The notes under the pieces are model-generated. The model had not been told where the DNA came from. It did not search any database and saw nothing but the letters and a program-made list of their open reading frames with translations. Of a DNA stretch of 32,313 nt, positions 1-32,313 are shown in pieces. The position numbers and the translations under genes are program-made. This stretch comes from Kiritimatiellia bacterium (lineage in GTDB: Bacteria > Verrucomicrobiota > Kiritimatiellia > RFP12 > UBA1067), in the NCBI GenBank assembly GCA_017525225.1, contig JAFXTB010000170.1, positions 1 through 32,313 on the forward strand, given 5' to 3'. Numbering within the stretch: position 1 is the stretch's first letter; every line of letters begins with the position of its first letter.

Positions 1-2
1 CG

Positions 3-146
3 TCCGAAGTGGTTGATGACACGTTGGCCAAATTCCTCAGAAGGTTCCGCGCCGCGCAGTACAAGCGCAACTGCGTGCCTGACGGCCCGAAGATCACGCT
101 TTCGCTATCCCCGCGCGCCGATTGGCGCATGCCCAGCGACATGTAG
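3..146 (+). CDS. nadE: NAD+ synthetase, C-terminal end (partial)
   Basis: Only the last 47 codons are inside the window; the reading frame enters at base 3 and stops at TAG 144-146. The tail contains [11 protein letters not shown] and then [13 protein letters not shown], which matches the C-terminal end of the long, glutamine-dependent NAD+ synthetases (KRSCLPDGPK...LSPRGDWRMPSD in relatives). The enzyme makes NAD+ from deamido-NAD+, ATP and glutamine in the cytoplasm. The assignment rests on this short tail alone; the catalytic domains lie upstream. The leucine operon promoter starts about 25 bases after the stop, so the two are separate transcription units. Confidence 0.75.
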
Positions 147-171
147 AATTTCCGTTCATCAAAGTTTGGCG

Positions 172-200
172 TTGCATGCGCCCTGCCGTTATGATATACT
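172..200 (+). promoter_or_regulatory. Promoter of the leucine operon
   Basis: TTGCAT (172-177) and TATACT (195-200) are separated by 17 bases, a good sigma-70-like arrangement, placing the start of transcription near 207. An overlapping pair, TTGGCG (166-171) and TATGAT (190-195) with 18 bases, is also possible. The leader peptide start codon follows at 228, as expected for a transcript that begins with an attenuator. Confidence 0.7.
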
Positions 201-227
201 GTCACGCATCAAGGCAAAAAAGAAAAC

Positions 228-302
228 ATGAACACGAACCTTCTTCTTAACGGGCTTCTTCTGCTCGCGCTTACGAGGCGCGGGGCGGTTTTGCTCGTCT
301 GA
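228..302 (+). CDS. leuL: Leucine operon leader peptide
   Basis: A 24-codon frame starts at ATG 228 and stops at TGA 300-302. Ten of the 24 residues are leucine: three in a row at codons 5-7, four in a row at codons 10-13, and more at 15, 22 and 23. It sits between the leu promoter and a strong terminator and ahead of leuA, the expected place for a leader peptide. Its job would be to sense charged leucyl-tRNA: when leucine is scarce, the ribosome stalls on the Leu codons and changes the folding of the RNA downstream. The ribosome binding site is weak (AAGG at 211-214). It is too short for most gene callers. Function is inferred from composition, position and the RNA pairings described in the next entries. 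Confidence 0.85.
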   Translation: MNTNLLLNGLLLLALTRRGAVLLV

Positions 303-342
303 AAAGGTCTAGGGTTCAGATAGAAGGCAAACGGCTCCGCGC
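264..342 (+). promoter_or_regulatory. Attenuator: pause hairpin and antiterminator of the leu leader
   Basis: Two exclusive pairings can be drawn. Segment 1 (264-270, CTCGCGC), which lies within the Leu codons, can pair with 278-284 (GCGCGGG) across a 7-base loop. Alternatively, 278-286 (GCGCGGGGC) can pair with 334-342 (GCTCCGCGC), nine pairs with one G-U, which consumes the 5' arm of the terminator. A ribosome stalled on the Leu codons would cover segment 1 and free 278-286 to form the antiterminator. A ribosome running to the stop codon would favour the terminator. The logic is that of enteric amino-acid attenuators; the pairings were read directly from the sequence. Confidence 0.75.
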
Positions 343-366
343 GAAAGGCGGAGCCGTTTTTCTTTT
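329..366 (+). terminator. Intrinsic terminator of the leu attenuator
   Basis: A perfect 10-bp stem (331-340 with 348-357), extendable by two A-T pairs, closes a 7-base loop and is followed by a T-rich run (357-366). It lies between the leader peptide stop and leuA, so it must be read through for the operon to be expressed. Confidence 0.9.
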
Positions 367-394
367 GCCTGCAACACCCAAAGGAAACACGCAG

Positions 395-1915
395 ATGAAA
401 ACGGTACAGATATTCGACACGACGCTCCGGGACGGCGAACAGGCCCCCGGATACTCGATGAACAACGACGAGAAGGTTCGCATGGCCCTTCAGCTCGAAA
501 CGCTTGGCGTCGATGTGATGGAGGCGGGTTTCGCCGCCGCATCGCCGGGAGACTTCAAGTCGGTAAAGGCCATAGCGGATACGGTCAAAGCCTCTTCCGT
601 CTGCTCGCTTTCGCGGGCGCTGGAGAAGGACATCGAGGCTTCGGCGGCGGCAATCGGCGGCGCGGCACGGCCGCGCATCCACACTTTCATCGCAACGAGC
701 GACCTGCACCTCAAGTACAAGCTGCGCATTTCACGCGCCGACTGCCTGCGGCAGATAAGGCACGCCGTGTCCTACGCGCGTAACCTCTGCGGCGAGGTGG
801 AGTTCTCGGCCGAAGACGCCTCGCGAACGGACATCGACTTCCTCTGCAAGGCGTTCGAGACCGCCATCGCCGCCGGCGCCACGGTCGTCAACATACCCGA
901 CACGGTAGGCTATTCGACGCCAGACGAATTCGGCACGCTTGTCGCCACCGTCATGAACCGCGTCAAGGGCATCGGAAACGCGACGGTGTCCACGCACTGC
1001 CATGACGACCTCGGCCTTGCCGTGGCCAACTCGTTTGCCGGGATCCTCGCCGGGGCCCGCCAGGTGGAATGTACGATCTGCGGAATCGGCGAGCGTGCCG
1101 GCAATGCCGCATTGGAGGAGATCGTGATGGGACTTCGTACCCGCCAAGACGCCTACGGCGGCCTCGCCACGCATATCCGCACGGAAGAGATCGCCCGCAG
1201 CGCGCATGTGCTCTCGACCATCACGGGCGTGCGCATCGCGCCCGGCAAGGCCATCATCGGAGCAAACGCCTTCGCGCACGAAAGCGGCATCCATCAGCAC
1301 GGCGTCATGTCCAAGGCCGAGACCTACGAGATCATGACACCCGAGTCCGTGGGGATGAAGCAGACCGAACTCGTCCTCGGCAAGCATTCCGGCCAGCACG
1401 CGTTGGAGATGCGCCTCAAAGATCTCGGATACGACCTGGACGGGGGACGCATTGCAGATGTGTTCGCCGCGTTCAAGGCACTGGCCGACCGCAAGAAGCA
1501 GATCACGGACCGCGACCTGGCGGCGCTGGCGGAGTCCCGCGTGGCCGCGCGAAGCGCGAACGCGAAGGAGTGGAAGCTCGACTCATTCGTGGTAAACAGC
1601 GGCAACCACATGAGCGCAACGGCCCAGATCACGCTCGTAAGGGGAAAGAGGCGCGTACAGGATGCAGCCATGGGGACAGGCCCCATCTATGCCGCTTTCC
1701 GGGCCGTGGAGAAGATCATACGCCACCGATTCACGCTGGAGGACTACAGGATCGAGGCGGTGACCGAACGGCGCGACGCGCTCGGCGAGGTACTGGTAAA
1801 GATATCCGACACAAGAGGAACTTATCGCGGGCGCGGCGTATCCACCGACGTGATCGAGGGCTCGATACTGGCGCTGCTGGTCGCCGTGAACCGGATGATG
1901 GAGGCACGGAAATGA
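395..1915 (+). CDS. leuA: 2-isopropylmalate synthase
   Basis: First committed step of leucine synthesis: condenses acetyl-CoA with 2-oxoisovalerate to give 2-isopropylmalate. The 506-residue protein has the N-terminal TIM-barrel motif TTLRDGEQ (residues 9-16), the metal-binding HCHDD (201-205) and GIGERAGN (230-237). The C-terminal part after about residue 370 matches the LeuA dimer/allosteric domain that binds leucine for feedback inhibition. ATG 395 is chosen because it is preceded by AAAGGAAA at normal spacing and the protein then begins right at the conserved barrel; a TTG further upstream falls inside the terminator. The gene follows the attenuator and overlaps leuC by 4 bases, so it heads a leuACDB operon. 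Confidence 0.97.
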
Positions 1916-3186
1916 AGATGACAATGTCGCAGAAGATCCTTGCCGCGCACGCCACTGGTAGGGCGCGCTCGCCGAGCGCGCCGTATCTCCATCCCGGCGA
2001 ACTGGTCATGGCGCAGCTCGATCTCGTTCTCGGCAACGACATCACAGCGCCGGTCGCCATCAGGGAATTCCCGAAGTTCGGCCGCGAACGCGTGTTCGAC
2101 CGCGAAAAGGTGGCGCTCGTCCCCGACCACTTCACGCCCAACAAGGACATCAAGGCCGCCGCGCAATGCGCCGCGATGCGGACGTTCGCGCAGGCACAGG
2201 GGATCGTCCACTACTTCGAAGTGGGGCACGGCTGCGGAATCGAACACGCGCTTCTGCCGGAAAAGGGACTGGTCACGGCCGGCGATCTTGTGATCGGCGC
2301 GGATTCCCACACCTGCACGTATGGTGCGCTTGGCGCGTTCTCCACCGGCGTCGGCTCCACGGACATGGCGGCGGGTATGGCGGCGGGAGAGACGTGGTTC
2401 CGCGTCCCATCCGCAATCAAGGTCGTCTTGCGCGGCAAACCGCGCAGATGGATCGGTGGCAAGGACGTGATCCTGCATCTCATCGGAATGATCGGCGTGG
2501 ACGGTGCGCGCTACCAGTCGCTCGAATTCACGGGCGACGGCGTGGCGGAACTTTCCATGGACGATCGCTTCACCATCGCCAACATGGCGATTGAGGCGGG
2601 GGCGAAAAACGGAATCTTCCCGGTCGACGAAAAGACGCTGTCCTATCTGCGCGAACATGGCGCGAAGCCACCGCGCATCCACGCGGCCGACGCGGACGCG
2701 GAGTACGCGCGTACCGTGGAAATCGACCTCGCCAAGCTGGAGCCGACGGTGGCGTTTCCGCATCTGCCGTCCAACACGCATCTCGTGCGCGACGCCGGAA
2801 GTATCACCATCGACCAGGTGGTGATCGGCTCCTGCACGAACGGGCGGATATCGGATATGCGCATCGCCGCGGAAGTGATGCGGGGACGCAAGGTCGCCGA
2901 CGGCGTTCGCGCCATCGTGATTCCCGCCACACAACAGATATGGCTTCAGGCGCTGGACGAGGGCCTCCTGAAGGTATTCGCGGAGGCGGGATGCGTTGTC
3001 TCGCCGCCGACGTGCGGGCCCTGCCTGGGCGGCCACATGGGCATTCTCGCGGCGAAGGAGCGCTGCGTTGCGACAACCAACCGCAATTTCGTAGGCCGCA
3101 TGGGCCATGTCGAATCGGAAGTCTATCTCGCCTCCCCGGCCGTTGCGGCGGCATCGGCCATCGCAGGCCATATCACCACCCCGTAA
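1912..3186 (+). CDS. leuC: 3-isopropylmalate dehydratase, large subunit
   Basis: Isomerises 2-isopropylmalate to 3-isopropylmalate together with LeuD, using a 4Fe-4S cluster. The 424-residue protein is of the shorter (archaeal/bacterial type 2) form. The three cluster ligands are visible: Cys308 in GSCTNG, and Cys368 and Cys371 in [11 protein letters not shown] 1912 overlaps the leuA stop as ATGA, with GGAGG at 1900-1904. Residues 16-24 (GRARSPSAP) are an oddity: they are encoded by a hairpin repeat that interrupts the usual N-terminal sequence between AAHA and the PGEL segment. The rest looks intact, so the enzyme is probably functional. Confidence 0.96.
1956..1982 (+). repeat. Hairpin repeat (TGGTAGG family) inserted in leuC
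   Basis: TGGTAG is followed by an almost perfect palindrome, 1962-1982 (GGCGCGCTCG then CCGAGCGCGCC). It is in frame and encodes Gly-Arg-Ala-Arg-Ser-Pro-Ser-Ala-Pro. The same design, with a different stem sequence, occurs in leuB at 4306 and in two intergenic places on the other strand. Confidence 0.75.
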
Positions 3187-3284
3187 CCACTAACGACTAA
3201 CCATCCACCTACGCTAAAGCTACGGTGGACGAGCTAACCACTAGCCACTAACCACTAACCACTAGCCACTAACGACTAACGACT
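3184..3284 (+). repeat. Array of 7-bp repeats between leuC and leuD
   Basis: The gap is filled by variants of the heptamer ACCACTA, ACGACTA and GCCACTA, broken once by a different inverted repeat (TCCACC 3204-3209 and GGTGGA 3224-3229). The array runs right up to the leuD ATG at 3285, so leuD has no recognisable Shine-Dalgarno sequence. Since the period is 7 and each unit contains TAA or TAG (and TAG on the other strand), the array has stop codons in all frames on both strands. Confidence 0.9.
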
Positions 3285-3764
3285 ATGAAAGCACACAAGT
3301 ATGGAGACAACGTCGATACCGACGTCATCATCCCGGCCCGTCATCTGAATACGTCCGATCCAGACGAGCTTGCGGCGCACTGCATGGAGGACATCGACCC
3401 CGCTTTCGCCGCCCGCGTCCGGTGCGGCGACATTCTTGTCGCCGGACGCAACTTCGGCTGCGGTTCCTCGCGCGAACACGCGCCCATTGCAATCAAGGCC
3501 AGCGGGATATCCTGCGTGGTCGCCGAGAGCTTCGCGCGCATCTTCTATCGCAATGCCCTCAATATCGGATTGCCCATACTGGAGTGTCCGGCTGCCGCCA
3601 AGGACATCTCCGCCGGCGATGAAGTGTCACTGGACCTCGCCACCGGCGAGATTGCCAATCTCACGACAGGGCGACGATTCCAGGCGGAACCCTTCCCGCC
3701 GTTCATGATGGAACTGATTGCGGCCGGAGGCTTGGCCGCCTATTTGAAAGGTGAGAGAAAATGA
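3285..3764 (+). CDS. leuD: 3-isopropylmalate dehydratase, small subunit
   Basis: Small partner of LeuC in the isomerase that makes 3-isopropylmalate. At 159 residues it is the short type that goes with the LeuC form seen here. Typical family stretches are [15 protein letters not shown] near the N-terminus and [14 protein letters not shown] in the middle, the latter being the substrate-binding loop that gives the family its specificity. The start ATG directly abuts the heptamer array and lacks a Shine-Dalgarno sequence. The 3' end overlaps leuB by 4 bases (ATGA), which suggests translational coupling from leuD to leuB. Confidence 0.95.
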
Positions 3765-4867
3765 AAGCGAAGATTGCGATTTTGCCGGGCGACGGCGTGG
3801 GTCCGGAGATTGTCGCCGAGGCTGTCAAGGTTCTGGAGGCAGTCGCGCGGCGGTTCGGACACGACTTTGAAATGACGGAGCACCCCGTCGGCGGCGCGGC
3901 ATACGACCGGTGCGGGGACTGCCTGCCGGAGACGACGCTCGCCGCGTGCAAGGCGGCGGACGCCGTTCTGCTTGGCGCAGTGGGAGGTCCGAAATGGGAC
4001 ACGCTGGCGCCGGAGAAGCGTCCGGAACGGCGCGCACTTCTCACGCTTCGCTCGGAACTTGGGCTTTTCGCAAATCTGCGTCCCGCGAAGGTATGGGACC
4101 CACTCAAGACCGCAAGTCCGCTCAAGGACGAGATCGTAGCGAGAGGCATTGATCTTTTGATCGTACGCGAACTGACCGGCGGCGCCTACTTCGGCAAGAA
4201 GGGACGTGGCGAGGGCGGCAAATCGGCCTACGACATGATACCGTACGCCGAACATGAAATTCTGCGTGTCGCGCGCATGGCGTTCGAGGCGGCGCGATGC
4301 CGCCATGGTAGGGCGGTCGCCCCGCGACCGCCGAAGGTGACGAGCGTGGACAAAGCAAACGTGCTGGAAACGTCGCGTTTGTGGCGCGAGACGGTGACGG
4401 CGCTTCATGCAGCGGAATACGCCGATGTGGCGCTTGAGCATCTGTATGTTGATAATGCGGCCATGCAGCTGGTGCGCGATCCGGCGCGCTTCGATGTGAT
4501 CCTCACCGAAAACATGTTCGGCGACATCCTTTCCGACGAAGCCTCGCAGATCACAGGTTCCATCGGGATGCTACCCTCCGCATCGCTGGGCACTTCGGGC
4601 GCGGGACTCTACGAGCCGATCCACGGTTCTGCGCCGGATATCACCGGCAAGGGAATTGCGAATCCCATTGCGACGATCCTGTCGGCGGCCATGCTGCTAC
4701 GCCATGCCTTGGGACTTTCCGGCGAGGCAGATGCCATTGAACAGGCTGTGGCGGATGTTCTCGCGCAAGGGTTGCGCACGCCTGACATCGCCTCGCCCGA
4801 CGGTCCGCCGACGGTAACAACGTCCGAAATCGGGGATGCAATAGAAGCTGCGCTAACCGGAAAGTGA
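3761..4867 (+). CDS. leuB: 3-isopropylmalate dehydrogenase
   Basis: Oxidises and decarboxylates 3-isopropylmalate with NAD+ to 2-oxoisocaproate, the last dedicated step to leucine. The 368-residue protein shows the family landmarks: GDGVGPEI near the N-terminus, [24 protein letters not shown] (Lys198), DNAAMQL, and the NAD-binding [16 protein letters not shown] 3761 overlaps the leuD stop. Residues 183-191 (GRAVAPRPP) are an insertion encoded by a hairpin repeat, placed just before KVTSVDKAN where relatives have only a short turn; a surface loop would tolerate it. This is the last biosynthetic gene of the operon. Confidence 0.96.
4306..4332 (+). repeat. Hairpin repeat (TGGTAGG family) inserted in leuB
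   Basis: TGGTAGG leads into a perfect 9-bp stem, GGCGGTCGC (4312-4320) and GCGACCGCC (4324-4332), with a CCC loop. It is in frame and encodes Gly-Arg-Ala-Val-Ala-Pro-Arg-Pro-Pro, closely similar in pattern to the leuC insertion although the stem bases differ. Confidence 0.85.
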
Positions 4868-4873
4868 TATAAT
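4868..4873 (+). promoter_or_regulatory. Possible -10 box of a near-leaderless exporter transcript
   Basis: TATAAT starts one base after the leuB stop and lies seven bases before the exporter ATG at 4881. No clear -35 box and no Shine-Dalgarno are visible. If used, transcription would begin at or next to the start codon. The same spacing is seen before the small DNA-binding gene at 7337. Confidence 0.4.
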
Positions 4874-4880
4874 ATCCGCC

Positions 4881-5510
4881 ATGCTTACCACCTATATAGT
4901 CGGGTGCATTGCGCTCATCATCAAGCCTGGGCCGGATCTTACTTGCACCATTGCCACCGCGCTCGCTGATGGCAAGGCTCGCGCCACCACGCTGATGTTC
5001 GGCCTCATCGCCGGATGCTGGCTCTGGATACTGTTGCTGACGGCGGGCGTCGCCTCGTTCTTCACCGCCCACCCGACGACTATGACGGTAATCCAGATCG
5101 TCGGTGCCGCCTACATCGCGTATCTCGCCTACGGCGCGTTTGCAGACGCCTTCCGCAGTTTCCGCGCATCGTCGCCCGATGCGCTCCGTCCCGCAACGGC
5201 GCGTGGCCTGCGGCTTTTTCTGCGCGGGATCGCCATGTCGATGTCAAACCCTCTGACGATTCTCTTCTTTCTGGCGTTCCTGCCGAACTTCACGACTTCA
5301 AGCTCCTCCCTCTCACCCGCCATGCAGACATTGCTCCTCGGAACGCTCTTCTGCGCGCTCGTGCCGTTCATCTACTTCCCGATCATCCTCGCGGCGGACT
5401 TCTTCCGCGCTCGGCTTGTCGGATCAGTGAAGGCGACAGCCTGCCTGAAACTCGTGTCGGCCCTCATGCTCGCCGCCGTAGTCGCAGTCCTGGCGAGCAA
5501 GATCTTCTAG
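4881..5510 (+). CDS. LysE/RhtB-family amino acid exporter
   Basis: A 209-residue integral membrane protein with about six hydrophobic segments. The N-terminus (IIKPGPDLT) matches the PGP motif near the first membrane helix of the LysE/RhtB family, and the middle has the typical SMSNPLTILFFLAFLP segment. These proteins export amino acids or their analogues across the inner membrane by proton exchange. It follows leuB by 13 bases in the same direction. By position it may export leucine or a related amino acid, as LeuE (YeaS) does in Escherichia coli, but the substrate cannot be read from the sequence. It may be co-transcribed with leuB or use its own promoter at the junction. Confidence 0.85.
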   Translation: MLTTYIVGCIALIIKPGPDLTCTIATALADGKARATTLMFGLIAGCWLWILLLTAGVASFFTAHPTTMTVIQIVGAAYIAYLAYGAFADAFRSFRASSPDALRPATARGLRLFLRGIAMSMSNPLTILFFLAFLPNFTTSSSSLSPAMQTLLLGTLFCALVPFIYFPIILAADFFRARLVGSVKATACLKLVSALMLAAVVAVLASKIF

Positions 5511-5522
5511 CGAATGGCGGTT

Positions 5523-5592
5523 CCATAGGTTAAGACTATGGACAACCTATTGAAGAACCTATTACCCGACTAAACGGCGTCCGTGCTATACT
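5523..5592 (+). promoter_or_regulatory. pdxS upstream region with inverted repeat and -10 box
   Basis: TATACT at 5587-5592 is a good -10 box about 33 bases ahead of the pdxS start; the best -35 candidate, TTACCC (5562-5567), is weak and 19 bases away. An inverted repeat, CCATAG (5523-5528) and CTATGG (5536-5541), and a direct repeat of AACCTATT lie just upstream. They could be regulator sites or a weak terminator for the gene before; there is no T-run. Confidence 0.4.
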
Positions 5593-5624
5593 GTTGGCAT
5601 CCGCAACCATAGGAGAAACAGAAG

Positions 5625-6497
5625 ATGGACAACAGGCAAGAACTTAACCGCAACCTTGCGCAGATGCTCAAGGGGGGTGTGATCATGGACGTGACAACGC
5701 CCGAACAGGCCAAGATCGCTGAGGCGGCCGGTGCGTGCGCGGTTATGGCGCTCGAACGCATTCCTGCCGACATCCGTGCGGCGGGTGGCGTCTCGCGGAT
5801 GAGCGATCCTGCGATGATCAAGGGCATCCAGGCGGCGGTCTCGATCCCCGTGATGGCGAAGTGCCGCATTGGACACATCGCCGAGGCACGCATTCTGGAG
5901 GCCATCGAAATCGACTACATCGACGAATCGGAAGTACTTTCGCCTGCCGACGATGTGCGGCACATCGACAAGACGAAATTCGCCGTACCGTTCGTGTGCG
6001 GGGCGCGCGACCTGGGCGAAGCGCTCAGGCGCATCGGCGAAGGCGCGACGATGATCCGCACCAAGGGCGAACCGGGCACAGGCGATGTTGTCCAAGCGGT
6101 CAGGCACATGCGCAAGATGCAAAGCGAGATTCGCCACATTGTGTCGCTTAGGGAAGATGAGTTGTACGAGGCGGCAAAGGAACTCGCCGCGCCGCTCGAT
6201 CTCGTGAAATATGTCCATGAGAACGGCAAGCTGCCCGTCGTTAACTTCGCGGCCGGTGGCGTCGCCACACCGGCAGACGCCGCGCTCATGATGGAACTGG
6301 GCGCAGAGGGCGTCTTTGTCGGTTCAGGCATCTTCAAGAGCGGCGATCCCGCAAAGCGCGCGGCGGCAATCGTCCAGGCCGTCACCAACTGGCAGGACTC
6401 CAAACTCCTCGCTAAGCTCTCGGAAAACCTCGGTCCCGCGATGGTGGGCATCAACGCGGACGAGATCGAGACGATCATGGAAGAACGCGGGAAGTAG
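5625..6497 (+). CDS. pdxS: Pyridoxal 5'-phosphate synthase, PdxS subunit
   Basis: Makes pyridoxal phosphate from ribose 5-phosphate, glyceraldehyde 3-phosphate and ammonia delivered by PdxT. The 290-residue protein is full length. Visible active-site features are Asp22 in GVIMDV, Lys79 in VMAKCRIGH (the lysine that bonds to the sugar) and Lys147 in [11 protein letters not shown]. The [10 protein letters not shown] and FVGSGIFKS stretches near the C-terminus form the phosphate site. Start ATG 5625 has AGGAGAAA upstream. pdxT follows after a short heptamer repeat, so the two form the usual complex from one operon. Confidence 0.97.
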
Positions 6498-6530
6498 TAG
6501 TTAGTCGTTAGTGGCTAGTGGCTAGTGAGG
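6498..6530 (+). repeat. 7-bp repeat array between pdxS and pdxT (inverted orientation)
   Basis: Units TTAGTCG, TTAGTGG and CTAGTGG are the reverse complements of the heptamers found between leuC and leuD and at 31668-31786. The array starts directly after the pdxS stop and leaves about a dozen bases for the pdxT ribosome binding site. Confidence 0.8.
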
Positions 6531-6541
6531 TAGGATGCGGG

Positions 6542-7087
6542 ATGAAAGTTGGTGTATTGGCTGTACAAGGTGCGTTTGCCGAGATGGAGACGTATTGGCG
6601 CAAGAAAGGCGCGGACGTTTTTGAGATTCGGCAACTTGACGATCTTGAACGTAACATGGATCAGCTTGCGCTGCCCGGTGGCGAATCGACTGTACAGGGC
6701 AAGCTGCTCAAGGATCTTGGACTCTTCAATCCGATCAAGGCGCGAATCGTCGATGGGCTTCCCGTCTTTGCCACCTGCGCCGGGCTGATCCTTCTTGCCG
6801 AGAAAATCGAGGACGACGGTAGTCGAGATGAGACCCGCCCTTCTCAATGGTTTGGTGTACTGCCCGTCACCGTGCGCCGCAATGCCTACGGACGCCAGCT
6901 CGGCAGCTTCAGGACGGTAGGCACGTTCGATGGCAAAACGGATGTACCTATGACCTTCATCCGCGCACCGGCAATAACAAAGGTCTCGCCCGAAGCCAAA
7001 GTTCTCTCGACCTTCAACGGAGAACCAACTGCCATCCGCTGGCGCAACATCACCGCCTTCACGTGGCATCCCGAACTGAACACCTAA
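6542..7087 (+). CDS. pdxT: Pyridoxal 5'-phosphate synthase, glutaminase subunit PdxT
   Basis: Hydrolyses glutamine and passes ammonia to PdxS. The 181-residue protein starts KVGVLAVQGAFAEM, has the oxyanion-loop motif PGGEST (residues 45-50), the nucleophile Cys79 in FATCAG, and the His176/Glu178 pair in WHPEL close to the C-terminus, so the class-I amidotransferase triad is complete. ATG 6542 is chosen over an upstream GTG because the family begins at this methionine; GAGG at 6528-6531 can serve as ribosome binding site. No clear terminator follows; the next 250 bases carry only a promoter for the next gene. Confidence 0.96.
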   Translation: MKVGVLAVQGAFAEMETYWRKKGADVFEIRQLDDLERNMDQLALPGGESTVQGKLLKDLGLFNPIKARIVDGLPVFATCAGLILLAEKIEDDGSRDETRPSQWFGVLPVTVRRNAYGRQLGSFRTVGTFDGKTDVPMTFIRAPAITKVSPEAKVLSTFNGEPTAIRWRNITAFTWHPELNT

Positions 7088-7301
7088 TCGACATAGAAAC
7101 GGGCAGCGGCAAGATCCATCCTTGAGCCATAACGTAGCGTCGCCGCCGAGCGTGACGGGTATTGTTGTCCTCATTTCTGCCGACCTTTTACCGACGGTGA
7201 TAGTATAGCAGAAGCGGACAAGAAGTTTGTCAATTCAATGTCAAGTGTAAGTAAATAATCAATGACATTGGCCCAGGAACATAAAATGCAAAACATCACA
7301 A

Positions 7302-7329
7302 TTGTTCGGTGGGGGAAATATGATAAAAT
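7302..7329 (+). promoter_or_regulatory. Promoter of the AT-hook/winged-helix gene
   Basis: TTGTTC (7302-7307) and TAAAAT (7324-7329) are 16 bases apart. Only seven bases separate the -10 box from ATG 7337, so the message would be leaderless or nearly so. No Shine-Dalgarno is visible. The rest of the gap 7088-7301 holds nothing I can recognise. Confidence 0.5.
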
Positions 7330-7336
7330 ATACGCC

Positions 7337-7663
7337 ATGAAAAGTCATAGAGCCACAGGAAGACCTAGAGGAAGACCGCCATCATTGCCGTTCGATCTTC
7401 CCGAACAGATATTGCGCGATCTTGAAAGCAGGATGGACAAAACCACCCAGCTCGTCGTACCAGACCTTGGAAATCTTGCGAAAAGGCTAAACGTCAGCCG
7501 TTCATCGATCAAGCGAGAAATCACGGGTCTCAGGAACTGCGGATACATAGAGCTTCAGTACATCAAGAAGCGTCCAACCGATAGGGTATATACCATCCTC
7601 TACAAGCTGAGAAGTTATGCACAGGCTCAAAATTCCCCTCGTACAGATGCGCAGGTTCCCTGA
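7337..7663 (+). CDS. Small AT-hook and winged-helix DNA-binding protein
   Basis: The 108-residue protein begins with GRPRGRPP, a canonical AT-hook that binds the minor groove of A/T-rich DNA. A winged helix-turn-helix follows (LGNLAKRLNVSRSSIKREIT, then GLRNCGYIELQYI and a basic wing RPTDRVYTILYKLR). The start ATG 7337 is preferred to upstream starts because of the well-spaced promoter and because it precedes the AT-hook. Its last 14 codons lie inside an array of 22-bp repeats that continues past the stop, so gene and array are physically fused. It could be a repressor of its own gene, a small replication initiator, or a DNA-binding remnant of a mobile element. No specific family recognised. 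Confidence 0.6.
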   Translation: MKSHRATGRPRGRPPSLPFDLPEQILRDLESRMDKTTQLVVPDLGNLAKRLNVSRSSIKREITGLRNCGYIELQYIKKRPTDRVYTILYKLRSYAQAQNSPRTDAQVP

Positions 7664-7777
7664 TACTGGCTCAAAATTCCCCTTCACGCGGCTCAAAATC
7701 CCCCTTCACGCGGCTCAAAACTCCCCTCGTGCTGGCTCATAATTCCCCTCCAAGTGACTCAAAAATCCCCCTCCGCA
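7624..7777 (+). repeat. Seven 22-bp tandem direct repeats (iteron-like)
   Basis: Units start at 7624, 7646 (degenerate), 7668, 7690, 7712, 7734 and 7756. The core is GGCTCAAAATTCCCC followed by a more variable 7 bases. The exact 22-bp period (two helical turns) puts every core on the same face of the DNA, as in protein-binding iterons. The first two units overlap the coding end of the winged-helix gene. Similar clustered motifs also occur at ends of IS21-type elements, an alternative reading. Confidence 0.85.
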
Positions 7778-7808
7778 GGCAAATCTACATTGCCATAGGA
7801 GGGGATTT
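7763..7808 (+). repeat. Long hairpin closing the 22-bp repeat array
   Basis: AAATCCCCCTCC (7763-7774) pairs with GGAGGGGATTT (7798-7808) with one bulged C, and inside it GGCAA (7778-7782) pairs with TTGCC (7790-7794) around a 7-base loop. The right arm is an inverted copy of the repeat core, so the array ends in a palindrome. Confidence 0.65.
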
Positions 7809-7820
7809 CTAGCACTGCCG

Positions 7821-8249
7821 CTATTTGACCTTCACGCGCAGAAAGAACATAGGCGGTGTTCCGTTGGGCGTAACCGTAGCTTTGGCTTTGCCATCGATGG
7901 TGCGTTCAAGCGTAACCATCACGTTATCGGACGAAAATACCGATTCGTTCAGCTCCGCCGCGCCTTCAACGCCCAATGTCACAGCCAGCCGCGCCGCCGT
8001 GCCTATCTCGGCTCCAGCGATGTTAACTACGAGATCGAATGCCCCTGCCACCGTACTCGACGGTGCGATGGATTCGATCACAACATCCTCGCTTGCCAAC
8101 GCCGCCGCTTTCGCCATCAGTCCCGGCGCATCCAGCACATACGAAAGCCAGGCATTAGGCGCATCCTTCACCAAGGCGTGGGACAGACTGTTGTTATCCC
8201 CCCATATGAGCGGAAGGCCGTGTATGCTACGTAGTACTAATTGCGTTCT
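7821..8249 (-). pseudogene. Decayed C-terminal end of a large surface protein
   Basis: An open frame of 142 codons runs from a stop at about 8250 to TAG at 7821-7823 without a convincing start codon or ribosome binding site. The sequence GLPLIWGDNNSLSHALVKD, a middle stretch in beta-rich style, and the ending TPPMFFLRVKVK look like the last domain of the large exported proteins common in Kiritimatiellota-type genomes, which often end in FFLRVK. I read it as a 5'-truncated remnant. It lies between the 22-bp array and the membrane-protein operon, consistent with a site of rearrangement. Confidence 0.5.
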
Positions 8250-8272
8250 TCAAATGGAATCATCCCATTAAG

Positions 8273-8716
8273 CTATGACATCGATTCCCCAAGCGTTCCA
8301 AGATTCTTAAAAAACGAATATACCGAATAGCAATACCAGGCTAACAAAAGCCATTCAAATAACGACGGGACACTCCAATGTACAATACAAGCGACGCTCT
8401 CAGGAGTGAAGTAATATACCAAGTAACAAATGAGTGCCGTTATCGCCATTGAGCCTAAATGTCCGAACAACAGAGCCATCCCTCCAGGTGTGTGAACGAT
8501 ACGGATCAAACCATATCGCATTTCGTTTGCATTGAACTTAAACAGTCTCCCCAGGCTCACGATTGTTAGAAGTGGTCCGAATGCCGCCATCCAGACAGAC
8601 AAGGCCATAAACGCTGTCCAAATGCAGAAAAATAGAAATGCACCCAATCCTGAATGTCCTCTCCAACCTCCTGTCCAACGTATGAAGATATATGTATAGA
8701 AAATGACCTTTATCAT
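8273..8716 (-). CDS. Small membrane protein of a four-gene operon
   Basis: A 147-residue protein with about four hydrophobic segments (around residues 25-60, 75-105 and 115-135) and no recognisable family motif. Start ATG 8716 has GGAGG seven bases upstream and lies 13 bases after the stop of the zinc-ribbon membrane protein gene, so the two are almost certainly co-expressed. It is the last gene of the 10364-8273 cluster. Function unknown; an inner-membrane location is likely. Base composition is lower in GC than the flanking housekeeping genes. Confidence 0.65.
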   Translation of the reverse strand: MIKVIFYTYIFIRWTGGWRGHSGLGAFLFFCIWTAFMALSVWMAAFGPLLTIVSLGRLFKFNANEMRYGLIRIVHTPGGMALLFGHLGSMAITALICYLVYYFTPESVACIVHWSVPSLFEWLLLAWYCYSVYSFFKNLGTLGESMS

Positions 8717-8729
8717 GATACGCCTCCAC

Positions 8730-9542
8730 TTATAATCTTGTTCCGCATTCTGTACAAAATCTTCCTGCTGTTACTTTGGTGCCACATTGGGGACAAAACT
8801 TCGGACGTTGAGTCTGTGAAGAGAACGAAGGTGTATCTTTCAGAGTCCCCACACTATTATTTCCGCCAGCCGCAATAGGTTCTTCACCTTCCACAGAAGC
8901 GTCACTTTCTGTATCCTCTTTTTCAACATAATCAGAGGCATCCACATCATTCAATTCTCCCGATTCCCTTTGCCGCGCAAACATGCTCTTTGCCTCCTTC
9001 AATAGACTCTTTATGTTTTCACCTGCTACAACCTCTTTCATTGTCGCCTTCATCTCCTCTGCCGAAATCGATGCAAACGATACATGCTTTACCGCAAGTA
9101 CGGTCAAAAGCTTAAGATAAACAAGTCCAGAAACCCATGTCAAGGCAAAGACCATTGCGCCGTTGATTCCGGCGGCTGCAACACTTCCCAACCCTGGCAG
9201 CAGGGAAGCGAGTGTCGACCCGACAAATGTTGCCGCCATATATGCCGCTAGATTGGTGCACAGTGCGCTCGCAACAGTTTTGAGAATATTCTTCCCGATG
9301 GGGACACCCAACTTGCTATTTATACGTCCATACATCGTCCATACAAAGCCCGCTGCCGTTGCCACTGCCAGCGTCGAGCCTACGCCCGGTGCCCACCCAG
9401 CGGCAAGTCCTGCCACTCCCGCACCTTTTGAATGGAGTTTTACAACATTGGCAATCTCTGCCGGCAGCGTCTTATCCGCCACCTTGTCTAAAGCGTTGAC
9501 AAGAAGCTTTGCAGAACGCAAAATAACATCCGTTTCGTTCAT
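8730..9542 (-). CDS. Membrane protein with C-terminal zinc ribbon
   Basis: The 270-residue protein has glycine- and alanine-rich hydrophobic segments between about residues 40 and 150 (for example GAGVAGLAAGWAPGVGSTLA), resembling the DUF697/YcjF type of amphipathic membrane domain. An acidic linker (about 195-235) follows, then a compact double Cys-pair zinc ribbon at the C-terminus (FCPQCGTKV and FCTECGTRL). Start ATG 9542 has GGGAGGA upstream. It sits 17 bases after a small Cys-rich gene and 13 bases before another membrane protein. The architecture suggests a membrane anchor that presents a cytoplasmic zinc ribbon for protein or nucleic-acid contact, but no role can be assigned. Confidence 0.7.
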   Translation of the reverse strand: MNETDVILRSAKLLVNALDKVADKTLPAEIANVVKLHSKGAGVAGLAAGWAPGVGSTLAVATAAGFVWTMYGRINSKLGVPIGKNILKTVASALCTNLAAYMAATFVGSTLASLLPGLGSVAAAGINGAMVFALTWVSGLVYLKLLTVLAVKHVSFASISAEEMKATMKEVVAGENIKSLLKEAKSMFARQRESGELNDVDASDYVEKEDTESDASVEGEEPIAAGGNNSVGTLKDTPSFSSQTQRPKFCPQCGTKVTAGRFCTECGTRL

Positions 9543-9559
9543 TACGCTCTATCCTCCCG

Positions 9560-9760
9560 TTAGATTTTTTCCCAACGTAACCATTTGGGGCAGACGGTGG
9601 CAGCTGATACGGAGCCGTTACTCTTCGCCATGCATGTTGAATTGGTGGTGACGACTTTCACGTAGAACGGCCTGTTGGCGCGAAATTCGATTTCACGCGG
9701 GCCGTTCCACCATCGGCATGTTGCGCACTTTTTTTCGGCGATCTGATAAACTGCAGCCAT
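9560..9760 (-). CDS. Small cysteine-rich protein
   Basis: A 66-residue protein with CATCRWWNG near the N-terminus and two further cysteines (STCMAKS and TVCPKW), four in all, suggesting one bound zinc or a disulphide-free metal site. ATG 9760 is chosen because AAAGGAAA lies just upstream; a longer reading would extend into the preceding gene's 3' end. The CxxCxxW plus CPxW pattern is reminiscent of small zinc proteins encoded by phages and mobile elements, but I do not recognise the family. It is the second gene of the four-gene operon, 31 bases after the first. Confidence 0.6.
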   Translation of the reverse strand: MAAVYQIAEKKCATCRWWNGPREIEFRANRPFYVKVVTTNSTCMAKSNGSVSAATVCPKWLRWEKI

Positions 9761-9791
9761 TTTAGTTTCCTTTCTCTTAATTGATTTCACA

Positions 9792-10364
9792 TCACAATTT
9801 CTCGGATTCAATTTCATCCATTGTCACAATGCCATGTTCAATTGCTTCGTCAATGGAATCATGCCAGACCGCGAACGATTCCGTTTCCGTGTCGTCGTCG
9901 GCTCCAAGGTAAATTTTCCCTCTCTTCACCCATTCACTCATTACAACTACTACAAACGCCTCAAAATGGCTTGCCGACACAAGTTCCTCATAACGCTCAT
10001 AGTTGGGTAGTGCGTTGTACATCTGATCATTCGACTCTTTTTCCGCCACCTCGGCCAACTTCTGCTTGAGGTTGAAATGTTTTTTGTGGATATCATTAAA
10101 ATGTTCCAGCAGTATTTTTTCCGTACTTTCCCTTCTGTTCCACCTCTGCTCAGGGGTCATCCCTTTTACGTCCGCACCTCGATAATCACGTTCAACCTCG
10201 ATCATGAGCTGCGAATAAACTTTCATCCGCAAACACTTCTGAAATTTCCGCACCGTCTCAACTGAATATGAATTCTCCTCTGATTCAGATATTTTGTCAG
10301 CCACAGCATCTGCGACTTTTCGTATGGCAGCCTTTGCAACCGCACCAAACAGTTTTCCCAGCAT
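9792..10364 (-). CDS. Hypothetical cytoplasmic protein, first gene of the four-gene operon
   Basis: A 190-residue soluble protein starting at ATG 10364, with AAGGAG upstream. It begins with a short amphipathic alanine-rich stretch (MLGKLFGAVAKAAIRKVADAVADKI) that could touch a membrane, then has long charged helices likely to form coiled coil (roughly residues 60-125), and an acidic C-terminus. No enzymatic motif is visible. It leads a co-directional cluster with a cysteine-rich protein and two membrane proteins, all with good ribosome binding sites and gaps below 35 bases. Function unknown. Confidence 0.6.
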   Translation of the reverse strand: MLGKLFGAVAKAAIRKVADAVADKISESEENSYSVETVRKFQKCLRMKVYSQLMIEVERDYRGADVKGMTPEQRWNRRESTEKILLEHFNDIHKKHFNLKQKLAEVAEKESNDQMYNALPNYERYEELVSASHFEAFVVVVMSEWVKRGKIYLGADDDTETESFAVWHDSIDEAIEHGIVTMDEIESEKL

Positions 10365-10721
10365 ATCAGCCTTCTCCTTGTGCCCTCGTTCCGTTTCACG
10401 GTCGGAGAACCGGGCTTGTTCTCGTTCCGTGTTGCCGCTGGCGGACTGACACGAGGCGAGGATAAAAGAAGACCTCCCTTCGTGTCTCGAATGAGGTCGT
10501 GAGATTACCTTGGAAGAAACACGAAGAGAGGCGAACGCATGATGCGTTTCCTCTGCCAAGTGCCGTCTTCCTCGAATTTCTCACGTTCCATTCGACGACT
10601 GCTTTGCAGCATTACTTAAATCATCTTCCTCCTTGCGGAGGTCGGCGGATTTCTCCCCGCCTTATTTTATCGCGCCGAAGCATCGAAGATGCGTAGGCGG
10701 ATCGTTTTAACTGTCTATGGG
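10365..10721. other. Gene-free region with inverted repeats and repeat fragments
   Basis: No convincing gene. It contains a strong imperfect inverted repeat (10448-10461 with 10473-10486, 13 of 14 pairs), a near-palindrome at 10537-10551 (AACGCATGATGCGTT), and from 10597 a stretch starting GACTGCTTTGCAGC that recurs with few changes at 11744. A TCGGCGGAT motif near 10647 also recurs at about 11790 and 12846. The left part is the upstream region of the 190-residue gene on the minus strand. Confidence 0.6.
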
Positions 10722-10758
10722 CTTGTTCCTTTCATTGTCAGTTTCACGATTTGAGATT
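10722..10758 (-). repeat. 40-bp stop-abutting repeat, copy 1
   Basis: CTTGTTCCTTTCATTGTCAG and the bases that follow match copies at 11995 and 12914, with one base deleted and a diverged right end. It lies four bases beyond the stop codon of the 71-residue gene read on the minus strand. Confidence 0.8.
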
Positions 10759-10761
10759 CAA

Positions 10762-10977
10762 TTACCGAGTGATTCCTCTCTCTTCTGCAAGCATGTCGTA
10801 GAGATACGCAGGGCCTTCCCTGTATAGCCCGGTTTCAGGGTCTTGCAATTTTTCATACAACTTTGACGAGTACACGACGCGCATTGCATCCTTGATGGCA
10901 AGTCCTTCTTTCTCCGCCACCCATGCGCAGAGATTGCCAGTTGCAATGTCGAAAAGCTCTTCCTGAAGGTCAGACAT
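10762..10977 (-). CDS. Small protein of the DUF3990 module
   Basis: A 71-residue helical protein. The middle and end (SSKLYEKLQDPETGLYREGPAYLYDML) follow a pattern, S-x-x-YE-x-L-x-D-x-x-TGLY-x-x-x-x-x-YLYDML, that I recognise from short unnamed proteins found next to DUF3990 genes. Start ATG 10977 is preceded by GAGGTGAAGC. It is the third gene after DUF3791-like and DUF3990-like genes on the same strand, with a 79-base gap. By position it could be an antitoxin or accessory binding partner; this is inference. Its stop is followed within a few bases by copy 1 of the 40-bp repeat. Confidence 0.6.
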   Translation of the reverse strand: MSDLQEELFDIATGNLCAWVAEKEGLAIKDAMRVVYSSKLYEKLQDPETGLYREGPAYLYDMLAEERGITR

Positions 10978-11056
10978 GCTTCACCTCAATCCTCTTAAGC
11001 AGGGAAACCGCCATAGCCGAATGAAACGAATACTGGACTGATTTGAACCGCGATGC

Positions 11057-11479
11057 CTACAATGTCCTAAGGACGGACTCCTCCGTCGTCGTACCCTTCA
11101 CCAACGCATCCAGAAGCCTAACGATCCTGTCATCGGCTATAAAGCCATGCACTACGTCCCAGCGCTTGTCAAGATTGTGATCTGGGGCGTCTTCCTGAAA
11201 ATAGCGATTGGCGACCACAAACCGTAGCCAGCCTGGCTCGATGTTGAGAAAACTGCGAATGCGCAGTCCCGCCGACACCAGCTGATTTTCGTCCAGCGAA
11301 TAGCACATCACAACCGACTCAAGCGAGTTCTTGCGTCTCGCGACACGATGAGCCATGTTCACCGCCGACTCTAGATGCGGTGTCAGATAGAAACCCTGCC
11401 CAAAATCGGTTCCTTTGCGTCCCCTTTCGGGGATGGGGGTGTCAAACTCCAAGTCAGTGCCATGGTATAGGTAGATCAT
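11057..11479 (-). CDS. DUF3990-family protein, possible ADP-ribosyltransferase-like toxin
   Basis: The 140-residue protein has LYHGTDLEF at its N-terminus, DFGQGFYLT at residues 25-33, and further on WLRFVVANR and VVHGFIADDRIV. This order of short motifs is that of DUF3990 proteins. The H-G-T and G-F-Y-L-T elements resemble the NAD-binding histidine and tyrosine of the ADP-ribosyltransferase fold, so an ART-like enzyme is plausible but not shown. ATG 11479 overlaps the stop of the upstream DUF3791-like gene by 4 bases (ATGA), strong evidence for translational coupling. Such small gene pairs are often toxin-antitoxin systems. Confidence 0.7.
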   Translation of the reverse strand: MIYLYHGTDLEFDTPIPERGRKGTDFGQGFYLTPHLESAVNMAHRVARRKNSLESVVMCYSLDENQLVSAGLRIRSFLNIEPGWLRFVVANRYFQEDAPDHNLDKRWDVVHGFIADDRIVRLLDALVKGTTTEESVLRTL

Positions 11480-11700
11480 ACCAGCGTACCTCCCCGCGAA
11501 CGGCAACATTCCGCCATGTCCTGCAACATCAAACTCATTGGCTGCTGCGAATTCTCAACATAGAAATCTGTTATATAGTCAATCGCCTGATATTTGTCAA
11601 GATAATCAAAGGCATCACGATACGACAACGAATTCGACCGTGCGAATTCATTCACACAGAATACAGTGTAATCAATTTTGTCTATCATGCTTTTTGACAT
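11476..11700 (-). CDS. DUF3791-family small protein, probable partner of DUF3990
   Basis: A 74-residue protein, IDKIDYTVFCVNEFARSNSL then AFDYLDKYQAIDYITDFY, the pattern of DUF3791 proteins, which are commonly encoded next to DUF3990. ATG 11700 is preceded by AAGAAAAG; another ATG at 11688 is possible. A longer frame upstream enters a repeat-rich gap and looks non-coding. It is the first gene of the three-gene module and overlaps DUF3990 by 4 bases. The likely role is antitoxin or binding partner, inferred from size and gene order. Confidence 0.65.
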   Translation of the reverse strand: MSKSMIDKIDYTVFCVNEFARSNSLSYRDAFDYLDKYQAIDYITDFYVENSQQPMSLMLQDMAECCRSRGGTLV

Positions 11701-11994
11701 GTCTTTTCTTGTCTTGTCGGAACCATTATACCACATTTTCGTAGCGACTGCCTTGCAGCATTGCTTTAAATCATCTTCCCCCTTCGCCTCTTGCGAGGCT
11801 TCGGCGGATGAATGTCCCTCCGCTTCGGCGGCGGCGCGGCGGCTTGGGGACAAGCCGCCCTACCATGCTCGGTTTCGGTCGCAGAGGACTGCGACCCTCC
11901 CGCTTTTGGTCACGCGGGACGCATGACCCTACCTTTGCGGCGACAGGCGGCAGACCTTCCGGCCCGCCTATGTACGCTTCACTGTTGTTTCTTC
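11701..11994. other. Gene-free region with dispersed repeats
   Basis: No convincing gene. From 11744 a stretch beginning GACTGCCTTGCAGC repeats the one at 10597. Around 11778-11797 CCTTCGCC, GCGAGGC and TTCGGCGGAT form a small inverted element. The hairpin repeat at 11838-11865 is described separately. Further GC-rich inverted fragments (for example GGTCGCAGAGGACTGCGACC near 11878) fill the rest. The left end is the promoter side of the DUF3791-like gene. Confidence 0.6.
11838..11865 (-). repeat. Hairpin repeat (TGGTAGG family), intergenic copy 1
   Basis: On the minus strand TGGTAGG leads into GGCGGCTTG, a TCCC loop and CAAGCCGCC, a perfect 9-bp stem. It has the same lead-in as the copies inside leuC and leuB. 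Confidence 0.85.
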
Positions 11995-12034
11995 CTTGTT
12001 CCTTTCATTGTCAGTTTCCACGATTCGAGATTGG
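11995..12034 (-). repeat. 40-bp stop-abutting repeat, copy 2
   Basis: Forty bases starting CTTGTTCCTTTCATTG and ending CGATTCGAGATTGG on the plus strand. It differs from copy 3 (12914-12953) at a single base and lies two bases from the stop codon of the PIN toxin gene. Confidence 0.9.
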
Positions 12035-12036
12035 TT

Positions 12037-12459
12037 TTATTGCCGATCTTCACCAAAGGCATTTAGGAATTCTGCTGGAGCCAATACCTTCACGGGCGAA
12101 TTGGCAAATCCGTCCTTGTCGCGTGTGACAATCACATCCGCGCCCCACTCCTTCGCTGCGGCAATCTGAAGAGTGTCCTCAAAATCAGGATGGTCAGCGC
12201 CAAGGTTCAGGCTGATGTCCTCTGGACGGATTGGCAGCAGTTTCATGAACCCCGCAACCTCTTTCACCAGCAATTCAGCATTGTGTTGTCCAATCGATCT
12301 GCCAATGACATAGACGGCGTTGCACGCCGTGAGTCCGGTAAACGCGCCTTCGTTGCCGTCTTGTACACAGACGTCAATAACAGCCTCGGCATCGTCGGCA
12401 AAAGGCATTCGGTCAACAAGGTAGTCAATGATGACGTTTGCATCGATGAATATCTTCAT
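12037..12459 (-). CDS. PIN-domain toxin (VapC-like, PIN_3 type)
   Basis: A 140-residue single-domain PIN nuclease. FIDANVIIDYL carries the first conserved Asp (residue 6). The C-terminal half has DFEDTLQIAAAKEWGADVIVTRD, which supplies the other acidic residues; the glutamate usual in the second motif is not obvious (TACNAVYVI), as in PIN_3 members. PIN toxins cleave tRNA, rRNA or mRNA and are held inactive by an antitoxin. It overlaps the upstream small gene by 4 bases (ATGA), typical of toxin-antitoxin operons. Its stop is two bases from copy 2 of the 40-bp repeat. Confidence 0.85.
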   Translation of the reverse strand: MKIFIDANVIIDYLVDRMPFADDAEAVIDVCVQDGNEGAFTGLTACNAVYVIGRSIGQHNAELLVKEVAGFMKLLPIRPEDISLNLGADHPDFEDTLQIAAAKEWGADVIVTRDKDGFANSPVKVLAPAEFLNAFGEDRQ

Positions 12460-12773
12460 CGCAAAGCCTCGTGTTTTTCTGTCAGAGCATCCGCAAGTAT
12501 CTCTTTATAATCACGGCGGTCATTCAATTTTGCCGCGCCACGAAGAGCTCGAACCTTCTGTGAGATCTTTCTATTACTGTGTCTGGTCGAAGATGACGAC
12601 ACCGTAGGAACGCCATCAAGTTTCACAAAAATCACCCGATAGCGACCTGCCTCAGGAAGCGAAAGAGACACGGTGCAGGCATCGCCTACGACGTTTTCAA
12701 ACCAAACGTCGTCGGCTGACCCAACATCTGCCATGGTCTGCATCCAATCTTTCTTCTCCATCAGTCTCGGCAT
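12456..12773 (-). CDS. Putative antitoxin of the first PIN toxin
   Basis: A 105-residue protein with a beta-rich first half (ACTVSLSLPEAGRYRVIFVK), a serine-rich linker and a basic, helical C-terminal half ending DYKEILADALTEKHEALR. It does not match an antitoxin family I know. The role is proposed because it lies directly upstream of, and overlaps by 4 bases, the PIN toxin gene. Start ATG 12773 has AAAGGAGAA upstream. Confidence 0.6.
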   Translation of the reverse strand: MPRLMEKKDWMQTMADVGSADDVWFENVVGDACTVSLSLPEAGRYRVIFVKLDGVPTVSSSSTRHSNRKISQKVRALRGAAKLNDRRDYKEILADALTEKHEALR

Positions 12774-12878
12774 ACCTGTTCTCCTTTGGCGATTATTATA
12801 TCAAATTTCGTTCTTCCCTGTGCGGCAAAAGCCTATGTGCCTAATTCGGCGGATATCTCCCCATCCTATCGTCTTCGC

Positions 12879-12906
12879 GGCGGCGTGGGGAGTACACCGC
12901 CCTACC
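12879..12906 (-). repeat. Hairpin repeat (TGGTAGG family), intergenic copy 2
   Basis: On the minus strand GGTAGG leads into GGCGGTGT, loop ACTCCCC, and ACGCCGCC, an 8-bp stem with one T-G pair. It lies eight bases from copy 3 of the 40-bp repeat. Confidence 0.8.
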
Positions 12907-12913
12907 TCATTGG

Positions 12914-12953
12914 CTTGTTCCTTTCATTGTCAGTTTCCACGATTTGAGATTGG
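12914..12953 (-). repeat. 40-bp stop-abutting repeat, copy 3
   Basis: Same 40 bases as at 11995-12034 with one difference (T for C). It lies four bases from the stop codon of the second PIN toxin gene. Confidence 0.9.
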
Positions 12954-12957
12954 TTTG

Positions 12958-13383
12958 TCATGACGCTGACGGAACAGGATTGAAGATCGTCAGGTTTGGA
13001 TAAAGGGCCTTGAAGTCCGCCTCGTTGCGGGTGATGAGACCGCCTTTCTGCATGGCGTAGGCACCGATGAGAACGTCCGCGATGGGACGTTTCCTTGCAT
13101 TCCCTGAACGCTTGCGCATGATATGCTCGTGCCATGCTTTGTGGGCGGAAAGAACGACACTCTTGTCCCCTTTGAAATCGCAGTTGATCCAAAGGCCGTC
13201 AAGAAACGCATCTTGCGCAACGACATCACCATTGAACGCTGGTGCGAGCTCGACATACGTGATTGGAGCGATGGCAAGTACATCGTCAAGCTTCGACTGC
13301 AAGGCGCATGACGACATCTCGGCAAACACAGGATGCCTGTCGAGTATGTCGAGAATGATGCATGTGTCAACAACCCAAGTCAT
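12958..13383 (-). CDS. PIN-domain toxin (VapC-like)
   Basis: A 141-residue PIN nuclease with the full set of acidic residues expected: Asp6 in VVDTCIILDIL, Glu in TYVELAPAF, Asp in IADVLIGAYA and Asp in NEADFKALYP. It would act as a ribonuclease toxin. It overlaps its antitoxin gene by 4 bases (the ATGA at 13380-13383). Its C-terminal codons stop just before copy 3 of the 40-bp repeat. It is not closely similar to the PIN toxin at 12037, so the two modules are not recent duplicates. Confidence 0.88.
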   Translation of the reverse strand: MTWVVDTCIILDILDRHPVFAEMSSCALQSKLDDVLAIAPITYVELAPAFNGDVVAQDAFLDGLWINCDFKGDKSVVLSAHKAWHEHIMRKRSGNARKRPIADVLIGAYAMQKGGLITRNEADFKALYPNLTIFNPVPSAS

Positions 13384-13622
13384 TCCTCTTCACCCTCCCG
13401 AAGTTCCTTCATCCACTCTTCGGTCGTACGCAATTTGTGGAATCTTGCACCATAGCCGATGAAATCGCTGACACGCGGTTTCTTGCGGTCGGCACGGGGC
13501 AGCACCTTCTCTGCGTCGTCATATTGCATGACAGCACTGGAAATTGACTTGACAAGATACTCCATAAGGCGCATCTTGTCCGCTACGCTCATTCCCTCTA
13601 CCTGTTCCATTACGGCTGGCAT
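13380..13622 (-). CDS. Putative antitoxin of the second PIN toxin
   Basis: An 80-residue, helical protein beginning MPAVMEQVEGMSVADKMRLMEYL, with a charged C-terminus (TTEEWMKELREGEEE). The N-terminal helical pattern is common in small type II antitoxins of PIN toxins, and the acidic tail would wrap on the toxin. Start ATG 13622 has AAAGGAGAAAA upstream. It is directly upstream of and overlapping the PIN gene. Confidence 0.75.
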   Translation of the reverse strand: MPAVMEQVEGMSVADKMRLMEYLVKSISSAVMQYDDAEKVLPRADRKKPRVSDFIGYGARFHKLRTTEEWMKELREGEEE

Positions 13623-13658
13623 GATTTTCTCCTTTATTTAATGTCTTTTGCTATACCA

Positions 13659-13772
13659 TTATTCGGACTTTCTTCGGGCGGAATGACAAACTTGAAATTC
13701 GCCGACAACCAAACCGACATCTGTGACAACGGCACGGACTATTTCCGGGAATTCTGACTGTATGGCGCTCAT
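13659..13772 (-). CDS. Short frame coupled to the DUF5678-like gene, perhaps a remnant
   Basis: A 37-codon frame whose ATG overlaps the stop of the upstream gene as ATGA (13772-13769). The peptide begins MSAIQSEFPEIVRAVVTDVG. In some genomes DUF5678 genes are followed by a small aspartic protease-like gene, and this may be the broken start of one; the match is too weak to name. Confidence 0.3.
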   Translation of the reverse strand: MSAIQSEFPEIVRAVVTDVGLVVGEFQVCHSARRKSE

Positions 13773-14044
13773 TTAGAGACTTCCCTGAAAACCATTCTTG
13801 GCATACGAGAAAAGAATCTTTTCTTTTCCTCTTCGAGATCGACGCATTGGTGGACGATAAACGAGCCAGGACGATGCCCCGCGCCAATCATTTCATCCAC
13901 TCCATCTGAAAAGGTATTAAACACGCCAACAACACTACAATCTGAAATGCCTATGTATTTGCCGGTATACTTCGGCAAAAGAGAGTCGAGATTGGCGTAA
14001 TACCAATCAGAATTCCTCTTGATCTCTGTCATGTCCACTGCCAT
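13769..14044 (-). CDS. DUF5678-like small protein
   Basis: A 91-residue protein. SDWYYANLDSLLPKYTGKYIGISDCSVVG and later GHRPGSFIVHQ follow the DUF5678 pattern (a tryptophan, L-x-x-x-Y-x-GK-x-I-x-I-x-D, a helix, then FIV). Start ATG 14044 is preceded by GAGGTGAC; a longer frame upstream has no ribosome binding site. Proteins of this type occur in toxin-rich or mobile regions, often next to a protease-like gene; function unknown. It is the rightmost gene of the low-GC island; the bases 14045-14328 to its right hold no gene I can support. Confidence 0.55.
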   Translation of the reverse strand: MAVDMTEIKRNSDWYYANLDSLLPKYTGKYIGISDCSVVGVFNTFSDGVDEMIGAGHRPGSFIVHQCVDLEEEKKRFFSRMPRMVFREVSK

Positions 14045-14328
14045 GTTGTCACCTCGCTTTCCGTTCAAGGGCATAGTACCCCCAAAGAAAAACAAGTGTA
14101 GTTTAACAAAAATTGCGGCAAGAGTCAATCGGGGCGCGGCGGCAAATTGCGCTTTTGAGGCCGTTTTTCAAGCAGTTTCGTCATTCTTCCCGATAAATGT
14201 TCCATGCGGAATGTGGGCAACGGAAGAAGCTGCAACTTGCTGCAAATACGTCCGAAATCGGCGATGCGATCGTTCTCGGGGTAGGCGATTTCGCCTTCAT
14301 TGTACGCCGGGCGTTGTCCCATTTCGCG

Positions 14329-16187
14329 TCAGAAGTCAGACGCGTCGCACACGAGGTTGTCCATGATGTAGTCCTTGCGCTCTGGCGTGTTGGAACCCAT
14401 GTAGAACTTGATCGTCTTCTCAAGTTCCGAGTCCTCCGTGCAGATTACCGGCGTAAGACGCATTTCGGGGCCGATGAAGTCCTTGAACTCCTTCGCGTTC
14501 AGCTCGCCAAGCCCCTTGAATCGCGTGATCTCGCAGCCCTTGCCGCACTTCTCGATCGCCGCAAGGCGTTCCTCCTCGGAGAAGCAGTAGTACTGCTCCT
14601 TGTCCTTTGCCTTCGGCTTGCGTACGCGGAAGAGCGGCGTCTCCAGGATGAAGACGCGCTTGTCGATCACGAGCTGCTTGTAGAAGCGCATGAAGAACGT
14701 CGTCAGCAGCATGCGGATGTGCAGACCGTCCACATCGGCATCGGTGGCGAAGATTATCTTGCCGTACCTGAGGTGCTCAAGGCTTTCCTCGATGTCGAGC
14801 GTCTTGATGAGGTTGAAGAACTCCTCGTTGCGGTAGAGGACATCCTTGTTGAGCGAGCACGTGTTGAGCGGCTTGCCGCGCAGGAAGAACACGGCCTGCT
14901 TCATCGCGTCGCGCGCGTTCCCGAGCGTGCCGCCGGCCGACTTGCCCTCCGTGAGGAATATCATCGTGTCCTCGCCCTGCGCCTCGCCAGTCTTGGGATT
15001 GACCTTGTCGAGCCGCAGATGCTCCTTGCAGTCCTTGAGCTGCGGCACCCTCACGCTCACGGCCTGCGTACGCTCCCTCGCCTGCTTCTTGATGGTGTTG
15101 AGCTGGCTCCTGAGCTTCGCCGTCTCCTCCACCTTCGCGAGCAGCTTCTCCGTCTCCTTCGGCGCGCGGTGCAGCATCTCAAGCGCGGCCTTCTTGATGT
15201 CCGCCACAAGCTCGGCGCGCTTCTCCGGGTTGCCGAGCTTCGTCTTGGCCTGGCCGGTGAAGTTGGGATCCTGCATGCGTATCGCGATGGCGCCTATTAT
15301 GCCCTCGCGCACGTCGTCGCCGTCGATCTTCTTCTTCGGGTCGTACTCGTTGAGCGCCTTGGTGAGACCTTCTTTGAACGCAGTGAGGTGCGTGCCGCCC
15401 TCCGTCGTGTGCTGTCCGTTCACGAAGGAGTAGTATTCCTCGGAGACCTGTTCGTGTGCGTGAACACGAACTCCAGCGTCTTGGTACGGTAGTGGAACGG
15501 CTGGTAGAGCTTCTCGAACTGCGCCTCGTCGGCTATGAGGTCGCCGAGGCCGTCCTCCGAGACGATCTTCTGGCCGTTGAGCTCCAGCGAAAGCCCCGCG
15601 TTGAGGTACGCATACATCTTCAGGCGGCGCATCACGTGCTCTTCGCGGAACTTGAACTTCTTGAAGATCGTAGCGTCCGGCAGGAACCTCACGTACGTTC
15701 CCGTGCGTTCGTTGGGGTCCTTGAGCTTGCCGCGCTTCTTCGATACGAGCTTGCCCTTGGCGAACGTGGCCTCGGAGAACTCGCCGTCGCGCACGGAGCG
15801 GACGTAGAAATCGTCCGAAAGCGCATTGACCGCCTTCGTGCCCACGCCGTTCATGCCGACGGAGAACTGGAACGCGTCCGTATTGAACTTGCCGCCCGTG
15901 TTGAGCTCGGAGACGCAGTCCACCACCTTCCCGAGCGGAATGCCGCGCCCGTAGTCCCTCACGGCGCATACGCCCGTATCCCAGTTGAGGTCGATCTGTA
16001 TGCGCCTGCCGCAGCCCATTATGAACTCGTCGACCGCGTTGTCGATCACCTCCTTGAGCAGCACGTATATGCCGTCGTCGTAGTCGCTGCCGTCGCCCGA
16101 ACGCCCGATGTACATGCCCAGCCTGAGCCGGATATGCTCCATCGCGTCCAGATGCTTTATCTGTTCGTCGCCGTATGCCTTAGCCAT
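14329..16187 (-). pseudogene. parE: DNA topoisomerase IV subunit B with a frameshift
   Basis: ATPase subunit of a type IIA topoisomerase. The first part (16187 to about 15455) has the GHKL ATPase motifs VIDNAVDEF, DYGRGIP and GMNGVGTKAVNALS. The second part, in another frame (about 15456 to 14329), has the transducer piece SFVNGQHTTEGGTH, the TOPRIM motifs FLTEGKSAGG and FATDADVDGLHIR, and FKGLGELN. The frame changes around 15448-15458, where FVFTHTN should run into EQVSEEYY; a lost 4-base copy of GAAC explains it exactly. With those bases restored the protein would be about 620 residues, normal for ParE. It may be a real mutation or a sequencing or assembly error; an essential gene makes an error more likely. 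Start ATG 16187 follows AAGGCGTGAAG. Confidence 0.85.
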
Positions 16188-16215
16188 GTCTTCACGCCTT
16201 AAATGTCCCAGTCCC

Positions 16216-18978
16216 TCACTTCTTCGCCTTGCTCTTGTCGGTGAAGAGCGCCACCACCTCGTCGATCTCGTCCTGGGTCTCGAGATAGTAGGGCTTGAAC
16301 ACGATGTGGTTGACGACCTGCTTGGTTCCTGCCGGGAACATCTGCCCATCGGCGTCGCGGTCCATGAACGTGAGCGTGCATTCGGAGGCGTCCGCACGGA
16401 ACACGTGGCGGAAGTTGGTGAGGAACGAATAATTCTTGCCGCCGCCGATGTTTCTGCGCCGGTATGCGAGCGCCCGCACCTCCGTCGCGCCGGAAAGGCC
16501 GGCCGACATCCTGGCGGGCGGCGGTGCCTTCCCATCCTGCCCGTTCACGGCGCTGGCGTAGTCCGCAACCGTGTATTCAAGCGTATAGTGCTTCCCGGGC
16601 ACAAGCCCCGAGAGCTTCTGCTCGAGCCTTCCGGGCGTGCTGCCGGAAGTGAACACGGCGACTCCGTCGCCCAGGTTCCTGACGGCGGGGAACGAGAGGT
16701 TCTGCCGCCCCTGCCGCCAGCCGTACCTCTTTATCTTCTCGGCGGCGATCCCGCCCCCTTCGCCCGCGACGGACGTCCAGCCTTCGAGACCGTCTGCGAA
16801 CTCGCAGTTCTTCACGAACCCCGGCGCCCACTTGATGCCGTACTGCGCGGCGAGGTCGTCCGTGGCGCCTTCCAGGCAGTAGTGCCGCACGAGCCTGAAT
16901 CCCCAGCGGCGTATGTCGTCGTTGGCGCTGCCGGCCGCCCCGAAGCCGATGCCGCCAATGTCCGCGAAGGCCGGATCCACGGCCATCGTCCTTACCAGCC
17001 GCGCATAGTGCGCCTTCAGATCGACCTCCGGCGAATCGTAGCTCGTCCATCTGCCGAGATCCACGTACGGCGCCAGCCAGAACAGCACCCGCCCGCGGGC
17101 CGCCGGCACGAAGTCGATCGCGCTCTTGAGGAAGTGCGCGAAGTAGCCCTCCCACAGCGCGGAAAGCGACTCGTCGGCGAACGACGGCGCGTATGACTCC
17201 GGCACCACGAAGCCGCGCCCGTCGCCGGAGTTGACGATGGCCGAGATCTCGGACGTGTAGCACTTGCGGTCGCGGAAGTACGCGCCGTAGTTGGAGTCGC
17301 TGTAGTACGTGTTGACCGCGCCGCCGTGCGGCTTACGCGCGTACATGTCCCAGAGTATCTCGGAGTAGATGAAGCTGTTGCGGCGCGAGAGCGTGGATCC
17401 CCATTCGTACACCACGTCCACGGGGTTCTCGTCGACGATCACGTCCATGCCGGCCTTCCAGGCGTCGCTCTCGACGCGCGGGGCCAGGTCCTCCCTGTCG
17501 ATCCGCGCCGGATGCCACACGTGCGCACCGGGCGTGTTGCCCCAATACCTGAGGCCGCGCCTGTCGAGGTCGTCCTTGAGCGGCGTACCTGGCGCGATTC
17601 CGTTTATCACGTTGAACGTGGAGAGCGTGCCGTAGCGCCGGTGGAACGGCATCATGAGCGCCAGTCCGGGCTCGAGCCGCGACGGCTTCTCCGCTGGCAG
17701 GGGCGAGTTTGTGACAAGAGTCTTCACGGCATGGACGCGCAGGCGTCCGCCCTTGGCCGCCCCTTCCACACGGAGCGTGTGCCATCCGGCGGCAAGGAAG
17801 CGCTGACCATCGTTGAAGGGCTCGCCCTTGCGCCGCAGGACGCATGGCGCGCCCTCGCCGTCGAGCGTACCCTTCGCCTCCGCATCGGCGGCGCCCGTCA
17901 CCGACATCCACACCCAGCCGTCGGCCGACACGAAGAAGCGTACGTCGCCGTCCGCCAGCGGGGCGTCGTGGAGCCTCGTCACGAAATTGTTGAGCCGCTG
18001 GCCGCTCGGCCCCTGCGGCGGCGGCGGGACTGCCGTGAAGAGATACTCGCTCGCGGCGAGCTCACGCCCCGCCGCATCCACCACAGAAAGCGCCATCGTG
18101 TGGTCGCCGGGCGTCAGGCGCCCGAACTTCAGCAGCGCGCGGCCGTCGGAGCCGAGCGGGACGGACGCGCCAGCGCCGGACTTGTCGACCTTCGCGGAGA
18201 GCTTGCATGCCGCCACGCCGCCCTCAGGCTCGCCGGGCCAGTAGAACAGCATCTCGGCGTCCTCCGCCGACACCTTCGACAGAAGCGGGGCTATCGGCAC
18301 GATGCGGCGCGGCATGGGCGCCACGTACTTGGGGTCGATCGGGTGGCTGCCGCGCCGGGCCACATCGTCCAGCGGCTCGAGCGTCAGGCGGCGAAGCCCC
18401 ATCCTGACGACGTGGGCAGGATCTTGCCCATGCATGGCGCCGCAGATCTGGAAGATGAAATGGCGGGCCTCCTTCTCCTTCGGCGAGCCGCACTCCCACT
18501 GGGACGACGTCGTGAACTCGGCCTCTACCTTCCGCCACTCGCCGGACGTGCTGTCCGGCACCGTGATCGCCTTGACGTGTCCGCCACCGTTGTCAGCGTA
18601 CAGGCTCATTACCGCCCTGCCGCCGTACATGCCGGACGTCTTCACCTCGGCCGACAGGCGGAATTTGCCGCCCGGCGCAAGATGGAAGTACTTCTGCAGC
18701 ACGGAACGCATCTCCTGACAGGAGAAGACTATCTCAATCTCGCCGCCGGACGCCTTCACCTTGGCGTAGCCGGGATCCCATCCTTCGGGCCTGCGGGAGT
18801 CTCCGATGTTGTCGCGCGACCAGCCCGCGATCTCGCCCATGCCGTCGGACAGGGTCATGTCCGGGTTGAAGAAGATGTTGCCGTCAGCACCGCGCACGGC
18901 GGCGATGGCGAGCGCCGCGGCGCAGAAACACGCCGTCCGCGCCATGGTGCGGCTGGATGCCGATTCATGTCTTTTCAT
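16216..18978 (-). CDS. Large secreted protein with carbohydrate-binding-like domains
   Basis: A 920-residue exported protein with a signal peptide (MARTACFCAAALAIAAVRG, after a basic start). Residues about 35-205 look like a jelly-roll carbohydrate-binding module (NPDMTLSDGMGEIAGWS ... GEWRKVEAEF). A central part of about 440-700 (MMPFHRRYGT, DVIVDENPVDVV, GRVLFWLAPYVDLGRW) may be an alpha/beta catalytic barrel, and the C-terminal part again reads like a beta-sandwich (NCEFADGLEGWTS ... SGLVPGKHYTLEYTV). I cannot name the family; a polysaccharide-acting role is inferred. Start ATG 18978 has AGGAG upstream. It has its own promoter just after metH and is followed by parE after 28 bases. Confidence 0.75.
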   Translation of the reverse strand: MKRHESASSRTMARTACFCAAALAIAAVRGADGNIFFNPDMTLSDGMGEIAGWSRDNIGDSRRPEGWDPGYAKVKASGGEIEIVFSCQEMRSVLQKYFHLAPGGKFRLSAEVKTSGMYGGRAVMSLYADNGGGHVKAITVPDSTSGEWRKVEAEFTTSSQWECGSPKEKEARHFIFQICGAMHGQDPAHVVRMGLRRLTLEPLDDVARRGSHPIDPKYVAPMPRRIVPIAPLLSKVSAEDAEMLFYWPGEPEGGVAACKLSAKVDKSGAGASVPLGSDGRALLKFGRLTPGDHTMALSVVDAAGRELAASEYLFTAVPPPPQGPSGQRLNNFVTRLHDAPLADGDVRFFVSADGWVWMSVTGAADAEAKGTLDGEGAPCVLRRKGEPFNDGQRFLAAGWHTLRVEGAAKGGRLRVHAVKTLVTNSPLPAEKPSRLEPGLALMMPFHRRYGTLSTFNVINGIAPGTPLKDDLDRRGLRYWGNTPGAHVWHPARIDREDLAPRVESDAWKAGMDVIVDENPVDVVYEWGSTLSRRNSFIYSEILWDMYARKPHGGAVNTYYSDSNYGAYFRDRKCYTSEISAIVNSGDGRGFVVPESYAPSFADESLSALWEGYFAHFLKSAIDFVPAARGRVLFWLAPYVDLGRWTSYDSPEVDLKAHYARLVRTMAVDPAFADIGGIGFGAAGSANDDIRRWGFRLVRHYCLEGATDDLAAQYGIKWAPGFVKNCEFADGLEGWTSVAGEGGGIAAEKIKRYGWRQGRQNLSFPAVRNLGDGVAVFTSGSTPGRLEQKLSGLVPGKHYTLEYTVADYASAVNGQDGKAPPPARMSAGLSGATEVRALAYRRRNIGGGKNYSFLTNFRHVFRADASECTLTFMDRDADGQMFPAGTKQVVNHIVFKPYYLETQDEIDEVVALFTDKSKAKK

Positions 18979-19031
18979 ATAGTTCTCCTATCCCGTTCAA
19001 GGACACAATGCCCCTGTACGAAAACATGGTC

Positions 19032-19060
19032 ATGATACCATATCCCCATGCGGATTTCAA
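19032..19060 (-). promoter_or_regulatory. Promoter of the 920-residue secreted protein gene
   Basis: On the minus strand TTGAAA (19060-19055) and TATCAT (19037-19032) are exactly 17 bases apart. The -35 box overlaps the metH stop codon, so this gene can be switched separately from the upstream operon. Confidence 0.75.
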
Positions 19061-21456
19061 GCAGGACGGTCGAGAAGCCGGTCGCAGGCGCGTACCAGCT
19101 CCATTGCGTCGCGCGTGTAGATGTCGGCGCCGATCTGCGCGGCGTAGTCCGCCGTCAGCACGGCTCCGCCCACGGCCACGCGGCAGCCCGGCAGCTCGGC
19201 ATGCACCAGCTTCACCGTCTCTTCCATGAAGCAGACCGTGGTCGTCATGAGCGCGGAGAGCGCCACGATCGGCGCCTGTACCCGGCGGGCCGCCTCCAGC
19301 ACGGCCTCCGGCGCGACGTCGCGCCCCAGGTCTATAACCTTGAAGCCGTAGTTCTCCAGGAGCGAGCAGCAGATGTTCTTGCCGATGTCGTGTATGTCGC
19401 CCTTGACCGTCGCGAACACTATGGGTCCGCGCGGGCTGCCCAGCCCTTCGCCGCCGGAATCCCTTGCAAGCGCCGCCTTGATGACTCCGAACGCCGCCGC
19501 CGCCGCATCCGCCGCCATGAGCAGCTGCGGCAGGAACACCTTTCCGGACTCGAACCCCCGGCCCACCACCTCCAGCGCAGGCACGATCCCGCCGCCGATG
19601 ACCTCGAGCGGCGGCGTGCCGGATGCCAGGAGCGCCTCGGCCGCCGCCGCCGCGTCCGCCTTGAGCCCCCTCCTCACCGCCAGCGCGAGCGGGCCTTCCG
19701 TCTCCGAACCCTGCGCCACGCCCGCCGCCGCCACCGCGCCGCCTCGCGGCGCCGCCGCCACAGCTGGCGCGAACGAGGCCGCCGCCTGTATCCAGTCCGC
19801 GCACTGCGCATCGCGCGCCGCCAGCGCCCGCCATGCGCGGTACGCCTGCATCATCTCCACCGAAAGCGGGTTCACGATCGCCGCCGACAGCCCCGCACCC
19901 ATCGCCAGCGTGAAGAACGCCGCGTTCAGCTGCGGCCGCCCAGGCAGCCCGAACGAGATGTTCGACACCCCAAGGCACGTGCGGCAACCAAGCTCCTCGC
20001 GCACGCGCCTCAGCGACTCCAGTATCACGTTCGCGCTGCCCGGCTCCGCACTGACCGCCAGGCAAAGGACGTCCACCACGAAGTCATCCACCCCCAGCCC
20101 GTACTTCGCGCCCTCCGCGAGTATCCTGCGCGCCACCTCCAGCCGCCCTTCCGCGGTCGGAGGGATGCCGTTCTCGTCGAGCGTGAGCGCCACCACCGCG
20201 CCGCCGTACTTCGCCACGAGCGGCAGTACTGCATCCATCGACTCGCGCTTGCCGTTGACGGAATTCACGAGCGGCTTGCCGTTCACGTGCCGCAGAGCGC
20301 GCTCCAGCGCCCGCGGATCGGATGTGTCGATCTGGATCGGCGCGTCCACCACGCCCTGCACCGCCTCCACCGTCGACTGCAGCACGGCGGGTTCGTCCAG
20401 CCCCGGCACGCCCACGTTCACGTCCAGGATCTGCGCGCCGGCCTCCACCTGCGCCACCGCCTCGCGCAGCAGATACGCCATGTCCCCTTCCACCAGCGCG
20501 GCCTTCAGCTTCTTCTTGCCCGTGGGGTTGATGCGCTCACCGACTATCACGGTGTCGTCGAGCGGTATCTCCACCGCGTGCGTGCCGGACGACACCACGC
20601 ACCGCTTGCGCGGCAGGCTCCTCTCCGCCGCCTCCATCGCGCCGAACCTGGCGTGTAGCGCCGCTATATGCGCGGGCGTGGTGCCACAGCATCCGCCCAC
20701 GATCGCCGCCCCGGCGCCCACCAGCGCCGCCACCTGGTCCGCAAACTCCTCCGGGCCTACCGGGAACACCGTTCGCCCATCCACCACCTGCGGCATCCCG
20801 GCGTTGGGCTTCACGATTATCGGCAGGCGCGTCGCGCGCGCGAGCCGCTCCACGTGCGGTAGCATGCGGTCCGGACCCAGCCCGCAGTTGAACCCGATCG
20901 CATCCGCGCCAAGCCCCTCCAGCAGCGCCGCCACGCAGTCCACGTCGCCACCCGTCAGCAGCTTGCCGTCAGCGCCCAGCGCCACCGTGGCATATACGGG
21001 CAGGTCGCAGTTCTCCTTCGCCGCCAGCACCGCCGCCTTCAGTTCGTAGGTGTCGCCCATCGTCTCCACAAGCACGATGTCCGGCCTCTCCGCCGTCCCG
21101 ATCCGCACCTGCTCGGCGAACGCCTCGTACGCCTCGTCGAACGGGAAGTCGCCCGCCGGCTTCAGCAGCCGCCCCGTCGGCCCGATGTCCAGCGCCACCT
21201 TCGCGCCGCTGGCGCGCGCATGCGCGATCGCCGCCGGGATCACCTCCGCGAGCGGAGCCGCGCCGTGGTACTTCGCGCGGTTCGCACCGAACGTATTGGC
21301 GCATACGATGTCGGACCCTGCCGCCGCGTACGCCGCATGCACGGCGCGGATCTCCTCGGGACGGTCGATGTTCCATGTCTCGGGCGCAACGCCTGGCTGC
21401 AGTCCCCGCGACTGGAGTATCGTGCCCGTGCCGCCATCCAGAAATGTGATCTTCAT
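19057..21456 (-). CDS. metH: Cobalamin-dependent methionine synthase (no activation domain)
   Basis: Transfers a methyl group from methyltetrahydrofolate through cobalamin to homocysteine. The 799-residue protein has the homocysteine-binding domain with zinc ligands Cys191 (FNCG) and Cys256/Cys257 (GGCCGTTP), the folate domain (VIVGERINPTGKKKL, about residues 305-318), an alanine-rich linker near 550-590, and the cobalamin domain with DIHDIGKN around residue 690, whose His binds cobalt. The C-terminal S-adenosylmethionine-binding reactivation domain of the 1,200-residue enterobacterial enzyme is absent, so a separate reactivating protein is expected. ATG 21456 overlaps the miaA stop (ATGA) and has GGGGAGG upstream. 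It is the last gene of the greA operon. Confidence 0.93.
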   Translation of the reverse strand: MKITFLDGGTGTILQSRGLQPGVAPETWNIDRPEEIRAVHAAYAAAGSDIVCANTFGANRAKYHGAAPLAEVIPAAIAHARASGAKVALDIGPTGRLLKPAGDFPFDEAYEAFAEQVRIGTAERPDIVLVETMGDTYELKAAVLAAKENCDLPVYATVALGADGKLLTGGDVDCVAALLEGLGADAIGFNCGLGPDRMLPHVERLARATRLPIIVKPNAGMPQVVDGRTVFPVGPEEFADQVAALVGAGAAIVGGCCGTTPAHIAALHARFGAMEAAERSLPRKRCVVSSGTHAVEIPLDDTVIVGERINPTGKKKLKAALVEGDMAYLLREAVAQVEAGAQILDVNVGVPGLDEPAVLQSTVEAVQGVVDAPIQIDTSDPRALERALRHVNGKPLVNSVNGKRESMDAVLPLVAKYGGAVVALTLDENGIPPTAEGRLEVARRILAEGAKYGLGVDDFVVDVLCLAVSAEPGSANVILESLRRVREELGCRTCLGVSNISFGLPGRPQLNAAFFTLAMGAGLSAAIVNPLSVEMMQAYRAWRALAARDAQCADWIQAAASFAPAVAAAPRGGAVAAAGVAQGSETEGPLALAVRRGLKADAAAAAEALLASGTPPLEVIGGGIVPALEVVGRGFESGKVFLPQLLMAADAAAAAFGVIKAALARDSGGEGLGSPRGPIVFATVKGDIHDIGKNICCSLLENYGFKVIDLGRDVAPEAVLEAARRVQAPIVALSALMTTTVCFMEETVKLVHAELPGCRVAVGGAVLTADYAAQIGADIYTRDAMELVRACDRLLDRPA

Positions 21457-22220
21457 GACCGCCTCCCCGCCGGAAAAGTCAGCTCCCACGGCCCATGCTC
21501 CCGCCAGAGCGCCGCCACCGCGTCGGCCGTCGCCTCCACCGTCGCCCTACAATCCACGTATAGCGGCGTGGACTGGTGCCTGAACCACGTGTCCTGCCGC
21601 TTCGCGAACTGGCACGTGCGGTAGAAAATCTCGTCGCGCACGGTACGCCCCGGCCTCGGGGCGAACGTGCCGCCGCCCCTCAGCGGCGCGCCGAACTCCT
21701 TGTACCCTATCGCCGCCGCCGCCGTACGCGACCATTCAGGATACTCCGCGCGAAGCCGCCTCACCTCGTCCTCCAGACCGGCCCGCATCATGCCGTCGAT
21801 CCGCTCCAGTATCCGCGCACGCCGCGCCTCGCGGTCCATCCTCAGCACGGGATACTCCGGCGGCGGCGGACGCCACGGCTCCTCTATCCCGCGCAGCAGC
21901 GCCGTGAAGTACAGCCCCGTTCCACCCACGACTATGAACTCGCGCCCCGGCGGCAGCGCCTCCACCCACGCGCCAGAGCGGCGCAGCCATTCGCCCGCCG
22001 AGAAGTCCTCCGCCGGCGTCACCAGGTCCACCCCGCCCATGTCGAACTCGGCCCGCTCCTCCGGCGGCGGCTTGGCCGTGCCTATGTCCATGCCGCGGTA
22101 CACCAGCATCGAATCTGCGGAAAGGATCGCCGCACCCATGCGGCGCGCAAGCACGGCGGCCACGGCGGACTTCCCCGTGGCCGTGGCGCCCGCGAGCAGA
22201 TAGGCCCTACGACTTGCCAC
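21453..22220 (-). CDS. miaA: tRNA dimethylallyltransferase, short form
   Basis: Adds a dimethylallyl group to A37 of tRNAs that read codons starting with U. Motifs present: the P-loop GATATGKS (residues 11-18), SADSMLVYRGMDIGTAKP, GGTGLYFTALLRG, GYKEF and RQDTWFRHQ. At 255 residues it is about 50-70 shorter than usual. The missing part lies between ALLRGIEEPW and PVLRMDRE, where relatives have the helical insertion domain with the HPND...RALE motif. The start is GTG 22220 with GGAG upstream, overlapping the lspA end by 14 bases; its stop overlaps metH. All core catalytic motifs remain, so it may be a working minimal enzyme. Confidence 0.9.
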   Translation of the reverse strand: MASRRAYLLAGATATGKSAVAAVLARRMGAAILSADSMLVYRGMDIGTAKPPPEERAEFDMGGVDLVTPAEDFSAGEWLRRSGAWVEALPPGREFIVVGGTGLYFTALLRGIEEPWRPPPPEYPVLRMDREARRARILERIDGMMRAGLEDEVRRLRAEYPEWSRTAAAAIGYKEFGAPLRGGGTFAPRPGRTVRDEIFYRTCQFAKRQDTWFRHQSTPLYVDCRATVEATADAVAALWREHGPWELTFPAGRRS

Positions 22221-22689
22221 CGGCCGGCTCCGAGCGCGGGGTCAGCAGCGAAGTCAGTATGAGCAGCCCTGCCGCCACGTTGATGTATACGTCCGCCACG
22301 TTGAAGCACGGGAAGTGGTGCTCGCCCCAGTGGAAGTCGAAGAGATCCACCACGTACCCGAGCCAGAGACGGTCCACCAGGTTGCCCAGTATGCCCGCGT
22401 AGAGCGTCAGCTCGGCCACCACGCCCGCCACGCCGGAAGGGAATATCGACCGCCTCTTCCACAGCACGAACGCGAGCGCCGCCACCGCGAACGCCGCCAG
22501 CGGCCACACATGCCCCTGGAACATGCCCCACGCGCAGCCGCGGTTCTCCACGTAGGCGAGATTGAACAGTCCATCCAGCACCACGACCGGCGCGGAACCC
22601 TTCAGCCGGGCGATCGCCGCCGCCTTGACCGCCTGGTCCACAAGGAGCAGGTTCATCACGGCGGCGAACATGAAGACGAATCGCTTCAT
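22207..22689 (-). CDS. lspA: Lipoprotein signal peptidase
   Basis: Inner-membrane aspartic protease that removes signal peptides from prolipoproteins. The 160-residue protein has four membrane helices and the family motifs: NLAYVENRGCAWG (residues 43-55), GNLVDRLWLGYVVDLFDF with catalytic Asp115, and FNVADVYI with catalytic Asp133. ATG 22689 overlaps the stop of the DksA-type gene (ATGA). A client is visible in this window: the tiny lipoprotein at 31428. Confidence 0.95.
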   Translation of the reverse strand: MKRFVFMFAAVMNLLLVDQAVKAAAIARLKGSAPVVVLDGLFNLAYVENRGCAWGMFQGHVWPLAAFAVAALAFVLWKRRSIFPSGVAGVVAELTLYAGILGNLVDRLWLGYVVDLFDFHWGEHHFPCFNVADVYINVAAGLLILTSLLTPRSEPAGGKS

Positions 22690-23501
22690 CCGTGGCTTGC
22701 CGACGGGGATTCCATCTCGCTCTGGCATTCCATGCACGTGTGCACGAACGGCATGTTCATGAGACGCGGCTTGCGAATGAGCTGCCCGCACATCTCGCAG
22801 ATGCCGTACGTTCCGTCGGCGATGCGGCGCAGGGCATCGTCGATCTTGCAGATTATGCGGTTCTGGGAATCCGCCTGATTGAGACTCTGCAGCCGCAGGA
22901 ACACGTCGCTGCCGTCGGCATCCTCGCCGAGACGGTCGTCGGTCTGCTCAAGCGCGATCGTCTTGAGCGTCGCGGACTGCCCCATCGCCGCCTGACGCAT
23001 CTGCAAGAGGCGCTTCTTGAATTCCTCCAGATCCGCCGCAGGGAACTTCAGCGTCGCCTTGCCCTTGGCGCGGGTTGTAGGCCTGCGCGACAGGCGGACC
23101 GCCTGCTCCGCGTTCGCGAGCTCCTCCTCCTGGCGACGGTTCGCCTGCTTCATCATCTCCGCGATGCTGTACGCGAAATCCTTCCCGGAAGCCGGCACGG
23201 CATTCGGAGCGGTGGCAGCCTCCACAGGCTTCACAGGCTTCTTATTAGACGTCGTAGGCTTCTTCGGTGCCGTAGGCTTCTTCGCAGGTACCACAGGCTT
23301 CTTCGCAGGTGCCGCAGGCTTCTTGGCGGGCACCGGCTTCTTCGCGGGCGCGGGCTTCTTCGCAAGCACCGGCTTCTTGGCAGGCGCGGGCTTCTTTGCG
23401 GGCGCGGGCTTCTTAGCAGGCGCGGGCTTCTTCGCGGGCACCGGCTTCTTCGCAGACTTGGCGGAAGCCTGGGGTTTAGCGTTCTTTTTCTTCGTGCTCA
23501 T
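22686..23501 (-). CDS. TraR/DksA-family zinc protein with long Lys/Ala/Pro repeat tail
   Basis: The C-terminal part of the 271-residue protein has the DksA/TraR zinc finger CEMCGQLI ... HTCMEC (C-x2-C-x17-C-x2-C) preceded by a coiled-coil helix (LEEFKKRLLQMRQAAM) and the family phrase RIADGTYGICEMCG. Relatives bind the secondary channel of RNA polymerase. The first 85 or so residues are a low-complexity tract of repeated AKKPAP and variants, encoded by near-identical 18-bp units (about 23290-23455). This is strongly basic and resembles histone-like or RNA-binding tails. Start ATG 23501 follows GAGGAAAC. It lies 16 bases after greA, another secondary-channel factor, and overlaps lspA. Confidence 0.85.
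   Translation of the reverse strand: MSTKKKNAKPQASAKSAKKPVPAKKPAPAKKPAPAKKPAPAKKPVLAKKPAPAKKPVPAKKPAAPAKKPVVPAKKPTAPKKPTTSNKKPVKPVEAATAPNAVPASGKDFAYSIAEMMKQANRRQEEELANAEQAVRLSRRPTTRAKGKATLKFPAADLEEFKKRLLQMRQAAMGQSATLKTIALEQTDDRLGEDADGSDVFLRLQSLNQADSQNRIICKIDDALRRIADGTYGICEMCGQLIRKPRLMNMPFVHTCMECQSEMESPSASHG
23290..23455 (-). repeat. 18-bp coding tandem repeats (Ala-Lys-Lys-Pro tract)
   Basis: About nine near-identical units, mostly of 18 bp (on the plus strand variants of GGCTTCTTCGCAGGC plus three bases), encode repeated AKKPAP or AKKPVP. Such arrays change copy number easily, so tail length may vary between strains. Confidence 0.8.
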
Positions 23502-23517
23502 CTTTTGTTTCCTCGCC

Positions 23518-25692
23518 TCAGTTGCCGGCTTCCGGCGTAGCCTTCACCCATGCGCGCAGCTCTTCGGACAGCGGCTCGATCGCCTCGACCGTCGCCGCCG
23601 ACACGCCGCCTTCCGAATCCGGAAGGTCGAACTGCTCGCCTACCTTCTTGCCGAGAAGGTTCTGCGACAGCCGCGTCTTGTTGGATATGATGTTCCTTGA
23701 AAGATCGTTGTCCCACTCGCCGAGGATCGTGTATGCCACCCTCTCGCCGGCCGCCGTGAGGATCGTCACCGTCGTTCCGGGGCAGACCGAGTCCGTCGTC
23801 GTGACGGTCGAGAAGTCCACGGCCTTGACGGCGTTGAGCTCCTCCTGCATCTGCGTCTGCCGCTGCAGCAGCGCGCGCTGCTCGTCCTTCGCGCTCTGGT
23901 ACTCGAAGTTCTCGCGCAGGTCGCCCAGGCTGCGGGCGGCGTCGATGTCGCGCGCGTTCTTCGGGATGTCCACGTTGACGAGCCTCTGGTATGCCGCCGT
24001 GCGCTCGGCGTAGCTGCGGATCGAGGTGATGCGGTCGACCTTCTGCGGGGCCTCGCGCTTCACGCGGCGCGCCTTGAGCTCGGGCGCGAGGTCCATCATG
24101 CTCGTCATGATCCTGTGGTGCGTGGCCGGATCCCATGCCGCAGACGCCTGGAAGCGCTCGAAAAATATCGCCCTGTCGCTGGGATCGAGCCGATTCATCA
24201 CGCCCTCAAGCCATTTCTTGTCGGCGAACAGGCGGCGGATGGTGTTCTGCATGCGGAGCGTCTCGCCGCTCTGCCGCCCTTCCCCGATCGCGATCGCGTG
24301 CGTCAGCACGACCACGAGGCCCGGCAGCTCCTTCCATTCCGCGAAATGCTCGTGGCGGGCCAGCACGTACGTGACGAGCGTCGCCGGGGCGGCGGGGTCG
24401 CGCAGCAGCGCCGCGCACGCCTTCTCGCAGTCGGCGTCCTTCGCGAACACGGTGAGCGTCGCCGAGAGCAGCGGGAAGCACATCTCCGGCATGGCCGCGA
24501 ACAGGGCCTTCTTCGTGGAAGCCCCGTTCTCGGCCGTCAGGAACTTCACGAACGTCTCTACGTCGCGCGCAGGCAGCTTCGCCGCCGCATCCAGATAGCG
24601 GTTGCCTTCCCAGAGATAGCTGCGCGCCTTGGATACGCATGCGGGATCGAGCTTCAGCTCGTCCATGCAGAACGCCAGCCTCGCGTACAGAGCATCGTCC
24701 ACCCCGCGCGCGCCCTTGAGCGCGAACGCAAGGCGCGCCGCGAGCTTCGCGCGCGTGCCCTCGTCCAGCTTCAGCGCCTCCGACCCGGCCTCGGCGGCGG
24801 CATCCGCGTCGGCGGACCTTGCCGCAGCCTGCAGCTCCCGCACCGACGACAGTATGCTCTTGGGATCCTTGATGCCCTGGAACTTGCCCAGCCATTCGGC
24901 GCCGTACTTCTCCGCGGACTCCTTCAGGTGCAGCGGCTCCGCGCGGCGCGTGGGTATCTCCACCAGCTTGTCCTTGCGAAGATCCGTGCGCGCACGCTCC
25001 CAGAACGCCTTCCAGCCGTCCGTCTTCACGAACCCGTGCTTCGCGGAAAGCTCCTCCAGTCTGGTGATCGGCATGTCGCCGAAACTCTTGAGCATCTCCT
25101 TCACGAACCTGCCAGGCTCCTCCTTGATCCATTTGGCCAGACAGTCCGGATCGCCCTTCGCCACCATGAGGATGTGGCTGTCCGGCGCGGGCACGAGCGT
25201 CTCGCACGCGGCGTCGAAGGTGAACTGGTGGCCCTTGCGATGCGGGAAGTCCACCGTGATGCGGCGGTAGAAGTAGTCGAACCGCCTCGCCTCGCCAAGC
25301 CCCCAGGCCTCGCTCAGCACGAACGGCCTCGCCTGGATCTGCAACAGGCGCTCCAGACGGTCGAGCGCATCCTTGAGCGGACGCTTGTCGAAGCCCACTG
25401 AATCGATGAACGCCACCAGAAGCCTGTCCCTCGTCGTCTTGCGAAGCGCATCGCGGACCGCCCCGCCCTGCAGCTTCTGCTCCAGCGCCTCGCTCCTCGC
25501 GCGGACGAGCCTGAACGCCGAGGTGAAGTCCTGCGCCTCGGCGAACGCCGTCAGCGACAGCGCCGTCCATTCCTCCGCCTTGCTCGCCGGAACGTCGGCG
25601 ATGAGGGCGATCATTTCGTCTATGGGATAAGGGGGCTTCTGCAGATATTCTATGAATAAGGTCTCTTTCTCCTCTACCGTCTTCTTTTCCAT
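23518..25692 (-). CDS. greA: Transcript cleavage factor GreA, long PVC type
   Basis: The last 165 residues of this 724-residue protein are a full GreA: the coiled coil with the acidic tip GDLRENFEYQSAKDEQ (about 588-603) and the C-terminal FKBP-like domain (VCPGTTVTILTAAGERVAYTILG ... ISNKTRLSQNLLGKKVGEQFDLP). GreA enters the RNA polymerase secondary channel and helps cut backtracked RNA; the tip acidic residues are retained. The N-terminal 560 residues are a helical extension like that of chlamydial GreA, also over 700 residues. ATG 25692 is the first start after a near-consensus promoter and follows GAAAGGGTGG. It heads the greA-traR-lspA-miaA-metH operon. Confidence 0.9.
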   Translation of the reverse strand: MEKKTVEEKETLFIEYLQKPPYPIDEMIALIADVPASKAEEWTALSLTAFAEAQDFTSAFRLVRARSEALEQKLQGGAVRDALRKTTRDRLLVAFIDSVGFDKRPLKDALDRLERLLQIQARPFVLSEAWGLGEARRFDYFYRRITVDFPHRKGHQFTFDAACETLVPAPDSHILMVAKGDPDCLAKWIKEEPGRFVKEMLKSFGDMPITRLEELSAKHGFVKTDGWKAFWERARTDLRKDKLVEIPTRRAEPLHLKESAEKYGAEWLGKFQGIKDPKSILSSVRELQAAARSADADAAAEAGSEALKLDEGTRAKLAARLAFALKGARGVDDALYARLAFCMDELKLDPACVSKARSYLWEGNRYLDAAAKLPARDVETFVKFLTAENGASTKKALFAAMPEMCFPLLSATLTVFAKDADCEKACAALLRDPAAPATLVTYVLARHEHFAEWKELPGLVVVLTHAIAIGEGRQSGETLRMQNTIRRLFADKKWLEGVMNRLDPSDRAIFFERFQASAAWDPATHHRIMTSMMDLAPELKARRVKREAPQKVDRITSIRSYAERTAAYQRLVNVDIPKNARDIDAARSLGDLRENFEYQSAKDEQRALLQRQTQMQEELNAVKAVDFSTVTTTDSVCPGTTVTILTAAGERVAYTILGEWDNDLSRNIISNKTRLSQNLLGKKVGEQFDLPDSEGGVSAATVEAIEPLSEELRAWVKATPEAGN

Positions 25693-25732
25693 GATCCGAA
25701 CCACCCTTTCCTGGTTGAAAAAACGAGGCCGT

Positions 25733-25761
25733 ATTATAGCATTTAGCCCTGCCCAATTCAA
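25733..25761 (-). promoter_or_regulatory. Promoter of the greA operon
   Basis: On the minus strand TTGAAT (25761-25756) and TATAAT (25738-25733) are exactly 17 bases apart, nearly consensus. The start of transcription would be near 25726, giving a leader of about 33 bases to ATG 25692. Confidence 0.85.
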
Positions 25762-25820
25762 GGGGGTGGCTGAAAATAGAATTAAAAACCTTTTATCTGT
25801 TCCACCCCCCGCATTTTTGG

Positions 25821-25849
25821 TATAATGCGCCTGTCTTTTGACAGGAGGT
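25821..25849 (+). promoter_or_regulatory. -10 box and ribosome binding site of the beta-helix gene
   Basis: TATAAT (25821-25826) has only a weak -35 partner (TGTTCC, 25798-25803). AGGAGGT (25843-25849), a perfect Shine-Dalgarno, lies seven bases before ATG 25857. An inverted repeat, CCTGTC (25830-25835) and GACAGG (25840-25845), overlaps both the start of the message and the first bases of the Shine-Dalgarno. Confidence 0.65.
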
Positions 25850-25856
25850 ATTGAAG

Positions 25857-28800
25857 ATGTACAAGCAGAAACATGCCATTCTGGCGCTCGCCGTCCTCGC
25901 GGCCGTTCCGCTTTTCGCCACCACGCGCTACGTCGTGCCCGCCGGAACGCCCGGCAACTCGCCCGCGTCCCCCTACGACACCCTTGCCACGGCGGCAAAC
26001 GACATCGCCACCGCGATCTCGGTCTCCACCACCTCCGACACGATCCTCGTGGCCCCGGGCACCTACAGCGTCGGCGCGACCATCTCCGCCAACCAGACCT
26101 CCCTCACGATCCGCAGCTTCAACAGCCAGACCGGCGAGGAGGACCGCGACAACACGATCCTCGACGGCGGCGGCACGACCGCCATCATGCAGACCACCGC
26201 TGTCGGCGTGACCATCTCCGGATTCACGTTCGCGAACGGCTACCAGTCCAGCGGCGAATACTCCAACATCGGAAGTGCCGCCTTCAAGCCCATGGCCGAC
26301 AATGTGACGATAAGCAACTGCGTGTTCCGCGGCAACAGGTCCTTGAACGTCACCGGCACCTGCATCCATTCCTCCAACAAGGGCCTTGTAGTGGCGGACT
26401 GCATCTTCACGAACAATTCGCAGACGATTACCGTCGCTGGAAAAACCGCAAAGGGTGTCGCCGTGTATACGGGCCAATCCTCCGCGAATGCGTGGACGGA
26501 AAGCGAACTCCCCAGGATCACCGGCTGCCTGTTCGACGGCAACTCCGCCCAAGCGCCGTTAGCCTTCGGCCCGGTCATCTACCTCAACAGCAACACCATC
26601 ATCGACAACTGCACGTTCCTCACCAACTCTTTCACCCAGACCGATAATACCCAGAACACGGAGGGCGGATTGGTATACTGTGGAAGGTACACCTCCTTGC
26701 TGAACAGCCGTTTCTCATGCATCGGGTTCAACAACGCGAACGGCAAGTATCTCTATGGAACGGTCCTGCAGATCACCGGCGGGAACGTCACCTTGTCCAA
26801 TTGCACCTTCAACGGGGTATTGGAGAACCCTGGCTCCAACATGTACGGCACGATACACATTGGAACGGATAATGTGCAGTTCCTTGACTGCCATATCACG
26901 AACTGCACCCTGAAAGGAAGCGCATTCGTCTTCGTAGAGAACAAGGGCGGAGTTGTTTTCCGCAACTGCCTCTTCGCCGGCAACACACGCGGCTCCGTCA
27001 CTGCGATTATCAGGCGGTTCGGCGACAAGGTGTCGGTCGAGCCCTCGGTCACGGTAGACAACTGTACGTTCGCGGACAGTTCGGACGATGTATATACGCT
27101 ATACATGGACACCAAATCAAGTGCCTACACCATGCTTTTGCGGAACAGCATATTCACCCAGGAGAAACTCTACTCGGGGGCGTTGGGTTGCACTATGTTC
27201 GCCTCGAATTGCTGCTTCTCCGCGCTCCTCGGCGGCACTACGTACAGCGAATGCATGGTCCTGCCGAAAGGCGGCCACAAGTTCATGTGCGCCGCCGATG
27301 GCGACTACCGTCTGCGGTGCGACTCCCCTCTCCGCGACAAGGGCACGATGCTCGACTGGATGACGACGGCCGCGAAGGATATCGACCAGAACCCGCGCGT
27401 CGTCTCGCATGATGGCGTGCCGCTCGCCAGCGACCCCGCCGCCCTGCCGGACATCGGCTGCTACGAACGGCAGTCCGACACCCCCGACTACACCTACGTC
27501 AAGCGCCTCGTATCCTCGCCGGCCGAGGCCACCGGCGACTGGGTCGGCGCCTTCACCGACTTCCAAACCGCTATCGACGGCACGCCCGACGGCTGGCGCC
27601 TGTTGGTCAAGCCCGGCCTCTACCAGCCCGCCGCGACCCTTGTCATCTCCAACCGCAACCTCGAGGTGGTGAGCTTCGGCGCCAACGGCCAGCCTGATCC
27701 CGACAACACCGTCATCGACGCCCAGGGCGCCCGCCGCGTCATGATCGTGCACTGGGGCGAGAGCCTGGCGGGCTACGAGGACCCGAACGCCAAGTACTGG
27801 CGCCCCGTGATCCTCAACGGCCTCACCTTCAAGAATGGCGTGGCGCTCACGAACGGACCTACCGCCTCGCAGCCCTTCGCCGGCGACGGCGGAGGCGTCG
27901 TATTCTACGGGCGCGCCCCTTCCAGACACTACTCGCCCTCGCGCCTAGTCAACTGCCGTTTCGTCAACTGCGAGGCCTTCAATGGTGGCGGCGCGGCCCT
28001 TCTCGGTGGCTGGGTGGAGAACTGCACCTTCTCCGGCTGCACGGCGGACCACGGCGGCGGCGCATGCAGCATCGAATACAGGTCCACCAGTGCGCAATCG
28101 GCGGACTACACCTTGAGCGAGAGCTGGTACTCCTGCTCGCTGCACGGTTGCACGTTCCTCAACAATGTCGCGCACAGCTATGGCGGCGGGTATTCATGCA
28201 GCAGCGACGCCAGCGGCCGACGCGTATATATCGAGAACTGCACCTTCATGAGCAACAGCGTCGATACCACGGTCAGCACCTGGTCGCGCTTCGGCGGCGC
28301 CATATCGCATGCGCTGGGGTCCCTGATCACCAACTGCACATTCACCGGCAATTCCTCCGGAGGATATGGCATAATCAACGCGCTGGCCAAGGTGCACGGC
28401 GTTGATCTCGTGTTCAAGGACAACGACGCCCCCGATACCGGCAACATATACTGCACCAGCAGCGGCACCGTCTTCGAACGATGCCAGTTCATCGAGGATC
28501 CGTCCAAGCCAACGGGCGCCCTCTTCGGTGGCGGCACGTTCCGCAACTGCCTCATCGTTAACAACTCCAGCAAGTACTGCCTGATGCAGTATTCCAGCAC
28601 TCGCATGAATCTGGAGAACTGCACCGTGGTGAACAAGAACGGGTACATCATCGAATACAGGAGCAAAGACGCGGATGAAAGCAGGGTGCTGACCCTCGTC
28701 AACTGCATCCTGTGGCGGAACAGCGGCACTTTCGCGAAAACATGCGCCATGTACAATTCGGTGTTCGCCACAAACTGCTGCTTCTCGGCCGAGGTGAACC

Positions 28801-29081
28801 CCGACATCCAGTACTTCCACCAGACGGGCTGCTTCGTCAACGCCAATCCAGGCTTCACAAGCGTAGCGGACAACGACTTCACGCTCAGGAGCAACACCTG
28901 CCGCGAAAAGGGCGTGATGCTCGACTGGCTGACCGGCGCCGACGTCACGGACCTCCTCGGCAATCCGCGCGTGGTCTCGCTCTACGGCGTCCCGTACGCA
29001 GACGACCCAACCGCCCTTCCCGACCTCGGCTGCTACGAGCGCCAGAAACCCATCATCGGCTTCCACCTCATCTTCCACTAA
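25857..29081 (+). CDS. Secreted beta-helix protein with two anchor-Q modules
   Basis: A 1,074-residue exported protein with a signal peptide (KHAILALAVLAAVPLFATT). The body is a right-handed parallel beta-helix: many turns carry NCTF, NCLF or GGG steps (VENCTFSGC, GNSAQAP, FLNNVAHSYGGGYS), similar to chlamydial polymorphic outer membrane protein repeats. It is a tandem duplication: each half starts with a segment ending in a Pro-Gly turn and Tyr (APGTYSV, KPGLYQP) and ends with NPRVVS ... LPDIGCYE or LPDLGCYE (about residues 511-540 and 1040-1068), the choice-of-anchor-Q signature. Likely a cell-surface adhesin or polysaccharide-binding protein. No autotransporter barrel is present, so export to the surface needs another system. 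Confidence 0.85.
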   Translation: MYKQKHAILALAVLAAVPLFATTRYVVPAGTPGNSPASPYDTLATAANDIATAISVSTTSDTILVAPGTYSVGATISANQTSLTIRSFNSQTGEEDRDNTILDGGGTTAIMQTTAVGVTISGFTFANGYQSSGEYSNIGSAAFKPMADNVTISNCVFRGNRSLNVTGTCIHSSNKGLVVADCIFTNNSQTITVAGKTAKGVAVYTGQSSANAWTESELPRITGCLFDGNSAQAPLAFGPVIYLNSNTIIDNCTFLTNSFTQTDNTQNTEGGLVYCGRYTSLLNSRFSCIGFNNANGKYLYGTVLQITGGNVTLSNCTFNGVLENPGSNMYGTIHIGTDNVQFLDCHITNCTLKGSAFVFVENKGGVVFRNCLFAGNTRGSVTAIIRRFGDKVSVEPSVTVDNCTFADSSDDVYTLYMDTKSSAYTMLLRNSIFTQEKLYSGALGCTMFASNCCFSALLGGTTYSECMVLPKGGHKFMCAADGDYRLRCDSPLRDKGTMLDWMTTAAKDIDQNPRVVSHDGVPLASDPAALPDIGCYERQSDTPDYTYVKRLVSSPAEATGDWVGAFTDFQTAIDGTPDGWRLLVKPGLYQPAATLVISNRNLEVVSFGANGQPDPDNTVIDAQGARRVMIVHWGESLAGYEDPNAKYWRPVILNGLTFKNGVALTNGPTASQPFAGDGGGVVFYGRAPSRHYSPSRLVNCRFVNCEAFNGGGAALLGGWVENCTFSGCTADHGGGACSIEYRSTSAQSADYTLSESWYSCSLHGCTFLNNVAHSYGGGYSCSSDASGRRVYIENCTFMSNSVDTTVSTWSRFGGAISHALGSLITNCTFTGNSSGGYGIINALAKVHGVDLVFKDNDAPDTGNIYCTSSGTVFERCQFIEDPSKPTGALFGGGTFRNCLIVNNSSKYCLMQYSSTRMNLENCTVVNKNGYIIEYRSKDADESRVLTLVNCILWRNSGTFAKTCAMYNSVFATNCCFSAEVNPDIQYFHQTGCFVNANPGFTSVADNDFTLRSNTCREKGVMLDWLTGADVTDLLGNPRVVSLYGVPYADDPTALPDLGCYERQKPIIGFHLIFH

Positions 29082-29100
29082 TCCCATAGAACCACGAACT

Positions 29101-31323
29101 ATGAACAAGATAATCGCTGTATGCCTATCGCTCGCCGCGGCGACGATGGCCGCATCTGACCAGCCCACATGCCAGCTCAACGAACGGCTTGCCTACATCG
29201 GCGTCTACAAGGACTGCTCCTTCAGCGAGGTGTTCAACCTCGAGAAGCCCGTCGCCGTCACCGAGGACGCCGCAATCGTCCTCACCCTCAGAAGCTCCGT
29301 CCCTGGCCACGCCTCGCTCTTCTGGCACATGAACGGCGTCACCAAGGGTGAGGGCCTCGGCAACGGCATAGGCTTCGACTTCGAGGGCGGCAGCGTCTGG
29401 CGCACGTACGTGCTGCGGCCGCTCTGGAACATCGGCAGCATCGATAGGATCAGGCTCTATTCCCATCCTGCAAAGAACGACCCCACATGCGTCTCGCTGC
29501 GGTCCATCGCCATCGAGCGCCGGGGCTTCGCCCCCTTCGACGCCCAGAACGCCGACGGCATCATCTTCCGCATGCGGTCCGACGAGTTCAAGTACCTCTC
29601 GCTCAACTGGAAGGTCCGGCGCGGCAAGGATAAGCCCATCCCCTTCAACATGGGCTTCACCTCCATCCCCGACGGCCGCGAGCACACCTACTGGTTCGAC
29701 CTCAAGAACACCCGCGAGCGCATGACCTTCGGCAGACCCCACTGGTACGGCAGGATCGAGGGCTTCTGCCTGCGCGAGGGCCTGCGGTTCAGGGAGTTCA
29801 TGCCCGACGGCCTCGAGTTCGTCAAGGGCGTCCCGCGCATCCCCGCCGACCCCGTCGTGCGCCAGGTGTTCCCTGAGGACGCCATCCCGCGCGCCGGCCG
29901 CCCGCTGCCCATCGAGGTGGTCGTGCGCAACTACGGCACAGAACCGGCCGAAGGCATCCGCTTCGCCCTCGAAGGACTGCCGGAAGGCATGCGCGTCATC
30001 GACGCTGCCGACCTCTCGCCCGCCGGCGCCATCACGCCCAACGGCGGCTACGACTACATCCGCGACGACTACATGACCAACGGCATCCCCGGCGAGCGTC
30101 GCTTCCGCATCACGCTTTCAGACCCTGGCCGCCCGATGGCGTTCATGTCGCACCTCGTGCTGACCGCCGCCAACGGCGCGCGCAGCGAGAAGGATTTCCA
30201 CGTCAAGGTGCTGCCGTCGCTCAATCTCAGCCCATGCGACTATCCGCCCGAGCCCAAGCCGCTCGACATGGGCGGCGTGGAGGTGGGCGTGTTTCTCTTC
30301 CCCGGTTGGTATCGCCACCAGTGGTATCCGGCCTGGGATGCCATGCCCGAGCGCAAGCCGGTTCTCGGCTGGTACGACGACACCCTTCCCGAAGTACGCG
30401 ACTGGCAGATAAAGTGGCTCGTCGAGAACGGCATCTCGTATGCGTTCGTCGACTGGTACTGGTCGTCCGAGAAAGGCCCCAGCCCCTACAACTACTGGAT
30501 CGAGGGCTACGGCAAGGCGCGCTACCGCAAGTATCTCAAGTACGCCGCGCTCTGGTGCAACGAAGGCAACTACCGCCATTCCGTGAAGGACCAGGAGATG
30601 GTGACGAAGCACTGGATCGACAACTTCTTCTCCGACCCGCAGTACATGAAGATCGACGGCATGCCCGTCGTCGGCATGTGGGCGTTCAACATGGAGAGGT
30701 CGCTTGGCCCCGGTGGCGCCAAGAAGATGATCGACATCTCGCAGGCCATGGCCCGCGCCGCCGGATACCCGGGCATCTACTTCGTGAGCATGTTCTATTC
30801 CACCGAAGATCCCAAGCGCCACCAGGTGCTGAAGGACGCCGGCGTCTCCGCCCTCTTCGAATACTGCTACAAGGCCCAGGGCACGCCGCACATGCCGGGA
30901 TTCGTCAACGGCGCCATCGACTACTCCGCGATCGTGGACTCGTCGTACAAGCACTGGACGACCATCCACACCAACAACGTGCTGACGTACTTCCCCGCCA
31001 TCTCCACAGGCTGGGGCAACAAGCCCTGGAAAGGCGATACTGGCTGGGAGATCGTCGGCATGACGCCCGCCAGGTTCGCCAAGGTCTGCCGCGATGCGAA
31101 GCGCTTCAGCGACGAGACAGGCGTCAAGCGCCTGCTGCTCGGTCCGCTCGATGAATGGTGCGAAGGCGAGATTGGCTATCCCAACGCCGAGAACGGCTTT
31201 GGAATTTTGGAAGCTGTGCGCGAGGCGTTCGCGAAGAAGCCCGCCGACGGCTTCCCGCTCAACTACGCTCCCAAGGACGTCGGCCTAGGCCCCTACACCA
31301 AGCCCATCGCCCGGATCCCATGA
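29101..31323 (+). CDS. Secreted GH99/WbsX-like protein
   Basis: A 740-residue protein with a signal peptide (MNKIIAVCLSLAAATMAASD). The first half is beta-rich, with a likely carbohydrate-binding or laminin-like domain (about 25-250) and an immunoglobulin-like domain (about 260-380). The second half matches the WbsX/GH99-like barrel: VGVFLFPGWYRHQWYPAWD from about residue 395, WLVENGISYAFVDWYW, YFVSMFYS, and LGPLDEWCEG at about 680-690, where relatives have NEWxEG. These enzymes are thought to act on mannose-containing or cell-surface glycans. It follows the beta-helix gene by 19 bases but lacks a clear Shine-Dalgarno, so it may be translated by coupling. Confidence 0.85.
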   Translation: MNKIIAVCLSLAAATMAASDQPTCQLNERLAYIGVYKDCSFSEVFNLEKPVAVTEDAAIVLTLRSSVPGHASLFWHMNGVTKGEGLGNGIGFDFEGGSVWRTYVLRPLWNIGSIDRIRLYSHPAKNDPTCVSLRSIAIERRGFAPFDAQNADGIIFRMRSDEFKYLSLNWKVRRGKDKPIPFNMGFTSIPDGREHTYWFDLKNTRERMTFGRPHWYGRIEGFCLREGLRFREFMPDGLEFVKGVPRIPADPVVRQVFPEDAIPRAGRPLPIEVVVRNYGTEPAEGIRFALEGLPEGMRVIDAADLSPAGAITPNGGYDYIRDDYMTNGIPGERRFRITLSDPGRPMAFMSHLVLTAANGARSEKDFHVKVLPSLNLSPCDYPPEPKPLDMGGVEVGVFLFPGWYRHQWYPAWDAMPERKPVLGWYDDTLPEVRDWQIKWLVENGISYAFVDWYWSSEKGPSPYNYWIEGYGKARYRKYLKYAALWCNEGNYRHSVKDQEMVTKHWIDNFFSDPQYMKIDGMPVVGMWAFNMERSLGPGGAKKMIDISQAMARAAGYPGIYFVSMFYSTEDPKRHQVLKDAGVSALFEYCYKAQGTPHMPGFVNGAIDYSAIVDSSYKHWTTIHTNNVLTYFPAISTGWGNKPWKGDTGWEIVGMTPARFAKVCRDAKRFSDETGVKRLLLGPLDEWCEGEIGYPNAENGFGILEAVREAFAKKPADGFPLNYAPKDVGLGPYTKPIARIP

Positions 31324-31349
31324 TCACCGGCACACTTTGCGAGCCCCCC

Positions 31350-31378
31350 TTGCGCTTTCCCCGTAAATAGTGTACCAT
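31350..31378 (+). promoter_or_regulatory. Promoter of the small lipoprotein gene
   Basis: TTGCGC (31350-31355) and TACCAT (31373-31378) lie 17 bases apart. A Shine-Dalgarno AAGGAG (31416-31421) follows, six bases before ATG 31428, which makes a real gene likely despite its size. Confidence 0.6.
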
Positions 31379-31427
31379 ATCGCCAACGGTTCCTTGGTGG
31401 AACCTGCAAACAGACAAGGAGAAAACG

Positions 31428-31493
31428 ATGAGGATTCTGATGATTGTCGCAGCGCTCGCCATTCTGGTCTCTGGTTGCATCTCGATCGGCTGA
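31428..31493 (+). CDS. Tiny lipoprotein (entericidin-like size)
   Basis: A 21-codon frame encodes MRILMIVAALAILVSGC and four more residues. It is a complete lipoprotein signal peptide: a basic start, a hydrophobic core and the lipobox LVSG-Cys at residue 17, leaving only five residues after cleavage. Promoter and a good Shine-Dalgarno are present. Small lipoproteins of this kind, such as entericidins, occur in Gram-negative bacteria; what this one does is unknown. It would be processed by LspA, encoded at 22207. Confidence 0.65.
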   Translation: MRILMIVAALAILVSGCISIG

Positions 31494-31512
31494 TATTATC
31501 GGTTGATCCATT

Positions 31513-31656
31513 TGGCGGTGGCGGCGTTCCCTGGTGCCTCCAGCCACCGTTTCGCGGCGGCGCTATCTGGCGCCCCTAGTTGTTGTTTTACTGCGGCGCT
31601 GTTCGGTGTCTCCTGTCATCGTTTTGTGGCGGCGACCCCGTTCGCCGCCATGATTT
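31513..31656 (+). repeat. Four degenerate 36-bp tandem repeats
   Basis: Units start at 31513, 31549, 31585 and 31621, exactly 36 bases apart, with a shared GTTTnnnnGGCGGCG start. Unit 4 contains a perfect hairpin (GGCGGCGA and TCGCCGCC); units 1 and 2 have weaker stems. No spacer-repeat pattern is present. The gap 31494-31820 otherwise holds only the heptamer array and a -10 box. Confidence 0.75.
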
Positions 31657-31667
31657 GTTTACCCCCA

Positions 31668-31786
31668 GCCACTAACCACTAACGACTAGCCACTAGCCAC
31701 TAACGACTAGCCACTAGCCACTAACGACTAACCACCAACCACCAACTACCAACTACCAACTACCAACCAACCAACTAACCACTACC
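31668..31786 (+). repeat. Long array of 7-bp repeats
   Basis: About sixteen heptamers (GCCACTA, ACCACTA, ACGACTA, then drifting to ACCACCA and ACTACCA). Same family as the arrays between leuC and leuD and between pdxS and pdxT. It ends about 35 bases before the start of the next gene. Confidence 0.9.
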
Positions 31787-31805
31787 ACACCCGCCCCCGT
31801 TTTGG

Positions 31806-31811
31806 TATAAT
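31806..31811 (+). promoter_or_regulatory. -10 box of a near-leaderless transcript
   Basis: TATAAT lies nine bases before ATG 31821. The -35 position falls in the heptamer array and shows no match. No Shine-Dalgarno is visible. Confidence 0.4.
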
Positions 31812-31820
31812 TGACACGCA

Positions 31821-32183
31821 ATGTTGAAACAGTCGTTCAGGGATTTCATTTTTTCGCCCAACACGGGTGGAAGTGGAAAGGCTTCTTCCTACGTCCGTGC
31901 TTTGGACATGCTTGGTCCGATCCTTACGCGGCACTACCCGCACCCCATCATCAAAGGCACTATGTGGCGACGGTTCTATCGTACGCACGATTCGATTCCG
32001 AGGAACAGCCTGATCGCCCGTGCAATGAGCTGGACGAGCTATGTTGTGAAGTCGGGCAGCGGCACGGGAGAAATACTCGACAAGTGCGTCGAATATGGAC
32101 TGGCGTGTCCCGAGTTTGACCCTACGGCGGGTTTCTTCAAGACGATTATCTGGCGTGCACGGGCCAGGGACATCGTGAAATAA
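31821..32183 (+). pseudogene. Chimeric remnant: endonuclease-like N-terminus joined to Schlafen/AlbA_2-type C-terminus
   Basis: A 120-residue frame made of two unlike parts. Residues 1 to about 58 (FRDFIFSPNTGGSGKASSYV ... KGTMWRRFYRTHDS) look like the N-terminal helical domain of some restriction or HNH-type endonucleases. From about 60 (RNSLIARAM, GSGTGEILDKCVEYGL, PEFDPTAGFFKTIIWR) it matches the C-terminal end of AlbA_2/Schlafen ATP-binding proteins, which should be several hundred residues long. A deletion joining two neighbouring genes would explain it. It may still be expressed, since the frame is open and a -10 box lies before it, but neither parent function can be intact. Confidence 0.5.
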
Positions 32184-32199
32184 AGGACTGGCTGACTAC

Positions 32200-32313
32200 A
32201 TGACGACAAAGGCGACACTGGCCATTCTGGCCTTCTGCGCGACAGCAGGCGTACTCCACGCGGAAAACGAGGAAAGCACAAACGAAGAACTGCTCGCAAA
32301 GAAACCGGACAAG
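32200..32313 (+). CDS. Exported protein, N-terminal end (partial)
   Basis: ATG 32200 opens a frame that runs off the window after 38 codons. The start MTTKATLAILAFCATAGVLHA is a clear Sec signal peptide with an Ala-x-Ala-like cut site, followed by a charged stretch (ENEESTNEELLAKKPDK). AAAGGA lies upstream at a slightly long distance. The function cannot be told from this part. Confidence 0.6.
   Translation, partial: MTTKATLAILAFCATAGVLHAENEESTNEELLAKKPDK

Follow-up and report, generated by a model that had tools for sequence, protein, structure and literature searches.

A predicted leucine-sensing transcription attenuator upstream of leuACDB in a rumen Kiritimatiellae genome

Does the short region between the promoter and the first gene of a leucine operon in a rumen bacterium control that operon through ribosome-mediated attenuation, and is such an element found among the relatives of this bacterium? 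A preliminary description had proposed a leucine-sensing attenuator at this locus. We analysed a window of 32,313 nt (the whole stretch of DNA), part of the 4.2-Mb genome of a rumen Kiritimatiellae bacterium. The nearest named relatives of its LeuA (84–97% identity) belong to MAGs that carry the labels Kiritimatiellae, Verrucomicrobia or Lentisphaerae; several of these MAGs come from rumen or other ruminant gut. Because of these close LeuA relatives, we infer that the window comes from a Kiritimatiellae genome, an assignment that is well supported. Our best reading, based on sequence and folding computation, agrees with the earlier proposal: the region is predicted, with a probability of about 0.9, to be a classical ribosome-mediated transcription attenuator of leuACDB reading the supply of charged tRNA-Leu, which is probably the signal sensed.

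The leu operon and its leader ORF

Pfam matches support leuA, leuC, leuD and leuB in this order, as described earlier, followed by a gene for a LysE-type exporter and by pdxS-pdxT (coordinates of the main features are given in Table 1). The start of leuA is ATG395; the TTG365 given in the list of ORFs falls inside the terminator tail. The LysE-family exporter gene (4881–5510) lies 3′ of leuB in the same direction, with pdxS and pdxT next to it, and its product is possibly a leucine or branched-chain amino acid exporter within the regulated operon. The promoter in Table 1, chosen by eye, is the most likely one, and in relatives the same −10 region again occurs just 5′ of the leader ORF; a consensus promoter scan proposed other spacings.

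Table 1. Features of the leu leader region and operon in the window
Feature	Position	Strand	Comment
Probable promoter	172–200	+	−35 TTGCAT 172–177, 17-nt spacer, extended −10 TGATATACT 192–200; by eye
Leader peptide ORF (MNTNLLLNGLLLLALTRRGAVLLV, then stop)	228–302	+	ATG228–TGA302; 24 codons
Segment 1	264–270	+	Pairs with 278–284
Segment 2	278–286	+	Pairs with segment 1 or with 334–342 (antiterminator)
Segment 3, antiterminator partner	334–342	+	Overlaps the terminator 5′ arm
Intrinsic terminator	329–366	+	12-bp stem 329–340/348–359 and U tail; covariation in relatives
leuA (2-isopropylmalate synthase, with LeuA allosteric domain)	395–1915	+	Pfam
leuC	1912–3186	+	Pfam; start codon overlaps leuA stop
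leuD	3285–3764	+	Pfam
leuB	3761–4867	+	Pfam

The leader ORF contains 10 Leu codons (at 240–248, 255–266, 270–272 and 291–296), the number given in the preliminary description, and has the highest Leu fraction (0.417) among the 229 window ORFs of 15–45 aa; the runner-up reaches 0.278. About 10 close relatives have a near-identical leader ORF. The Shine-Dalgarno sequence of the window leader is weak (AAGG, ~12 nt upstream), which counts against the attenuator reading. A search of the genome for a second copy of the leader gave nothing beyond chance matches, so the leader is single-copy. In this genome, hisG and ilvB have promoters immediately upstream, and no attenuator leader was found for either.

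Alternative pairings and the predicted switch

The terminator hairpin has 12 perfect pairs followed by TTCTTTT (dG −22.7), and the two mutually exclusive pairings proposed earlier are both complete, with one G-U pair in each. Segments 1 and 2 form 7 of 7 pairs (dG −10.2); segments 2 and 3 (GCGCGGGGC:GCTCCGCGC) form 9 of 9 pairs, with −16.1 for the helix and −30.9 for the whole domain. For RNA with its 3′ end at 300–330, folding gives the 1:2 pairing a probability of 0.8.

Leader translation, termination and the response to leucine are the predicted steps of the mechanism. Transcription would begin near position 207, and a ribosome would translate the leader. At low leucine, the ribosome would stall at the Leu codons at 255–266 and cover segment 1, leaving segment 2 free to pair with segment 3; this pairing would block the terminator and RNA polymerase would continue into leuA. 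With ample leucine, the ribosome would enter or pass segment 2, or would end at the stop codon with the 1:2 helix formed; segment 3 would then pair with segment 4 and transcription would stop at ~360–366.

We modelled the ribosome as blocking 18 nt on the 5′ side and 13 nt on the 3′ side of the A site (the footprint size is assumed). In the full RNA at equilibrium, the antiterminator wins when the model ribosome stalls on Leu codons 10, 11 and 13 (P of 0.80, 0.97 and 0.89, respectively); a stall on codon 12 gives it a P of just 0.30, which counts against the proposed switch. From codon 16 onward, the model ribosome masks segment 2 and the terminator forms with P ~0.92. In RNA ending before the terminator 3′ arm, the leader holds the 5′ arm with P 0.81 for stalls at Leu codons 5–13 and with P 0.06–0.29 for a ribosome from codon 16 onward.

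Conservation among relatives

LeuA is present in 104 of 144 relatives, and upstream regions were examined at 100 loci. An automatic criterion asked for a terminator at most 150 nt from leuA, the end of a leader ORF nearby and at least three Leu codons in some 12 codons. A Leu-rich leader ORF together with an intrinsic terminator 5′ of leuA was found at 73 of the 100 loci of Kiritimatiellae relatives, a count to be read with the lenient Leu criterion in mind (weak cases among the 73 include L122, L165 and L174). By eye, L016, L017 and L164, which are not among the 73, seem to have degenerate versions. The joint criterion failed at 27 loci, among them L013 and L015, where leuA has its own promoter directly at the gene and no leader, and L020–L022 and L116, where leuA is directly 3′ of another gene. 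At L020, L021, L022, L116 and L177, leuA abuts the preceding gene with no leader; several of these preceding genes end in a region that by eye resembles the ACT domain of prephenate dehydratase. The suggested extension of leader-peptide attenuation to this lineage is supported by recurrence of Leu leader and terminator across Kiritimatiellae, while the expectation that relatives keep both features holds at the 73 loci and not at the 27 others, some of which lack the element.

In a wider sample of the phylum, where leader ORFs alone were scored, Leu-rich ORFs were found in families f12, f18, f20, f23 and f29 of the class and also in f34; no Leu-rich leader ORF was evident in family f36. Two loci of family f34 (L246 and L247) have ORFs with long Ile/Leu runs (ILLLIQLIILLLII) 5′ of leuA; these may be leaders that respond to two or more branched-chain amino acids. 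Family f1 holds two LeuA types, ~64–97% and ~50–55% identical to LeuA of the window, and leu leaders accompany both types, pointing to gene replacement or to a duplication long ago.

Covariation had been proposed as a check on the pairings. Among 24 close leaders, five pairs of the terminator stem show changes on both sides (a score reached in 0 of 500 shuffles), and the covariation score of the 1:2 helix was reached in 2 of 500 shuffles. The antiterminator is 89% paired in these leaders with a nearly invariant core, and for this reason the 278–286/334–342 pairing gives no covariation signal in the close clade. Compensating changes in this pairing, whose absence was to speak against the attenuator, do appear at larger distances. 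Among 44 dissimilar leaders, the mean energy of pairing between a terminator 5′ arm and the leader of its own locus is −19.5 kcal/mol, compared with −16.6 (sd 0.42) for permuted partners. This advantage was reached in 0 of 20,000 permutations (a figure of signal strength rather than an exact probability, as the 44 representatives share some ancestry), and the Wilcoxon test against swaps gave 2.6e-4. Since pairing of a terminator arm is stronger with the leader of its own locus than with leaders of other loci, the antiterminator is conserved despite changing letters, as seen in AGATCCGC:GCGGATC (L029 and L121), ATCTGCGG:CCGCAGAT (L031) and GCGCGGTGGGCCC:GGGCCCACCGCG (L163).

Over the same 44 leaders, the equilibrium model clearly prefers the antiterminator in 13 and never does so in 31; this counts against the attenuator reading, since in the latter the switch must be kinetic, and a co-transcriptional proxy was therefore used instead. 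Its means were 0.56 for Leu codons, 0.44 for other codons and 0.42 for the stop codon. Rotated Leu labels matched the observed difference in 0 of 2,000 trials; Leu codons thus occupy positions at which a stalled ribosome leaves the antiterminator free to form.

In many Kiritimatiellae leu leaders, conservation is highest at the codon pair CGA-CUU (Arg-Leu, usually followed by Thr or Ser). It is in frame 0 in 34 of 34 leaders, usually at codons 11–12 (e.g. L139, L143, L126 and L156), and by eye is also present in the Leu-poor ORFs of L169 and L175. CGA makes up 27% of Arg codons in leaders compared with 7% in genes of the window; the leader of the window itself has CTT where relatives have CGA. 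We looked for RNA segments that pair with the CGACTT motif and found no consistent partner. In Rhodopirellula-type genomes of Planctomycetota (L057–L070; e.g. L061, upstream of position 3001), we observed leaders exemplified by MRNPTLNLLLLLLERQTGG, in which CTA is frequent among the Leu codons, with a strong terminator 5′ of leuA and a segment at and after the stop codon (GATGAGGGTTTG) able to pair with the terminator arm; leaders of L057 and L070 have CGACTT as well. A tentative and, in our judgement, rather doubtful proposal is that leader-peptide leu attenuation arose early and is common across the PVC group (Kiritimatiellae and, at first sight, Planctomycetota), with CGA-CUU in many leaders setting ribosome timing or providing a second input.

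These data also bear on other explanations of the locus. The hairpin could be a constitutive terminator or an mRNA-stability element next to an incidentally Leu-rich ORF, as might be argued from L169 and L175, the few loci where the hairpin is kept beside a Leu-poor ORF. We consider this highly improbable given that the Leu content is 22.7% in leader peptides and 8.0% in genes, that CTT makes up 49% of Leu codons in leaders vs 23% in genes of the window, and that the Leu codons are located at the switch position. Arrest of a nascent peptide on a ligand, instead of codon-based sensing of charged tRNA-Leu, would fit the in-frame CGA-CUU pair of the 34 leaders, which is more conserved than the remaining peptide; however, the peptides are otherwise very divergent and this Arg is absent from the window and its nearest relatives, which leaves a minimal chance for such a mechanism.

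Control of translation rather than transcription, with Leu codons pairing with the leuA Shine-Dalgarno sequence in a pseudoknot fold as in the actinobacterial LEU element, would involve the same gene and also a Leu-rich leader ORF, and that element, as described, forms a pseudoknot and has no classical terminator (PMC1262725). At 73 of the 100 loci examined here, leader and leuA are separated by a strong terminator with a U tail, and it is the terminator arm that co-varies with the leader; we thus regard this explanation as extremely improbable and retain the transcription attenuator.

Comparison with known systems

Control codons are mostly CTT here, whereas CTA is the control codon of the E. 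coli leu leader. The enterobacterial leu attenuator (leuL; RF00512 Leu_leader) otherwise shares the Leu-rich ORF, the 1:2, 2:3 and 3:4 pairings and the terminator directly 5′ of leuA. No Rfam family matched the window at gathering threshold, and relaxing the threshold gave sub-threshold leaders alone. The window scored 19.8 bits against RF00512, below the gathering threshold of 50, and is not assigned to it. The best attenuator match in Rfam, RF01859 Phe_leader, has the same general layout, but the Phe leader precedes other genes; with 31.2 bits against a gathering threshold of 55, membership is rejected here too.

The actinobacterial LEU element likewise has a Leu-rich leader ORF 5′ of leuA, but combines a pseudoknot with a base stem of Leu codons and Shine-Dalgarno sequence and has no classical terminator (PMC1262725); the terminator between leader and leuA speaks against placing the window leader in this class. 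The ilv-leu attenuator of Staphylococcus aureus likewise includes a terminator and a leader peptide that has Ile/Leu codons; it precedes ilvD, is of mixed Ile and Leu composition, and differs from the window leader in its proposed antiterminator, for which pairing to the U tail is suggested (PMC5794164). T-box leaders precede leuA at four of the nearest non-Kiritimatiellae loci (L047, L049, L053 and L054, Clostridia). They control the same gene, presumably by the same signal (charging of tRNA-Leu), and read the tRNA directly; the T-box family RF00230 has no match in the window at gathering threshold.

According to a 2010 survey, leader-peptide attenuation had until then been known in Proteobacteria and Actinobacteria alone; to these the survey added one his example from Firmicutes (PMC2965389). 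The statement in the preliminary description that leu attenuators are found mainly in Proteobacteria and Actinobacteria is to be widened, as peptide attenuators of branched-chain operons have been reported from Firmicutes too (PMC5794164). In the open-access literature searched, we found no paper joining Kiritimatiellae and leader peptides and nothing relevant on leader-peptide attenuation in Planctomycetes; such absence is weak evidence.

A leu attenuator that covaries and recurs throughout the class Kiritimatiellae, along with the similar layouts in Planctomycetota, would widen the known range of this regulation; a conserved CGA-CUU pair with a role in timing or as a second input is not known from leu attenuators described so far. 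The leaders would form a large comparative set for the question of ancestral vs many origins, and they would offer a prediction about gene regulation of a kind that is rare for uncultured bacteria of the rumen. The mechanism is one already known from other bacteria; its occurrence in this lineage is new, judging by the open-access literature searched.

Follow-up and report, generated by a model that had tools for sequence, protein, structure and literature searches.

A gene for a 108-residue winged-helix protein and an array of 22-bp direct repeats, partly overlapping each other in the window (the whole stretch of 32,313 nucleotides analysed, from a Kiritimatiellia bacterium), form a unit that recurs among genomes of one gut-bacterial family. 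We read this unit, with a probability of roughly 0.4, as a mobile, detached origin-recognition-like module composed of a winged helix and iterons. Sequence comparison establishes that the unit exists, that its repeats are exactly phased, that it has been copied within and between genomes, that the protein is under selection, and that recognition helix and repeat core match in type. A role in replication is suggested by analogy with known systems.

Gene, Array, and Hairpin in the Window

The unit and its immediate surroundings comprise the following features.

7283–7336, plus strand: promoter-like region and left edge of the copied unit, with TATGATAAAAT at 7319–7329 (−10 assigned by eye)
7337–7663, plus strand: gene for the 108-residue winged-helix protein with an AT-hook-like GRPRGRP (ORF, Pfam HTH_36, AlphaFold model)
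7624–7777, plus strand: seven 22-bp direct repeat units with core GGCTCAWAAWTCCCC (pattern count, autocorrelation)
7646–7667, plus strand: degenerate second unit, phase kept, with little left beyond TTCCC (same position degenerate in 13 arrays)
7763–7808, plus strand: hairpin in which the last core pairs with the downstream GGAGGGGATTT (folding compared with shuffles)
7809–7915: right-hand part of the stretch common to a second copy (on contig C134), overlapping the 3′ end of a minus-strand ORF at 7821–8174

The initial annotation had proposed a winged helix joined to an AT-hook. The winged helix is supported by a match to Pfam HTH_36 (28.5 bits; cut-off, 25) and by an AlphaFold model in which it spans residues 21–91, with pLDDT near 90 over residues 21–90. 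Of the AT-hook there remains a GRPRGRP motif, read by eye at residues 8–14, but the Pfam AT-hook model is not among the Pfam hits of the protein, and the N-terminal stretch that holds the motif is modeled with low confidence. No Rep family occurs among those Pfam hits. The protein contains a single winged helix, and the chain ends soon after it. A fold search retrieved generic winged helices only, with no family standing out; the best matches are mostly repressors, and DnaD is also found, as is, at rank 50 with a TM score of 0.52, a replication terminator protein that we take to be the one from B. subtilis. Weak PHROG matches include O-like and DnaD-like replication proteins. The generic fold, as modeled, favors no function.

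The seven units with an exact 22-bp period that had been described are all present, the second in degenerate form. They start at 7624, 7646, 7668, 7690, 7712, 7734, and 7756, each step being exactly 22 bp; the 3′ end of the gene extends over the first unit and into the degenerate second. When up to two mismatches are allowed, GGCTCAAAATTCCCC has six matches, all in the array, where 0.08 would be expected and no more than one was reached in 100 shuffles. The autocorrelation of the array at lag 22 is 0.55, compared with 0.45 for the largest autocorrelation at lags 5–59 in 2000 first-order Markov shuffles. These tandem direct repeats, in fixed phase beside a gene, uphold the iteron-like layout that was proposed at the outset. 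Chance adjacency of gene and array was rejected on the basis of the shuffle counts, the recurrence, and the phasing across loci. No Rfam match to the array, the leader, or the window was obtained in 10 sources.

The closing hairpin that was noted together with the array is real at 7763–7808, with z scores of −3.8 and −4.3 under DNA and RNA parameters, respectively, and none of 200 shuffles folds as well. It is strong in both copies in the window genome, and within one group five further arrays (L057, L061, L133, L138, and L145) show it clearly, in a survey that set aside the sub-chains of L064 and L065 and arrays with fewer than 55 bases available. The hairpin is thus restricted to some arrays, and its standing as a general part of the module was rejected.

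Other repeats occur in the window as well. Tandem 7-bp repeats (CTAACCA / CCACTAA) with a 21-bp super-period lie at 3234–3285 and 31667–31788, and repeats of 18, 36, and 54 bp (GGCTTCTTCGCGGGCGCG) at 23257–23455 probably code for a low-complexity stretch.

Recurrence and Distribution of the Unit

Of the order's 161 genomes, 26 match in a profile search, every one of them within a single family; a search of 194 genomes of the phylum with the single protein finds a match in its own genome only. With a broader profile, five of 387 phylum genomes match within the same family, and four outside it give weak matches of 28–30 bits inside larger frames. Among the 46 relatives listed, 44 places were examined, the window included (G311 and G267 were left out), and a 22-bp-type array or a remnant of one lies beside the gene at 38 of them: 26 by core scoring and a further 12, where the core varies or remnant units survive, by visual reading and period. 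The other six consist of two genes cut by a contig end, one broken gene, and three distant proteins of other build. Gene and array are a recurring unit, and the proposal that they belong together is borne out.

All of the genomes are draft assemblies, in which ORFs were called by a simple longest-ORF rule. The copies are dispersed and often shortened. Copies from different genera group closely in the tree, as do L059 and L060, which are separated by a dS of only 0.10; contamination of draft assemblies is possible in such cases. In a distant subfamily the AT-hook-like motif is missing, and arrays of 22-bp TTTTAGACCA units directly precede the gene.

The phasing seen in the window extends across loci. 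Under a chain rule that accepted only multiples of 22 plus or minus 1, 57 chains contain 178 gaps, 174 of which are 22, 44, or 66 (158, 15, and one, respectively). The four gaps of 21 or 23 all come from two related loci and reflect artefacts of register. Thirteen arrays open with a gap of 44, corresponding, as in the window, to a degenerate second unit with the phase kept, and at 13 loci the gene terminates within the first unit, at the TAA of GGCTCATAA (GGCTCA-TAA). The array is downstream of the gene in most loci; it is upstream and inverted in L072, L073, L088, and the TTTTAGACCA group. It is always the GxCTCA or GGTCT end that points toward the gene, and the array reads outwards whether it lies downstream or upstream.

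Two kinds of additional repeat were encountered near such arrays. The first 400 bp of L074 hold, besides its own array, a second array of 22-bp period and different sequence (ACTCGAAAAAGTCCATGGTTGC). In genome G233, the GTCTCA arrays of L141, L142, and L181 are followed on the outer side by a tandem array of ∼11-bp units (TGCGGCACTTA).

Arrays also occur without the gene. An exact two-unit pattern finds matches in 13 of the 161 genomes of the order, with 37 in G246 alone, and its reversed control finds none among the matches listed. In the 27 array loci without an intact gene that were read, at least four (L123, L125, L127, and L134) retain a 3′ remnant of the gene, so arrays evidently survive its loss. 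In four genomes, gene-less arrays are immediately preceded by a second repeat family (CCCTAATCGTAGG, spaced at ∼22 bp), which was seen at L122, L124, L126, L130–L132, L135, and L137 and, in the window genome, at G000:C46.

Correspondence of Protein and Array

Where the recognition helix reads SS[IVL]KR or SA[IV]KR, the second base of the core is G in 13 of 13 arrays; where it reads ST[IV][SA]R (the S or A type), that base is T in 7 of 7, in a count confined to loci with a scored array and without variant cores. By eye, L069, L070, L071, and L075 (G) and L067 and L074 (T) fit the same rule. Both types are present in single genomes, G319 and G241 for example. Since the tree sets the K type apart from the rest, the correspondence amounts to about one switch and not to 20 independent observations. 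Because the second core base varies with the type of recognition helix, the protein and its array appear to be cognate.

Values of dN/dS between 0.08 and 0.33 in 12 pairs indicate that the protein is under purifying selection; between the two copies in the window genome the value is 0.14. The 108-residue protein very probably binds its own 22-bp array. Between the two subfamilies nature supplies a switch, K59 going with GGCTCA and S or A with GTCTCA, which would make the putative recognition code directly testable.

Copies in the Window Genome and a Possible Element End

A second full copy of the unit, at G000:C134, encodes a protein 86% identical to that of the window and has its own four-unit array; DNA similarity between the two copies spans 7283–7915. 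A third copy, internally deleted, lies 1.5 kb away and is followed by a RAYT-like ORF that scores 31.7 bits against a cut-off of 80, the single place where such an ORF was seen. The three copies have a common left edge at 7283, with unrelated DNA before it, and the left-end sequence is found at exactly three places in the genome, namely, these copies. In the window, genes of pyridoxal synthesis lie upstream of the unit, and no defense gene was recognized near by. Neither the gene nor an array is present downstream of pdxT in two relatives, one of the same genus and one of the same family. The common edge and the gene- and array-free pdxT flank make the window locus look like an insertion of an acquired element.

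It is conceivable, if distinctly unlikely, that the array marks one end of a transposable element, to which the protein guides a transposase supplied elsewhere; the outward-reading arrays would then be element ends. Such a role would account for the constant direction of the arrays away from the gene, for the dispersed and often truncated copies with their common left edge, for the RAYT-like ORF after the deleted copy, and for the last unit, which is kept as TCAAAAATCCCCCTC in most GGCTCA arrays. However, arrays of at least two units at both ends were seen at no locus, the window genome has no rve domain, and the RAYT link was seen once. A RAYT/REP system would pair a palindromic repeat with a linked Y1 transposase; here the hairpin is found in some arrays only, and the RAYT-like ORF falls below its cut-off.

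Ends of IS21-family elements contain multiple short direct repeats, and an IS21-type end had been put forward for the window array. The window genome differs in being without an rve transposase (IstA): PF00665 (rve) has no match in the whole genome, and the control matches in 6 of 14 genomes. With no rve domain, an IS21 end is unsupported in this genome and was rejected.

Neighboring Genes and a Possible Regulator

The module appears to have spread in chromosomes, often beside restriction–modification or other defense genes. In 12 genomes, MmeI-type genes scoring above 50 bits number 18, half of which carry the gene or an array at their 3′ end; the nine share ancestry and are not independent. 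Among gene-bearing copies, HsdM and HsdS of a type I system are found at L071 and an Eco57I-like type IIG enzyme at L057. An m5C methylase and a restriction enzyme lie beside the array at L054, a type II methylase and a restriction enzyme adjoin the gene-less array at L145, and an orphan methylase (L147) and a candidate defense gene (L138) are further neighbors of arrays. These loci were chosen by eye after the ORFs had been read. PADLOC has no match for the neighbors at L056, L136, L144, and L128 or for one ORF each of L147 and L061. In an unsystematic look, no integrase or relaxase was recognized beside the copies.

Another explanation is that the protein regulates transcription locally through an operator array of its own, travels with defense cargo whose expression it controls, and, when bound to the array, represses or insulates the adjacent genes. 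This would make sense of the restriction–modification genes that follow the array at L071, L057, and L054 and, without the gene, at L145. We regard this explanation as possible but rather unlikely, and place it second to the origin-recognition-like module. In the five arrays with a clear hairpin, a conserved stretch of ∼100 bp after the array holds that hairpin and a promoter-like TATACT and is followed by different genes, an arrangement that suits a regulator; the similarity runs on through a longer leader at L057, L133, and L145. The position of the array just upstream of the gene in the distant subfamily and the preponderance of repressors among the best fold matches point the same way. On the other hand, around 42 arrays the outer ORFs (at least 180 residues, within 1.5 kb, crudely called, and exclusive of the sub-chains of L064, L065, L124, and L141) run toward the array in 23 cases and away from it in 19, so a promoter bias is absent, and the arrays show no conserved promoter position. 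No core precedes the MmeI gene at the three loci scanned (up to 600 bp at L059, less at L060 and L078). Arrays usually occupy 3′ ends, as they do beside the genes of the main subfamily, and a simple operator role therefore fits poorly. A scan of the window finds no core of 8 bits or more outside the array, and the best site in the gene's own promoter scores −1.6 bits. Promoter autoregulation in the main subfamily is therefore unsupported, and the autoregulator with operators that was among the first proposals is weakened by these findings.

At three places (L067b, L068, and L072) the far side of the array, as seen from the gene, is occupied by a gene for a DUF3987 ATPase. The order is gene–array–DUF3987 at L067b and L068 and is reversed at L072. 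The L072 protein, which on its own falls below the Pfam DUF3987 model, is assigned to the family through its similarity to the L068 protein (46% identity). These three are the only such cases among some 70 gene or array places, and no DUF3987 protein over threshold is found in the window genome. According to an excerpt of PMC5862659, a helicase function in mobile elements has been predicted for DUF3987, and an excerpt of PMC10803314 describes it as a primase marker of PICMI satellites. About 7 kb beyond one array-adjoining DUF3987 gene, at L182:1261–3304, adjacent ORFs resembling an AAA-ATPase and an HNH protein form, by eye, a Septu-like pair.

A Proposed Origin-Recognition-Like Module

The winged helix, the iterons, and the DUF3987 gene form a layout that leads us to favor an origin-recognition-like module, for which lambda O is the closest precedent. 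In this reading, the winged-helix protein would bind the 22-bp units, one per two helical turns. Unit spacing of two helical turns would place the bound copies on one face of the DNA in an ordered complex, and this complex would read away from the gene. Spacing, polarity, and the match of helix to core together make ordered, cooperative binding the best reading of the array. The module would thus be built as the origin-recognition half of a replication unit, with an O-type winged helix followed by iterons and, in some copies, the DUF3987 helicase-like ATPase as its partner across the array. Most of the chromosomal modules, that of the window included, would be detached copies that moved with or beside defense genes. 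With more doubt, we suppose that the complex once opened, or still opens, the origin of a mobile element.

Several known systems bear on this proposal. R6K has seven tandem 22-bp direct repeats, as given in an excerpt of PMC4980987. Iteron-plasmid replicons of this type carry phased tandem repeats of 17–22 bp. Like R6K and pPS10, the module has tandem 22-bp direct repeats in fixed phase, and the Rep proteins of those plasmids are also winged-helix binders. Rep, however, has two winged-helix domains and acts on plasmids, whereas the 108-residue protein has one and its copies are dispersed in chromosomes; moreover, the first unit here lies inside the 3′ end of the gene. This last feature recalls lambda O, whose N-terminal half binds four 19-bp iterons situated inside the O gene, as set out in an excerpt of PMC4488673. 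In the module, too, the first unit overlaps the 3′ end of the gene, after the part that codes for the helix-turn-helix. Unlike lambda O, the 108-residue protein has no C-terminal part for helicase recruitment, and a DUF3987 partner is present only at L067b, L068, and L072.

The excerpted text of PMC6137059 describes TcpK, a winged-helix protein of 102 residues that binds tandem repeats, its boxes being 9 bp long and 3 bp apart at the oriT of the conjugative plasmid pCW3. As far as that text goes, TcpK resembles the present protein in being a stand-alone winged helix of about 100 residues with tandem boxes adjoining its own gene; it belongs to a conjugative plasmid, whereas no transfer genes were recognized here. 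By extension, the protein could bind the array as a centromere-like, oriT-accessory, or terminator site, in a complex for partition, transfer, or fork arrest. The strict polarity of the arrays and the replication terminator protein among the fold matches agree with such a complex. Nevertheless, neither a partition ATPase nor a relaxase was noticed near the copies, and a centromere or terminator is ill-suited to several copies per genome in varied contexts. This is the least probable of the readings considered.

Against the origin-recognition-like module stands the finding that the collections searched contain no plasmid, phage, or viral-contig carrier. No match to the protein turned up among 72,556 plasmid and 50,697 phage records, and viral contigs gave none by profile search or by two exact two-unit patterns; the uncultured lineage is probably poorly covered in all of these. 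The check recommended in the initial annotation, a search for the protein with its arrays in plasmids and phages, thus yielded no carrier by protein, profile, or exact two-unit pattern. For the integrated replicon remnant proposed there, the three DUF3987 genes speak in favor and these searches against. In open-license PMC full text, nothing was found on the combined gene and array.

Another use of the same parts, which we consider very unlikely, is that the scattered arrays, of which many lack the gene and many adjoin restriction–modification or other defense genes, are chromosomal decoy origins that soak up the initiator of an invader with the same winged-helix/iteron code. Defense would then operate by origin mimicry rather than by cutting, and, where an array still has its gene, that gene would represent an initiator captured or poisoned. 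Lambda offers a precedent for the principle in the paper on ectopic origin copies, at least as conveyed by its title, “Arrest of Viral Proliferation by Ectopic Copies of Its Cognate Replication Origin” (PMC4488673).

If the origin-recognition-like reading is right, a single-domain protein and its own array would constitute a compact, self-contained specificity pair that spreads with defense genes, and scattered tandem repeats of gut-bacterial genomes would be tied to one protein family.

Variant Relatives

A few proteins depart from the common build. L079 and L080, together with L086, which has a stop, show the same deletion of the winged-helix core in two species; the deletion is in frame in two of them, and the AT-hook-like start and the C-terminal end are kept. 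L077 / L170 (G273 C35) encodes a 413-residue protein with a similar AT-hook-like motif and helix at its start and a further C-terminal part. L091 (G266 C204) contains a phage-replication-like ORF that begins with a helix-turn-helix and has GTTGCACAGCGCTAC repeats inside the gene.
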